Assembly: GCA_917880885.1 (NCBI GenBank)
Contig: OU862910.1
Location: forward strand, 11,048,710-11,112,709
Reading direction: 5' to 3'
DNA from: Limnephilus marmoratus
Lineage: Eukaryota > Arthropoda > Insecta > Trichoptera > Limnephilidae
DNA: 64,000 nt
Shown here piece after piece: positions 1-64,000 of the stretch; positions within the stretch are counted from its first letter, which is position 1; the number at the start of each line of letters is the position of its first letter. The position numbers were made by a program, and so were the translations under genes. A model generated the notes under the pieces. That model ran no database searches. It saw only the letters and a program-made list of their open reading frames with translations, and was not told where the DNA came from.

Positions 1-285
1 CCGTCTCAAGTATCTGATTCACTTGATTGTGCCATGTCTTAATCGGGCGTCCCCTACTTTTTCTACCATTCACATTTGCGTAATATATTCTTTTTTACAC
101 TACTTCCTTTGATCATTCGCTCTACATGCCCAAACCATCTGAGGATCCCTTCTTTAATCTTACTCATTACATTACGCTTACATCAGCCTTGCATTCTTTG
201 TGGATCTTCACATTTCTCACACGATCATACATTGTTTTACAAACGCCTTAGGGATCTCATTTCTAAATTATTAACAAACATTGAC
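1..285 (-). pseudogene. LINE reverse-transcriptase C-terminal fragment (TTAG-tail family)
   Basis: Read on the minus strand, this matches the 57.1-57.4 kb LINE almost throughout. It includes the stretch encoding a 'DRVRN' block, the 'RWFGHVERM' block and the 'RGRPRKTWHD' block found near the end of many insect endonuclease/reverse-transcriptase LINE proteins. Several indels break the frame, so it is a dead copy. The window edge cuts it before its 3' end, so the TTAG repeat seen on the other two copies would lie outside. The family is supported by three copies in this window (here, 33.7 kb, 57 kb). Confidence 0.8.
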
Positions 286-837
286 ACCATGGAAAAGACG
301 CCATAGACATTTTTTGTCTCTCTTAGATTTTGTATGGTTTGGAAGAAATTGTCACCCGGCGACATTTATACAATAAAATGGATAATTGAAACGTTCGCGT
401 AAGTGGAGGTTATCCACCTCTTACCCGCCCTGGTATAAGTAACTGATGGTTACTCCTTCAAGGCTCTCGCAAGATTAGATTTTTTTTTTGTTAAACGAAG
501 CTACGTTTATTTATTTAGAACGAATCTAGACCTCCAGTGTCCTTGCATACGTTGTTAGTAAGCAGTATGCAAGTGCTTAACAGGAAAAACAAAATGCAAA
601 AAATAGGTTAGTAAGACAAAGATAAATTAAACAGGGCAAAAGAAAAACTCATTCATGAGGCTCCATGAGGCGGCATTGCATCTGTAAAAACCTGCAAGCA
701 CCTGCATAAAATGGAGAACATAAGTAATACAATAAATCTCAAAGTAAATTGTCAGGTACCAACAAAAAATGTGAAAGGCTTTCGGTCTGACCATAAACTA
801 CACTTACCTTCCGAGTAGCGAACGAGTAGCTCTAAAT
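286..837. other. Unassigned AT-rich spacer
   Basis: No gene or repeat copy is recognised here. A short poly(T) run near 480-490 could be the end of an old minus-strand retroelement. The small open frames have no recognisable motif. Confidence 0.5.
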
Positions 838-1010
838 GGCATTAGCCGTGTTTGGTGACCAGATCTGAATAGCTCTCCTCTTCCTTATATTTTCCCCTCC
901 CCATTATTTCGGCCTCAAAACATACCCCAATTAGGGATGCCAAAGTCTCACTGGCTCCAGACGGTTGGGAGCAGTTTGGACTCCTCTTGTGCGGTATTCA
1001 CATAAAAATT
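838..1010 (+). mobile_element. tRNA-SINE family 2, 3' body fragment
   Basis: The segment beginning ATTAGCCGTGTTTGGTGACC and ending with a 'GCGGTATTCACATAAAAA' tail matches the 3' two thirds of the full-length SINE at 38793-39164 and the nested copy at 9871-10610. Shared landmarks are 'CCCCAATTAGGGATGCC', 'CTCACTGGCTCCAGACGG' and 'GGGAGCAG'. The tRNA head is missing, so this copy is 5'-truncated or decayed. Confidence 0.75.
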
Positions 1011-1689
1011 CCCTAAGCATAAATTATTATTAGTTCACTAGCATATCTTTCTGACATTAGTAGAAATTCCGATTTTTCATTATCATCGTCATTTTCATCC
1101 TATATTCCTGATGGGGTCATTGAATCGTCAAAGCACATCCAGGCTTTCAAATAGCGCATTTTCGCTAGTCCATTCATTTCTCGCACAGCTTTTGTTTTCC
1201 CCAGCTTTGTCTAGGACGGCCATAATAAATAACCCTAGAATTAAATCCTATGCGGTTGTAATAGTCACATAATCTGGGATTGTTGCAGTATTTTTTAACA
1301 TTTTTTCAAATCTTATCTGTTCGGTTCAAAATAAATCGGATGCAAACATTTCACTCGTGAGACCTCCTTTGTCGCAGCAGATACAATAACGCTGAAAAAC
1401 GGTGTTATTTTATTTACCTACGTATTTTTATTTTGTATACAGAGGTTTGAATGACAAGAGTTCAAAGAGTATGGGAAAAACCTGTTATCAAGCAATAAAA
1501 CGGAGACGTAAACACCGCATAAAATAGTACGCGATATGCGAAATCACGTCATAACGACTTCTTCGAAATGTTTATGCATCAGATCAAACCTAATGGAAGT
1601 CTAATTGACGAACGAAAAATAAACACAATGGGGTATTTTCACAAACTATGAACTCCATTTTAAAAGTAAGGAAGATTTAGTAAAAGATT
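1011..1689. other. Unassigned AT-rich spacer
   Basis: No coding motif, tRNA-like sequence or internal repeat copy is recognised in this stretch. Confidence 0.5.
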
Positions 1690-1871
1690 TAATTAAATGA
1701 AGACAATATTAGTGAAACTCAATCGAAGATCTGGAAACAGAAAAATCAGAAAATGATATTGGGACCTAGGATCCAGGACCTTCGGCTTTTCAGGCCGCGA
1801 CTCTACCAACTGAGCTAAGCTAACCTATCCGATTCGGTCATTTTTAACTGTATCGTACTTCAACTAAGAAC
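1690..1871 (-). mobile_element. tRNA-SINE family 3, minus-strand copy
   Basis: On the minus strand this carries a tRNA-like head: A-box region 'TTAGCTCAGTTGGTAGAG', B-box region 'TCCTGGATCC'. A tail running through 'CTGTTTCCAGATC', 'ATTGAGTTTCACTAATATTG' and 'TCTTCATTTAATTAA' follows. The same sequence is present on the plus strand at 1976-2195 and 42071-42290. The head is the usual polymerase III promoter of tRNA-derived SINEs; the B box is altered here. It lies head-to-head with the next copy, so the pair forms a large palindrome. Confidence 0.7.
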
Positions 1872-1975
1872 TACCAATATTTATTATCTTCATTTTCTTA
1901 ACGCCTATTTTATTGGCAAAGAACTAACTACCAGCATTATCTTCATTTTCTTACCGCATATTTTATTGGCATAGT
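1866..1975. repeat. Two-copy tandem repeat between head-to-head SINEs
   Basis: A unit of about 55 bp occurs twice. Each copy runs from 'GAACTA..CTACCA' through 'TTATCTTCATTTTCTTA' to 'TATTTTATTGGCA', with a few substitutions. It fills the gap between the two inverted tRNA-SINEs. Confidence 0.75.
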
Positions 1976-2195
1976 CGAAGTATGATACAGTTAATAATTA
2001 CTGAACCGGATAGGGACACCTTAGCTCAGTTGGTAGAGCCGCGGCCCGGAAAGCCGAAGGTCCTGGGTTCGGGTTCCGTAGTTGCCAATATCTTTTTCTG
2101 TTTCCAGATTTTCGATTGAGTTTGACTAATATTGTCTTCATTTAATTAAATATTACAATTTGAGGCTTTACTCATAAAGTTAAAAATAAATATTT
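1976..2195 (+). mobile_element. tRNA-SINE family 3, plus-strand copy
   Basis: The tRNA-like head runs from about 2013 to 2090, with A box 'TTAGCTCAGTTGGTAGAGC' and B box 'GGGTTCGGGTTCC'. An internal 'GGC..GCC' stem resembles an anticodon stem. It is followed by the family tail ('TTTCTGTTTCCAG', 'TTTGACTAATATTG', 'TTGAGGCTTTACT'). The copy at 42071-42290 confirms the extent. It is not called a functional tRNA gene because the acceptor arms do not pair and the body belongs to the SINE. Confidence 0.75.
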
Positions 2196-3120
2196 ATTAC
2201 AAGATTTAAGTTTATATTTCTGATTCTGACCATTATACTAAAAATGTGTAACTTTAATATTTTCATTCACAAATGTTGATTTGAGAAACCGCACAGGCCG
2301 AAACGGTTCTAACTATTTACAACGTCATTATGACAAAGAAAACGCCACTGGTTGTTAAGACGGCCGTCACCGACGCTACCCGGCGTGACGTCAACGTCGC
2401 CAAATTCACGAATAAAAACGAACATGTCGTTTTGGCAGCAAATTAAATATGAAACATTTTAAATGGTTATATAAAATTAATTCGTCAAAATAAAAATACC
2501 TTCAATTTCGTAATTTTTTTCGAGAATAAAAAAACAGTAAAATACTTTATTTCGACGGATTTCGGAAAAATAAGGTCGGTTTTCAAAAAATAATGATCTT
2601 AATAAATATAAACTCTAAAAATAATGATCTTAATAAATATAAGTAGGTATAGTATAAGTAAATAAAGATGATAGTATTATTCAGACAGTTTATAGTTCGC
2701 CAATAGGAATGCAGCTCACAGAATACAGACAGTTTGCTCGCGGATATCAAATGCCAGTTAGAGGCAATAACCACTCTAAAATTAATGTAAAAATACCGTT
2801 TTTAATTACAATGCTTAGATACATAAATGGATGATATAACAAAAAGATTGGCGTTGGTTACAGAAATGTTTTTGTGTTATCAACAAGTTGTATTGAAATC
2901 CTATTGGTGGTGAAAAAAATAACATCTGTTTTCAATAGAAGTAGGTAGGTCCCATTTTGTACGTTTATTTCAATACAGAAAAACATCAAAAATCCGTCCA
3001 CGAATGTCTATTATTAGATACATTTGTTAATACTTAGTGGAACGTCCGGAAATGGACGAAAAAATTCAAATAACGCATCTTCTATTTTATGTAGTACAAT
3101 TCTTGAGATTAAAATACGAA
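2196..3120. other. Unassigned AT-rich spacer with a short tandem repeat
   Basis: A 23-bp unit reading 'ATAATGATCTTAATAAATAT' plus flank is duplicated at about 2590-2641. A small GC-richer island lies at 2340-2405. No gene is recognised. Confidence 0.5.
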
Positions 3121-3169
3121 TGCAAAAACCATACAGATAGTGTAACACTTGGCAACTTGTAAAATACGT

Positions 3170-3365
3170 TTATATTCGAGACGATTTTTGAGGTCCCACT
3201 GGGTCCCGTATGCACTTCGAGCTTTTCGTCAGCCAATAGGCGATTCCCTGACGATTTCCCAGAGCCAATCAGGATGGAGGGTTCCCGCGGCGCTCGTAGA
3301 GGACACGTGCCGTGCCTTTACACTTCTAGGTCACAGTGTTTTATTTCCAACCACTGAAGAATAAT
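3170..3365 (+). promoter_or_regulatory. GC-rich, CCAAT-containing promoter-like stretch
   Basis: In AT-rich surroundings, this block contains two CCAAT boxes ('CCAATAGGCG' near 3233 and 'CCAATCAGG' near 3266), a 'CCCGCGGCGC' patch and a 'CACGTG' E-box near 3303. An open frame of 71 codons crosses it but has no recognised motif. The arrangement would fit a proximal promoter, but no gene or clear TATA box follows, so this is only a suggestion. Confidence 0.25.
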
Positions 3366-3623
3366 TGTAAAGATTCTGCATTTTTCATAATACTCGTACA
3401 ATACTAGAGTTCAACTGCCCGGAAACAGCAAAAATATATTACATCCCGAAAATGAAAGATGTTGTGAGGACGAAAATGATTGAAAGAGTCGGGGCTATTT
3501 GGAAGTACACGGCTATTCAGATCTGGTTATTTAACACAGCTTTAGCCATTTCAAGCTATGCTTTGATTCGAAACGGTAAAGAGATTCTTACACTTTGGAA
3601 CGACATACAAATACGTAATTATT

Positions 3624-3795
3624 TTTTTTAAAGACAGACAAACATTCCCGGTTTACGAATAACCTGATCATATTTGAAAATCTCTATGAGCGGAAAATTA
3701 TGCTTTTGTCGTGATGGAGGACTTAGCCAGCCGAGGAATTGAACACACAGCGCCTGGGTGAGACCCAAACGCGAGTCCCACTCGGCCACTGAATA
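3624..3795 (-). mobile_element. tRNA-Ser-like SINE family 4, minus-strand copy
   Basis: On the minus strand the head reads 'GTGGCCGAGTGGGACTCGCG' (A-box region) and 'GTGTTCAATTCC' (B-box region). 'GGCTGGCTAAGTCCTCC' follows, then a tail containing 'CAGGTTATTCG' and 'GGGAATGTTTGT'. The plus-strand copy at 26212-26398 has the same order. The 'GGCCGAGTGG' A box resembles the D arm of type II tRNAs such as tRNA-Ser. Confidence 0.75.
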
Positions 3796-4750
3796 ATTTT
3801 AATTCATTCATAGTCTTCATATGCAAGGTGTAAAAGGCCGCATTTTTTCGCGCCGTCAGTTGCGGGGTGTGATGAAAAAATATTTTTGTTTTTAATCGAA
3901 TAAAAAACTTCGGACAGCAAAATTACATCATTTTTACTCCAAAAATGCCGGTTAAAATCCTTCGTGTAAGCGCTGTTACACCTTCTACATATAATTCATA
4001 CTGCCTTGAAACAGCGTTTTATGGATTAACAAAAGGTATTGCCGCGATTCCACGAAGATAGACATATGAAATACAGGACAGTGAGCAATAATTATATTCT
4101 TCTTACAACCGTGAGTGCAAGAGACACAATAGGCAATTATGAATATGTATCATGAATGTCATAAGTTATGAGTTATGACTGAACATGAAATTAGAAAGAC
4201 TATAAAAGAGCACATCGCTAGGGGTTAAGAGCAACCTTTTATGTTTAAATTTAAAAACCTGAGTGAAATCGGTGAAAATATTATTAACCATTAGTTTTAT
4301 AAAATCAGTTGTGAAGGCAACAAAATGTAAAGAGCCGCTCAATCGGAGCGTCAAATAAATCCCAGGAACATACCGGCTGGGATAATATGGAGAATGATTG
4401 ATCGCCAAACTTTTCAGCGAGAATTTTACGCGGAGGAAACAAAAATGAGACCGAACCCACTGAGCGTGAAAAACGGAATGAGATGTTTCGCGGTCCATAT
4501 CAGATCCTCGGCGAATAAACCTCGGAATGAAAATTATATGAACAAAAACTTTTCTGTATGTGACAATTTATATATTTTGTCATTTTTCCATATTAATTGG
4601 GGAAAATATTGTGCTGCGATAGAACTTAAAATACTTCACAAGAGAAAAACTTCACATTGCAAGAGATAACGATAAATATAATATCTACAATAATAATAAA
4701 TATAGTTAAGCTAGGAATGAGATACCTACGCATCGTCGCAGCAAGTTAAC
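3796..4750. other. Unassigned AT-rich spacer
   Basis: The stretch contains overlapping small open frames on both strands (about 4166-4669), none with a recognisable domain. No repeat family from elsewhere in the window is seen. Confidence 0.4.
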
Positions 4751-4751
4751 A

Positions 4752-5204
4752 TTGTTGCAATAATACCTTGATGGCTTGATGGATATGTCGTAGGCAGATC
4801 ATGTGCGCCTAGCCGCATCGCGAACTGGCGGCAGACCATGATGGCGCATTATGATCTGCCTGATTTTACGATTGGCCTGCGATAGATAAACAGGGTGTTA
4901 AGGGACGTGCTTGACTTACAACCACTATTAAAAAAAGTAAATGAAATTTCGGTCTCAAAATCAAAAAAAAACTTCCACGTCGTCAATGGTCATTCAGCCG
5001 AGTTACCAACCAAACCCTAGCCCCGGAATAACTGTACAATACCTGCTGATTTATGTTTATAGTAGTAAAAAAACATCAAAAATGTCACCAGAAATCAAAA
5101 TTTCATTTACACTTTTTACTCCAAATAATGTCAGGAGTCACTGGTTAAAGTAAGTCAAGCACGTCCCTTAAAATCCTGTATATCTATCAGCTATTATTGC
5201 AACA
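4752..5204. mobile_element. Composite MITE with nested inverted repeats
   Basis: The inner termini are perfect inverted repeats: TTAAGGGACGTGCTTGACTT at 4898 and its complement ending at 5171. The similarity extends outward through 'GATAGATA..CAGG'. Further out, 'GTTGCAATAATA' (4752) pairs with 'TATTATTGCAAC' (5193-5204). A second copy at 21640-21860 shares the inner terminus and the adjacent block ending 'CTCCAAATAATGTCAGGAGT', in opposite orientation. No transposase is present, so it is non-autonomous. Confidence 0.65.
4793..4860. other. 68-nt stem-loop
   Basis: The arms GGCAGATCATGTGCGCC and its near complement GGCGCATTATGATCTGCC pair over about 17 bp with one bulge. The 33-nt loop has a smaller CCGC/GCGG stem. 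The size resembles a pre-miRNA, but it lies inside a MITE-like palindrome, which is a simpler explanation. Confidence 0.5.
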
Positions 5205-5212
5205 ATCTCATA

Positions 5213-5245
5213 GATAAAGTAAGTCAAGTACGTGTCTTAACACCT
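5213..5245. repeat. Extra copy of the TTAAGGGACGTG terminus
   Basis: The sequence 'GTAAGTCAAGTACGTGTCTT' repeats the right end of the neighbouring MITE with three substitutions, 45 bp downstream. It looks like a solo terminus left by a second element or a local duplication. Confidence 0.6.
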
Positions 5246-5582
5246 CTAAAGTAGTGTTCAGCCTCCCCCGTACGTTTATTCACAAAAAATGTTCGTTGTT
5301 TTGTCGTATTTCGTGATTTCGAATTCACCAATGGATCGACAGCCGATTAAACATTAAAGTACTCTACCAGGTGGTTTAATCTTGATAATCCATTCCCGAT
5401 AGCTAGCAATGTTAACATGTTAAATTTTAATCCCACCTGTGCACGTGCATCATGTTTCAAAAAATCTATGCACTGGTCAGATAAACACGTTTCCGATAAG
5501 AAAATAATAAATGTTGAATTATTGTTATTAATTCGATTAATCACTTTTTCTTTTAATTTAAAGTAAATCAAATCACTGTTAT

Positions 5583-5745
5583 TAAGTTATGCAAGCCTTT
5601 TAGGTTTTATTATTGTGACAGCTGTTTCGGCGTTCAAGGCCATCATCGAACTTTGGTTGTCACATTGAGTCGATTTCGAATGAGCGAACAAAATAATAAA
5701 AAGTTAAAATGCTTGCAGAACTTAATAATAACACTGTCTTAAGCT
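5583..5745. mobile_element. Penelope-type terminal repeat with degenerate hammerhead
   Basis: The minus strand reads 'CGATGATGGCCTTGAACGCC' then 'GAAACAGCTGTCAC': GATGA core half, GGC/GCC stem II, GAAA, palindromic stem III ACAGCTGT and a C at the cleavage position. The conserved CU before GATGA is altered, so it is degenerate. An inverted partial copy lies at about 5690-5745. Related pieces occur at 12.93, 22.64, 22.80, 36.74 and 40.07 kb. Assignment to Penelope-like elements is inferred from the hammerhead layout. Confidence 0.5.
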
Positions 5746-5867
5746 TTATAGCAAATTTCGGAATTTTTCATTATATTCTCAAAATGTTAGACAGCGGTAG
5801 ATGTAAGGGCACTGAAGCATTATTTAATTAGATAAAATGTTAAAAAAAAACAACAAAAAATACATAA

Positions 5868-6291
5868 GGGACCGTACCCAAACTACGTGACCCACTTTTT
5901 GCAATTTTTAACCCCCCCTCCCCCATCGGTGACCACGTGCAGTATATTCCAAGACCCCCTTTCTCCCCCTACAGTTTTCACGTAGTAATTCATAAATATG
6001 GTTTTGAATCATTTCTTTCTAACAAAAAGTTAAAAAAAATATATTTGGCTTATATTTGTCGTTATTAATACGGCGCTTGCTGCGTGACGGCAAGAGTGCA
6101 TGCATATCTATAAAAAATATAATCAAGATAAAACTTACGTCAAAATATATTGTAACCAGAACTTAATTTAGATTTCTAGATTGACTACGTGATAAAAACC
6201 TAAGTCCCCCGCCCCTCATTGTGACCAAGCGTGGTATTTTGAAGATCCCCTCCCCTCCCCTGAACGGGTCACGTAGTACGAGTACGTTCCC
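5868..6291. mobile_element. PIF/Harbinger-like MITE with TAA target duplication
   Basis: The left terminus is GGGACCGTAC and the right terminus GTACGTTCCC. Both are flanked by TAA (5865-5867 and 6292-6294), as expected for the 3-bp TWA target duplication of PIF/Harbinger. Subterminal 'CTACGTGAC' blocks are inverted at the two ends, next to C-rich tracts. It is 424 bp with no transposase. A relative with different termini lies at 19521-19917. Confidence 0.75.
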
Positions 6292-6299
6292 TAAAGGTA

Positions 6300-6640
6300 C
6301 ACTGGATTTTTTTATTAATAATTTCTCTTTGAATTTTACCGATTTTCCACAAAAAAAAATAAATAAAAAAACCGTAGATACTAGTAAGATTACCTAACTG
6401 AATTGTAAAAAATCTCATGCTTTTACATAATAGTCGATGCATTCATATTAAAGTTACAATGATTATAAAACCATGCTCAAAATTGTTGATTGATGGTTGA
6501 TCGCTTAATCTATCTAGTGACTAGGTAATTGTCAGGATCTCTCTAATTTCCTCTTCCATCCCTTCTGACCCTCGTCACTTTCCCAGAATCTTATTTTTAA
6601 TGTGAACTTCTTAATTAAAATGCTGACACACGGTATGATC
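6300..6640. other. Unassigned AT-rich spacer
   Basis: No coding motif or repeat copy is recognised apart from homopolymer runs. Confidence 0.4.
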
Positions 6641-6720
6641 GAAGCTTTGATGGACAAAGTTGAAGAAAAAACCTGATGGGAAAAGTTGATTTAAAGTTCT
6701 GAGAAATATAAACCTTGAAG

Positions 6721-6790
6721 ATTTTTTATATGTAAATGAGCTAAAAATTACTGTATTGAATGTAAGCATTCAGTATGTTATTGCTATTTG
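6721..6790 (+). repeat. LINE 3'-end fragment, inverted partner of 7340-7412
   Basis: 'AATGAGCTAAAAATTACTGT' followed by 'TGAATGTAAG' matches the minus strand of about 7360-7412 closely. The two pieces therefore flank the Penelope-like fragment as inverted repeats. The partner sits in the 3' tail of the LINE fragment at 7415-7660, so this is probably a short remnant of the same LINE tail. Confidence 0.6.
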
Positions 6791-6866
6791 TTTAAAAATA
6801 AACTAGTTTTTTTTAAATTTTTTTGTTTAATAACTATATATTAAAATAAGAAAATATATTGAAATA

Positions 6867-7103
6867 AGGATTAAAGAGCATATGAAAGCTTTAAATAATA
6901 ATAGTTTCTCGGAGTTTGCCAACCATTTAATAGAAACTAGTCATACCTTTAATTTTAACAGTGGAATATAATTAATACATTGTAATGTCAATGGCATTCA
7001 GTTGGATAAATTAGAAATTTTAGAGATTAGAAAGAGTGTTAATGCAAATTTAAATATTATTAACAATCAAATATTGTTTTTAAATGACCCATTATTAAAT
7101 CTA
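6867..7103 (+). pseudogene. Penelope-like element GIY-YIG endonuclease, C-terminal remnant
   Basis: The frame from 6867 translates to a stretch starting 'RIKEHMKAL', then 'FANHLIETSHTFN', an 'IH' after a premature stop, 'GIQLDKLEILEIRK' and a closing 'FLND'. This series (KEH, FA.HL, H.FN, LD.LE..EI, LND) is the C-terminal half of the GIY-YIG endonuclease that follows the reverse transcriptase in Penelope-like elements. The endonuclease nicks the target DNA during retrotransposition. A TAA stop near 6966 and the absence of the GIY motif and reverse transcriptase upstream show that the copy is truncated and dead. A hammerhead ribozyme follows about 100 bp downstream, which supports the assignment. 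Confidence 0.75.
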
Positions 7104-7201
7104 TTCCCCTTTTAAATTTTTAATTGTTCTATATTGCCCCTCGTTTCCTACACATTATTTTCTTACAAATTTTATTATTGTTTATGTAAAATTAGTTCTG
7201 T

Positions 7202-7249
7202 CAAAACCCTGAAGAAGTCAGCTTTGCTGACGAAACATGTCGGTTTTTG
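7202..7249 (+). ncRNA. Hammerhead ribozyme, minimal type I (Penelope-like 3' region)
   Basis: All hammerhead parts are present in order. Stem I strand CAAAACC is at 7202-7208 and core CTGAAGA at 7209-7215. An extra A is followed by stem II GTCAGC/GCTGAC with loop TTT (7217-7231), then GAAA at 7232-7235. Stem III is the palindrome ACATGT, and the cleavage-site C is at 7241. The second stem I strand GGTTTTTG (7242-7249) pairs with the first, with one bulge. Such very short stem III forms are known from Penelope-like elements and are thought to cleave best as dimers. The adjacent GIY-YIG remnant ties it to that element class. Confidence 0.85.
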
Positions 7250-7339
7250 TAAATAATTAAGTGGTTAATACAAAGTTATCTATTAATTTGTATATATTTA
7301 TTATTTTTTACATTTTTATATGAAACATGTTAGGTGTAC

Positions 7340-7757
7340 ATATAAAATAGCATATAAAATATCTTACATTCAGTACAGTATTTTTTAGCTCATTAACGTA
7401 TAAAAAAACTGGATAAGTTTTCAGCGACTTCTATGGTTTAATTTCATTGTTTGGATAAAGTTTTCCAGAAACCTCTATGACGATGATTTAAGTATACTAG
7501 TAAGTTCATTTTCCGGTAGTTCCTTCAGCCAACATTTAATGTCCTTAATGTAGCTATTTTTTGTTTTAATTTGTTTGATACTAAGCGGGAGTTTATTATA
7601 TAACTTTACTGCTAAGTCTAAGTTACTAAGTCGATCGTCCAGTTGCTTAATAGACATCTACGAAAATTCGAAATTTGAGTTGAGTGTGCAGTTATATGTA
7701 AAAGTGTACTCTCTATCTAGTACAATACTCAGATTTTTCATAAACATGATGCAATTA
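7340..7757 (-). pseudogene. LINE reverse-transcriptase C-terminus and 3' tail
   Basis: The minus-strand frame 7475-7657 encodes 'LAVKLYNKLPLSIKQI' and 'FIKDI'-like text ('SYIKDIKCWLKELPE'), the usual C-terminal end of Jockey/CR1-type LINE proteins ('LYNKLP', 'K..LK.WL'). The AT-rich 3' tail lies at 7340-7470 on the plus map. A mariner at 7758-8701 interrupts its upstream part. Confidence 0.7.
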
Positions 7758-8701
7758 TTAGGTCCTTACATATGAAATTGGCGTTTTGTATGGGAGGAAT
7801 ACAAAGTCGATTTTTTTTAATATAATATATTTATTTAATCAAAGTATGTACCATTGCTATCTATGCACTTTTGCCATCTCATAGGTAGTTCATCGATCCC
7901 TTTACTAAAAAAACCATTCGGACAGGAATCAATAAAATCTTTGAAGGCGGTTTGGACTGCCCCATCGGAGTTGAATTTTTTCCCTTGAAAGAAGTTATCC
8001 AAATTTCGAAAAATATGGAAATCTGTTGGGGCAAGGTCCGGAGAGTACGGTGGATGTCTTAGACATTCCAATTAAAGCTCCTCTAATTTGGTAGCCGTCT
8101 GTTGTGCAGTGTGTGGTCTAGAGTTCTAACGCACGTTTGTTGATTTGCTTCACTCAATTCGTGAGGTACCCACCTTTCAAGCCTTTTCACCTTCCCAATT
8201 TGCTTCAAGTGGATTAAAACAGTTTTATCACTAACGCCGCAGCCTGCAGCTATCTCGGACGTGGTTTGCGATGGATCCGCTTCCACAATAGCCTTCAATT
8301 CTTCATTATCAACTTTGGTCTCCGGCCGTCCACGGGGCTTGTTCTGCAGGTCGAAATTTCCAGAACGAAAAGGTTGGAATCAAAAACGCACTGTGTTTTC
8401 TTTTGCGACACCGTCGTCATACACATCATTAATCCTTCGAGCCGTTTCTGCAGCACTGGTGCCGCGGTGGAACTCGTACTCGTAAATAACGCGATATTTC
8501 AAGTTTTCCATTTTGTAAAGTAAGTAACGCAAAGAAAAAAAAACAATTAAGGAAAAAACAAATGAATTATAATTTTCGAAACACAAATACATGAGTAAAT
8601 ACCTGAATAAATTTGAATTTGGAATTCCTAACCAAAGAGAAGATATTTGAGATCAAAATTGCCAATACGGCCAAACGCCAATTTCATATGTAAGGACCTA
8701 A
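7758..8701 (-). mobile_element. Internally deleted mariner transposon
   Basis: The terminal inverted repeats TTAGGTCCTTACATATGAAA (and onward to 'TTGGCGTTT') are perfect at both ends and flanked by TA duplications at 7756-7757 and 8702-8703. The length is 944 bp against about 1.3 kb for a complete mariner. The transposase reads on the minus strand and lacks its middle. It is inserted in a LINE tail. Confidence 0.95.
7835..8511 (-). pseudogene. Mariner transposase, broken
   Basis: It starts at ATG 8511 (minus strand) with 'MENLKYRVIYEYEF', the first helix-turn-helix. It continues through 'GVSDKTVLIHLKQIG' (second helix-turn-helix) and 'WVPHELSEANQQT', the conserved mariner linker. A deletion then joins this in another frame to 'RPHTAQQTATKLEEL'. 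A stop codon follows, then 'HPPYSPDLAPTDFHIF' to the C-terminus. The catalytic D of the 'APTD' motif remains, but the first two catalytic aspartates are lost. It cannot be active, though the intact ends could still be recognised by a related transposase. Confidence 0.92.
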
Positions 8702-8703
8702 TA

Positions 8704-9865
8704 TAATGGAGATGAATAATTATATTAATTGGGAGATGAATAATCAACTGGACGATCGAAGTCTTTACAATTTGACGGGCAATTTAAGTAATATTATGAT
8801 TAGTAATTAGACATAACACGACAATAATAACATGTAAAGCGGTCACGAAGGTGAAGAATCATTCGTGGAAGCTGACACTCTTAACATAATACGAGGGTAC
8901 GAATAAATAATGTGCATTTATAATGCTGATTGTCTTTTAGTTCAAACGTAATATCGATGTTGTTATTTTTTTGTAAACTGCTTATGTTATAAACTGCGCC
9001 TGCTCTAAACTCAGGAATTTCTAATGAGTGCCAGACACGACACATCACCAATGTATTGTGATTAATAAAGGTGAATAAAAAAAATTTAAAAACCAATGAA
9101 AAAAAATTTGCAGCGTGGAATGTTTGTAGGAGTTCAAAATCGTCTTGAAGCATTAAACTTCACTGCCCTAAAACGGTAAAAATACGACCACTTGGCGACA
9201 ATTAATAATTAAAGTTTCATTAAATACAAAATTTCCATTTTAATTTACATACCATTTTATAAATATTTTAAATAACATTCACACCATGCTGATAGTCCTA
9301 CGTCAATATTAATTCCGATACAAAATTTGGAATGATTGGAAGAAATCGGCACCTGACTAAAAGCTCACGGTTTTACTACTATGAAATGAAATTTATGCAA
9401 AGTGTTAATAAATATAATAAAATAAATACACTTCACTGCGGTTATAACATAAAATATGAGGGTAATCGATTTTGACAGCTATCGGAATAGACTTCCTTGT
9501 AAAAAAAGCTCATAAAACGGTGTGGTTACGACTCTTCTGCGGCTTCAGCTTATAAAAATAGAAATGAATAATATTTTACAAAATGCCTTTCCTTATAATT
9601 TTAAGGCGAATATTGGCAGATGGTGATAATTATATTTTAACTAGCAGATATTACTCACATTAGGAAGGAACATACCGGCTTTCAGTACCCGAGTTCAGCA
9701 CACTTTTTTTCTAGAAGAATTTTCATTAAATTGAAAAACATGAATCAGTCATGAAACAGACTTTATGGCAAGTCGTCATTCTTGAGAGAATAATAATTAT
9801 TTAAACGCTCCGTAGTTCACGATATACGCAGCTTTTTAAATAATATCACAAGCTCAAAATAATTG
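8704..9865. other. Unassigned spacer
   Basis: Several open frames up to 90 codons (for example minus-strand 8881-9153) show no recognised domain. The first part may be the continuation of the LINE interrupted by the mariner, but I could not confirm that. Confidence 0.35.
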
Positions 9866-9870
9866 TGTGA

Positions 9871-9935
9871 CGGCCGGCATGGTCGAGGGATAAGGCTCTT
9901 GACTCGCAATTCGATGGTCACGGGATCGAATCGAA
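9871..9935 (+). mobile_element. tRNA-SINE family 2, head half (split by a nested SINE)
   Basis: The head 'GGCATGGTCGAGGGATAAGG' and 'CACGGGATCGAATCGAA' corresponds to the tRNA-like head of the full-length copy at 38793. The body resumes at about 10287, after a minus-strand family 1 SINE. Confidence 0.8.
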
Positions 9936-10286
9936 TTTTTTTTTTTTTTATTAGAGCTCCGCACAGGAGGCCCTGAGGAACATAATTTCCCTCAGGGCCC
10001 ATGTCATCTTTATGCTCACCTATGATGCTGTGTGGAGGGTTTTTTAAGGAAAGGAAGGAGAGGAGAGTTCTGGGAAGGAAAAGGGTTTAAGGGGTGGATA
10101 AGAATCTTGGGTTCAGTATGTCCTGGTCATCCGCCTCCAAGACCTAGACAAACCTCACCCCATGAACCCAGGCACCCCTGCTAAATCACCAAACGTAGCG
10201 AACCACTTGGGGTGACCTATGGCAGAGGTGTTGGTTATCCAATAAAGGTTCCCGGGGCGGCGGTACCCATTCCCGCCTCCCAAATT
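9936..10286 (-). mobile_element. SINE family 1, short form, nested in SINE family 2
   Basis: On the minus strand the element starts at 'TTTGGGAGGCGGGAATGGG', passes 'CCCCGGGAACCTTTATTGG' and 'CCAAGTGGTTCGCTACG', and ends in the 3' stem-loop 'GGCCCTGAGGGAAATTATG' / 'TTCCTCAGGGCC' and a poly(A) run (poly(T) at 9936-9949). It lacks the middle module seen in the long form. It splits a plus-strand family 2 SINE, so it is younger than that element. Confidence 0.88.
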
Positions 10287-10610
10287 AAAATGATTAGTAT
10301 TAGTATTTGATTGATTTGTGTTATTTCACAATTAATTCATTAAAAATAGTATAAAGTACACTTGAGGCACAATCCAGAGTGGAAGATACTCTCAGTTTCA
10401 TTCAGAATTGAAACGTTGCTTGAAATGGGTTTAGCCGTGTTTGGTGACCAGACCTGATTAGCCAAGTACTTCCCCACCTTCTTTTTCCCCATCTCCTTCC
10501 TCTTCCCCACCACCTTCAGCCTCCGAACATACCATAATTGCGGATGCCATAGACTCACTGGCTCCAGACGGGGGTAGCTGGGACTCTTGTGAGGTATTCA
10601 AATAAAAAAA
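10287..10610 (+). mobile_element. tRNA-SINE family 2, body half (split by a nested SINE)
   Basis: It continues from 'TTTGATTGATTTGTGTTATT' through 'CAGAGTGGAAGATACTCTC', 'CCGTGTTTGGTGACCAGA' and 'CTCACTGGCTCCAGACGG' to a short A-rich tail. The order and sequence match 38880-39164. Confidence 0.85.
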
Positions 10611-11504
10611 TATGATGGCTTAAAATTACAGACATAAAAAGTTTTTGATGCATACACATACATATTTTGAACCTAGGTCCTAACCCTTCAAAAATAAATG
10701 TGGATACCACTTAACTAAGCCCAGCCCTGCTAACGCAAACAAATGCATTCGATCGGGAAACTGGAGACCATCGATGTTTGTCCTCGTGTTCCGATGAGGC
10801 GACTCGGTCCCGTGTTTGCCGAATCCCAAAGTAATCACTGCGGGGCCGGTCCACAACGCGTTACGTGGAATTTATTGGACACAACTGGAGATGATGGTCC
10901 ACCTACGGCTTATTCAATCACTGGACGTGGGTATTGTCTGTGAGAGCTCTGCTGTATCATCTCTTTCTGTTGCATGCGTTGTTCGCGGTTACAACAGTAC
11001 GGTGAGCCTATACACGAATGTGCGCCGATTGACTGCACTCGAGCCATTGTTTTAGAATTTAGAGCAACGACCCAATTACTGCAAATCAATCTGATCACGT
11101 GACCACTTAAAAACCATCCGCGGTTCCGCAGATAAGTAATAATATGTATCCAGAGTAGTAGATAAATGTTGCTTGAAATGTCGTTAACCTTTTTTGAACA
11201 GAGAAGTACTACATGTACTATCTTACCGGCTGCGCCAGTTTGTTGTAAATGGATCTTGAAATAAATAACGCTTTTTCAACAACAAACTATGTATTTCATT
11301 TAGACCAAAAAATCCTTATAATCAATATTCAGGAACGATCGTGTAGAACGGCCTGGAGGCCAACATCTTCTCTTTTATGCTCTCAAAATCTCTCTGTCGC
11401 TAGAAACTACTAGCCCACATCGGTTCTAAACATGGAAAAGCAAAACAATATACCATCGACATCCGTCGGATAAGTACAAGTATAACCTCTAAAATCAATC
11501 TACA
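10611..11504. other. Low-copy spacer with a GC-richer block (about 10740-11060)
   Basis: The block at 10740-11060 has balanced base composition and two overlapping plus-strand open frames (10743-10943 and 10816-11055). I recognise no protein domain, tRNA or rRNA in it. It has no copy elsewhere in the window. It could be a decayed exon, a regulatory island or an unrecognised old element. Confidence 0.3.
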
Positions 11505-11955
11505 CTTTTTTTACATTAGCTCCACAGAGGAGGCCCTGAGGAAAATAATTCCCCTCAAGGCCTATTTCATCTTTGGGAATGCTGTGTATTTTTAGGGAAA
11601 GGAAGGAGAAGTTCTGGGAAGGAAAAAGGTATGAGGGGTGGATAGGAATTTGTGGGTCAGTGTGTCCAGGAGTGACGAACGTATGTGTCTATCCCTCCCG
11701 CTGTGGTGCAATGCAATGTTCCGAGAGAGTCCTGCTGAAGGTCAAAAGATCTCCCTCAACCAGTCTCTCCCGTCCCGGCCTGCCACGCAGTTGGTGGGCA
11801 GACGCATCCGTCGCCAAGATTCGAACAAACCTAACTCCATGAACCCCTGCTAAGTCACCAAACGTAGCGAACCACTTGGGGTGACCCATGGCAGAGGTGT
11901 TGGTCATCCAATAAATGGTTTCCGGGGCGGCGGTCCCGTTCCCGCCTCCCAAATT
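11505..11955 (-). mobile_element. SINE family 1, long form
   Basis: A complete minus-strand copy runs from 'TTTGGGAGGCGGGAACGGG' (near 11955) to the 3' stem-loop and a poly(A) run (poly(T) near 11507). Unlike the short form it contains the middle module with 'GGCAGACGCATCC'-type sequence, 'CAGTCTCTCCCG' and 'GTATGTGTCTATCCCTCCC'. The same module is present in the copies at 17.8, 28.4, 46.1 and 58.7 kb. Confidence 0.88.
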
Positions 11956-12005
11956 TAATAAAGTCATCTATGTTTTGTAACTACGAGTACCTTTCGCTAC
12001 TAACT

Positions 12006-12056
12006 CCATCACAGAATACAAGAATTGGGGATGCCATAGTCTCACTGACTTCAGAT
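12006..12056 (+). mobile_element. tRNA-SINE family 2, 3' fragment
   Basis: 'GAATTGGGGATGCCATAGTC' followed by 'TCACTGACTTCAGA' matches the 3' conserved block of SINE family 2. Confidence 0.6.
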
Positions 12057-12224
12057 ATTTACCTGGTTTAGAATAGATACATGCACAAGATAAGCCATAC
12101 GTTTGTTAGTAACCAAATGATTGAGCCAACTGATATTTAGTAAACACAGAAAATAATAAACTATTAGAAGTTTCGCCAGAGAGTGGGTTTATTAAAATAG
12201 AGAAATCTATTGAAATCACTACAT

Positions 12225-12350
12225 AGTATAAAATGAAGTCGCTCAAAATGTATGTGCGCATAGATCTTTTACACTACGCAACGGATTTTCATGCGGTTTT
12301 CACCAATAGATAGAGTGATTCAAGAGGAAGGTTTATATGTATAATACATG
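12225..12350 (+). mobile_element. Possible Helitron-derived fragment
   Basis: The string around 'CAACGGATTTTCATGCGG', 'AATAGATAGAGTGATTCAAG' and 'GGAAGGTTTATATGTATAAT' resembles sequence I associate with insect Helitrons. No terminus is visible here, so the assignment rests on memory of the family. Confidence 0.35.
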
Positions 12351-12900
12351 TTTATTATAGAAGATAAAAGCCGAGAAATTCAAATATTCAATTCAGGCAC
12401 CGGGCAGCTGGCAAGCGGGTGGTGTGGATTTTATAACGGTTGGGTAATGGCGTTGTGTTTCGTTAGCCACAGCAACGTGTGGCCAGGTCTGCTATCTATT
12501 GATAAACGTAATAAGAAAACATTATTTATCAATCAGTAAAAATATAACTCTTAACCTACTAAATGCTCGACCTTCACACCAATAGATTTTATCAAATGAA
12601 ATAATCGGCAAAATACTTCTCAAAACAATAACAAATGGATATTGCCGACTATGTCATAATTAGAAATATTGATTCAAAATACAATAACATATTTATATTG
12701 GCGGAGGATCTTTAAATGTTCTAGGACACATACGCAGTACCATAGGTCTCGGGTTCATAACCCGGAGAACAGCAAACAAAAATTTATAAAATTGAATTAG
12801 CACAGAAGAGATGAGTGATGATCTCAAAAGAAGCGAAGTGCTACGAGTATAATAGTGTCTGACCCTGGTCCAGAGCAAGAAATATCACAAGGTATTTATT
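12351..12900. other. Unassigned spacer
   Basis: A weak tRNA-like B-box motif ('GGTCTCGGGTTCATAACCC') occurs near 12745-12765 without a matching A box. Nothing else is recognised. Confidence 0.35.
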
Positions 12901-12909
12901 AATGCACAA

Positions 12910-13130
12910 GTTTTACAAGTATTTTATTTTTTATTATTGTGACGGCTGTTTTGGCGTTCAAGAACAGTGAAAACCGATTTACTTAGAAAATCAATTGTTC
13001 GGGGCACTTACCGTTACAATTTTGGTATTCCCCTTTAATAATGCATGTTTGTTGTAATGAAATGTTTTATAATGACGTGAAATAATGAGAAAAACTAAAA
13101 TACGCGAAGAACTTAATAATAACATTATTA
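12910..13130. mobile_element. Penelope-type terminal repeat, degenerate hammerhead
   Basis: 'TTTTTATTATTGTGACGGCT' then 'GTTTTGGCGTTCAAG' is the plus-strand view of the degenerate hammerhead half also seen at 5.6 and 40.1 kb. An inverted tail 'CGAAGAACTTAATAATAACA' lies at about 13105. The GAAA has become AAAA, so cleavage is not expected. Confidence 0.45.
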
Positions 13131-13189
13131 AATTTGAATAACTTTAAAATTAAAAAAAATAAGAGTCAGTAAGTCACTCAGTTAGCAAT

Positions 13190-13516
13190 GGGTGGATGAC
13201 GATGATGTTAGATTACTTTTTTTGTTTATCAGATTACATTGTAGGTACATGTGTTCATCGTTCCAGAATAAAATACACTATCACTCCGATGAACACCACT
13301 TTTCCGCTTCGATCAAAATATTTCCGCTTTGCAATAAAATAAATGGAATATTTCGGAACGCTTCCAAAAAATAAATTAATGCAAACGTAAAAAAGTTTTA
13401 AAAATGGCTCACCTTACGTTTTTTTCTAAATAAAATTATTGATAAGGAAAACAAAAAAATACAAACATATTATAAACGTTACTATAAACTCACTTTTTTG
13501 TCGTTTAGTATAAAAA
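13190..13516. repeat. Dispersed repeat R, copy 1, left part
   Basis: This matches about 15185-15500 in the same orientation, sharing 'ATATTTCCGCTTTGCAATAA', 'TAAATGGAATATTTC' and 'CTCACCTTACG'-like sequence. The copy is interrupted by the Helitron at 13517-14515 and resumes after it. A minus-strand copy lies at 54030-54285. The class of repeat is unknown. Confidence 0.65.
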
Positions 13517-14515
13517 TCTATATATATAAAAATTTAGGTTCCGTATGTTTGCGTTCGCTAATCTCGGAAAGTAATCGACGGATTGTTTCAAAATTTTTAC
13601 AGAACATTGCATTTTAGCAGAAGAGCATTTATACATACTTTTTATTTGGAAGTTACAAAGGAAAAGAATAATTTTATGCGTTTTAAATTGACTCATAATT
13701 TGTCATAGTAAACAACGGAATGACAGTTCTAGACAGAATGACATTTTGCAGAAAAATGATTGTTAAATAAAATTCTATTTTTGAAAATCTTTTAAGTTGA
13801 TAAATTTATTTAAAGTAGGTACTCCCCTAATAGTTTGAATCGAATCAAGAATTTTAGATATTTTAAATAGGTACCTATGTTAGATACCAAATTTAATATA
13901 CATGACAAATTGAAATTTGAATAAAATTGTAAAAGGTGGCACGCGGGCTGTTTAAAAACTGAATGTACTGGGATTGAATATATTGAACGCGGGAGGAGGG
14001 TTGGCGGGACGAGGGAGCGGTAAAGGGAAGAGGGAAGGCAGGGAAGGTGGAAGGCGAAGGCGAGATGGGGGAGGGGAACCTGGGAAGGGGAGGGGAACCT
14101 GGGAGGGGGTAGGAGAACTATGGAGAAGGGTTTGCGGGACGTTGGAAGGGGGGGGAGTGGAGTGGGGAGAGGGAAGGTGGAGGTGACGGAGTGGGAACGC
14201 GAGAGGGGAAGAGGATGCAGGAGAAGAAGGGGAGGCGGAAGGGGAACGGGTCGAATGGGAAAGGACACTCAGGGAGAAACAATTTCTTTATTAAATGGCA
14301 TAGCAACGCATGAAATAACGTGATATTGTAAAAGCCTTTAAGGTCTGAATAAATAAATAATTAAAAAAAATATATACTACAGCATAGTCACAGCAGATAT
14401 TCAATTAAGCAATGTGTCTTCTTGGAAAATGCACAGTTGCTAGACAATTTTTGTTAACTCCTCTAATAATTAAAATCAGACAAAGCCACAGCGAAGCGTG
14501 GTCGGGTTCAGCTAG
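13517..14515 (+). mobile_element. Non-autonomous Helitron, 999 bp
   Basis: The 5' end is TCTATATATATAAAAATTTA and the 3' end CAGCTAG after 'AAGCCACAGCGAAGCGTGGT', inserted between A (13516) and T (14516), as is standard for Helitrons. The paralogous repeat at 15495-15505 reads TAAAAA directly joined to TAATTAATA, exactly as expected for the empty site. No Rep/helicase gene is present. A purine-rich block at about 13985-14270 fills the middle. Confidence 0.92.
13985..14270 (+). repeat. Purine-rich (GGGA) low-complexity block inside the Helitron
   Basis: Nearly every base on the plus strand is G or A, with many GGGG runs. The open frames through it (for example minus 13810-14268, Pro/Leu/Ser-rich) follow from this composition and are not genes. 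A homologous block lies in the Helitron at 52424-52930. Confidence 0.85.
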
Positions 14516-14650
14516 TAATTAATAAAAAAATCCCAATGAACTTTCAGATTTGAATATAAAGCATGGTGTTTTCTTTTTCTAAGACCGTTTACATTTAAGA
14601 GCGCTGCCGGTCGCTGCGAACATTTATGAATAGGTATTTTAAAAAATCTC
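14516..14650. repeat. Dispersed repeat R, copy 1, right part
   Basis: 'TTTGAATATAAAGCATGGTG' and 'TTTTCTTTTTCTAAGACCG' match 15583-15640, completing the copy interrupted by the Helitron. Confidence 0.6.
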
Positions 14651-15184
14651 TTTTATTTCACTCTCTGACAGTAGTCAGAATCGCGCTATAGATGTGTGAG
14701 TGAATGCAGGCCTTGTGTGTGTGGGCTACGCGCTTCACCCGTGTCGAATTATTATTTCTGCCGACCACGCATGTTCCAATCTGCAAATGTGTAGAGACAA
14801 GACCGCTCGCAGGGGCGTCCTATTGTAAGCGTCCTATGAATATGCTATTATAGCTACTTATCGTTGTTGCGCGCACAAAATATCCTGTGGGTATTTTAGA
14901 ATATTAGGATACATAATAAAAAAAAACCGAAAAAAAAAAATTGGGGACCCATATTTTTATTTATTTTCATTAATTGTAGAGTTATTTTTGATACCATGTT
15001 TGGGTGAAAACAAGTGGGCTTAATATACATTTTTTTATTAAAACCGACAATTTTTTCTTAAATTTTGCATTCAGGATTTTTGTGCGCACTTTTTATGCAC
15101 ATATGATATTTTGTGTAGCAAACGTAGGAAAGGCAACTTGACCTTTCTCATAGGACCCATATCCCTCAGGCCTCGGGCATATTT
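14651..15184. other. Unassigned spacer
   Basis: This holds poly(A)-rich tracts near 14920-14950 and 15020-15060. A GC-richer segment at 14690-14830 has no recognised motif. Confidence 0.35.
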
Positions 15185-15660
15185 TTTCATAAGGTCGAAA
15201 TATTTCCGCTTTGCAATAAAATCCAAATAAATGGAATATTTCTGATAGTATCCGAAAACTAAAAATTGTTTTTGAAAGGCGATGAAATACGCTTTTAAAT
15301 TTTGAAATCCGAAATAAACCTTTGCTTTTCGAATATAAAAATTTTGAACGCACACATAAATTTTTTTAAAATGACTCATCTTACGTTTTTTCTAACTAAA
15401 ATTACTGATAACGAAAAAAATAAAAACACGTACATATTTATTACACAAATGTATTGTTAACATTTCCGTCACCTCACTTTTTTATTGTTTCATGTAAAAA
15501 TAATTAATAGATACAAAATTCCATAAGTTTCATAAACTTTGGTTTTATAAAGGTGTACAATTCCATTATTTTGTGGTTAACTTTTGAATTTGAATATAAA
15601 GTTTGATATTTTCTTTCTCTTTCGAACACCGTTTAAAACTTATTTCTCAACATAATAGTA
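15185..15660. repeat. Dispersed repeat R, copy 2 (uninterrupted)
   Basis: This copy runs through the site where copy 1 carries a Helitron, so it preserves the pre-insertion sequence. Two minus-strand frames (15071-15379 and 15093-15353) cross it, without recognised domains. Confidence 0.65.
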
Positions 15661-16080
15661 AGGGAGACACAAGATCGATATGAGTTGTTCCCAAAGCTAA
15701 CAAATAGCCGAGGGGGGGGGGGTTAAATTTGGATTTGTGACCAAAACACCCAAATAAATTGAAAATGTTTTTTTTTAGCAAAAGGTAGAGAAAATATCTT
15801 GTGCTGATAAATATGTTTTATTTTATTTATTTTTGTTTCAAATTACGAAATATTGGTCTTAAAAAAATGAATTTCGTATGATTTTGGATGCAACTTAATT
15901 TTTTGGTAATTTTTTGACAGTTAAATAGAAATATTAAAAAAATATTTTTGCTTTACCTACTGAGTTAATATTGAAGAAAATATATATATTTTAATATTTA
16001 ATATAGATGTATAATTGTACAGTGGAGTTATATAAATTACATATGGTGTACATACATAGGATACGGTTACATACTAAAAT
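15661..16080. other. Unassigned AT-rich spacer
   Basis: The stretch contains a G run at 15711-15721 and long A/T tracts. No gene or repeat copy is recognised. Confidence 0.35.
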
Positions 16081-16184
16081 ATTGTGCACTTGGGAGAAAT
16101 TCGAAAAATCTAAATAAAATAGAGGTGAATATAGATTAATAATAAATAGAAAGAATGAGAAAAACAGGTAATTATTTAGTTAAT

Positions 16185-16600
16185 TATTCCTGATGAAGTT
16201 TGAGTTTCAGTTTATTGATGTCTTTGGTTTTTTTTTATTTCAATGGGAAGGTTGTTGAAAAACTTTATTCCTAAATAGATGTAATTGTTTTGCATTAGTT
16301 TGGTATTAAATTTTGGTATTTTGATGTTATCTTCATATCTTTTTGATTTTAGTTAAAAAAATTTTGATATTTGATATTATCTTTGTAAATTTGGGTAATT
16401 GCATTTTTCTTGAAGATATTCTCTACTCGAGGCACCGTGAAATCTGCGAAAAGCGTTTCTGTTGGATAAGTGGAGGGTTTCTTTAGGATTACTTTGATCG
16501 GGGTTAGAATATTGTTGTATGACCCCCCCCCCCATGCAATAATTCCATATTGATTAATGACTGGATTAGTGCATAGTATACTCTTTTTAGATTGTTGAGA
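16185..16600 (-). pseudogene. LINE reverse-transcriptase C-terminal fragment
   Basis: On the minus strand the translation contains 'ALIQSLIN' and, after a one-base shift, 'YGIIAWGG', followed by 'YNNILTPIKVILKK', 'LFADFTVPRVENIF' and 'KNAITQIY'. This is the classic post-reverse-transcriptase segment of insect LINEs ('S.I.YGI..WG.......L..IQ...'). A run of C bases (on the plus strand) right after the AWGG codons shifts the frame, and further stops follow, so it is inactive. Confidence 0.75.
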
Positions 16601-16607
16601 TTATTAT

Positions 16608-16691
16608 TTTTTTTTTATATGAGCTCCACACAGGAGGCCCTGAGGAAAATAATTTCTCTGAGGGCCTAGGTCATCTTTGGGGATGCTGTGT
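16608..16691 (-). mobile_element. SINE family 1 / LINE 3'-end fragment
   Basis: Only the last 85 bp are present: 'GAGCTCCACACAGGAGGCCC' and the complementary arm 'TCTGAGGGCC', ending 'GATGCTGTGTG', preceded by poly(T). This is a severely 5'-truncated copy of the shared SINE/LINE 3' end. Confidence 0.85.
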
Positions 16692-17510
16692 GTATATTAT
16701 TAAAAAAACATTTCTTTGGGTAATTTTAATTTATGTGCGACAAATTTGAGTTAAAAAAATAATACGAATTCTTGCACACAAAAAGACTTTTTTTCTCATT
16801 TTAATTTTATAGTTTTATATTTCTGTAGTATATAGGGATTTAATTTTATAATTTTATATTTTTTTATATTTCTGTAGTATATGTAGTATATTTTTTTAAA
16901 TAATTACCATTAATTACAAGTAATGGTCAGAGTTGCCTCTAAAATGATTAAAAAGATGAATTTTTGAAAAATGGGATATATTTGTCAGATTATTTAGGAA
17001 ACCGTGGTGAATCAAATGGTGTAAACAAAAAAAAATTTGGTCGAAAACCTCACATGGGATATTTTGTGAATGCAACGACGATATTTTCTCAAGAGTTGTG
17101 AGAATAAATATATATATATTTTTATACGTTATTAATTTATCAAAAAAAAACATTCTTGCATCTATTTATTATATACTTGATGTGGAAAATAACATAGTTA
17201 CTATATTAAGCCAAATAATGTATATGCGGATATACAATTGGATATATGCATAATAATAATTATACCATAATAAAAAGTCATACAGCTTCATATGTGCTAG
17301 AGCTACAAAACTACACTACTTGGATGTTTTTGACCACAAATGTTTAAAAAACTGGCGTAAAAGTACTAATGACGTGTAAGCCCATAGAAGGGTTCTCTTG
17401 AAACACAGAAATGCATTGATTGAAATTGCACAAACGAATTGGTTATGGCGACCCAGCTTGAAATGCTGCAAATGGGTCCAATCTTTGTGGCGTCATTTTT
17501 AGTTAAATGA
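16692..17510. other. Unassigned AT-rich spacer
   Basis: The duplicated string 'TTTTATATTTCTGTAGTATA' occurs at about 16813 and 16863. No gene is recognised. Confidence 0.4.
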
Positions 17511-17545
17511 GAACAAATAACTTTGTAAAAACAGCTTTATGTAAT

Positions 17546-17605
17546 CAATATTATCAACATATTTCGAAAACAGAGTGTTCTCTTCGTCAGGATAAGATTA
17601 ATATT
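17546..17605 (-). ncRNA. Hammerhead ribozyme, minimal type I
   Basis: On the minus strand, stem I strand TTATC (17595-17591) leads to core CTGACGA (17590-17584). An extra A is followed by stem II GAGAACA/TGTTTTC with loop CTC (7 bp, one G-U). GAAA is at 17565-17562, a short stem III is AU..GU, and the cleavage-site T is at 17556. GATAA then pairs with stem I, which continues for several more base pairs beyond one mismatch. The layout matches the hammerhead at 26138. All core residues are intact. Confidence 0.82.
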
Positions 17606-17759
17606 AAAAGACAAACAAGTATAGGCATATGAGAATTATAGACAAAATATTAAAGGGAGAGGTGATTAATTGCTTAAAAATATCACAAAATGCAATTATA
17701 CATATAAAATGAAATATAAAAATTATTTTTAAGTTAAATACCCTTATAGTATAGCAAAG

Positions 17760-18086
17760 TCATTGGAGAAGCTGTGTAGAGGATATTTTTAATGAAAGGA
17801 AGGAGAGGAATTTCTGGGTAGGTAAAAGTATGAAATGATGGTGGAGAGAGTCCGGCTGTAGAGATCAAAAGATCTCCCACTTCCAGTTTCTCCCAATCCG
17901 GCCCGCCACGCAGTAAGTGGACAAAATCATCCGCCACCAAAACCCATGCAGACCTTACCCGTGAACCCGGGAACCCATGCTCAGTCACCAAACATAGCGG
18001 ACCACTTGGGGTGACCAAGTGGCGGGGGTGTTGGTTATCCAATAAATGGTTCCCGGGGCGATGGTACCTATAACGCCTCCCAAATT
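17760..18086 (-). mobile_element. SINE family 1, long form, decayed
   Basis: It contains the family 5' start ('TTTGGGAGGCG' on the minus strand near 18086), 'GGTCACCCCAAGTGGTCCGC', the middle module ('CTTACTGCGTGGCGGGCC') and part of the A-rich 3' region. The terminal stem-loop is lost. The 127-codon minus-strand frame 17734-18117 is fortuitous. Confidence 0.82.
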
Positions 18087-18289
18087 GAAAATTTATTATA
18101 GTACTTGACATAAACAATTTTAATTTTGCACAATTTTAGTATGAAAGCTCGGTCAGTATTGGTATACCGCGATGAGTCACTGAACAGAAAAAAAACGAAT
18201 AAAAAATATCGATTACTCGGGCAAGGACAACACTAGTCTACCGATAAAATTCGTTACATCACTACTTCGCTTTATATGTATTTGTCAAC

Positions 18290-18722
18290 ACCCTCGTTCC
18301 CCGGCCCCCCCAGGAGAACTGAGCGAAAGGGACACCTGCACGTCGGGCCGAAAATACCTAAATAAAATCTTCGAAATCGATGTTTTGTATTCCCCATTTT
18401 TCTTCTCCAAAACTGGACCGATTTTAATTTTTTTTTTCACTAACTGTATTATAAGAAAATATTCTATGTCGGTACGTTATGCTTTTTTTCAAAATACATT
18501 GTTTAGTTTGTATACTGAACGTTTTTTGACGGCGTTTAAATTAGGCAATTTTATTCATTTTTGGAAGGTCCTAACTTCTATAAGAAGTAAATTATCAAAA
18601 AAAGCAAAACGTACCGACACGCTAGTGGTCGATATCTATATTGTGTAAAAAAAAATTTTGCTCTAGGGTCAAAATCCAGAGAGATAAACGGGGAATACGT
18701 TTCTATGGAAAAACGCAGCTAG
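18290..18722 (+). mobile_element. Helitron-like element with CTAG 3' end
   Basis: The 3' end is a small stem-loop CGTTT/AAACG followed by CAGCTAG and T (18719-18723), which is Helitron-like. The interior ('GTTTTGTATTCCCCATTTTT', 'CTCCAAAACTGGACCGATTT') recurs in a second copy at 47990-48360. The 5' end is not located. No coding sequence is recognised. Confidence 0.6.
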
Positions 18723-18826
18723 TATTTCCTCTTAAGATCATATTTCTAACCATGATAGTAAAGGATTTAGATTCCTACGATAGCTGTGTGAGTTGTTCCG
18801 AGAACAAATTAGCCTGAGGCGTTAAG

Positions 18827-18900
18827 AATGTTTAGTGACTCGATCTGAATAGCCAAGAACTTCACAACCTGCAATTCCAATTTCAAGCGCATCACAACGA
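18827..18900 (+). mobile_element. tRNA-SINE family 2 fragment, decayed
   Basis: 'TTAGTGACTCGATCTGAATA' followed by 'GCCAAGAACTTC' resembles the middle of SINE family 2 ('TTGGTGACCAGATCTGAATA', 'GCCAAGTACTTC'). Confidence 0.5.
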
Positions 18901-19480
18901 ATGCAGCTTGTTCCTGGCAATCAGACTATAGCGTGACAGATATTCACTTTATAAAACGCGAAAATTTGTGTGCTCATGGAATCAAACCCGGATAAATTGA
19001 TAATCAAAACAGCAGCGGCGTTCCATCGTGCACCCATCTGAGCGGATTGCAACACAACGTCAAGCTAATTAACTAATAGACTACAATCATAATAATGAAT
19101 CAATGCGGTTGTTGTATTTTCCAGCGCGTTCTGGTGCGTTGGTAAGGGGCGCACCAGCCTCTCGATGCATTCTGGCTGCACGGTATTTATCAGAGTGAGA
19201 TAGGGCTACCATCTAACCGGATATCTGTTATTTATACACCTAAGAAACCGTTAACCAGTTAAGCAAAAAATTAAAGAATTGTAGTAGGAGATTATTTTCA
19301 AATGTCAGGTTTATGAAAATGACAGTAAACCCGGAAATGTATGTCTTTCTTTTAAAGTCTACATAGTTGAATGCGGTTATTTCTACATATAAGAAACTTA
19401 TTTTTTGGCAGTACTTATTCTGGAAAAATAAAAATATGTTGTTGCAGAAATATATTTTATTTTCAAAATGGAAAACCACA
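18901..19480. other. Unassigned low-copy spacer
   Basis: The part at 18940-19230 has balanced composition and no internal copies. It may be host single-copy sequence. Small frames on both strands at 19240-19565 lack motifs. Confidence 0.35.
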
Positions 19481-20165
19481 CCAGCCGAGCAATTCAATAT
19501 CTTTTATGGGATCGTTATTAGGGGGCGTTCAAGTATTACGTAACGCAATTTTTGAAGACTTTTGACCCCCCCTCCCCCCCATGTAACGCGCCGTAAAGTT
19601 TTTCCGTTTCACCCCCCTCCCCTAAACGTTACGTAACGCCCAAGTGACAATTTTTACCTGAAAGTCACAATCAAATTGCGCAAAGTACTGGAAAGTCGCT
19701 TAAATACCTTTTTTCTTGTTTTAATCGCGTTTGCGGTAATAAATAAAACAAGAGATTTCGAGAACGAAAAGGATTGACAACTTGGAAGATTTCAATTCCC
19801 TAGTTTTTTTTATCTAAATAAAGAAAAACATGTTACATAACGCGTTGTCTGAACCCCCCCCCCCCGTAACGCACAGTAACGTTTCACAAGACCCCCCCTC
19901 CCCCCCCGAACGGCCCCTTAGATAACGGACGTGATCTCCTCCTGTCAGATTTGTGTGATTTTTATGGCTGTTCTTTGCTTTTTCTGTGTACAACGTACAT
20001 TAAATGAATAAATAATCATACGTACTTGCATTCATGTTTAAAACGATCTAAACTAAAATATGTGACTGTAAATATGTAAAATCACACATGAATCTGAATC
20101 AAATCTAACAGGAGATAAAGTCCGTTATCTAATAACGATCCCGCAAAAGATATAGAAACGCTCGG
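19481..20165. mobile_element. Foldback element interrupted by a Harbinger-like MITE
   Basis: The left arm (19481-19520 joined to 19921-19967) pairs with the right arm at about 20076-20165. Shared landmarks are 'GCCGAGC', 'ATATCTTTT', 'GGGATCGTTATTAGATAACG' (when the insertion is removed) and 'CAGATTTG'. The arms are about 87 bp and surround roughly 110 bp. The inserted MITE splits the left arm. Confidence 0.8.
19521..19917. mobile_element. PIF/Harbinger-like MITE with TTA target duplication
   Basis: The termini GGGGGCGTTC and GAACGGCCCC are flanked by TTA at 19518-19520 and 19918-19920. The intact right arm of the host foldback shows the empty site as one TTA. Subterminal 'TTACGTAACG' blocks and long C runs recur inside. 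It is 397 bp with no transposase. Confidence 0.85.
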
Positions 20166-20685
20166 CAGATGTCCAATAAGAACACTAGTAATGTTGCAAA
20201 ATAAATTTGCCTTGGACAAGTGTTTCTGCTTCTCGATTAATGGAATAATTACCGGTTTTCGGTTACAATTGTAAAAAAAAACATCAGCTTACAAAAAATT
20301 ATATAATGCCCTTCCAAATGAAATTTAACTTACCATGAAGATAAACAAGTTTTTAAAAATCTAAATATGGATAATTAAACGATGAAATTATAAAAAAAAT
20401 ATGAAGTCAGGATTAGTAAAAAAATACCTTGAAGATTAACAATAATTTCGTACCCTTATTGCGGAAGAACTGATTTAACTGATTTCATATTGAAAAATTC
20501 AGTTTTCGATTTTCTGTTTGGAACCTTATTAACCTATCTGAAATTCTCAATATTCCTTCAATTTTAACAATGTCAAGTAAAAATAAAGTTTAAAAGTGCT
20601 CTCCTGAAAAAATCCCAAAATTTAATTAGGATAGTTCTGCAATAAAGGAACCATTTCAGCATAAAAATGTATAACACCAACACAA
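20166..20685. other. Unassigned AT-rich spacer
   Basis: No gene, tRNA-like sequence or repeat copy is recognised. Confidence 0.4.
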
Positions 20686-20780
20686 CAACCTACAGTCTCG
20701 GAACAGGAATCTCTAGCGAATAGGACTCAGAATATAATTAACTAAAAAATTAAAATATTGAAAAAAAAACAAAAAACAGT
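20686..20780 (+). mobile_element. Retroelement 3' end with stem-loop and A-rich tail
   Basis: 'CAGTCTCGGAACAGGAATCT' and 'CTAGCGAATAGGACT' form a hairpin like the one at 39705-39750, followed by an A-rich tail. A third relative is at 48826-48860. Only the 3' end is recognisable, so this is probably a 5'-truncated LINE or a SINE using its tail. Confidence 0.6.
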
Positions 20781-21639
20781 TTTGGTAGCCCTAGTCGGTT
20801 AGCTATCAGTGCCCATGAATTCGGAAGAAGCATCGTGCATCCATCCACCTCAATGCGGCCGTAATGGCAGCTAATGCGATATGCACCCCGAGGATTCACG
20901 CGATGGCGACGGCAATGGTGAGGAACTGCGCGTCAACAGCGGACAACATGTGTTTATTTTTCTAATGCCTGCATCTGCATTTGAAATGATGATGATGCAT
21001 TCATAATGCGAAGACAGGGCTGCGCAAAAAAAAAATCAATTTACATCAGAGTGCGATTTACATTTACGTTGTTAGTGTTCTAATCAAATAATATTTGTTT
21101 ATCATGTCCTTGACGATATCACGAGTCGGAATTACAGATACGTACGTATGAAACTAATTAAGTTATTGAAAGACGGATCAATAAGTCATTTCATAAAGCT
21201 GTAAAATTAGTATCAAAAGAATATTTTTCTTCTTCAGATGTAATATTATTGAATGACGTAAAGCTTCGTTATTTCGCTCGTCTATCGGAATAAACTTCAT
21301 CGACATCGATGGCATAAAAAGCTTCTTTCTTGATTGGTTTAATTTTGAACAGCATTCCAAAAAGTCAAAAAAGCAGAGTTATTGTACCTCTAATCTTCTC
21401 CGACATTTTTATGCCGAATATATTTCAGTGCCACACCCAAAATCATTTTCAAGTAATAAAGTCAATTTTCTTCAAAAAAGGACATTCCAGGCCGATGTCT
21501 GCGTTTTTAATTATTTTCGAAACAAACAGTACATAAATAAAATGAGTGGTTAACAGTTTACAAGGTTAAATAAATAATTTCAAGGATCGGTCCAATGACT
21601 TGTTGTCTCTTTGAAATATCTAGAGTGGTTTTACAGGAT
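20781..21639. other. Unassigned low-copy spacer
   Basis: The part at 20790-21000 is GC-richer and rich in 'ATGCAT/GCATC' strings, with no copy elsewhere in the window. The frames at 21178-21536 have no recognised motif. Confidence 0.35.
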
Positions 21640-21860
21640 GTTAAGGGACGTACTAGGCTTATTTTAACTTTAACCAGTGATTCCTGACATTATTTGGAGT
21701 AAAAGATGTAAATGTGAATTTTTTAACGTCTTTTTATTTTCAAACCAAAAAAAACTTCTAAATGTCGTCACTGGTCACATAGCCGAGTGACCGACCAACC
21801 CCTCATCCCAACTGTCTAACACCTACTATGTTTTAAAGTTTTTGTAGAAAAAAGTTATAT
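21640..21860. mobile_element. MITE copy related to 4898-5171
   Basis: It starts 'ACAGGATGTTAAGGGACGTA' and contains 'AACCAGTGATTCCTGACATT' and 'TATTTGGAGTAAAAG'. These are the reverse complement of the right end of the 4.9-kb element, then 'GTCGTCACTGGTCA' and 'AGCCGAGTGACC'. The right terminus is not clear. Confidence 0.6.
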
Positions 21861-22570
21861 TAAAAAAAAAATAGGTGTATACGATGTGAACATGTATGCG
21901 TACATACATGTGTAGAAATTATGATAATTAGTGGAGCGTTGTGAGTGCGCATGGATTAAGGTACCAATAATGTTTTTCTTAAATGATTTTTTATTTATTT
22001 TGACCATACATTGATTTTCGTGGAGAACTATTTTCAGGCCGTTATTATTACAAATCAAAATTTGGATAGGATTCGGACTTTATATCTATATAAGAAGATA
22101 AAGAAACGTAACCTAACCCAAGCTAATTTGATCATGAAGACAATAATTTAATCCTTTAAATTGCTGCAACATGCTGTCTTATTCCTATAACGAAATATAT
22201 TAACATTCATCAGTGGCTATTGCATATGTAAATAGCAAATAATGCGCAGTGAGAAACACTGCAATACGAAGATAATATATTTTTAATGGCAGCCCCCCAT
22301 ATGGCATGATCTCATCATATCCATAAATGTTGATGAGAATGGTATATATCTTGTGATGCCTGCTATGGCATTAGCAAATCTTCTAATGAGAACTGCAGCG
22401 GAGAATAAAAAAAACATACACGCCTTAGATGCATCAAGACGTTTTAAATTAATAATAATTGACATCGACTTGAAAAGAATATTATTTTTTTGTTAAATTA
22501 AACATTTATAGTTTTAAACCATTTTTTAGATCTCACAATAAATTAAACAAACTTCTTAACGAACATAATC
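21861..22570. other. Unassigned AT-rich spacer
   Basis: The minus-strand frame at 22283-22465 has no recognised domain. Nothing else stands out. Confidence 0.35.
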
Positions 22571-22574
22571 AATA

Positions 22575-22925
22575 TAATTTTTAGAAATTTAATTATAATT
22601 AAATTTGATTATCGAGTTCTGCGAGTATTTTAGTTACAGCTGTTTCGACTTGTAAGGTCATTTTCAAACTGTGGTGAAGCCCACATAATCACTCTCTCAA
22701 TAATTAGTGTCTCTGCAAATTGGATTAACCGGTAATAAATCAATTTACGTTAAAAAATTGACATTTAAAATATTATAAATAAGTCGTCCGTAAGTGGAAT
22801 CACCACAGTTTGAAAATGACCTTACAAGTCGAAACAGCTGTAACTAAAATACGTTCTAAAATACTTGCAGAACTCGATAATAACATTACCAAATTTAATT
22901 TTAAATAAATTTCTAAAAATTAAAA
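22575..22925. mobile_element. Foldback element with degenerate hammerhead arms
   Basis: Arms of about 90 bp are inverted: 'GTTACAGCTGTTTCGACTTG' with 'TAAGGTCATTTTCAAACTG' on the left, and the complement on the right (22805-22850). Each arm reads, toward its outside, as a hammerhead-like half: TGAAAA, GAC/GTC stem II, GAAA, CAGCTG palindrome, TA, then ACT pairing with AGT. The core has C to T and G to A changes, so activity is unlikely. It abuts the Helitron at 22963. Confidence 0.65.
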
Positions 22926-23139
22926 TGTATTCCTATGAATTAAACACAAAAACAATTAATAATCAATATATATTATAAATGAAAGTGTATGAAAGTGTGC
23001 GTCCCGCTAAAACTCGGACACGAGTCCCGATACGATCAAGGGAGTTAAATGGTGTGGAATCTTTCTATCCCCCATCCATGAAGAAGTTTTACCTGTTTTT
23101 ACCTGAAGGGCGCGCTTTTGAAGAAGATTTTGCCCTCTA

Positions 23140-23212
23140 GAAAGTTCTAGAATAGCCCAGAACATTCGAGAGCATTCCACAACATCCCGGAATACTCTGG
23201 AATGTTCTGGAA
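23140..23212 (+). promoter_or_regulatory. Heat-shock element array (HSF binding sites)
   Basis: GAA/TTC units alternate on an exact 5-bp grid. Cluster 1 is GAA-TTC-GAA (23140-23152). Cluster 2 is GAA-TTC-GAG-TTC (23160-23177). Cluster 3 is GAA-CTC-GAA-TTC-GAA (23190-23212). Ten of the twelve units are perfect. Three or more alternating units are the established binding site for heat-shock factor trimers. Confidence 0.85.
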
Positions 23213-23268
23213 TATTGTGGATAATTGTAAGCCTTTTTTGTATGGCTGAGGCTACCCACTGGTAGGAG

Positions 23269-23307
23269 TATATAAAGCAAGATCCGTCGTGGGTTCGAAC
23301 GTCAGTT
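23269..23307 (+). promoter_or_regulatory. TATA box and TCAGT initiator downstream of the HSE array
   Basis: TATATAAAG at 23269-23277 is followed by TCAGTT at 23302-23307. If the A at 23304 is +1, the TATAAA starts at -33, the usual arthropod spacing. Transcription would leave the Helitron through its 3' end at 23352. Confidence 0.65.
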
Positions 23308-23352
23308 CAATCTCATATCAACTCCCTGAGCGAAGCCGGGTACACCAGCTAG

Positions 23353-23965
23353 TATAATATATTTAAAATGTCAACCTATAATGAATGTTTATTTTTCGGC
23401 TTGAAATCTAAAAGCGTCTTTCTTCTTTGAGATTTAAAGCATGGATTAAGATTTTCTTTTCAAATGCTTACAAAACAACCAGAGAAAACCTTACTACCTC
23501 ATTACTGTTCCTGTGATGAGATTTCGAAAATAACGTCAACTGAAAACATTTCGTACTATCTATCTGCTTCAATAGCAATTTTCTCGGAGCTGTTTTTTAC
23601 ACAAATTTTTACAGCCCCCTCTCAAAATATATATTTTTTTTAAATTACCCCTCTCAAAATATATATTTTTTAAATTACTATCCGTGCTAAGAAAATTTAA
23701 ATGCATAAGGTTCCGTCTGCCTTTGAAAAATCAATATCTTGAAGCGGTTAGGTTCTGAATAAAAAGAGATCTCATGCAACTAATTTAGTGCAATTCGTTC
23801 GGCTCAGCTAGCGGCCAGATAAATATACATTACATACCATGTTATAGGTCTATCATCCTAAGTTGGCTTCATCACATTACTCACACAGATGCATAATTTA
23901 CCTACATCGTGTTTCGTTTAGAGTTTAATAAAAATAAAAACAAATAGTGATTAATTCCGCCATGC
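23353..23965. other. Unassigned spacer with a short tandem repeat
   Basis: A 32-bp unit 'CCCCTCTCAAAATATATATT' plus 'TTTTAAATTA' is present twice at about 23615-23680. No reading frame with a recognisable product follows the outward-facing Helitron promoter. Confidence 0.5.
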
Positions 23966-23967
23966 TA

Positions 23968-25262
23968 CGAGGGGAGGTCCAAAAGTTCGTGGAATGGAGG
24001 GGATGGAGTGGGGATAGGGGCTCTCGTTTAGTGTCATACTAATTGGTGACTCATCATTGGTATATAAACTAAGTTTCAGCCCTATTGAGTTATTCGTTTA
24101 CGAATATTCGCCTGCTAAACAAGTCAATCCGGAAGAAAACTGAAACTATGGAGAAAATTGAACACCGTGCTGTGATAAAATTCCTTACCAAGCAAGGAAA
24201 GAACGCTCAGACCATTTGAATGAAATGAAAACCGTTTATGGGGAACAGTGTCCTAGTAAATCAATGATTTACAAGTGGCATGGTCTTTTTAAACAGGGTC
24301 GGGAGTCGATTGAAGACGACCCCCACTCAGGAAGGCCAGTTGAGGCCACCACATCAGACATAGTCGAAAAAGTGGAAAAAATTGTACTGGAGGACACCCG
24401 TTTGAAGAAAAAACAGTTATCTGCAAACAGTTGGAGCATCAGATACCACCATTTTGCCAAGCCTACATGACCACCTGGGTATGACAAAAGTCAGTCCAAG
24501 ATGGGTACCGAGAATGCTCACGCCGCTTCAGAAACAACAGCGCGTCGATGCGTCAAAACAATTTTTGGAGTTGTGTGGAGACGAACCTGCACAGATTTTG
24601 GAACGGATTGTTACCGGAGATGAAACATGGGTTCATCACTTTGAGCCTGAGTTCAAACAAGAGTCCATGCAATGGCATGTAAAGGGTACACCACCGCCAA
24701 AGAAATCCAAAGTGTCGGAGTCGGCTGGAAAGTTGATGGCTACTGTTTTTTGGGATTGTGAGGGGATAATACACATTGATTGCAAAAAAAGGGAAGGACC
24801 ATAACCGGAGAATACTTCGCAACGATACTAGAGAAATTAAAGGAGGCCATCAAAGAAAAACGTCGAGGAAAATTGACCAAGGGTGTGTTGCTCTTGCAAG
24901 ACAATGCGCCAGTTCACAAGAGCAAAGTTGCAATGGCTGCTCTGCACAATCATGGCTTCGAAACACTAGTTCACCCACCCATAAGTCCAGATCTGGCCCC
25001 AAGTGATTTTTATTTGTTCCCCAATTTAAAAAAAGACTCAAGGGAAAGGAAATTTTCCGACAACAATGAGGAAAAGGAGGCAATTTTAGCTAATTTTGAG
25101 GCAAAAGATAAAAGATATTTTTACGATGGTTTATAAAAAATTATTCATAGATCTGATAAATGTATTCAGCTTAAGGGTGATTATATTGAAAAGGAAAAAT
25201 ATATTTATTGTTTCATTTTATTTAAAACCCTTTCATTCCACGAACTTTTGGACCTCCCCTCG
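23968..25262 (+). mobile_element. Full-length mariner transposon (1295 bp), inactivated
   Basis: The terminal inverted repeats CGAGGGGAGGTCCAAAAGTT (continuing 'CGTGGAATG') are perfect at both ends and flanked by TA duplications at 23966-23967 and 25263-25264. The length is normal for mariner. It is inserted immediately next to the 5' end of a SINE family 1 copy. Confidence 0.96.
24148..25194 (+). pseudogene. Mariner transposase (DD34D), frameshifted
   Basis: It begins at ATG 24148 with 'MEKIEHRAVIKFL'. Domains in order are the first helix-turn-helix with 'SKSMIYKWHGLFKQG', the 'DDPHSGRPVEA' linker, a second helix-turn-helix, 'WVPRMLTPLQK', and the catalytic core with 'VTGDETWVHH' (first D), 'LQDNAPVH' (second D) and 'SPDLAPSDFYLF' (third D, 34 residues after the second). 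All three catalytic aspartates remain. Frameshifts occur near 24218, near 24430 and in an A run at about 24785, and a TAA follows at 25134, so no full protein is made. Confidence 0.93.
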
Positions 25263-25264
25263 TA

Positions 25265-25648
25265 TTTGGGAGGCGGGAATGGGTACCGCCGCCCCGGGAA
25301 CCTTTATTGGATAACCAACACCTCTTTTTTTTTTTTTTTTTTTTTTTTTATTTGATTCACCTGATTTATACATGTTTGTTAAATTTTTTGACTAATGTGG
25401 GCCTCACTCTGCCATACATAGGTCACCCCAAGTGGTTCGCTATGTATGGTGATTTAGCAGAGGTGCCTGGGTTCATGGGGTGACCAGGACACACTGAACC
25501 CCAAATTCCAACCCACCCCTTAAACCCTTTTCCTTCCCAGAACTCTCCTCTCCTCCCTTTCCTTAAAAAAACCCTCCACACAGCATCCCCAAAGATGACA
25601 TAGGCCCAGAGGGAAATTATTTTCCTCAGGGCTCATGTAAAAAAAAAA
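25265..25648 (+). mobile_element. SINE family 1, short form, with internal poly(T) insertion
   Basis: It starts with 'TTTGGGAGGCGGGAATGGG' directly after the mariner's TA duplication and ends in the family 3' stem-loop and a poly(A) run at about 25639-25648. Between 'CAACACCTCT' and 'GCCATA' it carries an extra segment of about 85 bp (25325-25410) that begins with 26 T bases, consistent with a small minus-strand retroposed insertion and a repeated 'CTCT' at its edges. Confidence 0.88.
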
Positions 25649-25990
25649 GCGCCCTACTGTCAAACCGTCATAATAGCCAATCTCATATTTCATTTTTTTA
25701 GAATTAACTATATTATCTTCAACTAATTTATTTTCCATATCATAGGCAAAAACCCCTTTTTTTTTTTATTGGAAACAATCATTCTAAGAATTGGTTTGTA
25801 ACCTGGATAGCGTCACGACTATTATGGCGGTTTGACAATAGGGCGCAATGGCGGAATTGGTAAACGCATGTCCCGGATAGACGAGAGGTTCGAGTCCCAG
25901 TTGCGACCATTATCTTTTTCTGTGTTTTGTTCAATGATATATTAAATTGATGGGAATAAGTTTCAAAACTTATAAAAAGAGGGTTTTTCT
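25649..25990 (+). mobile_element. tRNA-Leu-like palindromic element, copy 1
   Basis: Arms 'GCGCCCTACTGTCAAACCGT' (25649) and the complement ending at 25846 form an inner inverted repeat of 28 bp. The tRNA-like part follows at 25844-25915: 'AATGGCGGAATTGGTAAACG' (A-box region) and 'GAGGTTCGAGTCC' (B box). The outer tail 'CAATGATATATTAAATTGAT' and 'AAAAGAGGGTTTTTCTTA' matches the complement of the left end of copy 2 at 36250. Confidence 0.7.
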
Positions 25991-26034
25991 TATAAAAATT
26001 GAATGATCAATTCTTCAACAAATTCACTTTGTGG

Positions 26035-26195
26035 CGTCATTTTTAATTATATTAAAACAAATTACTTTGCATACGAAATTTTTTTAATCAAAATTATCAA
26101 CATCGATGGTTTCTTCATCAGGATAAAAATAATAATTTTATCCTGATGAAGAAACCATTGGTTTTGAAACTTGTTGATAATTTTGATTAAATAAG
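26035..26195. mobile_element. Hammerhead-bearing palindrome
   Basis: The left arm 'TAATCAAAATTATCAACATC' and 'TTCTTCATCAGGATAAAA' is the inverse of the right arm. The right arm carries the complete ribozyme at 26138-26180. The left arm lacks the segment covering the second stem II strand, GAAA and stem III, so only one strand can be active. A tRNA-SINE begins about 20 bp downstream. Confidence 0.75.
26138..26180 (+). ncRNA. Hammerhead ribozyme, minimal type I
   Basis: Stem I strand TTATC (26138-26142) leads to core CTGATGA (26143-26149). An extra A is followed by stem II GAAACC/GGTTTT with loop ATT (26151-26165). GAAA is at 26166-26169, stem III AC..GU has loop TT, and the cleavage-site T is at 26175. 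GATAA (26176-26180) then pairs fully with stem I. Every invariant core residue is present. An extra A between core and stem II also occurs in the chrysanthemum chlorotic mottle viroid ribozyme, so it need not abolish cleavage. Confidence 0.87.
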
Positions 26196-26211
26196 TGTTA
26201 AATATTTGACC

Positions 26212-26398
26212 GGTCAGTGGCTGAGTTGGCAACGCGTTTGGGTGCCATCCAGGCGTCGCGTGTTCGATTCCTTGGCTGGCTAAGTCCTCCATCCGACACA
26301 AGCAACATTATCCGCTTACTGTGGTGCTAAAAGGAGTATTTCAAATATTGTCAGGTTATTCGCAACCCGGGAATGTTTATTTTTCTGAAGGTTATTAA
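26212..26398 (+). mobile_element. tRNA-Ser-like SINE family 4, plus-strand copy
   Basis: The A-box region 'GTGGCTGAGTTGGCAACGCG' and B box 'GTGTTCGATTCC' (about 26260) are followed by 'GGCTGGCTAAGTCCTCCATC' and a tail with 'TGTCAGGTTATTCGCAACCC'. It matches the minus-strand copy at 3624-3795. Confidence 0.8.
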
Positions 26399-26894
26399 AA
26401 TAGTTTATCCCAATGTGACCTTCTGGACGGAATTATATGTATAATGGTAGATATGTGCAATGTGCATGTATTATCAGCATCAGTCATATTCTATCTATAT
26501 CTAGTCCAAGGTATAAATAAGATGAAATCTAAAATAAACAAATTGAGAAAGAAAAACTGGCACAAATTAATCTATGAATCAACGATATGAACTTAAAATA
26601 ATGAAAAGTGAGATTATTACACCAGGGACATAGCGCACCGATCGAACTAGAACCGATATGAATTATTTTACAAGTACCGTATACACGTGTTGTCCCTCTT
26701 CCGCTAGTGACAATAAGTAAGCGTAAACAAGAAAAAGGGCTATTCCTCGCCGGTGGAAGCGTAAACCGATGCAAAAATACATTCAATACCAAGCTTTTTT
26801 ATTGCTTCCAACTCTCGCTGCGGTGCCTACACAACGATTGTTGAGCGCCGACAGAGTGGCTGTAGAGATAGGTGTTGCGATGATGATTTGTAGG

Positions 26895-26996
26895 GTGCGT
26901 TCATACGGATGAGGCAGTTATTAAGATAGGTATGGGGCAGTTATAGCGACGGGTACGATGCAGTTAGAGACATAGGTATTGGGCAGTTGGTGGGCA
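26895..26996 (+). repeat. Imperfect tandem repeat of GGCAGTTA-type units
   Basis: Four units begin with GGCAGTTA, GGCAGTTA, GCAGTTAG and GGCAGTTG and most continue with 'AGATAGGTATGG'-like sequence. The spacing is about 22-28 bp. The reading frame across it is not long. Confidence 0.6.
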
Positions 26997-27999
26997 GCGG
27001 TGCATGAGAATCATCTCTGATATAACGCCTCCAATAAATCAGGCTCGACTTCTGGTTTCACAATGTTTGATGTAGCAATTCTGTGTACAACACCCGATAA
27101 ACGCATGCCGCGAAAGTGCTGCATCAAATATTATAAGCGGATTAGCGCAACATCCGATTAACAAACCGCTGATAATAGATCGATTGGCATTTCTGATTTG
27201 CAGACGAAATGTTGGTAGATATGGGTCCGAAGACGACTTGCTGTTATAGCGGCAGTCGGACGAGATATCGGCATTCGTCTTACCCCAGATTTGTTTATAC
27301 ACACTTTATACATACATTGTTTTCGTAACTTAGCATTCGTTTGTAATTCATGTAAGGATGTTTCACATTTCCACCGACTTGAGAAGAGTTAAGTTTCTAA
27401 TCCAAATGGTAAGGATAGGTAACGGCTTTTGTTTTAAATGTCACGAGGTAGTAATTAAGCAAGATTGTAATCAATTGCAAAATATGTCAAAACGTAAATA
27501 CACTAAAAAGCATATTGAAAGATATCGTCAGAATGAATCTGTAATCTTGGGTCAGCAGTCAATACGATACCTGAAAAAATTTGTATTTTTTGTGAGAATT
27601 AGTTCATTTCAATGTACTCTTTCGTTTGATATAACTAGGTTGACAAACTTTATCAACTAAGTGAAAAAATCTTCATTGCACATCAAAATAAAATCACATA
27701 CAAACGGCTTATCTTAAAGGGTTGCCTATTTTTTACAGCTAACCTAGACTTAACCATGCCTATCTTACGCAAGTGGTCCAGTTATCAAAACGAACTAGTG
27801 GAATATTTTATTGTTCGATTTACAGAGGTTATTGAAAGTTTGAAACTATTCTCCGGAGAAATTCAGATTTTTGCATTTATAAAGACCACCGACATATTAT
27901 TGGTAGTAAAAATGGTATAAATATACCGATCCTTTTTGTGGGGCACATTGCCCTATTGATTCGCCCAGCGAACTGCAACGCGCTGCTATATTTAACGTG

Positions 28000-28260
28000 G
28001 TTCCGGTCCCTGATCGGGCCTGCATAATTCAAACTGCAGTGTGACTATCGAATCCGCGTTTTGCCGGAGGCCTCCGAGGAATGCTTCGGTTTAAGAGAAC
28101 TCAAGTTCTAGGAGTGGTTCCAGGTTCCGAGTTCTTGGTACAAACTGGGTTCTGGGAGCTGTGGCGGGTGCAGAGAGGCATGGTTCCGGCCCCGAACTCG
28201 GACCCGGACTAAGGACACACAGAGGGTCCTGGTGCGGTTCCGAAACAGCATGTGGACATG
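28000..28260. repeat. GGTTCC-rich block
   Basis: The hexamer GGTTCC or close variants (GGTTCT, GTTCCG, GGTCCT) recur many times on both strands in a GC-rich patch. This pattern is common in subterminal regions of some DNA transposons, but no terminal repeats or target duplication are seen. Confidence 0.4.
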
Positions 28261-28429
28261 GACATATGCACCTAATTTTTAAATTTTATTCAAAAAAGTA
28301 TACATAACACAGCTATATGGTATGAATTCCCAAAAAATTAAGAAACACTTTTAAATCAATCAAAAATTTACTGACACTGAAAAAATTTTTTTTTCTACTC
28401 GAATAATGATATGCATGACAAAATAGCTT

Positions 28430-28752
28430 TTTTTAACATTAGTTCTACACCGGAGAATGTTATCTTTGGAGATGTTGTATGGAGGGTCTTTTTAGGAAAA
28501 GGAAGGAAAGGAAGTTCTGAGAAGGAAAAAGACATGAGACATGAGGGGGACAGGAATCTGGAGGCAATGTGCGAGGAGTGACGGACGTTTGAATCCATCC
28601 CTCCGCTGCGGTGCAAGGCGATGGGTCGAGAATCCGGCTGGAGAAAAGCTCTCCTTCAACCAGTCTCTCCGAATCCGGTCCATCACGCAGTAGGTGGACA
28701 AACGCATCCGCCGCCAAGACCTAGAAAAACCTCACCCCACGAACCCGGGTGC
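28430..28752 (-). mobile_element. SINE family 1, long form, 5'-truncated
   Basis: It contains the middle module ('GTTTGAATCCATCCCTCCGC', 'AACCAGTCTCTCCGAATCC', 'CGCATCCGCCGCCAAGACC') and the A-rich 3' region. It stops at 'GAACCCGGG', so the family 5' start is absent. The terminal stem-loop is partly deleted ('CCGGAGAATGTTATC'). Confidence 0.82.
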
Positions 28753-29496
28753 TTCAAGGATTGAAAACTCTTTCTGCCTTACTACCATTTAAAAAAAAAA
28801 ACAAGTATTTGTTATGGTATCTACTTAAAAACAATAGTGCGTTGAAATGTTTTGTTTCCCTGTTAGGATTGTGTGTTTTACCACTGAGAATTTATCAAAT
28901 CTTCTGTAATTCTGTTTACGGCACAATCAAAGCTAGATGCATATGCACACAAATGTCAAATTATTAGGTAAGCAGAACAGTAACATCACGCATCACCTGA
29001 ATATAAATGTTAATTATTTTTAAATACTTAATTAAAAAGGCACGACACGAAATTGGCGATCAAAATAGGACACTGTGCAACTTTGACTCAAACAATAAGT
29101 TTACAACTCTAAAATATATTGGTTGAAATAAAACTTTTCAATTTGTATTTATAACTTGGATGTATCGAAGCGTTTGCACACAAAGGTTGTTGGTTATGGC
29201 CTGATTAGCTATTCGAGAGCATTCTATGAAATATTCGAAACGAATAAATATCATGGTCAAAAAAGTTCACCGGAATGAAACGTACCGTAACTTTGAATTT
29301 TTAAGCAATGCAATTTTCTGAAAAATCGGCCACAGGAAAGATACAAATTTTCTGATTTCAAAAATATTTGGTTTTGAGGGGGAAGGAAGGAAGAACCCGG
29401 GAGGAGTGAATGCGAAGCGGAACATTGCCAATAGATATTAGCCTTTTTAATAAACGAGTTTTAAATTTTACAACCATTTACCATAAATTTATTTTA
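28753..29496. other. Unassigned AT-rich spacer
   Basis: The plus-strand frame 28749-28967 has no recognised motif. Confidence 0.35.
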
Positions 29497-29565
29497 TTAT
29501 GTGAATACCGCACACGCGTCCTAACTGCTCCCATCTAAATCCAGTGAGACCACGGACATGTGAAT
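29497..29565 (-). mobile_element. tRNA-SINE family 2, 3' fragment
   Basis: On the minus strand 'GTCTCACTGGATTTAGATGG', 'GAGCAGTTAGGACGCG' and 'TGCGGTATTCACAT' follow the order of the SINE family 2 3' end. Confidence 0.65.
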
Positions 29566-30040
29566 ATATCTGGACCTGCCCTAAGTGATAAAAACGACTT
29601 ATTTCCCCCTCCCCATGGAGCCGGCTATAGCTCCGCCTTGGAGCCAGCTGGGCTTACGAAAGCCTCGCTTGAATAAAAAAAATGTGACGTCATCATTCTT
29701 GCCCTGACCAGCGTAGAGCTAACATGTATACATATTACCAAATAACACGGCAATATATGAGAGCTTGTGCTATACATCTACCTACAACATATCGAATGTG
29801 GGAGTTTCTCCAGTGAGCTCGTCACTGGTTACAGGGGTAAGTAAATTATGAAACATTTGTAAAAGTGTCTTAACTAAATACGGCAACAAAATATTGCTAT
29901 GTGAATAGAAGAAAAACAACAAAAAAACATGTTTGGCCAGATTTGTAAAGAATTTCTATGTGATACCGTTGGAACACAAACATGCGAGGAATTTAATTTT
30001 GAGACCTGAGACAGATTATTCACTCTATAAATACATAATT
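29566..30040. other. Unassigned spacer
   Basis: No gene, tRNA-like sequence or repeat copy is recognised. A GC-richer stretch lies at 29600-29665. Confidence 0.35.
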
Positions 30041-30473
30041 CTAAGTACCCCCACCCGTTCATGTTCGACGGTTTGGCTCGATCGAACATGTTGAATTGGA
30101 ACTATGCTCGTCGTTGCATCCACACCCTCGAGTAGCGCGCGTCTCGTGTCGAGCAGTGGGAACAAAAATGTGAGTGGTTTATTTATTGTCAAATGTCAAA
30201 TCTGCTGACATCGTATTCCATAAGCACGATATAAATTAATAAAATCGCGAGGATAACTTCGAATATCAATTTTTTTTTCTCCATTGACAAGGACAACAAG
30301 ACCGACCGAATATCTGTCGAACACCAAGAAGAATTATGAACTTTGAATCTTTCTCGAATCGAGCCGTTGCGTTGGCGTGATATCGAACAGAAAAGCATCG
30401 AGCGAAACGGTTCACACGTTGAGACTTGTTCGAATGAGCGTAAAACCATCGAACATGAACGGGCGTGGGTACT
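30041..30473. mobile_element. TIR element (non-autonomous DNA transposon)
   Basis: The left terminus CTAAGTACCC, followed by 'CCGTTCATGTTCGACGGTTT', is inverted at the right end as 'AAACCATCGAACATGAACGG', then GGGTACTTAG. The arms are about 40 bp with few mismatches. No clear target duplication is seen, so the superfamily is not assigned. The interior has several 'ATCGAAC' strings. There is no transposase. Confidence 0.7.
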
Positions 30474-31020
30474 TAGCGTAAGGATGAGGAAACAATAACA
30501 CCGCTCAATCGGCTTAATACCTCAAAAGTCAAACAAGAGGTGTTATTTACTGCTTGCCATATGTTAAGTGGTATTTATTTCCAGGGTGTTAATCATAGCA
30601 AAATAAAAAGAAAAACCTGTTCATCGCCGGAGTTTTCCATCAATTTCCTGGGAGATTTTAATTAAAAGTAAATTCGGATGGTCCATTTCATTACTCTAAT
30701 TCGGAATTTAATCACGGAATGGACACGAAGTTGGCTACAGAATTACAGACCGTTATATTTTCTCACTGAAGCGCCAAGCTTTGCATTGTGCAAATTGGAC
30801 ACGAAGCAGGAACCAGGTACCTACCCAGTCCGGCACCCTCCCCACTCCGCCGGCTACCAGCGCACATACGAATACTAGATTTAAGGCACTGTCAGACTTC
30901 GCTATAAAGTAGCAAGTGTTTTTGGGCTTGGCATATTTCAGCATATCGTTCCCATTTCCGTATATTCCCATCGGGATTGTATGCCGAGCGATACTATTTA
31001 TTTATTAATTTTATTTTAGT
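30474..31020. other. Unassigned spacer
   Basis: The frames at 30678-30971 on both strands have no recognised domain. Confidence 0.35.
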
Positions 31021-31029
31021 AATTTGTAC

Positions 31030-31800
31030 ATTTAAGTTTACAAATTTCTAATTAATTATAATATTTCATATTGCAAACTAAATTTTTTATATTTTTATGT
31101 AGCTCCTACAATACGCCTTGAACTTTTCAATTGGTGTGGACTTTTAAATTTTCTGGTAGCGTGTTATATAACTTCATCCCTTTGTACAGTAGATTGTTCG
31201 GCGTATTCGCCTTGTGTTATAATCTGTGAATGTGCTTGTTAAATATATTTTTTTTTTAAAAGTATTTTGGAAAAATATTGTTTATTATTTTATGTATAAA
31301 TATCAACGTATTCAAGGTCAGCATCTGTTTCACGGTTAGCCGATTCAGTTCCCTTAACATCTTGTTTACTTTGAAAATCTATTTCGCCGTAGTATTATTC
31401 TCATTGCCCTGCTTTGGAGAATTTGAAACTTATTTTTTTCTCGTTCGTTACATAGGAAAAGGATAGTCGAGCAATAGTTAAAATGTGGAGCAATAATTGA
31501 TTTGTAGATAGTGATTGCAGTTTTACTACGTAGTTTTTGCAGAATTCTTCCCATAAAAGTTTTTTTTTCCCCAATTTTCTTTTGTGTATATTCAGCATGC
31601 TTGTTGAATGTTAGTTTGGAATCTAATATAACTCCGAAGTATTTCATTTCAGTAACATTTTCAATAATTTCACTATCAATTTTATTTTTGCTTTCACAGG
31701 ATGTCTTCTTATATCCAATCACCATACATTTTTTTTGTATTTAATTTAAGCTTACTGATTTTTAGCCATCTTGAAAAATTGTTTAGGTACGATTCTTAAT
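31030..31800 (-). pseudogene. LINE reverse-transcriptase C-terminal half
   Basis: On the minus strand the start reads 'LNNFSRWLKISKLKLNTKK', then 'MVIGYKK', 'VTEMKYFGVILDSKLTFNKH', 'KIGEKKTFMGRILQKLRSKT', 'IYKSIIAPHFNYCSTILFLC' and 'FQILQSRAMRIIL'. These are the late reverse-transcriptase motifs and thumb of Jockey/CR1-type LINEs ('YLGVILD..L.F..H', 'Y.S...P.F.YCS'). After a frameshift near 31370 the reading continues toward 'KGMKLYNTLPENLK' at about 31120. Stops and shifts show that it is dead. The tail resembles the family at 7.4 kb. Confidence 0.85.
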
Positions 31801-33712
31801 TAGGCCAAGCCAAGAAAGTAACGAGCATATTGCGTGGTCTGACACAGGCATTGGTGGTAAACATTAAAAAATGGAACCATTCCACGAAAAAGCCGTTCAA
31901 AGAGGGTATTTTAACTACGAAACGGCCCGATTAATTGCAAATCTTCAATTTGTTGGTCTTGGTTTTGTTTGTTTGTTGGTTGGGACACACAGCCGGCCTA
32001 TTTGAAAGAGAAATTTGAAACAACAAAAACCCTCGAACGGCTCCCTGGGCATCTAGCACGGTCGATCGAGGTTCAAAGTAGGTAAGTGCTAAGGAGGTGC
32101 TCTGTCATCAAATAAAAAGAGACGAAAAGCAGAATTACCGTTGTTGGGACCATACATAAATCGTAAAGTTTCTCTTTTGAGAGAAAATAATACACAAGTG
32201 AATGAAAAATAACGAACGAGAAACAGGCAAGTAATTAATGTAAATTTGTACCTACAATACCTAGAAAACATGTAAATCGAAATGTTAAAGGTTATTCCAA
32301 TTTCATCGCCAATCAAAACATCTAAATGTTACACAACAGGTAAGTAATAGCTTTTACAAAGATAAACAAATATTTAGTTACACACATTCCAGGTTTATTT
32401 GATTTCTTATACACACAAAAAGCTGATAACGTAAAAGCAAACAAAATACTCCGCGCTTAATATATTATGTAAAAGAAATGGTGTTTAATAAAATCCTTCA
32501 AACATTCTCTACGTTATAGAAGGGGATACTCGTTACAGCCATCGAATGAGTGCGAACAAAACCTTTTAGGGAGAGTCAAGAGAAATTGTCGGGAAGTGCG
32601 GGGAAAACGGGGGAAAGGGGTAGGGAAAAGAGCGAGAACTTAAGTCGTAAAAGAAAATGGCAATTTTATTACTTTAAAAGCGGCGGGACCCGAAGATGAC
32701 ACTAAAAACACGACGTATCAAGTAATCAATGGGGACGCCGCAACTTAAACGCTAAAAATGTATGATGGCAGAATAAAATCATCCACTCCGAAGGAAATTG
32801 TTTACATTCCTCTGTTGGGGCATCGCATCGGTAAAAAATGTAAATGAGAAACATAAAAACGTGCAAGCACTTAACTATTCAAAATTTCCTAAATTTTTTT
32901 AAGAGTCAGCTTCATCCAAAGCGATATTTTAAATTAAATTCGTTCAACCATCGTCAAATACATATCAACGTGAGCGATAACGCTCCTAGTGGGCGTTTGA
33001 GACTTTCAGGGGGGCAGTAGAAATCTCAGAGAAAATTGGCACAGGGGGCGTTGAGGGCGTGGGCAGGCAAAAAAAATATGGTCTAAGAAAGACAACTAAA
33101 ACACGCTAATAATATACAAATTACACAATATTGGTTAATTTTTGTTACTGTTTGTATTGTAATCATTTTTGATAAAATTTTGCGAAAATTCACATATTTC
33201 GGTAGTTCGGGAAAGTTACAGAATAAATCCATTACAATCAGATCTACATTAAATTGGATGACATGAAATTTTTTATTTTTTAATAATGCAATATTATCAT
33301 CTTACGTGTTATTATAAAGAATTGACACTACATCATGAACTTAGAAGGAGGTACCCGATACTTAAAATACAATAGAATTGCTTTTTTAACTTGTTAAACC
33401 AAAAGGTATAACAAATAATTTAATATATTTTAAATCGAATTGGGGGCTCTATAAAAAAAATATTTTCAAAGTGGGCGGTGGGCAAAATAAGGTTAAGAAT
33501 CTATGGTTTAGATGAAATAAAACCAAAATATTGCATGTAGTCGATGAGGGCTACTTTAGCACTGGGGTGTAACTTCGAACTTTTAACCTTAAAAGTTCTA
33601 ACTTTTTTTCGATTTGTATTATCTGTGTGATTTTTATTACGAGTATATGATTTGTGTTAAAGTTCCCCACCAGGGCTACAATAACCCGACGTATTCTCTA
33701 TTATTTACCTAT
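31801..33712. other. Unassigned region
   Basis: No repeat family of this window is recognised. A G-rich patch at 32980-33080 ('GGGGGCAG', 'GGGGGCGTTGAGGGCG') stands out from its AT-rich surroundings. The small frames lack motifs. Confidence 0.35.
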
Positions 33713-33727
33713 TTAAGAACAATTTAA

Positions 33728-33939
33728 TGCCCTAGAAAGACATGGCACGACCAAGTGAATCAGATACTTGAGTCGGGCCATGTCAAGAGTCAGAATAATA
33801 GAAGAGAATGTATGAGACTATAATAATTGTATGAATGTAAACGAGGCAAGGAATGTGTGCTAAGACCGGGATGTTTGGCGGTCTGTCCTCTCTGCCTACC
33901 CCTGCGGGGAAACGGCGTGATGGTTAGTTAGTTAGTTAG
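33728..33939 (+). mobile_element. LINE 3' end with TTAG-repeat tail and 15-bp target duplication
   Basis: It matches 57360-57552: 'AGACATGGCACGACCAAGTG', 'CTTGAGTCGGGCCATGTC', 'GACCGGGATGTTTGGCGGTC' and 'CCCCTGCGGGGAAACGGCG'. It ends in (TTAG)n. A perfect direct repeat TTAAGAACAATTTAA flanks it at 33713-33727 and 33940-33954, showing target-primed insertion of a severely 5'-truncated copy. Confidence 0.92.
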
Positions 33940-33954
33940 TTAAGAACAATTTAA

Positions 33955-36230
33955 AAAATAAATAAAATTCGCAGAATTCCAAAGTCTCTTGAAGGGGCAA
34001 AAACCAATGATAAAACAGCAAGTTCAATAAGTCATAAGCACTGAGGTAAACAAGCTTGAAAGGTGGTGTGAAGTGTCAATCTTTCCACTCAAGTTTCTTA
34101 TGTAGAGAAAACAAAGAAAAACCATAAAAGGAAATTGTCGGTCTATGTCCATAAGTTGGATGGGCCGGTAACGGCTATTTCGCAGATGTGAACACAAAAT
34201 CTAGGAAAAATGAAAATGCCAAGCGACCAATAGTACGCTACATAATAGATGATCACGGTTCTAGCAACCTTTGCAAATCATAGACCCGGCCAGGGGTGAA
34301 CTAGATTTTATAAATAAATAATTGCCATACCTTCCCAGCATCGCCCAAATACCCGAACATCGATATATTTTTCCACATATCCAAACTCCGGGAGTGTTCT
34401 TTTCGGAAGTTTTTTCAATAATCCTAATTCGAGGAAACTGATTCGATTTGCGGAACAATATGTTACAATGCTTTTAGCGGAATGCTTCCAGAAATGGAAA
34501 CATAAAAAGCGAACAATCTTTGTAGGTTTTTTATTCAACAAAATACGCGAGGGCTTAAAATTATTGGTATTTTTTGTTTGATTATAACTTGAAGACAGAG
34601 ATATTCTTCAAGAACAAGCGCGAGAGGCATTCGAAATTCGAAGACAATGGGTAATAAAGAAGACGAACGCAAATAAAAATATTAAAGAGGAAAAAAAAAC
34701 ACTTTAAATAAAAAAAAAAATCGTGAAAAGTATCGTTCAAATATTTGAGTAACGGATTTCAAAAGATTGCTCTCAGATTCTAATGGTGTTCAAATACAAA
34801 AAGAAATGGTATAAATTAAAATTAAATGATTAGATCTCTAGACATTATTTACGACAAGCATAAAAATCATTTTTAACACAGATTATTTTTTACAAACAAA
34901 AAAAAAACGAGGTTGAATGTGTACGAGTAAGCTATTAGATAAATTAAATAAGGTGCCGTCGTAAATAGTTTTGTATAATATTAAGGCCGGTATTTCAGTT
35001 GATTTTAAGCTCGGCTTGGCTGGAATGTCGAGCTTAGCACGGCTTGGAACATAATCCGTATATAGGTCGAAAGCCCATACGTCATTAATATTACATGACT
35101 TTAATAGAGGAGTGTGTTTCTTTTTCTTTGAAAAACATTGTCTACATAAGTGGTGTATCTATGCTCTCTGCTGTCATCGTCATCGGGACATACGTATGTA
35201 TATGTATGTATGCACCGGGAGAACTTCGGATGCCTTCTTTAAAAAAAAAAGAAGGCAGTTTATTTTTAGGATGGGTTTAATTTACGAGTCTATTTTTGAT
35301 CAAGTCCCCCACTCCAATCAGCATGGTTCTATATGAGAATACACTAATTTTAAATTGTATTTTATTTTTGCTGGGGTCGGTGCACACTATTCATGAAATT
35401 ATAACTGGCTATCCGCTGAAAACTAACTGTCCCTGTTGAAACTTAAAATCTCAAAGCAAACCATTTTAGATTGATTTTTTTAATGAATAAAATTGATATT
35501 CCTCATCGCATGAATATAAAAGTCCATACTGACAAAATTATGCAATTTTCCAAAATTTCTGTCAGATGAAACCAACTACCTACGTGAACGTCAAGTTTGG
35601 CATGTGCGGGCATGTGACTGCGTCTCGAGGTCTAAAATAGTAACTATTCTGCGGCTTACCAAGTCTTAAGCGGCCGATTTAGCCAGCATAAATTTGAGCG
35701 AAGAATGTTGTACATAGCAAGGATACGGACTGATTGATATACCGGGTCTAAGTACATGGGATTAGGTACATAGATTAAATTTTTTAATATCAGTAACAAA
35801 TCATTTAAAACAGTCGTCGATGAATTGATTGAAGTGAGGTCGGAAAATATTTGCAATTTGATATCTGGGTCGCTGTTCAATACAACTTATAAAGAGCATT
35901 GGGAAACAGAAGAGCTTCACACGTTTCTATGATTATAAAACAATGCTGATCAATAATGCACTGAAACATCAATTGCACCCAGAGTTATTTCAGTACTAGT
36001 ATTAGGTAGTTGTAGCGGCGCGGCGGCAGCCTGTGGTCTGTGGTGACAAACATGCCCCGGTTCGATAATTGAATTCGATCGTGTCTTCCATTGCATAACA
36101 TCTAGGTGGGCTAACGACTAACGACGGTTTCTACAGATTTCGCACACTGGCAATTAAATCCTCTGGCGTGTGTAGTGTACGGCAGACTGGAAGCTGCAGG
36201 TGAATACAGTGATCTACTAGAACATTAATT
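33955..36230. other. Unassigned region
   Basis: The frames at 34261-34541 (-), 35095-35336 (+) and 35656-35880 (-) carry no recognised domain. AT-rich tracts alternate with low-copy sequence. Confidence 0.35.
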
Positions 36231-36245
36231 AATAATTAACTAATT

Positions 36246-36644
36246 TTTGTAAGAAACCCTCTCTTTTTATAACCTTTGAAGGTTATTCCCATCAATGTAA
36301 TATATCATTGTAAAAGAAGTTAATAATCTAAACGAAAGTATGAAAGAGAACAAGACACAGAAAAACATAAAAAGTTAATTGTCGAAACTGGATTATGGAA
36401 AAAAGAAGAAACGAAAAATTAGTTGAAGAAATTGTTAATTCTAAAAATTTGAAATATGAGATTGACTAATATGACGGTTTTACAGTAGGTGTCAATGGCG
36501 GAATTGGTAAACGCGCACGTCCCGGTTAGATGAGAGGTTCTAGATTCGAGTCACAGTTGCGACTATTATCTTTTTCTGTGTCTTGTTCTCTTCATATTTT
36601 CGTTTAGATTATTATGGTTATCTTCTTCTTCAATGATATATTAT
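36246..36644 (+). mobile_element. tRNA-Leu-like palindromic element, copy 2, with 15-bp target duplication
   Basis: A perfect direct repeat AATAATTAACTAATT flanks it at 36231-36245 and 36645-36659. Inside, 'AATATATCATTG' through 'GAACAAGACACAGAAAAA' (36299-36366) is inverted at 36567-36644. The tRNA-like core at 36492-36562 reads 'AATGGCGGAATTGGTAAACG' and 'GATTCGAGTC'. A variable-length, long target duplication points to retroposition rather than a cut-and-paste transposon. Confidence 0.82.
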
Positions 36645-36714
36645 AATAATTAACTAATTATAAGAAGAAAAACAACCATCTCCCGAGGGAGTAATGAGTT
36701 AAGTACTATTAAGT

Positions 36715-36770
36715 TCTATAAGTATTTTATTTTTTTATTATTTGATAGCTGTTTTGGCGAGAAAAGATAA
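36715..36770. mobile_element. Penelope-type terminal repeat fragment
   Basis: 'AGTATTTTATTTTTTTATTA' followed by 'TTTGATAGCTGTTTTGGCG' matches the start of the degenerate hammerhead family seen at 12.9 kb. The ribozyme core is truncated. Confidence 0.4.
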
Positions 36771-37677
36771 TATATAAAACTGCCCTTAGATATTTACAAC
36801 TTAGGCCTAAATGTATTCTACTGGCAGTATTTTAATAAACGTACCCAGAATAACTAGAGGTAGATATCAGACGATTAAAAAACGTGATATTCAAGAATTG
36901 GAAGTTCTCAAAAAAAAAAACATCGCCAAAGGGATATCTCCCGTTCGCAAATTACCGGTCCTGACATCCTCTTTGAAGAATACAAACTGAAAACACTCTG
37001 CGCGAGTAGTGTATGCTGGCAAAGCGGAATATGAGATTTTATCGCGTTCCGTAGGAAGTACGACTTGTGCAACAAATTTATGTGACTATTCAATTGGTAG
37101 TTCAAACACAAAGCTAGAATTCCTACCGAACTGTGCCACAAATCGGCGCACATAATATTCTGGTAACAATGAAGATAGACCCAGACCGATTGCATTGTGA
37201 ATGTTTACGGTGGGTTACGTCGCATTACCCCAATCGGTTCTATCTGTTCGGAACTCGATACACCTGAACACTGGGAAATTCGAAGCCACTACAATAAAAG
37301 GAGTAGACAAGAAATTTAAATTTCTCCAAGTAGAAAGAGATTAATCAAACCTTTCTACAACAGAAAACGTTCAAATCAAGCGTGGTTCCTTGCGGCAACA
37401 ATATAAATAAGTGTATCGCGTATTCACGTTTGATTTGATCGAATGCTGAAATGCAAATAACGTTTTGTCAAAACACATTTTTTACGCTCACGATTAAAAG
37501 GGGCCCTCTTTCTGAAAAATAATGTTTTATTTTTACGCTTGTTTACGGAAAGTGTTAAGCGTGAAATGAAAAAGGGATAACGAGAGAATAAGCGTTTACA
37601 TTCGGCGGTTTTTACATAAAATTGAATATCGTTCATGGCATTTTGGCAATGTAATTTACCACCTTTAATTTAAATTA
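36771..37677. other. Unassigned spacer
   Basis: The minus-strand frames at 36908-37195 and 37424-37636 have no recognised domain. Confidence 0.35.
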
Positions 37678-38620
37678 ATAATAATAATAATATTTGGCTG
37701 ATTTATAAAGCGCCGTTTTCATGAAAAATCATCTCAAGGGCGCTGTACATATAATAAGCATACAATAAAATAAAATGAATACGATAGGCTTACAACTAGG
37801 ATTCAAACTTATAACTAGGAACCTACATTTAAGACTTATATGTAGCTAGTGACTTACAACTAAGACTTATTACTACTGACTTAAAACTGGTGACATACAA
37901 CTATTTGCAACCGTGACTTAAAATTAGAGATTTACAATTAAAATAGGTATTTACATACAACAATAAATATTTTTAGTTTTACCAGGTATCTAATATTACC
38001 AAGTGATCAACAAAACTCTACAGATATAGGTACAGACAGAGAAAGAGAGTCGAAGCAGTTTGAGGATATTATATATACATGTATACATACATAGATATTT
38101 TATTCTACACATTTTACAAATTATTTTATACCGTATTTTAATATTAATATTGTTAGCGCCAGAAGAAGAAGGAAGTTCGTACATAATATTACAATTTTAT
38201 AACACGGTTGTGAAAATGATTGTAATGGGTTAACAGTTTTTAAAGGAAAGCATAGGTATCTTAAATGAATGAATGAATTTAATCGTCGATCTCAACTGCA
38301 ATAAGATAATTCATCGCTCAACAACAGATTGGATAGCAATGTTTGAATGAAATAGCGAATTTATGGAAATGAGTGTTTAAATAGGTGAGTTTTAAGTTTG
38401 GATCTAAATTCTGTTGGACTGGTTATACATCTTAATTCCATAGGAAGTTTATTCCAAGCCTCAGGGCCGGATACTTCGAAAGCACGATCACCAAAGTTAG
38501 TGTTCGGATTTCGCTTAGGTTCTTTCAACCTTCCGATTGCAGATGATGTCGCTGAAATTGTTTGAAGTTATACCGATTGCAGATGATGTCGCAGAAATTG
38601 TTTGAAGTTATACCTAAAAG
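37678..38620 (-). mobile_element. LINE 3' end with (ATT)n tail, minus-strand copy
   Basis: This is the reverse-strand counterpart of 60450-61440. The minus-strand coding end (about 38370-38560) reads through 'GRLKEPKRNPNTNFGDRAFE', 'SGPEAWNKLPMELRC' and 'SPTEFRSKLKTHLFK'. The 3' untranslated region follows, down to 'AAATCATCTCAAGGGCGCTG' and the (AAT)n tail at 37678 on the plus map. A 40-bp tandem duplication at 38537-38617 is private to this copy. Confidence 0.88.
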
Positions 38621-38792
38621 AATAATATTATATTTTATATTGTATTGCGTCCAACTGTGTTATTTATAAAGTAAATCATCTCCAAAATTATAACCATTAA
38701 AATCTATTTGAGTCTGTGTCCAGCGGGCGGGCCTTAATTTTTATACAAATCTACGGTTTTATTCCAAGAATGCTGAAATGTTGCACACTTAA

Positions 38793-39164
38793 CTCGGCCT
38801 CCGTGGTCAAGGATAAGGCTCTAGACTAGCGGTCGGGAGGTTGCGGGTTCAAATCCCCAATAAATTTTATTTGATTGATTTGTGTTATTTGACAATTCAA
38901 TCATTTAAAATAATTGCGGCACGTTTCAGAGTGGAAGATACTCTCGCTTCGTCCTGGTGAGAGACCACTATTCAGAATTGAAACGAGGCGTGAAACGGCT
39001 TTGGTTGATGGCAAGATCTGAATAGCCAGGTACTTTCCCATCTCCTTCCCTTCCCACTTACCTTCAGCCTCACAACATACCCCAATTGGGGCTGTCATAG
39101 TCTCATTGACTCCAGGCAGTTGGGAGCATGTGGGACTCTTGCACGGTAATTGCTTAAAAAAAAC
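38793..39164 (+). mobile_element. tRNA-SINE family 2, full-length copy
   Basis: The tRNA-like head has A-box region 'GTGGTCAAGGATAAGGC' (from 38803) and B box 'GCGGGTTCAAATCC' (about 38843-38856). The body follows with 'AGAGTGGAAGATACTCTC', 'AGATCTGAATAGCCAGGTAC', 'CCCCAATTGGGG' and 'CTCATTGACTCCAGGCAG', then a short poly(A). It is the reference copy for the fragments at 0.8, 10, 12, 18.8 and 29.5 kb. Confidence 0.88.
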
Positions 39165-39704
39165 GTTTAAAAAAAAACAAGAGGAAAGTCCCGTTAATTC
39201 GTGAGATTTGGAAAAAACCATCCCATCCCCTTGAGGGCAACATTGATTCGTCAAGTTATTTTTATATAATTTAAAAATGCGTGTATTTAACTGTGACATG
39301 CAATTATTGTTTATGGTACATATGTACTGTTCATATTAAATAAAATTTAATAATGTTATCAGTTATTAGGTTATTACTATCGATCGAATAGTATTAATAG
39401 GCTTGCGACTGTGTGGTTGAATTTCAGAACCCGGCTGTCTGTCTGACATCACGCCATACGCGCCGCGCCACAAATAACATCTATGTAAGTGGAATTTAAA
39501 CAAAGCTAACGTTGTAATTCGGTTTAGAATTCAAGAATTCGTCACAGGTCGGATGGGGTCGTGTACCTCCTAGATATAACTGCTACGAATTTGTGAATAT
39601 GTAGTATCCCTCCGGATATGAGAAGATTGACGGTAATACTAAGTTGAAAATCAAGAAACTAGAAGATTAGGAAATAAAAATCAACACCCATTCAGCAACA
39701 TACA

Positions 39705-39835
39705 GTCCGCCTCGGAACAGGAATACCTAGTGAGGAGGACTGTAAACAAACCAATTTACTTTGTATTTTTACTTATTTTGTAATTTTTATTTTTATCTTA
39801 TATTGTCATTAAAATAAAAAATAAAAAAAAACACG
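39705..39835 (+). mobile_element. Retroelement 3' end with stem-loop and A-rich tail
   Basis: The arms CAGTCCGCCTC and GAGGAGGACTG pair around 'GGAACAGGAATACCTAGT', followed by a long T/A-rich stretch ending in poly(A). Relatives lie at 20.69 and 48.83 kb. The coding region is absent. Confidence 0.7.
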
Positions 39836-40029
39836 CGGCTATATATTACATTTGATCTCATGGCCTATCCCGGTGACTTTGTCGCGGTGACTAGCTATCA
39901 CTGGTTGACATTGGATCCGAGGAACGGGCTTTTTTTTTAACCAGTTCCTATTGGATTTATGAAATGGTCACCAACATTAACTGGGCGAAGCTGGAAGCTG
40001 AACCAAAAGCCACCCGCAGGGCCTAGCAG

Positions 40030-40130
40030 TCTGCTAGTTACAAATTATTGTGACATATTCATGAATTATTTTTATTATGGTGACAGCTCTTTCGGCGTTC
40101 AAAGACATTATCAAACAATTGCTCCATTGG
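40030..40130. mobile_element. Penelope-type terminal repeat, degenerate hammerhead
   Basis: On the minus strand 'TTTGATAATGTCTTTGAACG' then 'CCGAAAGAGCTGTCACC' keeps GAAA, the GAGCTGTC side and a loop like that at 5.6 kb. The GATGA core and stem II are damaged. Confidence 0.45.
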
Positions 40131-41075
40131 TAACATTATTCTCTCTGGAAGTTTCTTTGTGACTGGTAAATCTTTTTTGCTTAAAAATATAAGAAAAAGG
40201 ATGCGTAAGAGCTTTCGACGATTTCCATTAATTTTAAGATTTTGTAGAAATCTAGCTCTCCATTAACTTCAAGAATTCCTTCACTGAACCCCTTCATAAG
40301 TCTCTTTGAATTGGGGAGATAATAAAACGAAGAAAGCAATTTACTAGATCATTTTGTAACGAGGCGAAATATTCGACAGGCTCAAAAACACTCGACGAAG
40401 GCATAGTTCCTGGAAGCAAATCACCCGTTAGAAGTGTATGCCTTGGATTTATCTTCAAGATGGAAAACTTAAGTGATTAAGAAGAAAATATAAACGATCA
40501 ATCAAATACAGTAAGTAAATCAGAAATTTGAGAAATTATGACGCTATGAGTTATCTAAGTGGCATTCTCGGAAACAAGTACTTAAAGGATAAAGGCCATA
40601 AAACAATTCTCATTATTTCAGAATCGCAAATAAGAACTAAACAAAGAACCAGCGCACAGTTTAGTCAGTCAGGCCATCCCGATTCTAAGAATTCCCTTCG
40701 ACGGAGGTCACAGTTTATGGAAAGGTACCTAAAATACTCATTAAAATGGAAATTGTGATAGATTGTTCTATCAGAGAAAATATCATCATCTATGGCGAGA
40801 TCTTGATATAATAAATCGTGACCGTAAATAGCAATCAAGGGCAACGAAAACCTAAAGTGAAATCACACAGACAATTCATTCACTAAGTTTCAGATGAATA
40901 AACCTGATAGAATATAACTGATGGAATAAACTGAAAATGGGGCACCCGCAATTCAGCATCTGGTTGCCCAACGTAACTGTTACAGATTTATATATCTTGT
41001 TTTTGGCGAGTGAAAAAATAGTGGTGAATCTCTTTTAAATGTACCTACCTACCTTCATATTTATTCTTACATATT
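40131..41075. other. Unassigned spacer
   Basis: The plus-strand frame 40528-40758 has no recognised domain. No repeat copies are seen. Confidence 0.35.
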
Positions 41076-41083
41076 ATAATTAA

Positions 41084-41731
41084 TAGAGATGAAACAGATA
41101 GTTGTTTGGCCCGATACCGGATATCCGGCGAGCTGCGAGGCCGGATATCTGGCGGCCGGATATTCGGTATATTGTCTCGTTCGATGTCGTGACGAGTTTA
41201 GCGCCGCACAGATGCGGCGAACGCGATCAGATCAATTCGGGCGGTTTCGGTTGCCATCTGAGTATTCGTGAGTGATCGCCAAAATATTCTCTTTCATAAG
41301 AAGAAGAACAAGAGGTATATTATGTTGCTTCAATGTCAGTATTTAATCATTTCAATAATGTCTGTGTTTTTTTAAGATTTTTAGTTCACTATAATGGTGA
41401 TTGTGATTAGTTATTCATTTTAATTTGTTTTCGCTACTCTGCGAGGTTTTTGAAAGTTTTTAGTTTACATATTTACTATTTATCATTAGAGTGAATATCT
41501 CAGAAGAAAATTTTAGTTTTTTGGAAGGCCTTATGCCTTTTTTGTTACATTTTCGACTTTAAATAAAAGCCGTCATAATTATAAGCCATTTTATTGATAT
41601 TTACCTCACAAAGATTAATGTATTGCATTTTATTATAGGAAATTGTCGTAGTTTTTGAATATCCGGTATCCGGCCGGATAGTAAGTTTAGGCCGGATACC
41701 GGATACTTACCGGATATCCGTTTCATCTCTA
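41084..41731. mobile_element. hAT-like MITE with 8-bp target duplication
   Basis: The terminal repeats TAGAGATGAAAC and GTTTCATCTCTA are flanked by the direct repeat ATAATTAA at 41076-41083 and 41732-41739, as hAT elements require. The subterminal regions are filled with GCCGGATATCCGG-type motifs in both orientations, a typical layout of transposase binding sites. It is 648 bp with no transposase. The 60-codon frame at 41089-41271 is fortuitous. Confidence 0.93.
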
Positions 41732-41839
41732 ATAATTAAGTTACATGTGCCAATTCATATAAAGAATTTAGATAAATGTAAATAATTAAAACTAGATACA
41801 CTAAGAAATAGAAATGGTTGATCGTGCAGATGAGCTATC

Positions 41840-41885
41840 ATGTGACAACTTTACAACTGACAACTTTACATGTGACAACTTTACT
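41840..41885 (+). repeat. Short tandem repeat, GACAACTTTACA units
   Basis: Three near-identical units read TGACAACTTTACA, TGACAACTTTACA and TGACAACTTTACT with short spacers. Confidence 0.75.
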
Positions 41886-42070
41886 TTGTAAACACAAAAA
41901 TAACAAACTTGCTGAAAAATCAATAAATGTCGCATATTAAAAATAAAAATGAATACTAATTTTTCTAAGACACTATGTAGATAGCATTTAGTTCGGGTTT
42001 GAATCGTGCAATCATGCGTAAATATAGCAGCCACTAAAATATGAGTTAAAAAAATGAATTGATAGTTCTC

Positions 42071-42290
42071 AGTCGAAGTATGATTCAGTTAAATATGATC
42101 GAATCGGATAGGGACACGTTAGCTCAATTGGTAGAGATGCGTTCCAGCAAGGCGAAGATGGTGGGTTCGAGTCCCAGATGTGAACGCATTTTTTCTGTTT
42201 TCAGAATTTCTATTGAGTTTCGCTAATATTGCCTTCATTTAAATTAAATGTTACATTTTGAGGTTTTACTTATTAAGTTAAAAATAAAAG
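42071..42290 (+). mobile_element. tRNA-SINE family 3, isolated copy
   Basis: The head 'TTAGCTCAATTGGTAGAGA' (from 42119) and B box 'GGGTTCGAGTCCC' are followed by the tail 'TTTCTGTTTTCAG', 'TTGAGTTTCGCTAATATTGC' and 'TTTTGAGGTTTTACTTA'. It has the best-preserved B box of the family and shows that the elements at 1.7 and 2.0 kb are separate copies rather than one palindromic element. Confidence 0.82.
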
Positions 42291-42956
42291 TTAATACAAA
42301 AATAATATGCTTGATATTATGTTTCCACAAAGATAAAAAAATATATCTCCAGGTATTTGTACTGATAATCAAGTCGTTTGGTTCCGATAGTACATTCATA
42401 ATATTTCAATGTCAATAGTACGTACGCAATGAGTCCCCCATTAATCATATCAGATATCTGTATTTGAGTCATATACCTGTCTATCGAAGCTTTGATACAT
42501 ATATTTTAAAATAAGTTCATCGTTCATTGATTCATCCACAAAACAAATACTTTCTTTAACGGTAATTTTGTTATCCAAAGATAACAACGGATTATCATTA
42601 TTTAATGATGGCGACACAAATTCGCCGGAAACTTAAATTGTATCGTATTGATAAAACAAAAACTGATAAATTGAAGACTCAGGAAGTTCAAGCAGAAGCT
42701 GCTTGCATAAAAACATGCAGTAGAAGAAAGAACAAACCCCGTAAATCATCGATAAAGTGACACACGTGGAAAATTTCGAAGCCAAGTGAAGGAACTTTGA
42801 AATATTACATCGAACATCGGCAAGGAAAACAGAATAAGTCATAGTTGATAGATGGCACATCCTTCATTTTCCCCTTAAACCGAAAAAAGGAGAAATATTC
42901 TCGCATATTTGCCCCACAAAAGATTGCTACACACACTAAACGTGAAAGATAGTTGA

Positions 42957-43020
42957 CAAACTCCGTGGCGGAGTGGTAAGACCCTAGGTTTTGGGTCACG
43001 GGGTTTTTCACTCCTGCTGT
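42957..43020 (+). mobile_element. tRNA-like SINE head, degenerate
   Basis: 'TCCGTGGCGGAGTGGTAAGA' resembles an A-box region and 'CGGGGTTTTTCACTCC' a decayed B box about 40 bp further. No body matching the other SINE families follows. Confidence 0.4.
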
Positions 43021-43389
43021 TAAACTTTGTTAACACGTGTTATTTTTATGTGTTCATTTCATATTTGTCCGTAGTTAACTCTTATTATATTATATAGTGA
43101 TTTATGAATAAAAAATAACAATCACTTGTAATATATTGTTAAAATTAGAACACGTATTTGGTCGCACAGTGAGGTGAGTGCCGAAGCAAAAAAAAAGAAA
43201 CAAATAGGTACATTGGTATGTACTATAGTTAGATAATCAGTTTCCATCAAAAATAAAAAAAAAAAGTAAATCAAGTTACGACACATTACGACATAAATAA
43301 AAATCAAAAAACATCGCACCATTGGTAATTCAAGCTTATAAACCGGGTTTAAAAAATCTTTAAGATGACAATATACCTACCCTAAAATA

Positions 43390-43605
43390 TATTTAGAATC
43401 TTAACGACGTAAATTAAGAAGCCGTGTATACAAATTGCGACTCGTGACCCGTGTATTGGACGTACCTACTGTCGAATCTGTCCTATCAAAGAAAAGAAGA
43501 AGAAGACAAATAATGTGGGAATCTTAACGAAGTAAGCGAAGAAAGCGTGTAAACAAATATGCGCCCGAGCACGGCGTATTGAACGGGCGTACGGTTGAAT
43601 TAACC
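43390..43605 (+). repeat. Diverged direct duplication, about 85-bp units
   Basis: Both units start 'GAATCTTAACGA.GTAA', pass 'GAAG..GTGTA.ACAAAT' and end with 'GTACGGTTGAAT' or 'CTACTGTCGAAT'. They lie 125 bp apart with an AAG-rich spacer. Confidence 0.6.
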
Positions 43606-43839
43606 CTCGTAGGCCTGAAGATTCGACCTTTCCGCCGCGTTCATTTTAATTAATTCTGAATAACGTGTTACAAATATTTAAAATGTGTCTCCACGTCACA
43701 CTCCCGAAGTTATTACTTCATCGTCTAGAAAAATAAAATCTGGTGCTTACCGCTAACTTCGTAGTTTGAAAAACGGGTTATAAATAAAATCGCTGTACGT
43801 AAAAAATATTAATGGTAAGGTATTGTTTTTTTATTCTTA

Positions 43840-44110
43840 AATACAAAGAACTAACATCCCCAGTCTGTTTTTGGTTGATAAATCAAGACTTGGTGTGTCC
43901 AATTTTTATTTAGCGTAATTTGTGTTCTGTCTAATAGCTGAAGGAAGTGCATTGCATAGCTTTGTTGTAAAATAGATATCTAAATTGTTTTGGCGACCTT
44001 TCGACTAGTAAGAGATTATGCCCTTTGGATGTAGTAACACGTGCAGTTTGGACATTGTCAGATAGACTTCTGTGTTTGTAGAGGATGCTAGCATGTTTTT
44101 GGTATGTTTT
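43840..44110 (-). pseudogene. LINE reverse-transcriptase C-terminal fragment
   Basis: On the minus strand the codons read, with one shift, 'SPKQFRYLFYNKAM', preceded by a Leu/Arg-rich stretch and followed by an in-frame stop. This looks like the 'F.YLFYNKL' end of Jockey-type proteins. Decay and a short length limit confidence. Confidence 0.5.
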
Positions 44111-44576
44111 TATTTACTTTATTTTAACTCCGAGGCTCACCAGCCATCTAGTCTGGTCTACATCGTTGGTAGTTTAGTATGTATGTAGAGGTATATCTAC
44201 GAATCACATTTGTGATAAATGCGTTCATCTCCATGATTCTGATATGTCCTCCTAAAAAGGAAGATTGATTGAAAATCTATGCTTTTCCGCTCAGGTGTAA
44301 AGTGCTGGCAGCTCCGATACAAGATGAATAATCGGACACTTTGGGGCACCAGCACCCGTTTCGATAACCATCAATATAAATTCATGGAAAATGCATACAA
44401 GCGATGTTGTAACACTTTGGATGTATTACTTAATGCAAATAACGTGTAATTTATAAGGTTACTAAATTTAAAGCACATTAACATTTTTATCTTTCGCATA
44501 CTTAATATTACATTAGTGCGAAATCAATAGTAAATAACTTATGTAGTAAACTTACTCGTTACAATAAGAAATGAGA

Positions 44577-44672
44577 TTTTTTTATTATACATTAACTCCA
44601 CACAGGAAGCCCTGAGGAAAATAATTTCCTTCAGGGCCAATGTCATCTTTGATGATGCCGTGTGGAGGGGAA
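44577..44672 (-). mobile_element. SINE family 1 / LINE 3'-end fragment
   Basis: Only the 3' stem-loop region is present: 'CTCCACACAGGAAGCCCTGA', 'TTTCCTTCAGGGCC' and 'GATGCCGTGTGGAGGG', next to a T-rich run. Confidence 0.85.
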
Positions 44673-46105
44673 GGTGGGGTAACCATTAATAAGGTTTAAG
44701 TTAACTTAAATATTAAGAGCGTTTAACCAGCCAGCGGACGAAAATCCACATTTCGTCGAAAGTTGTTCTTACGATCGTGCAGGGCGGTTACAATGAGAAA
44801 GATTAATTATTCTCCGTACCAGCTTTTTTTTAAATTATAACTAAATATCGAATTTATTTCAATCCAAATTAGCTTTAATTTATACCTTCATCCAAAAATG
44901 CTGAAAGGCGTGATGATTAAACTATTAAAATAATGTACTTTTTGTAATTATTTTTTGATTATAAGTATTTATCATTTTTCAATAATGTCTAAATTTAATA
45001 AGAATGTTAAAAAAATCTGAAATATATTAGTTTCTAAGTGCGCAAATAAATACACAAATGGACTAATTTTCGTCAAGAAACACATGTAAGTACATATTTT
45101 TTAATGATTTTATTGAAACTAAAATTAAAATTCTAAAACATGCGTTTGCTAGATAATGTATTGATTTATTTTACTGCCTGATTATATTATTTGAAATGGG
45201 TGTGGTATAATACAAAATCTTTTTTGAAAATTTAATAAATCTCCCAACGACCTATGGAATAACCTTATTATACTAAAATTTTAAAAAAAAATCTCAAAAT
45301 TTATTACATACGAATGCTAGATAAAAGAACAACCAATCTATCGAAATCCATGTATAATTTTTTGTGGAAAAGAGTCAATACGTCTAAAATCTTTTTTGAA
45401 AATGACGCATTTCCGGTTTACTCTGGTAATGCCCTCTTAAAGCTAAGCACTTCTAAGATTAAGGATAACATTAAAAATGGATTGACGGAACATCAAATCG
45501 AATGACAGGAATTAATAAATAATGTGTGAACAATGTGTGAGAAAATGTTCAAATCGGGATTAAAAAGGAAACGGTCGGCGTCTTTCTAGAGACACTAAAA
45601 ACCTCACCACGACAGCAATGGCGTCCATTGCTGACTCTTAGTCAGTCTTTGTCATTAGCGAAATAAATACTTCCGATACTATTTGAATCCCGCCTAAATG
45701 CGACATAAGAAGAAAAGATTCACAAAAATAAAATTCTTTTAGGAAGAGTTTGATTAATTTTGCTTAGAATTTCACCACTCATCATGGGCCTTTCTAAAGA
45801 CGAAAACAAAACAAAACAAAAGCTGTTGCTATGGAATATAATAATTACATAATATCTAGTACAGGGTTGAGATAATACGAAAGTTTCTAGCTAATCAAAA
45901 GTTTGATATTAGGGTACTGAATGCCCGTAAACTAAGGATGTATATATACCTACTTATCTACTGTGTCTGTGAATGTCTGAAAATAAATTCAGACGAGCTC
46001 AAATATACCGAAAGATTAGAGGTCCACTAAGGCCATACTGATAAACGTGTTTTAAATTTTACACAACTGATAAACAACCGTCAATGCAGTGTGGTAAATG
46101 ATTTT
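44673..46105. other. Unassigned AT-rich region
   Basis: The plus-strand frame 45314-45505 (63 codons) has no recognised domain. No repeat copies are seen. Confidence 0.35.
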
Positions 46106-46703
46106 TTTTACATTAATTCTGTGTGGGAGGGTCTTTCTATGGAAACGAAGGAGTGGAAGTACTGGGAAGGAATAATGAAAGAGGGGTGGGTAGGATTTTG
46201 GGGGTCAATTTGTTCCGGAGTGACGGATGTATGAATCCATCCCTCTGCTGCGGTGCAAGGCGATGGGTTGAGAGTCCGGCTGGAGAGGTCTAGGTTAGGT
46301 TTCGGTTTCCCTCAACCGGTCTCTCCCGATCCGGCCAGCCATGCAGTAGGTGGGCAAACGCAGTCCAACTAGATTTTTAAAATGAACCCAGACGTCATCC
46401 GAAAAGGAGATTTTCGTTTTCTAGGAGGGGGGAGGGTGGCGGCTTGAGAAATTCTGAGGTAAAAACCAAGTTTTCAATGCGAAAATAACTGGTTCCTAAA
46501 TAAAGGGCTCTTAAGTCATCATTTATCGTTTAGAGGAAAAAAGGGAGCTAGATTATTGAAAAAAGGAGCTAAGAACAAACCATATGGAGCTGACGGCCTC
46601 ATTTTGGAGCCAAATCAAGCTCTAAAGGAGCTGAGTTGGCAACACTGCTTGGGATGACCTATGGCAGGGGTGTTGATTATTGACAATAAATGGTTCCCGG
46701 GGA
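46106..46703 (-). mobile_element. SINE family 1, long form, with internal replacement
   Basis: The 3' region (from poly(T) at 46111) and middle module ('ATGAATCCATCCCTCTGCTG', 'GAGAGTCCGGCTGGAGAGG') are normal up to about 46358. Some 290 bp of unrelated sequence follow, containing 'GGAGCT' repeats and 'GAGTTGGCAACACTG'. The 5' region resumes at 'GGGATGACCTATGGCAGG'. About 90 bp of the SINE are missing, so this is not a simple insertion. Confidence 0.8.
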
Positions 46704-47695
46704 ACCATATACATTGTTTTTCTGTTGAATACATTTAAAACGCCTTTATTACGGCAAATGCAAAATGTATCTAAAATTATTACAGTAAACGAGTGTTAAT
46801 TCAGAGGTGGGAATCTTATATTGTTTTACATTGGCGGAATAAAAAGAATTTCATGTGTAGACCGTGACGGAAGCTAGAACGTCAAAAACTTACTAAATAC
46901 AGAGATATCTACACATTTAAAAATATAATAATAATATTTTGGTTATTTTTATTTATCAAGTTGAAAGAAATATAATATTTCGCTTTCCTAACCTAAGCAA
47001 AAGTACTTATAGTATATATATATAAAGTAGTGTATAGTATAGTAGTAATATTTTAAATTTTGTTCTAACAATTTAAGTTTAAATAGTTTTTTTAAAGGTA
47101 TTTATATTCTTCTCCATTTTCAGCTTATTTGGAAGAGGATTATATATGTGTACGCCCTTGTGGCCAATGCTTCTCTTGCCACTTTCAGTCTTGACAGTAT
47201 TTGTGTACAATTTATTAATTATGTATTAGAAATCATCCCCGTGTTAGAAAGTGATAGAGAATTGAAACAACTTAACGTTTTCTAAAAGAGATAATAATGT
47301 TATTCTATTGTGCAAGAAAATAAATATTGCATGAGACGTCATAGATAATATAATTAAAGAAAAATTAATTCAAAGTCAGTCGATTCAATCAAATCCGTGT
47401 ACAGCTATGTTCACTTCGAACAGAATTAATTCAATATAATCATTATGAAATAACGATTGTATCACAAAGACGCTGTAGATTGAGACTTCACGCTTCAAGG
47501 TGACAGCGATTACGCATCACAACACTTCTCCGTGTGTATTTAAAAATTGCAACTACCAGTCCGCAATTTTACAAAGTCGTATGAACTCGTATTAGCTGAT
47601 AAAGGTGGAGATAATCGCCGTTGCGATTTCCGATGACGAATACAATGTGTCTCCTTACAGGTCGGTAGATATTTTTATAGCGATTGGTATAATGC
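46704..47695. other. Unassigned AT-rich spacer
   Basis: No gene or window repeat is recognised. Confidence 0.35.
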
Positions 47696-47699
47696 CCGC

Positions 47700-47727
47700 T
47701 ATATATGTATATATATATATATATACT
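47700..47727. repeat. (TA)n microsatellite
   Basis: A run of TA/TG dinucleotides extends from 47700 to 47726. Confidence 0.95.
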
Positions 47728-47870
47728 GGGAATGTACGGCGAGCGATGTGCTGAAATAGGCCAAACCATGAGAGTATACCACAAGTGTATCAGCCCCATA
47801 AAACTCACAAGGAGCGATCAAATTAATGAAACACCTTTGGCATTCACTGATCTGTTGCCATTTACAGTTG

Positions 47871-47944
47871 AGTGCAACATTTACACGTACGGATATGCTC
47901 GGCAGACCGATCCGCCGAGCATATCCGTTGGTGAATGTTGCGCT
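47871..47944. other. 74-nt near-perfect stem-loop
   Basis: The 5' arm runs AGTGCAACATTTAC, then ACGGATATGCTCGGC. The 3' arm is GCCGAGCATATCCGT, then GTGAATGTTGCGCT. Fifteen consecutive base pairs lie next to a loop of about 10 nt and some 14 more follow beyond a small asymmetric internal loop. The dimensions fit a pre-miRNA or a young foldback. No other copy exists in the window. Confidence 0.7.
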
Positions 47945-47989
47945 TAAGAAAAGCAGAGAAATTTGAATAATAGGTATTTTATCAACTGT

Positions 47990-48365
47990 TGCTGTCAGTG
48001 TCACTTTTACCCCCCTCCCACGAATTCTGAGCTAAAGGGACAACTGTACCTAAAGCTGACAATACCGAAATAAAATCGTCAAAATCGAGGTTTTGTATTC
48101 CCCATTTTTCTCCTCCAAAACTAGAAGGATTTTTAAGATTTTTTTTACCAACTGTTTTAAAAGGAAATATTCTACGACTGTACGTTTTGCTTAGTAAGAT
48201 GTTATTAGACTTTTAAAGATTTTTGAAGGGCACAAAAAAAGCATAATGCTAATGGTCGACATCTATATTATATTAAAAAAAAAAAACATTTGCACTATTC
48301 TCAAAATCCAAGAGAGGAAATTGGGGAATACGTTTGTAACGAAAAAAAGCTGTTTCCTCTTAAGG
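47990..48365 (+). mobile_element. Helitron-like element, second copy
   Basis: It shares 'GAGGTTTTGTATTCCCCATT', 'CTCCTCCAAAACTAG' and the end 'GGGGAATACGTTTGTAACG' with 18290-18722. The CTAG end is lost here, so only copy 1 identifies the class. Confidence 0.5.
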
Positions 48366-48639
48366 TTGGGCGAACAAATTATATAAGCTTTAGATTAGGC
48401 AAATGATAAGATAACAAATATATTTACCCCCAAATAGAAAAGCTTATAAAAATCTTGACATGGTTTGTTGAAAAGGTAAGATTCACAAGTTGACATTTGA
48501 ACTCTGCACCACACTCTTAGAGTCACATAGGCGATTTCTTGATTCTTTACAACTATAGATATGTTCATTTAATGCTACCACCAAGATAAGAACATCCTTT
48601 TTTTGTTATGCATATTTTCATTAGTATATATACTAATAG

Positions 48640-49015
48640 AAACTAACTAGACCGATCTCCCCCCCAATCCTACCCTCCATCCTAATTACAACTCAAATAA
48701 CTTGTTATGTAATCTTTGATTATCATCTTTCCAATCATTTCACTTATACTTTTTAAAGTTTAAAAAAAAAATAAAAACTTTCTACTACAACACATAAATA
48801 CTTGTCACACTTAATCACAAACACGTAAACACCTCAGCACAGGTTCTCCTAGTGAGGTGTTAACGAAACAAACAAAATTACCCATCCACAGTTTCACCTT
48901 CTCAAACCTACCTTACACCCAACATAATTAAATTTCAAAATATATTATGTAAAAATGTCAACAAATAGGTAAACACTGTAATATATAGAAATAAATAAAA
49001 AAAATAAAAAAATAC
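48640..49015 (+). mobile_element. Retroelement 3' end with stem-loop and A-rich tail
   Basis: The perfect arms AACACCTC and GAGGTGTT (48826-48860) enclose 'AGCACAGGTTCTCCTAGT'. A poly(A)-like tract ends near 49015. It is similar to the tails at 20.69 and 39.7 kb. Confidence 0.55.
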
Positions 49016-49094
49016 ATAATACCCACGTGGAAACCTGTAAATGATACAATTATTGTGACATAATTATGATTTGCAATTAATGTAAACTGTTGGT

Positions 49095-49660
49095 CTCCTG
49101 AATAAAATAAAATGTAAGCAATTTGATGACCCAGATGCAATGATAGCCATGTTCGATGGAGTCATAAGAAGTAAGCTTGAGTATGCTAGTGGTGTGTGGA
49201 CTCCGCACCAAGCTAAATATATTAATATGCTAGAACAAATTCAGAAAAAGTTCCTTAGGTATGTCTATATGCGGATGAATGGAACGTACCCGAGATTCAT
49301 GCACCATATGGAATTACTTGAGGCAACAGATAGATTTAGCTTGGAAACTAGACGTTATGCAAATCTTGCAATTCTTAGTTTTAACATAATCCATAATCGT
49401 ATTGACAGCCCATTCCTCTTGGAATGTTATGGCTTATACGTGCCTGAAAATTTCAGCCGTAGTCGTCGACACGACTTGTTCAAAATACCATACGGCAGAA
49501 CAGATGTTCTAGCACAGCATAGCATGACAAGAGGAATGGTGCTGTTGAACGAAATATCGGAAACACTAGATATATATATAACTCTTCTTTAGATAGCCTT
49601 AAGATTTTTTTGTATAATAATCATCTTCCTAGGTGTTAAGACTATCAAAATGAGAAAATT
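49095..49660 (+). pseudogene. LINE reverse-transcriptase C-terminal fragment, open frame
   Basis: The frame ending at 49592 encodes 'GVIRSKLEYASGVWTPHQAK', 'MLEQIQKKFLRYVYMRM' and 'LEATDRFSLETRRYANLAIL'. These are the conserved post-reverse-transcriptase blocks of insect LINEs ('VRS.LEYAS.VW.P', 'IE.IQ.KFLR', 'L..RR...L'). There are 150 codons without a stop, but the upstream reverse transcriptase and endonuclease are missing. The ATG at 49140 is not meaningful, because similarity starts upstream of it. An A-rich tail follows. Confidence 0.82.
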
Positions 49661-52423
49661 GTACAGTAATTGGATAAAAAATCTGTTGTACAAAAAAAAT
49701 TCTAATATCCCCACGTAATTTTTGTATGGGATTCGTTTGGCCGAGGAGTTGAGAGCTACTGCACATTCGGGCATTTGTAGATACTATTCAAGGTAGGTAC
49801 TTCAGAGTAACGAAACCGCAGATCAACTAGCCGCAACCAAGCGCAATGTGCATAGAGCCATTCCTGGCCAATTTCCGACATGGGATACGATACAATTTGC
49901 ATTCTGCAATCATAAATGTCTCAACCGACAACCGCAGGACAGGGGAACGCAATTCAAAGGAAATCAGATACAAAGCATCACATGGACCCGCTGTTTGTCT
50001 ATTTCCAAAACAGCGCTAACAGACAATACGCTGATTTAAGCCACTTCCTGGAAGCATAACCTCGCTGCTAAGAATGAGGGCTGATATAATGCTGTTAAAG
50101 GACTGCAGTTTCAATTAATATAAACACAATCCCACAGATACGAGATGCACCAGATGAGCCCTAGCTTGTTATCAAAGACCCACAGATTCCTTCTTCGTGA
50201 GAATGGGCACTTCTTTCATTCCTAATTAGGACCTCCCAAGTGAATAAGTGGCTGTTTACTATCAATACAGTATCTGACCCAAATCAAAACTTTTTTAAAA
50301 AAAATAATGAAAAACATTACCGAATTACGAATAACCCAATAATGTTTGTAAATCTCCTAAAGAAAATAAATAATATAATCTAATAATTAATATAACATAA
50401 TCTCCTTTTTAAATCTCTTAGCGGCGGCCTGGAGTGGCGCGGGGCACGGTCGCTCCGAAGTGTCCGTATGGAGGGTGCTATTCTATTTTACTCCGACAAG
50501 AAACTGATATTGTTAGGCTCTACGGGCTAAAACAATTTAGGTGCTCAAAATATTATCATTAGAAAGCATTGTAGGATATAATTTCGCGATTAAGGCTTTG
50601 AACGACCTAGTGTCATTTTAATAACCGGGTACATCGTTTAATTATATCCAATTAGGTATTTGTCGTAGGCGCTAAACGACACTAAATAATCCATTCGAGA
50701 TTTAAAATTATTAAATCTGTTTTATTATCCTAATTACTTCATTATTTATCATGTAAACCGGTTCGTACAAGATTAATCTAAAATAGTGATTTAACATTAA
50801 GCTTCGCTATAATAATCAACCTTTGAAACTGATACTCGGCTGCAATACAATCCCTTATAGTTAGGGAATCTAATCTCTAACATAAATGGAAATTACGAGA
50901 CGGTTAACGATACTGTGATTAATTATTACTAAATACGAATATTTATTTATCTGTTTGCCAGTCTTACAAATTATAAACACTTTAAGTAGTATTATTATCC
51001 TTCGAAGGCTTCTAAACATGCTCGAGTGAACTGACTATCCCATGGCCGCCATTGAAAGGTACACCCATATAAACAAAGGTAGAGATATGTATCGAGTACT
51101 AACAAAGGGCCGGCCCTACCTGGCCCTAATAAAAGGTAGCTTCACTCAAATATTTCATGTTACCGTCTATTAGTTTACAAGATGGCTCCCAACAATTCAC
51201 AATATTGTTATTAGTTATTATTATACATTAGTGGAACAACGGGTATATTTAGTACTTCAATCTATGACTTTGAAAGCCGAGTTGAATAGCTAAATACCGT
51301 GAAATCAAAAAAAAACTATGGTATATTAGTATGTTTTGATAGGATTAAATTTAGTTTTTGTTACGTAATAAATATCAGCCAACCAATACGATGCATTACG
51401 AAGTACCACAAAATCATAAGTTTTTGGTGTGAAAATTTGATAGCTTCGAAATATTTTAAATGCTTTAATTAAATACTGTAAATAGAACAAGTCTTTTTAC
51501 AAGCCCAGAAAAAAATATAGTACAAGGTCTATAAAAACTGCTTTAAAGATCAAATTCTTCAACTCACGAACCCCTTTTCGGATATGGGTTTTTTTTGTAA
51601 AGTGACAAATTAAGTTTTTCAGAAAATGGACGTAAAACTTTAAAATATTTGAATCAGAACTTCTCAAAATAAAATAAAACATGCTTTTTGGTAATGTTTA
51701 TGCTGGCATAAATTTAAACCGGTGGCCGATGTTAAGCGGGCATTTAAATTATCGCCATTTGCATAAGGAGTGTTATTGCTAGAAACCGATAATGGTGAAA
51801 TGAAAAAAAATTAAAACTGTTTTAATATATTATGTAGGGAATATTCATTAAAATGCTCATTGACATAAAATGTTATTTTTGCTTCTGAATTTATAACTAA
51901 ATTAAATTCAAAAACATTATTTCCCAGCACGCATCTTCACTTTCCCTTTAGGAAAAACATAAGGTACAAAATAAGCCTATAGCCTTATCAAATGTGAATT
52001 AAATTTAAATGATGTAACCTTTTAGTTAGATGTGCCAATCCCTGTGCTAAGTACCCATGCCCGTAGACTAAAATATAAGATTCTCTATGGAACTCACAAG
52101 GTCAAAGAAAATTTGTATGAAATGCGCTACCTGAAAATACTTCGAATGTTCAAAATAACGTGAGTTTATTTGCTGCTCGCAGTCCGGGCACGTAGATACT
52201 CAGATCTAATGTCCGAATTATTAAATATACATTGGGTTTTTGGGCTAAAACTGACGCTATAAAATCGCCAACATGGAGATGCGATGGGTGATTTGCATTG
52301 TATTATTTCGGAGGCCAGTTCTGTAATAATATCCTGGAATTTTTAAAATAGCTGGTGAGAGTTTATAAGAGGACGTTCAACACATAAAATATATTCGTAG
52401 CGGCCCCAAAGACACTGTCCAAA
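49661..52423. other. Unassigned low-copy region
   Basis: This is the longest stretch without a recognised repeat. A GC-rich patch lies at 50420-50480. ATTA-containing strings are common at 50600-50960. The small frames lack motifs. It is a candidate for host intergenic or intronic DNA. Confidence 0.35.
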
Positions 52424-52930
52424 TCTTAATATATAAAAATTAATGTTTCTTTGTTTGTCCCTTATGCGTTCCTAAATCATTCGTCAAGATTGCGATAAAA
52501 CTTTGGTGCTTTGATAAGCACATACCCGCGATGGTTTCTAGATATAAAAGTGAGCTCCGGCGTTAAGAAATTATTCCCTTTACAATTCATCCTATTGCGA
52601 TGAAACTTCGGTGAATATTTGTGCGCACGCCTGCGATGGTTTATATATATATATATATATAGTGGTGAGCTCTGGCGTTATGAAGTTTGTATAAATATTT
52701 TGCAATATGTGGCGCTCGAGCTGTTTGAAAAATGAGTGTATTTCATATAGTTCAGCGGCAGGGAGGGAAGGAGGTGGGGGTGGGGAATCCGGGAGGGGTA
52801 GAGGGGGAACGGGGAAGGGGACCCGGGAGAGTAAGAGAAGGCGAAAGGAGAACGGGGACGAATGGGAAAGGACACGCAGGGAGAAACAATTTCTTCATTT
52901 AAGTGGCAATGCATGCCGGAAACTCGCTAG
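52424..52930 (+). mobile_element. Non-autonomous Helitron, 507 bp
   Basis: The 5' end is TCTTAATATATAAAAATTAA. The 3' end is a GGCA/TGCC hairpin followed by 'GGAAACTCG' and CTAG with a T flank. The purine-rich block (52745-52880) and the 3' segment 'CAGGGAGAAACAATTTCTT' are shared with the Helitron at 13517-14515. A (TA)n run lies at 52642-52662. Confidence 0.82.
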
Positions 52931-54029
52931 TACTTTATAAGGATTAGGTACGAATATCTATTTACAGAACAAATATTTAGAGATGTTTTACCTTCAATTG
53001 GGGTATTTAAGTCGAGCTTTCATCATCCATAATCGTAAGGTTGATAAATGGTACATACCTGCAAAAGATAGAGAAAACAATCGTTAGTTAAGAATAGAAC
53101 ATAATGATTATATAATAATAACATGATTATAATGCCTTTAATTAATACTTTAATACATAAACTCCCGGGTTGTAGAATCAGTGGTTGAGCTTTCAAACTC
53201 AATTTTGGATTATATACCTACCTCACAAGTCGAAATAGGTTCATCTGAAAGGTGATAAAATCAACCTGTGTCGCGCTACATAAAAAGGGTTTTACAGGAC
53301 CATTATTTATGTAAACACAACAGCAAAAAACCGGGCCGTTTTTGCTCGGGTTTATAGTGTTACTTTCTACTGAATGAAAACATATTTCAGACCGGGGCGC
53401 CTCTAAACATGCTTCACAGGACTTATGGAGGGTTATTATTTAGGTGAGGAATTCATAATGGAACGTAAATATCCATCGGCCAATCAAAACATCGAAAGAC
53501 GTTTTAATTTGTGGATAAATTCAATAAATCAATGACATAACTACTATTATTATGACCAAATGTATTGAGTACTGTGTAAAATAAAATACTGTATTCATTT
53601 AATGCACACATGATTTCTACAAGGAAATATTCATTAACCCATTTAATCATTGGAGACCGTATTTGTTCCAGCTCACGTAGGTCTCGCAGAAATCGCTGTG
53701 TCTCCCTTACTATCATGATTAGAAATATGATCTAAACGGTTTTAGAAAGAGAAAATACCACGCTTTCTATTTACATCTAAAAGTTAACCCAAAATAATTT
53801 AAATGTACACCTTTATGAATTCAAAGTTACCGATCGCAATTTAAAAAATTATGAAACTGAGAATTTTTTATGAATTATTTTTACATAAAACGACAATAAA
53901 GTGAGTTAACGATAATATTTATAATGCATTTGCCTAATAAATTATGAGTCCAGTTTTTGAATAGTATTAATTAATTTAGGGGTAGGTACACATTGTGTAC
54001 CCCTCCCTAAGAGTGTATGAATAAGAATT
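52931..54029. other. Unassigned spacer
   Basis: The minus-strand frame 53504-53716 has no recognised domain. Confidence 0.35.
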
Positions 54030-54285
54030 TCAACTACCAGTCTGAAAATGTCCGTAATAGGATGAAACCGGTCCTGGTTTTTGGTTAGAAAACGTAAGGT
54101 GCGCCATTTTTTAAACTTTTTGTATTTCAAAAATTATATGTTTATTTCTAATTAGAAAATTAGAAAATTAAATTAAAATAGTTAGCTTTCGAATACATTC
54201 AGAAATATTCCATTTATTTGAATTTTACTACAAAACGGAAATATTTTGATCCTCCGACAAAATATGTGGAGGCCTGAGGGGTTAA
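54030..54285. repeat. Dispersed repeat R, copy 3 (inverted)
   Basis: The reverse complement of about 15165-15395: 'AGAAATATTCCATTTATTTG', 'CGGAAATATTTTGATC', 'GGCCTGAGGGG' and 'AAAACGTAAGGTGCGCC' all have counterparts. SINE family 1 is inserted at its end. Confidence 0.65.
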
Positions 54286-54286
54286 T

Positions 54287-54634
54287 TTTTTTTTTTTTTT
54301 TTACATGAGCTCCACACAGGAGGCCCTGAGGAAAATAATCTCCCTCAGGGCCTATGTCATCTTTGAGGATGCTGTGTGGAGGGTTTTTTTTTTAAGGAAA
54401 GGATGGAGAGGAGAGTTCTGGGAAGGAAAAGGGTTTAAGGGATGGGTAGGAATCTGGGGTTCAGTATGTCCTGGTCATCCGCCTCCAAGACCTAGACAAA
54501 CCTCACCCCATGAACCCGGGCACCCCTGCTAAATCACCAAACGTAGCGAACCACTTGGGGTGACCTATGGCAGAGGTGTTGGTTATCCAATAAAGGTTCC
54601 CGGGGCGGCGGTACCCATTCCCGCCTCCCAAATT
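54287..54634 (-). mobile_element. SINE family 1, short form, best-preserved copy
   Basis: It is complete from 'TTTGGGAGGCGGGAATGGG' (54634, minus strand) to the 3' stem-loop and a poly(A) run (54287-54302). The sequence is nearly identical to the copy at 9936-10286, which suggests recent activity. The plus-strand 75-codon frame 54305-54532 is fortuitous. Confidence 0.92.
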
Positions 54635-55440
54635 GAAATTAATGTGTTAAGTATTGAGTAAAATAAAATACTGTATTTATTAAGACCCGCCGCTAAGCTC
54701 TTCAGGTGGCTTATGTTGGACAGGTATATTAATATTCTCCTGTTAGTACTTGTCAACAAGCGGGTTGCTATTTTTTCATGATAGAATTTATAAATGTGGG
54801 TTTAATGGACATATTTGAATTGCAAGAAAATAAAATGCCTTCTAATTTTGTATAACAATATTAGAGTAAGTACGCGACTAAAACTTTTCTTAGACTTAAT
54901 TGAACACTTTGCAGTCACAGCAGAAAAACATCCAATAACCAAAAGTCACAATGTATCAATTGAAGGTAATGCCGTGGCGCTAATAAGTTGGACTAACATG
55001 CGAATAATAGGAAAAGTTGTGACACGCTAGCCACTATAGTTCAGGCGGTGAATGCACTATTATACAATCCATTGAATGCATTTTCATGCACAATTAACGA
55101 TGTTGATAGGTAAACTAGAACACACACCAAACCGGTTAATAACAATGTCACATTTTTTGTGTAAACGAATTAATGCTATTAACAGTGTAAATTAATTCTT
55201 AATAAACCAATAATAGACAAGTCAAAAAACAATACTATGATTTAATATATTTTAGTGGAGTTTGAGGGGTTTGATACGAAAGAGGAAATGCAACACAGCT
55301 AAAGTAAACAAACTAACAAAATGTATCGTACTTCAAAATAAATACGGCGGGGGAAGAGAAAATATTATTCTGGAACTGAACTTTTTTAATTAATGCTTTC
55401 GTCGAGAGCAATCAATTTGGGGTTTGACATAATATTATTA
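54635..55440. other. Unassigned AT-rich spacer
   Basis: The plus-strand frame 54815-55030 has no recognised domain. Confidence 0.35.
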
Positions 55441-55479
55441 AATAATTAAACAAATATTTTGTTTTTAACCACTAATTCA

Positions 55480-55615
55480 TTTAAATTTATTTACTGACAG
55501 ATTTCGCTTGGTTCAAACTTCATCAGGGTAAAAATTTTAACAGTTGAAATTGATAAAGCTTGAGCCAAGCGAAACCGGTTGGTGAATAAATTTAAATAAA
55601 TTAGTGACCAAAAAC
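55480..55615. mobile_element. Head-to-head hammerhead palindrome
   Basis: 'AAATTTATTTACTGACAGAT' and the inverse 'GGTTGGTGAATAAATTTAAA' bound two opposed hammerhead units. The minus-strand unit (55485-55535) has an intact core. The plus-strand unit has stem II GCTTG/CAAGC, GAAA and stem III ACCGGT, but a TTGATAA core (55551-55557) in place of CTGATGA. Confidence 0.75.
55485..55535 (-). ncRNA. Hammerhead ribozyme, minimal type I
   Basis: On the minus strand, stem I strand TTTTTACC leads to core CTGATGA (55526-55520). An extra A is followed by stem II GTTTG/CAAGC with loop AAC. GAAA is at 55505-55502, a short stem III is AU..GU, and the cleavage-site C is at 55496. AGTAAATAAA then pairs with stem I except at the first position (A opposite C). 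That mismatch next to the cleavage site may reduce activity. The opposed unit has GG there, which would pair. Confidence 0.75.
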
Positions 55616-56810
55616 AAAACTGCTTCATTTAACTAATGATTAAAATGTTAAATGTAAATAGAAGTATTTGAACTAAAAATGTCGTAGTTGCTTTAATTAT
55701 ATATTTTATTGTTTGAAGTGAAAACTTCTTTAGCACCTTTGTGATTTGAAACTCGATGAAACAAAAAAGCGACACTAAAAAGAGACAAACACATACATCT
55801 ATAGGATTTAGCCTGCGAGAAAATGAGATAGAATAATCGGTCTCCTTTTTTGTGCGGTGCTTCGTAGCCTCCTCACTCTTGTCTACTTTAGTTTTCTGAA
55901 AGTTTCACTTCTACCGCGTGTGAACTGCACATTTGTATTTTTCTTATTATCATTTCTGTTATTTCACCAGTAGCATCTCCACCTATTAATAACTGTACCT
56001 TTTATACACTCATGCTGTGAACGTTTTTAATTGGAGTGTTAAATCTAAACACATAACAACGGCAATTTCATGAATGTAATAATTGTTAACATTGCAAATG
56101 TTACAAACAATAAACAAAGAAAGTAATTACATCGAATATGATCATGTTCGAAATGCCTAGACAAATGATGCATTACATACAAAATTGAATACGCAAAAAG
56201 CCTCCGGTAGGCGCTTTGAACAAGCAATCAAGCGAAAATAAGTTTTTTCGTACAATTTATTTCAATTAACACACTATTTATTAAATATGAAAAAACATTT
56301 ACTGCAAAACAATTACTTCGCCAGCCAAAATAAAATATTATGTTGAATAAGGATAAAATTCATTGACTATTTCTTTCTCATCGGATACTCGTACGTACAC
56401 ATATCAACACACCTGTAAATATAGTATAAAACTGGTTTTCCTTGTAAACGCCTAGTCATAATAATGTGCCCACGGTACAAATAGTGAGTACCTACTAACT
56501 TTTACAAGACAAGTTTCGTGAACGCAAAAAATTCAAGGCATTTCCCCATTACGATGATACCTTCTGATGTTTGCGTATTATGTTACACTGCAATGAAGTT
56601 TACACAGGTGCAAATACCTAGAGCTGATTGGATTCTTGCACTTCGTATATCTCGTAGATACAACATCCGACTATCATTGGTCCCCTTTGATCAAGAATAA
56701 TTGCGTATTACGAAATGTGAAGCGAGAGGGGCGACAGGCGGGCGGGGTTTTACGCGGTACGCTGATTGAAGATCGCCGTGTGTTACATTTGTGAATGGGT
56801 TGGTATGAGG
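55616..56810. other. Unassigned spacer
   Basis: No repeat family of this window is recognised. The frames at 56045-56227 and 56518-56874 have no known domain. Confidence 0.35.
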
Positions 56811-56814
56811 TGGT

Positions 56815-56900
56815 CGAGGGCCCGGTGGGTAAGACGCTAGACTGGCAACCGGGCGGATAGAGTTTGATACCCACCGCGGATACCGACTTATTTCATGAAA
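56815..56900 (+). mobile_element. tRNA-like SINE head
   Basis: 'GGCCCGGTGGGTAAGACGC' (A-box-like) and 'AGAGTTTGATACCC' (B-box-like) are spaced as in a tRNA, and 'TAGACTGGCAACCGGGCGG' lies between them. A tail with 'CTGTAGGAACAATAAATATT' follows, interrupted by the LINE at 56938. Confidence 0.5.
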
Positions 56901-56937
56901 GTCTGTAGGAACAATAAATATTAGTGTTTATAACAAC

Positions 56938-57552
56938 CTAACCTAACATAGAGATATTGAAAGAAGGGTGAATGCTGGTAACTCTATTAATGGAGGACTG
57001 AACGCCGTTGGCACCAACAAAAAACTGTCCAAAGACGCGAAACTAGCCGTCCATAATGGAGTACTGGTACCTACCCTGATGTATGGCAGTGAGGCATGGA
57101 ACTGGCAGAGGAAGGATGAAAGTAGACTGAACGCTGTAGAAATGAGATCCCTGAGGCGTATGTGTGGTAAAACCATGTATGATCGTGTGAGAAATGTGGA
57201 AATCCGCAAAGAATGCAAGGCTGATGTAAGCGTGATGAGTAAGATCAAGAAAGGAACGCTCCGATGGTTTGGGCATGTAGAGCGAATGAACGAGGAAAGG
57301 AGTGCAAGAAGAATATATGACGCAAATGTGAATGGTAGAAGAAGTCGAGGACGCCCAAGAAAGACATGGCACGACCAAGTGAATCAGATACTTGAGTCGG
57401 GCCATGTCAAGAGTCAGAATAATAGAAGAGAATGTATGAGACGTTGTATGAATGTAAACGAGGCAAGGAATGTGTTCCAAGACCGGGATGTTTGGCGGTC
57501 CGTCCTCTCTGCCTACCCCTGCGGGGAAACGGCGTGATGGTTAGTTAGTTAG
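56938..57552 (+). mobile_element. LINE 3' end with TTAG tail and 10-bp target duplication
   Basis: It is flanked by the direct repeat TTATAACAAC at 56928-56937 and 57553-57562. The frame up to 57537 (TGA) encodes 'KDAKLAVHNGVLVPTLMYGS', 'EAWNWQRKDESRLNAVEMRS', 'LRRMCGKTMYDRVRN', 'LRWFGHVERM' and 'RGRPRKTWHDQVNQILE'. This is the thumb and C-terminus of a LINE endonuclease/reverse-transcriptase protein. No stop interrupts it, so the insertion is probably recent. The reverse transcriptase proper is missing by 5' truncation. The (TTAG)n tail follows the stop. Confidence 0.92.
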
Positions 57553-57659
57553 TTATAACAACAAAAACCAACCCTAATCTAACTAACGCTTTGAATTTCT
57601 GTCGGAATTTTTTCATGTGGTCGAATAGGTACAAAGATCCCGCTTTTACCATGTGGGTT

Positions 57660-58215
57660 TTTTTTTTATTTTATTTTTTTTATTTTTTATTAATAAAATT
57701 CCTTTATTATTTATTTACAGTTTTACATTTTTTAAATTAAGTCCCGTTAAACTGATTGATATCAGTTTGTCAACGGGTTCTTTTGACAATTACTTTTTTT
57801 AAATTGAGACAGGTACATAAAATAAACAGGTACATGAAAAAAAAAATGTTAATAAAATTTATAAGAAAATCAGAACAGAGAAAATGAAAGAAAATAAAAG
57901 AAAAGACAAGAGAAAATAATAATGGAAAAAACATTAAAACGAAAAGCGGAAATAACAGAAATTAGTACAAAAAAGTTCTTTCACTTAACCATTTTTTTAG
58001 CGTACATTTCCTTCTGAAACTCAATTCACAGCTTTTTATTGCGTTGGTATGTTGTTTATTGGAACAAGGTATTCTAGAGTTCTTTGACCGTATTTATTTA
58101 GGTATCTGGGAATTATAAGTCCATCATTTGCAGTTAGTCTTGTATTATGAACATGAGCCACTAGTTTATTATATTCAGATTGTATGCTGACTCGCAATTT
58201 TAAGCCACAATATAG
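57660..58215 (-). pseudogene. LINE C-terminal fragment and 3' tail
   Basis: The minus-strand frame 58036-58218 encodes 'YNKLVAHVHNTRLTANDGLI', then 'IPRYLNKYGQRTLEYLVPI', resembling the 'HSHNTRH....L..PR....YGQR.L.Y..P...N.LP' C-terminal block of Jockey-type LINEs. An A-rich 3' region extends down to about 57660 on the plus map. Confidence 0.7.
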
Positions 58216-58700
58216 CACGAACAGATAATAAATTTACAGAGTTGTATAGTAATGATTTTGGTATGTCATGTCTTTGTTCGTATTCAGTTTTTTTTTAATA
58301 ATAATTTTACCAAAGAATATTATACGAAAAACGTCGCTCTACAAATTACCCAAATATTATTATTATTATTAAAACATCAAATGTTGATTAAAAGTGACAG
58401 TCGTGGAAGATTGTACCTCTGCAACTCCGACTACGGCTAACTGTAGCCTTCAAATTTGTTCAGTAGCCATTTATGCAAAAAAAAACCGCTCGACAAAATC
58501 GCTATTCCATGTTTTTCGTGGCGGTTTTCGCACTAATAATGATGAAATTTTATTTGGGCTAATAGATTTTCCGATAGAGGCGGATTAAGATATTATGTGA
58601 ATTTTCATTGGAATGTAAACAACTTCTTTCTTGAAAACTGATAAAACATTTATTTTTCATAGAAAGCAATGACTGGTTTACATTATTACATGATCAATTT
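58216..58700. other. Unassigned spacer
   Basis: The overlapping frames at 58252-58588 have no recognised domain. Confidence 0.35.
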
Positions 58701-58949
58701 ATAGGCGTATGAATCCATCCCTCCAACTGTGGTGCAGGGCGAAAGGTAGAGAGTCCGGCTGGAGAGGTAAAATGGATCCCTCCTCGACCAGTTAGTCACT
58801 TTCTATTCGGTCTGCCACGCAACAGGTGGGCAGACGCATCCGCCCGGATAAACCCCATCCCATCAACCTGAAAACCCTTGGTAAGTCATCAAACGTAGCG
58901 AACCACTCGGAGTGAACTATGGCAGAATTGTTAGTTATCCAATAAAATT
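58701..58949 (-). mobile_element. SINE family 1, long form, 3'-truncated
   Basis: It contains the 5' region ('TGGATAACTAACAATTCTGC', 'GGTTCGCTACGTTTGATG' on the minus strand) and the middle module ('GGTGGGCAGACGCATCCGCC' on the plus strand). The stem-loop and tail are absent. Confidence 0.8.
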
Positions 58950-59010
58950 TACTAGCTTACCCGCAACTTTCGTTACATTTTCAATTCAACATCGGATTCA
59001 AAGCCGAGCA
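58949..59010 (-). mobile_element. Helitron 3' end, minus strand
   Basis: ACTAGCTTACCCGCAACTTT is the reverse complement of a canonical Helitron 3' end (…GCGGGTAAGCTAGT). It directly abuts the SINE family 1 fragment. The 5' end of the Helitron was not found, so its extent to the right is unknown. Confidence 0.6.
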
Positions 59011-59139
59011 CCGTAAGTGGTAATAAACAAAATTATTGTTTCATTGCATACGATAAGATATTTACTTCGAGCATTGTCAAAGCAGGGCGTATGATATTTA
59101 TAAAAAATGTAAATAATATCCTCTCTATTAAATGAAAAA

Positions 59140-59360
59140 ACACACTTCGTAAAACACCACTTTTTATTAAAATTAATATTTGCCAGCCAACCAGGTTTCG
59201 CTGATCTCAACCTTCATCAGGGCTTATTATATCAACTATAGATAATTACATACATACATAATTTTTATATAAAACACTTTTTATTTTAATTAATATATTA
59301 TAAGCCCAGATGAAGCTTGAGCTAAGCGAAATCTGGTAATAATATTGCCACACCACAAAG
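59140..59360. mobile_element. Head-to-head hammerhead palindrome
   Basis: The minus-strand unit (59184-59226) and plus-strand unit (about 59300-59345) are opposed, flanked by inverted 'TTAATATATTATAAGCCC'-like stem I sequences. The plus unit has CAGATGA in place of CTGATGA and a shortened 3' side, so only the minus unit keeps the core. Confidence 0.7.
59184..59226 (-). ncRNA. Hammerhead ribozyme, minimal type I, imperfect stem II
   Basis: On the minus strand, stem I strand AAGCC leads to core CTGATGA (59220-59214). Stem II is imperfect: GTTGA/TCAGC pairs with one G-U but leaves a two-base loop. GAAA is at 59199-59196, stem III is ACC.GGT, and the cleavage-site T is at 59189. GGCT then pairs with AGCC of stem I. 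The core is intact, but the tight stem II makes activity uncertain. Confidence 0.65.
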
Positions 59361-60440
59361 TATTTGCCCCCTTCGATAAAAAAAAATCCTCTCTATTTTT
59401 CAAAATAAAAATAAACAGAAATATTGTCGTCGCGTGCTCGTCGTTACCACATCTACTGTCTACTCAACGAAAGTTCCTACTCCCTAACTCCCTACTCCCC
59501 GTCTCCACTCTCTGCGGCGTGTATCGAAAGAACAAAGCAGCCCTGAAAGTGAGGGAATAAACTGACAACTTCACAGCATAAAATGCGGAAGAAAACACTC
59601 AAAACGTTCCGCTGCCTCCAGAAGTGTTTCAAGCGAGCACCGAGCACCTCAGCCAACTACTCCACTCGAGTACCCGCCACAGTATAAATATATTGAAATT
59701 GTGGGCCGTGCCACAATTCAATATTTAGCTGTGATTCATTTAAAAAATGAATAAATAATTTCACACCACTGATGAGATAGACCGGTATACTGATACCGGT
59801 GAATGAAGGCTACACGTTATACTGATTAGCATGCTTGCGGCCTAAAGGAGTCGAAAGATCGTACATAAATAACACCAGACTATTTTCAAATTTCTATAGA
59901 TCAAACTATTATGCCTACAGTCTTCCCATCCATCACATTTAGTTTTCTAATACAAAATGATCTGAATTCATCGAACTAATTACATCTTCTTTTACGTAAT
60001 AATTTATAAGACCTCTGAGGGCTTTCTTAAGGTCAGACATAAAATTGTGGTAGTCTTCATTTTTTAGTAATTTATCATTAAAATTTTTGTTCTATTTTAA
60101 TCAAATTATCAAGGAAATTTTGTTCTATTATAATCAAATTATTAGGAAACCTACAGCCACCGTTAAAAATATTTTTTTCGTTACCACATCCTCTGAGATA
60201 GCTTTAGCGACGAAATGATGTGATATTATTTTTCGCAAGTGCGCGGGCGTGCCATTTTCGAAATATCCGAAATAATTTAATGAATTATTTTTTTTCAACT
60301 CGGCTTGAAACTTTTTTTGTACGATTTGAAAAAAGGTCATGACACTTTAATGAGTGCTTGAATAAACCCCAAATATTATTTTAACCCTATGGTAGGCAAA
60401 ATGCAATAAGTGTATAAAATATAACTACATTACATAGAAC
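59361..60440. other. Unassigned spacer
   Basis: A GC-richer part at 59410-59690 includes a 71-codon frame with no recognised domain. No repeat family is recognised up to 60440. Confidence 0.35.
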
Positions 60441-60449
60441 AAGTTATGC

Positions 60450-61440
60450 AAGTTATGCTGGATGGTGTTTAAAGCTATCAATGATATGGCTCCACCCTAT
60501 ATCTCTGAACTGTGCATTCCGGAAAATATTGGTCTAAGGCAGTCAACTCTTAGATCAGCGACATCATCTGCAATTGGAAGGTTGAAAGAACCTAAGCGAA
60601 ATCCGAACACTAAGTTTGGTGATCGTGCATTCGGAGTATCCGGCCCTGAGGCTTGGAATAAACTTCCTATGGAAATAAGATGTATAACCAGCCCAACGGA
60701 ATTTAGATCCAAACTCAAAACTCACCTATTCAAACACTCATTTCCATAAATTCGCTATTCCATTCAAACATTGCTATACAATCCGTTGTTGAGTGCTGAA
60801 TTATCTTATTGCGGTTGAGATCGATGGTTAATTTCATTCAAACATTTAAGATATTTATGCCTTCCTTAAATCCATTAAAATCATTTTCACAACTGTGTTA
60901 TAAAATTGTGATATTATGTACGAACTTCATTCTTCTTCTGGCGCTAACAATATTAATATTAATATTGAAAAAGGGTATAAAATAATTTGTAAAATGTGTA
61001 GAATAAAATATTGATATGTATATATATACATATATAAAATCCTCAAACTGCTTCGACTTGCAGCAATAACATACTTCTTTGTTAGCTGTCTGTACCTACA
61101 CCTGTAGAGTTTTGTTTAATATTAGATATCTGGCAAAACTGAAAATATTTATTGTTATATGTAAATACCTATTTTAATTGTAAATCTCTAATTTTAATTC
61201 ACTGTTGTAAATATACATGTATGTCACTAGTTTTATGTCAGTAGTTATAAGTCTTAGTCGTAAGTCACTAGCAACATTTAAATCTTAGATGTAAGTCCCT
61301 AATTATAATTTTGAATCTTAGTTGTAAGCCTATCGTATTAATTTTATTTGATTATATGCTTATATGTACAGCGCCCTTGAGGTGATTTTTCACGAAAACG
61401 GCGCTTTATAAATCAGCCAAATATTATTATTATTATTATA
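60450..61440 (+). mobile_element. LINE 3' end with (ATT)n tail, plus-strand copy
   Basis: The frame 60462-60749 encodes 'FKAINDMAPPYISELCIPEN', 'LRSATSSAIGRLKEP', 'NTKFGDRAFGVSGPEAWNKL' and 'SPTEFRSKLKTHLFKHSF'. This is the C-terminus of CR1/L2-like LINE proteins ('FK.L...AP.Y...L', 'GDRAF...GP..WN.LP..IR', 'F...LK..LF'). About 690 bp of 3' untranslated region follow, ending 'GGCGCTTTATAAATCAGCC' and an (ATT)n tail. It is 5'-truncated but has no stop in the remaining frame. Confidence 0.9.
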
Positions 61441-61695
61441 ACACTGCATGGAAAATTGGATAAGAAGATATAATCATAAAAATTTTTATTTCTTTTATTA
61501 TTGTATAAAAATTGCATAGACTTGGAATTTATTACTCGCTAAGCTACTGCAAGTAGCTTGTCAGCAGGAGATTAGTTCCACAGATTAGTTACAACCACAA
61601 ATTAAATAATCATAAAATACTTTTGAATGTAGTTATAACTTTGTGGTTATCCATTATAGATAAATGAAACAATTTAACTGTTTGTACCACTTTTA
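61441..61695. other. Short AT-rich spacer
   Basis: No feature is recognised between the LINE tail and the hammerhead. Confidence 0.4.
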
Positions 61696-61697
61696 TA

Positions 61698-61749
61698 TTT
61701 GAGTAACTTCGACCGGTTTCAGAACGACCGTTCCTTCTTCAGGGCAAAT
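61698..61749 (-). ncRNA. Hammerhead ribozyme, minimal type I
   Basis: On the minus strand, stem I strand ATTTGCC (61749-61743) leads to core CTGAAGA (61742-61736). An extra A is followed by stem II GGAAC/GTTCT with loop GGTC. GAAA is at 61720-61717, stem III is the palindrome ACCGGT, and the cleavage-site C is at 61711. G then pairs with C, and after an internal loop CAAAT pairs with ATTTG. The palindromic stem III is like that at 7202. Unlike most others, it has no opposed partner nearby. Confidence 0.78.
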
Positions 61750-61899
61750 GTATACTGATTTGACAGTTTTGAAATATGGATGGGAACAATGTACATGGTG
61801 CGGCAGAGAGGACGGACGGTTTTAAAAAAAAAATCATAAATAGTTAATTTTTACTCAAAAACAAATTTATTGATGGAATCAGGTTCGCAAGGAAATAGC

Positions 61900-62206
61900 A
61901 TTTGAGACAGTCAAGTGTGGAAAATCACATCAGGCATGTGGTGGCCGAAATCGTTGATGCGGTGCTGGAGGCGTTCTTGGAAGTTCGCGTAGACTCTCTC
62001 CAACATCGCTCTCTCAACTTGGGCGACTTACACGCGAATTGCGTCCTTCAATTCGTCCAGAGTTCGGGGCTTGTTCTCGTATACTCTAGCCTTGAGGTGT
62101 CCCCATAATCGTCTAATCGTCATCATCGCCCAACTTGCGTAGACTCTCTCCAACATCGCTCTCTCAACTTGGGCGACTTCCACGCGAATTGCGTCCTTCA
62201 ATTCCT
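61900..62206 (-). pseudogene. Tc1/mariner-superfamily transposase C-terminus, partly duplicated
   Basis: On the minus strand the codons read 'RLWGHLKARVYENKPRTLDE', then 'LKDAIRV', 'VAQVERAMLERVYANFQERL' and 'INDFGHHMPDVIFHT', followed by a stop. This matches the C-terminal end of insect Tc1/mariner-like DDE transposases ('WG.LK..VY...P.TL.EL...I', 'ML..V..NF..RL', 'G.H..DVIF'). A stop interrupts it after 'IRV'. A segment of about 68 bp (61987-62055) is repeated at 62139-62206, where the stop codon is GAA instead. No catalytic domain or terminal repeats were found. Confidence 0.75.
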
Positions 62207-62790
62207 AATAAAATAAAATGTCAAGCTAATCACGTGACAAGAGATAATGTCCCTACCCTACCTACCTATTATAATTTAAGACTGCGGGGAACTTTTATTA
62301 AAGGTTATGAAACCAAACTATGTAGAAACTTTCCCGGCGGTAAAAGGGGTCCATTGTTTTACGGCCATTTGGAATTAAAGGGTGGAATTCTTAAATTTTA
62401 CGATTCATAATAAAATACAGCAGTAAACAGGGTTCTAGGAGAACCGCAGTGCACTGGAACGCCGAGGTCTCTGGATGTCACAGATTAGGGATTAGTTTAT
62501 AAAGGCATACCGCTGATAGCTCCGCTATAACATTTCCCTCTTTCTCACAAGCTACGAAGTTAAAAGAAAGAGAGGTTGGGTAAGGTTGGACAAATGTAGG
62601 GCTGGTTTACACGCTACTACTTATCGGTCATGCAAAACGGAAGAAAATAGTGCGTTTTTCAAATTATTCGTACGGTATAGTTTTTTCTTCGGTTTTCCAC
62701 CTCAGTTCTCAGTTGTTCCAACTTGTGCGTTGTGGTTTGGGAACCTGTATTCATTTGAATATTGTATTGTACAATATTATTTATGTTTAG
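62207..62790. other. Unassigned spacer
   Basis: The plus-strand frames at 62135-62410 and 62586-62798 have no recognised domain. Confidence 0.35.
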
Positions 62791-62794
62791 TAGT

Positions 62795-63466
62795 ATAACC
62801 CTAAGTGACCAGCTCAGGTATGGGGGCTCCATCGAAGCCAGAGTAAAGCTAGCCTCCCAAAAACTGGGCGTACTGTACAGGGCCCGCAGATACTTTAATA
62901 GTACACAACTGCTAACCTTGTACAAATCACAAGTACGCCCCATGGTTGAATTTGGCAGCCATCTCTGGTCTGGAGCTCCAAAATACCTGAAAAATACCCT
63001 CGACTCTGTGCAGAAACGGGCGGTCCGTTTGATAGATTCTCCCATCTTAACAGACGGATTGCAATCTTTAGAGCACAGGCGTCGGGTGGGAATGCTATCC
63101 TTGTTCTACCGGTATTACAATGGAAGATGCTCTGAGGAACTAGCATCATTGATCCCTTTGGCACCGGTGCATAGTCGGGAAACACGCCTAACGCGTGCCC
63201 AACATTTGTACACGGTTGACATTTGTCACATGAGAACGGGTCGTTTCTTTGACTCGTTCTTGTGTTCAACAGCTCGGCTGTGGAATGATTTGCCGGCCTC
63301 TGTGTTTCCTCCTTCCTACAACATGGGTCTCTTCAAGACCAATGTTCATTCCTTCCTCTCCTCAAAACGACCCTCTACACAGCATCCCAGATGACATAGG
63401 CCCTGAGGGAAATTATTTTCCTCAGGGCCTCCTGTGTGGAGTTAATGTAAAAAAAAAAAAATCCAA
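62795..63466 (+). mobile_element. LINE 3' end sharing its tail with SINE family 1
   Basis: A frame running to TGA at 63394 encodes 'LSDQLRYGGSIEARVKLASQ', 'LYRARRYFNSTQLLTLYKSQ', 'VRPMVEFGSHLWSGAPKYLK', 'LDSVQKRAVRLID', 'LEHRRRVGMLSLFYRYYNGR' and 'STARLWNDLPASVFPPSYNM'. This is the thumb and C-terminus of a Jockey/CR1-type LINE. No stop interrupts about 190 codons, so the insertion is fairly recent. The 3' untranslated region (63364-63466) has 'CCCTCTACACAGCATCCC', the stem-loop GGCCCTGAGG/CCTCAGGGCC around 'GAAATTATTTT', 'TCCTGTGTGGAG' and a poly(A) run, almost identical to the end of SINE family 1. Confidence 0.92.
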
Positions 63467-64000
63467 CACGGATGAAGCACGATTTTTATTATTTCCGCAT
63501 TGAGAGGGGAAACAGATAACTGGAGCAATTATTTTCGAATGGTCAGCATATCGTATAGTCAATTTCTGTATTATGGATCAATATGGATTGGATTACGCTA
63601 TACATAATAGACACAAACATGCGAAACTATTGAAGAGTTCAAAGAGCTCCGCGAGGAAATCACGGGAGCATTGCAGCAAAGCCGGTGACAAACAAAATTT
63701 GGAAAAATAATAAATTAACCGGAAAGCAAACGGTAAGTAAAGAGTGAACTAAGAGAAAAATGAACGTGAAGTTGTTACATGTGCTTACCATGCTCCATTT
63801 AGTCGTAGCAGATCGCGTAAAATAATGCATTTCAAACGTTTTACAGTTTATGCGCTCCGTTTTACTTGATAGGATTTGTCGAATCCGATAAAACGTGCGG
63901 TGAAACGTAGCGTGTAAAACAGCCATACAGAAAGAAAGTTTGGAACGGATCTCTCAGCAGCAGAGACATAAAAAAACGTTATATGTGTGATCAATTTGTC
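63467..64000. other. Unassigned spacer to window end
   Basis: The minus-strand frame 63660-63926 (88 codons) has no recognised domain. Confidence 0.35.

Follow-up and report, generated by a model that had tools for sequence, protein, structure and literature searches.

The window analysed here, meaning the whole stretch of 64,000 nucleotides, comes from the caddisfly Limnephilus marmoratus, where it occupies C5:11048710-11112709 of chromosome 5. On its forward strand, at 22963-23352, lies a non-autonomous Helitron of 390 bp with TC...CTAG ends, inserted between A and T: an A precedes the TC at 22963 and a T comes after the CTAG at 23352. The initial annotation of the window had proposed a 390-bp Helitron at this place, and the element is present as described, with Helitron ends at both sides. 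Just upstream of it, a long imperfect inverted repeat, noticed by eye at 22611-22870, is probably a palindromic DNA transposon. On the downstream side, at roughly 1 kb from the putative promoter described below, two fragments of mariner-type transposase (PF01359, PF13358) are found at 24406-25136 on the plus strand, in two frames. These were the two matches obtained when nine ORFs of the window were scanned with Pfam, the other seven being without match; ten further ORFs yielded one helix-turn-helix match below the Pfam cut-off, and no recognisable host gene was met among the 19 window ORFs scanned. Finally, a tRNA-like match of 30.9 bits at 2015-2087, for which ARAGORN gives no tRNA, is held by a repeat that recurs at 42071-42299 and is probably a tRNA-derived SINE.

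Anatomy of the element

Read along the plus strand, the Helitron begins with a conserved 5' segment of about 170 bp (22963-23134), recovered in an own-genome search with 22963-23130 and devoid of HSEs. It is followed at 23135-23227 by a continuous HSE array in which 19 GAA/TTC pentamers, 10 of them perfect, share a single 5-bp register. After a spacer of about 40 bp comes a TATA box, TATATAAA, at 23269-23276, supported by TATA-like matches in family copies, and then an initiator-like TCAGT at 23302-23306, which recurs in the copies either unchanged or as one-base variants and whose A at 23304 is the putative start. In the window copy, this A lies 35 bp from the first T of TATATAAA. The remaining 46 bp (23307-23352) form a 3' terminal segment that ends in GCGAAGCCGGGTACACCAGCTAG and is covered for the most part by the 49-mer used below for a genome count. 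A putative transcript from 23304 would exit the element after 49 nt. Three or more alternating 5-bp units upstream of a TATA box, one of the criteria for an insect heat-shock promoter, are found here and, with 19 units some 40 bp from TATA, the layout is that of a strong promoter of this type.

The initial annotation had described three clusters comprising 12 units in strict 5-bp phase, 10 of them perfect. The phase and the ten perfect units stand, whereas the three clusters of 12 units give way to a single register of 19. Likewise, the TATA box and the TCAGT that it had reported at arthropod spacing are both present, but the spacing was worded slightly generously, as the distance from TATA to A is 4 bp longer than the 31 bp of three host hsp70 genes. 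The claim that all promoter parts are directed outward through the Helitron 3' end agrees with the orientation seen here and with the constant distances in many copies.

In the window array, 47 of the 57 core bases match GAA/TTC pentamers, and its score of 13.75 is reached by none of 200 first-order-Markov shuffles of the element, the best of which attains 4.0. When windows of six units are considered, the element reaches up to 16/18, compared to 14 elsewhere in the window (at 15514) and to peaks of 13-15 in eight whole-window shuffles. The exceptional feature is therefore the length of the run, the excess in six-unit windows being modest.

A dispersed family and its long forms

The window element belongs to a non-autonomous Helitron family that is dispersed in the genome of L. 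marmoratus. Searching the genome with the whole element gave 56 matches among the best 40 of 4082 first-look candidates, a number which, like the 2463 candidates of the second search below, is not a copy count. The 3' 49-mer at 23294-23342 is found at 614 places (321 + 293) with at most three mismatches, compared to 0 for the reversed control; the match is exact at 25 of the 614 places, window copy included. Copies differ on average by 8% from the consensus, which indicates that many of them are old, while the least divergent one differs by 1.7% at non-CpG sites (n=66). The TC...CTAG patterns occur at 21 of 66 loci, and among those a T comes after CTAG in 21 and an A before TC in 17. At the 3' end, where Helitrons have a hairpin some 10-12 nt before the terminus, the fold is weak, reaches up to the CTAG and is not significant (z=0.00 over the terminal 50 nt and -0.09 over the terminal 113 nt). 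No match spanning joined flanks, which would have represented an empty site, was obtained among the fetched loci, and an exact 33-mer of the family was not found in viral contigs. At six of the first 30 loci (L004, L011, L020, L022, L023 and L029), the 5' end of the element directly adjoins another Helitron, of one of three kinds as judged by eye, and the AT-rich point of contact is the same in each.

All 30 loci fetched with the whole-element query, the window copy being one of them, have arrays whose best run is of 5-26 units and which each exceed their own 200 shuffles. Ten further loci carry arrays of 10-41 units spanning up to 203 bp, which makes the window copy middling in array length. 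Since the whole-element query itself contained the array, the search was redone with the array-free 5' part (22963-23130): all 40 candidates scored matched, among 2463 first-look candidates, and each of the 30 loci fetched in this way has an HSE array downstream. Four of these loci were already in the first set, and this second set was scored without shuffles, the control stretches scoring 1.5-3.0 in 29 of the 30 loci. In addition, 14 of the 25 exact places of the 3' 49-mer, picked by that 49-mer alone, all have arrays, of 11-40 units, each above 100 shuffles. The weakest arrays are those of L018 (5 units, with a score of 5.25 compared to 4.0 for the best shuffle), L053 (7 units) and L059. In L059, the stretch scanned shows 5 units, whereas the main array, with a score of 17.0, lies further downstream, in the intended control stretch. 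By their coordinates, L042 and L008 are one locus.

Copies lacking the GAA/TTC phase, which according to the initial annotation would refute its reading, did not turn up, an array being present at every locus examined (30 + 10 + 30 + 14, four shared). The copies with intact CTAG ends and an array that it had suggested looking for do exist, TC...CTAG being present at the 21 loci mentioned and arrays at all loci examined. Its proposal that the sites could spread with the element is in line with a dispersed Helitron family that carries a phased HSE array, a TATA box and an initiator-like motif.

Regarding the core promoter, TATA and initiator were located in the copies by simple patterns, the accepted one-base variants of the latter including TCAAT, TCATT and TCTGT. 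A TATA-like match is present in 22 of 30 copies, and in 17 of these 22 it stands 39-42 bp behind the array end; TCAGT or a one-base variant occurs at the family distance from the TATA match in 16 of the 30. The other copies comprise eight without TATA match, two more (L011 and L027) without initiator pattern, and four (L006, L013, L015 and L023) in which the initiator pattern was matched elsewhere or indels are present. Among the 14 copies chosen by their 3' end, 10 have a TATA-like match, with a distance from TATA to A of 35 bp, or 38 bp in L101. In many copies, the TATA box hence stands at a near-constant distance from the array, and so does the initiator-like motif from the TATA box.

Besides these short elements, the family comprises long forms. 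A search of the genome for six perfect units in phase gave 3570 places, compared to 2 when the pattern was reversed; on average there are about two such places per Mb (3570 in 1630 Mb). The places listed individually all fall within C1:2.50-4.63 Mb, where the list stops, and do not constitute a random sample of the genome. Compared to that average, HSE-rich clusters are crowded in this region, with 23 of them, delimited by eye, in 2.1 Mb. Nine of the 23 were examined, of which eight have the family 5' end and the ninth (L117) matches the long-form array. Three clusters studied over their full length are family members of 2.4-3.0 kb with the same 5' and 3' ends, laid out as a 5' end, an HSE-rich array of about 1.5-2.3 kb, a second 5'/promoter piece, an HSE-like stretch and the 3' end. 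Of these three, one has TATATAAA, another TATAAA and the last neither. The long form at C1:4.52 Mb contains 25 arrays with 298 in-phase units, 168 of them perfect, compared to none in 20 shuffles, and it has no ORF of more than 133 aa. As for the six further clusters, the 5' end of the family is present in five, with 82-85% identity over about 171 bp, while in the sixth, L117, 85% identity over 154 bp is to the long-form array, the 5' part being interrupted. Tandem units of 81 and 111 bp are also carried by the long forms.

Origin of the array

Several origins can be considered for the array, one of them being the autonomous Helitrons of the same genome. Ongoing or recent rolling-circle activity has been reported for L. 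marmoratus in the accessible text of PMC13045387. In the present analysis, at least 146 matches to PF14214 were found genome-wide (150 of 170 candidates scored), many of them in open frames of 1,400-1,900 codons. Two autonomous copies of a family A and two of a family B were fetched, the latter two being 98.8% identical over about 5.9 kb. Scanning of A1, A2 and B1, three copies among the 146 matches, disclosed no 3-unit HSE in 10 kb each, and the array was apparently not inherited from the autonomous elements seen. In family B (L098 and L100, with a 1454-aa frame), the 5' end TCATTACATAGTATAAAATGAAGT resembles the TCAATATATATTATAAAAGAAAGT of the element at 19 of 24 positions, and the 3' end reads GCGAAGCCGGG...GCTAG and then T. 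The resemblance of the ends extends over short stretches and does not reach significance (BLAST E 0.5-0.7), which leaves family B as a guess for the partner; its copy L098 has no HSE array, unlike the non-autonomous family. Upstream of the ORF of L098, which lies on the reverse strand, a tandem repeat of about 264 bp was observed at approximately 1838-2569 of the reversed stretch.

These data make it highly improbable that the array is a heat-inducible transposase promoter of the kind known from Caenorhabditis Helitron1, with an autonomous partner that uses the same promoter to make Rep-helicase under heat and of which the short elements are deletion derivatives. Such an origin has its nematode precedent (PMC6927752, accessible text) and could accommodate the location at the 3' end, since on a circular intermediate transcription from there would cross the junction and enter the 5' side. 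However, A1, A2 and B1, which represent two families, lack even a 3-unit HSE, the two PF14214 places in the listed range of C1 have no listed six-unit HSE cluster closer than 79 kb, and the long form at C1:4.52 Mb has no ORF above the 133 aa mentioned.

Host hsp genes are another conceivable source, and the initial annotation had indeed offered a captured heat-shock promoter as one of its readings, to be checked against the hsp promoters of the species. The upstream regions of three intronless hsp70, seven Hsp70-like and ten small hsp genes were therefore compared with the 3' part of the element. The likeness lies in the arrangement: in the three intronless hsp70 genes (L071-L073), the same order is met, HSEs being followed by TATATAA (CTATATAA) and then by a CAGTTT start region, which reads ATCAGTTT in two genes and GGCAGTTT in one. 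By eye, the short stretches GAACRTCAGTT and GAAATTTCTNGAA are also common to both. However, these genes give no significant alignment with the element, their distance from TATA to A, counted by eye, is 31 bp compared to 35 in the Helitron, and their best HSE runs stop at 5 units, while the window copy has 19 and other copies as many as 41. More generally, host hsp arrays are mostly of 3-7 units, with one weak 12-unit run.

In 18 of the 20 upstream regions, the local score was equalled by 15 to 100 of 100 shuffles. The regions of L075 and L076 had nominally better scores, for each of which a single shuffle in 100 did as well; with 20 tests made, this is weak, and both regions belong to Hsp70-like genes without strong HSE array. 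In addition, Helitron ends were sought in the 20 upstream regions and none was found. With no convincing alignment among these 20 regions and with arrays mostly much shorter on the host side, the proposal that a Helitron took up a host hsp promoter and then spread is not supported, and we regard it as highly improbable. On the host side, a large expansion of intron-split Hsp70-like genes was noticed at C9:1.9-5.2 Mb and C23:39.7-40.1 Mb; the 27 longer HSP70 matches (19 on C9 and 8 on C23) mostly begin near profile position 62-65, the first exons having been matched separately.

The lengths of the arrays point to a different history. Measured between two anchors in 47 copies, the array length can be divided by 10 in 17 copies and by 5 in 22, and it is nine modulo ten in 8; the 47 were taken from 70 loci, 23 of which were dropped (3 flagged as duplicates, the rest without anchor). 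This clustering on multiples of ten and on nine modulo ten is what is expected for an array that grows and shrinks by 10-bp slippage. Slippage of this kind within the Helitron is thus the probable way in which the array grew, in preference to its capture from the host.

Helitrons often acquire internal tandem repeats, and slippage could also be the whole explanation: a 10-bp GAAnnTTCnn unit would have slipped as in a minisatellite, its HSE likeness being incidental and TATA and TCAGT being short enough to be there by chance. Along with the preference for 10-bp steps, the 81- and 111-bp tandem units of the long forms, the lack of an array in the three scanned autonomous Helitrons and the spacers, whose predominant CA, TG and TA would fit a single unit in decay, are all consistent with such a by-product. 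However, the 5-bp alternation of GAA/TTC is preserved in two distinct repeat architectures, the 10-bp short form and the 81/111-bp long form, perfect six-unit sites outnumber the reversed pattern as reported above, and TATA and the initiator-like motif stand at near-constant distances in an arrangement resembling the host hsp70 core. Taking both sides into account, we consider this explanation unlikely, though it deserves more attention than the other two.

Sequence conservation bears on the same question. The GAA/TTC cores are more conserved than the spacers (0.875 compared to 0.805, and 0.822 compared to 0.746), a difference that CpG decay in CG spacers may also cause. When the phase was rotated with anchors outside the array, the HSE phase came out as the best of five on one side and as the second on the other, an indecisive outcome that leaves room for the minisatellite. 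Given this mixed result and the alternative of CpG decay, selection for HSF binding appears plausible from these alignments, but is not proven.

Possible function and comparison with nematode Helitrons

HSE-loaded Helitrons as such are already known, and the initial annotation was right in recalling them from nematodes. According to the accessible text of Garrigues et al. 2019 (PMC6927752), HSEs are carried by Helitron1_CE, HelitronY1_CE and HelitronY4_CE of Caenorhabditis, for which HSF-1 binding and heat induction were measured; no enrichment of HSE-Helitrons was seen in the non-Caenorhabditis UCSC genomes with annotated Helitrons, and the discoverers considered that these elements are possibly restricted to Caenorhabditis. 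As far as that text goes, the nematode and the caddisfly Helitrons have in common dense clustered tandem HSEs dispersed genome-wide, those of Caenorhabditis being overlapping HSEs, with more than 100 in some copies. They differ in that autonomous copies carry HSEs in Caenorhabditis, whereas in the caddisfly the HSEs are found in non-autonomous elements and the three scanned autonomous copies are without. Unlike the Caenorhabditis case as described there, the caddisfly elements also have a TATA box and an initiator-like motif at a near-constant distance behind the array. No insect Helitron with HSEs was found in a literature search that covered titles and the starts of abstracts in open papers, Repbase and Dfam being outside its range, and 'heat shock' is absent from the accessible text of two caddisfly genome papers. 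What is new in the caddisfly family is the insect host, the non-autonomous nature and the attached core promoter.

HSF trimers bind alternating GAA/TTC units cooperatively. From the arrays, the geometry of the motifs, the order of parts in host hsp70 promoters and the signs of transposition, and in preference to the explanations weighed above, we think it rather probable that this dispersed non-autonomous Helitron family carries an HSF array together with a minimal promoter that faces out of the 3' end. Several points speak against this reading: the missing TATA matches (8 of 30 and 4 of 14 copies, and one of the three long forms with neither variant), the TATA-to-A distance of 35 bp compared to 31 in host hsp70, the age of many copies, the lack of arrays in the three autonomous copies scanned, and the ambiguity of the conservation data. 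Upon heat, HSF trimers would bind the array cooperatively, and Pol II would then start near 23304 and read through the 3' end into the flanking DNA. Outward heat-inducible transcription from intact copies would be the likeliest function, and DNA next to an insertion may thereby come to respond to heat. With less support, binding of HSF could open the chromatin of the element and help a trans-acting Rep-helicase to reach it, which would explain why arrays are kept and amplified in non-autonomous elements; such help in mobilisation is, we infer, the likeliest reason for the spread of the family. More tentatively, and as something possible but rather doubtful, hundreds of outward heat-inducible promoters would be scattered in the genome, the arrays having evolved independently of those of nematodes because HSF binding aids mobilisation.

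The existence of an insect case with long arrays and an attached core promoter indicates that HSEs and Helitrons are associated outside nematodes as well, and HSF binding may accordingly be of use to the transposon instead of being an accident of one lineage. In a freshwater insect, the family would also be a possible source of regulatory variation that responds to heat and, if the reading holds true, the insect heat response would include a large set of Helitron-made transcripts. In terms of neighbouring genes, 36 ORFs of at least 95 aa lie downstream of 56 copies; no host gene was recognised beside copies, 24 of the 36 ORFs having been looked at by eye and few flanks having been scanned. To the eye, the ORF downstream of L064 looks LINE-like.
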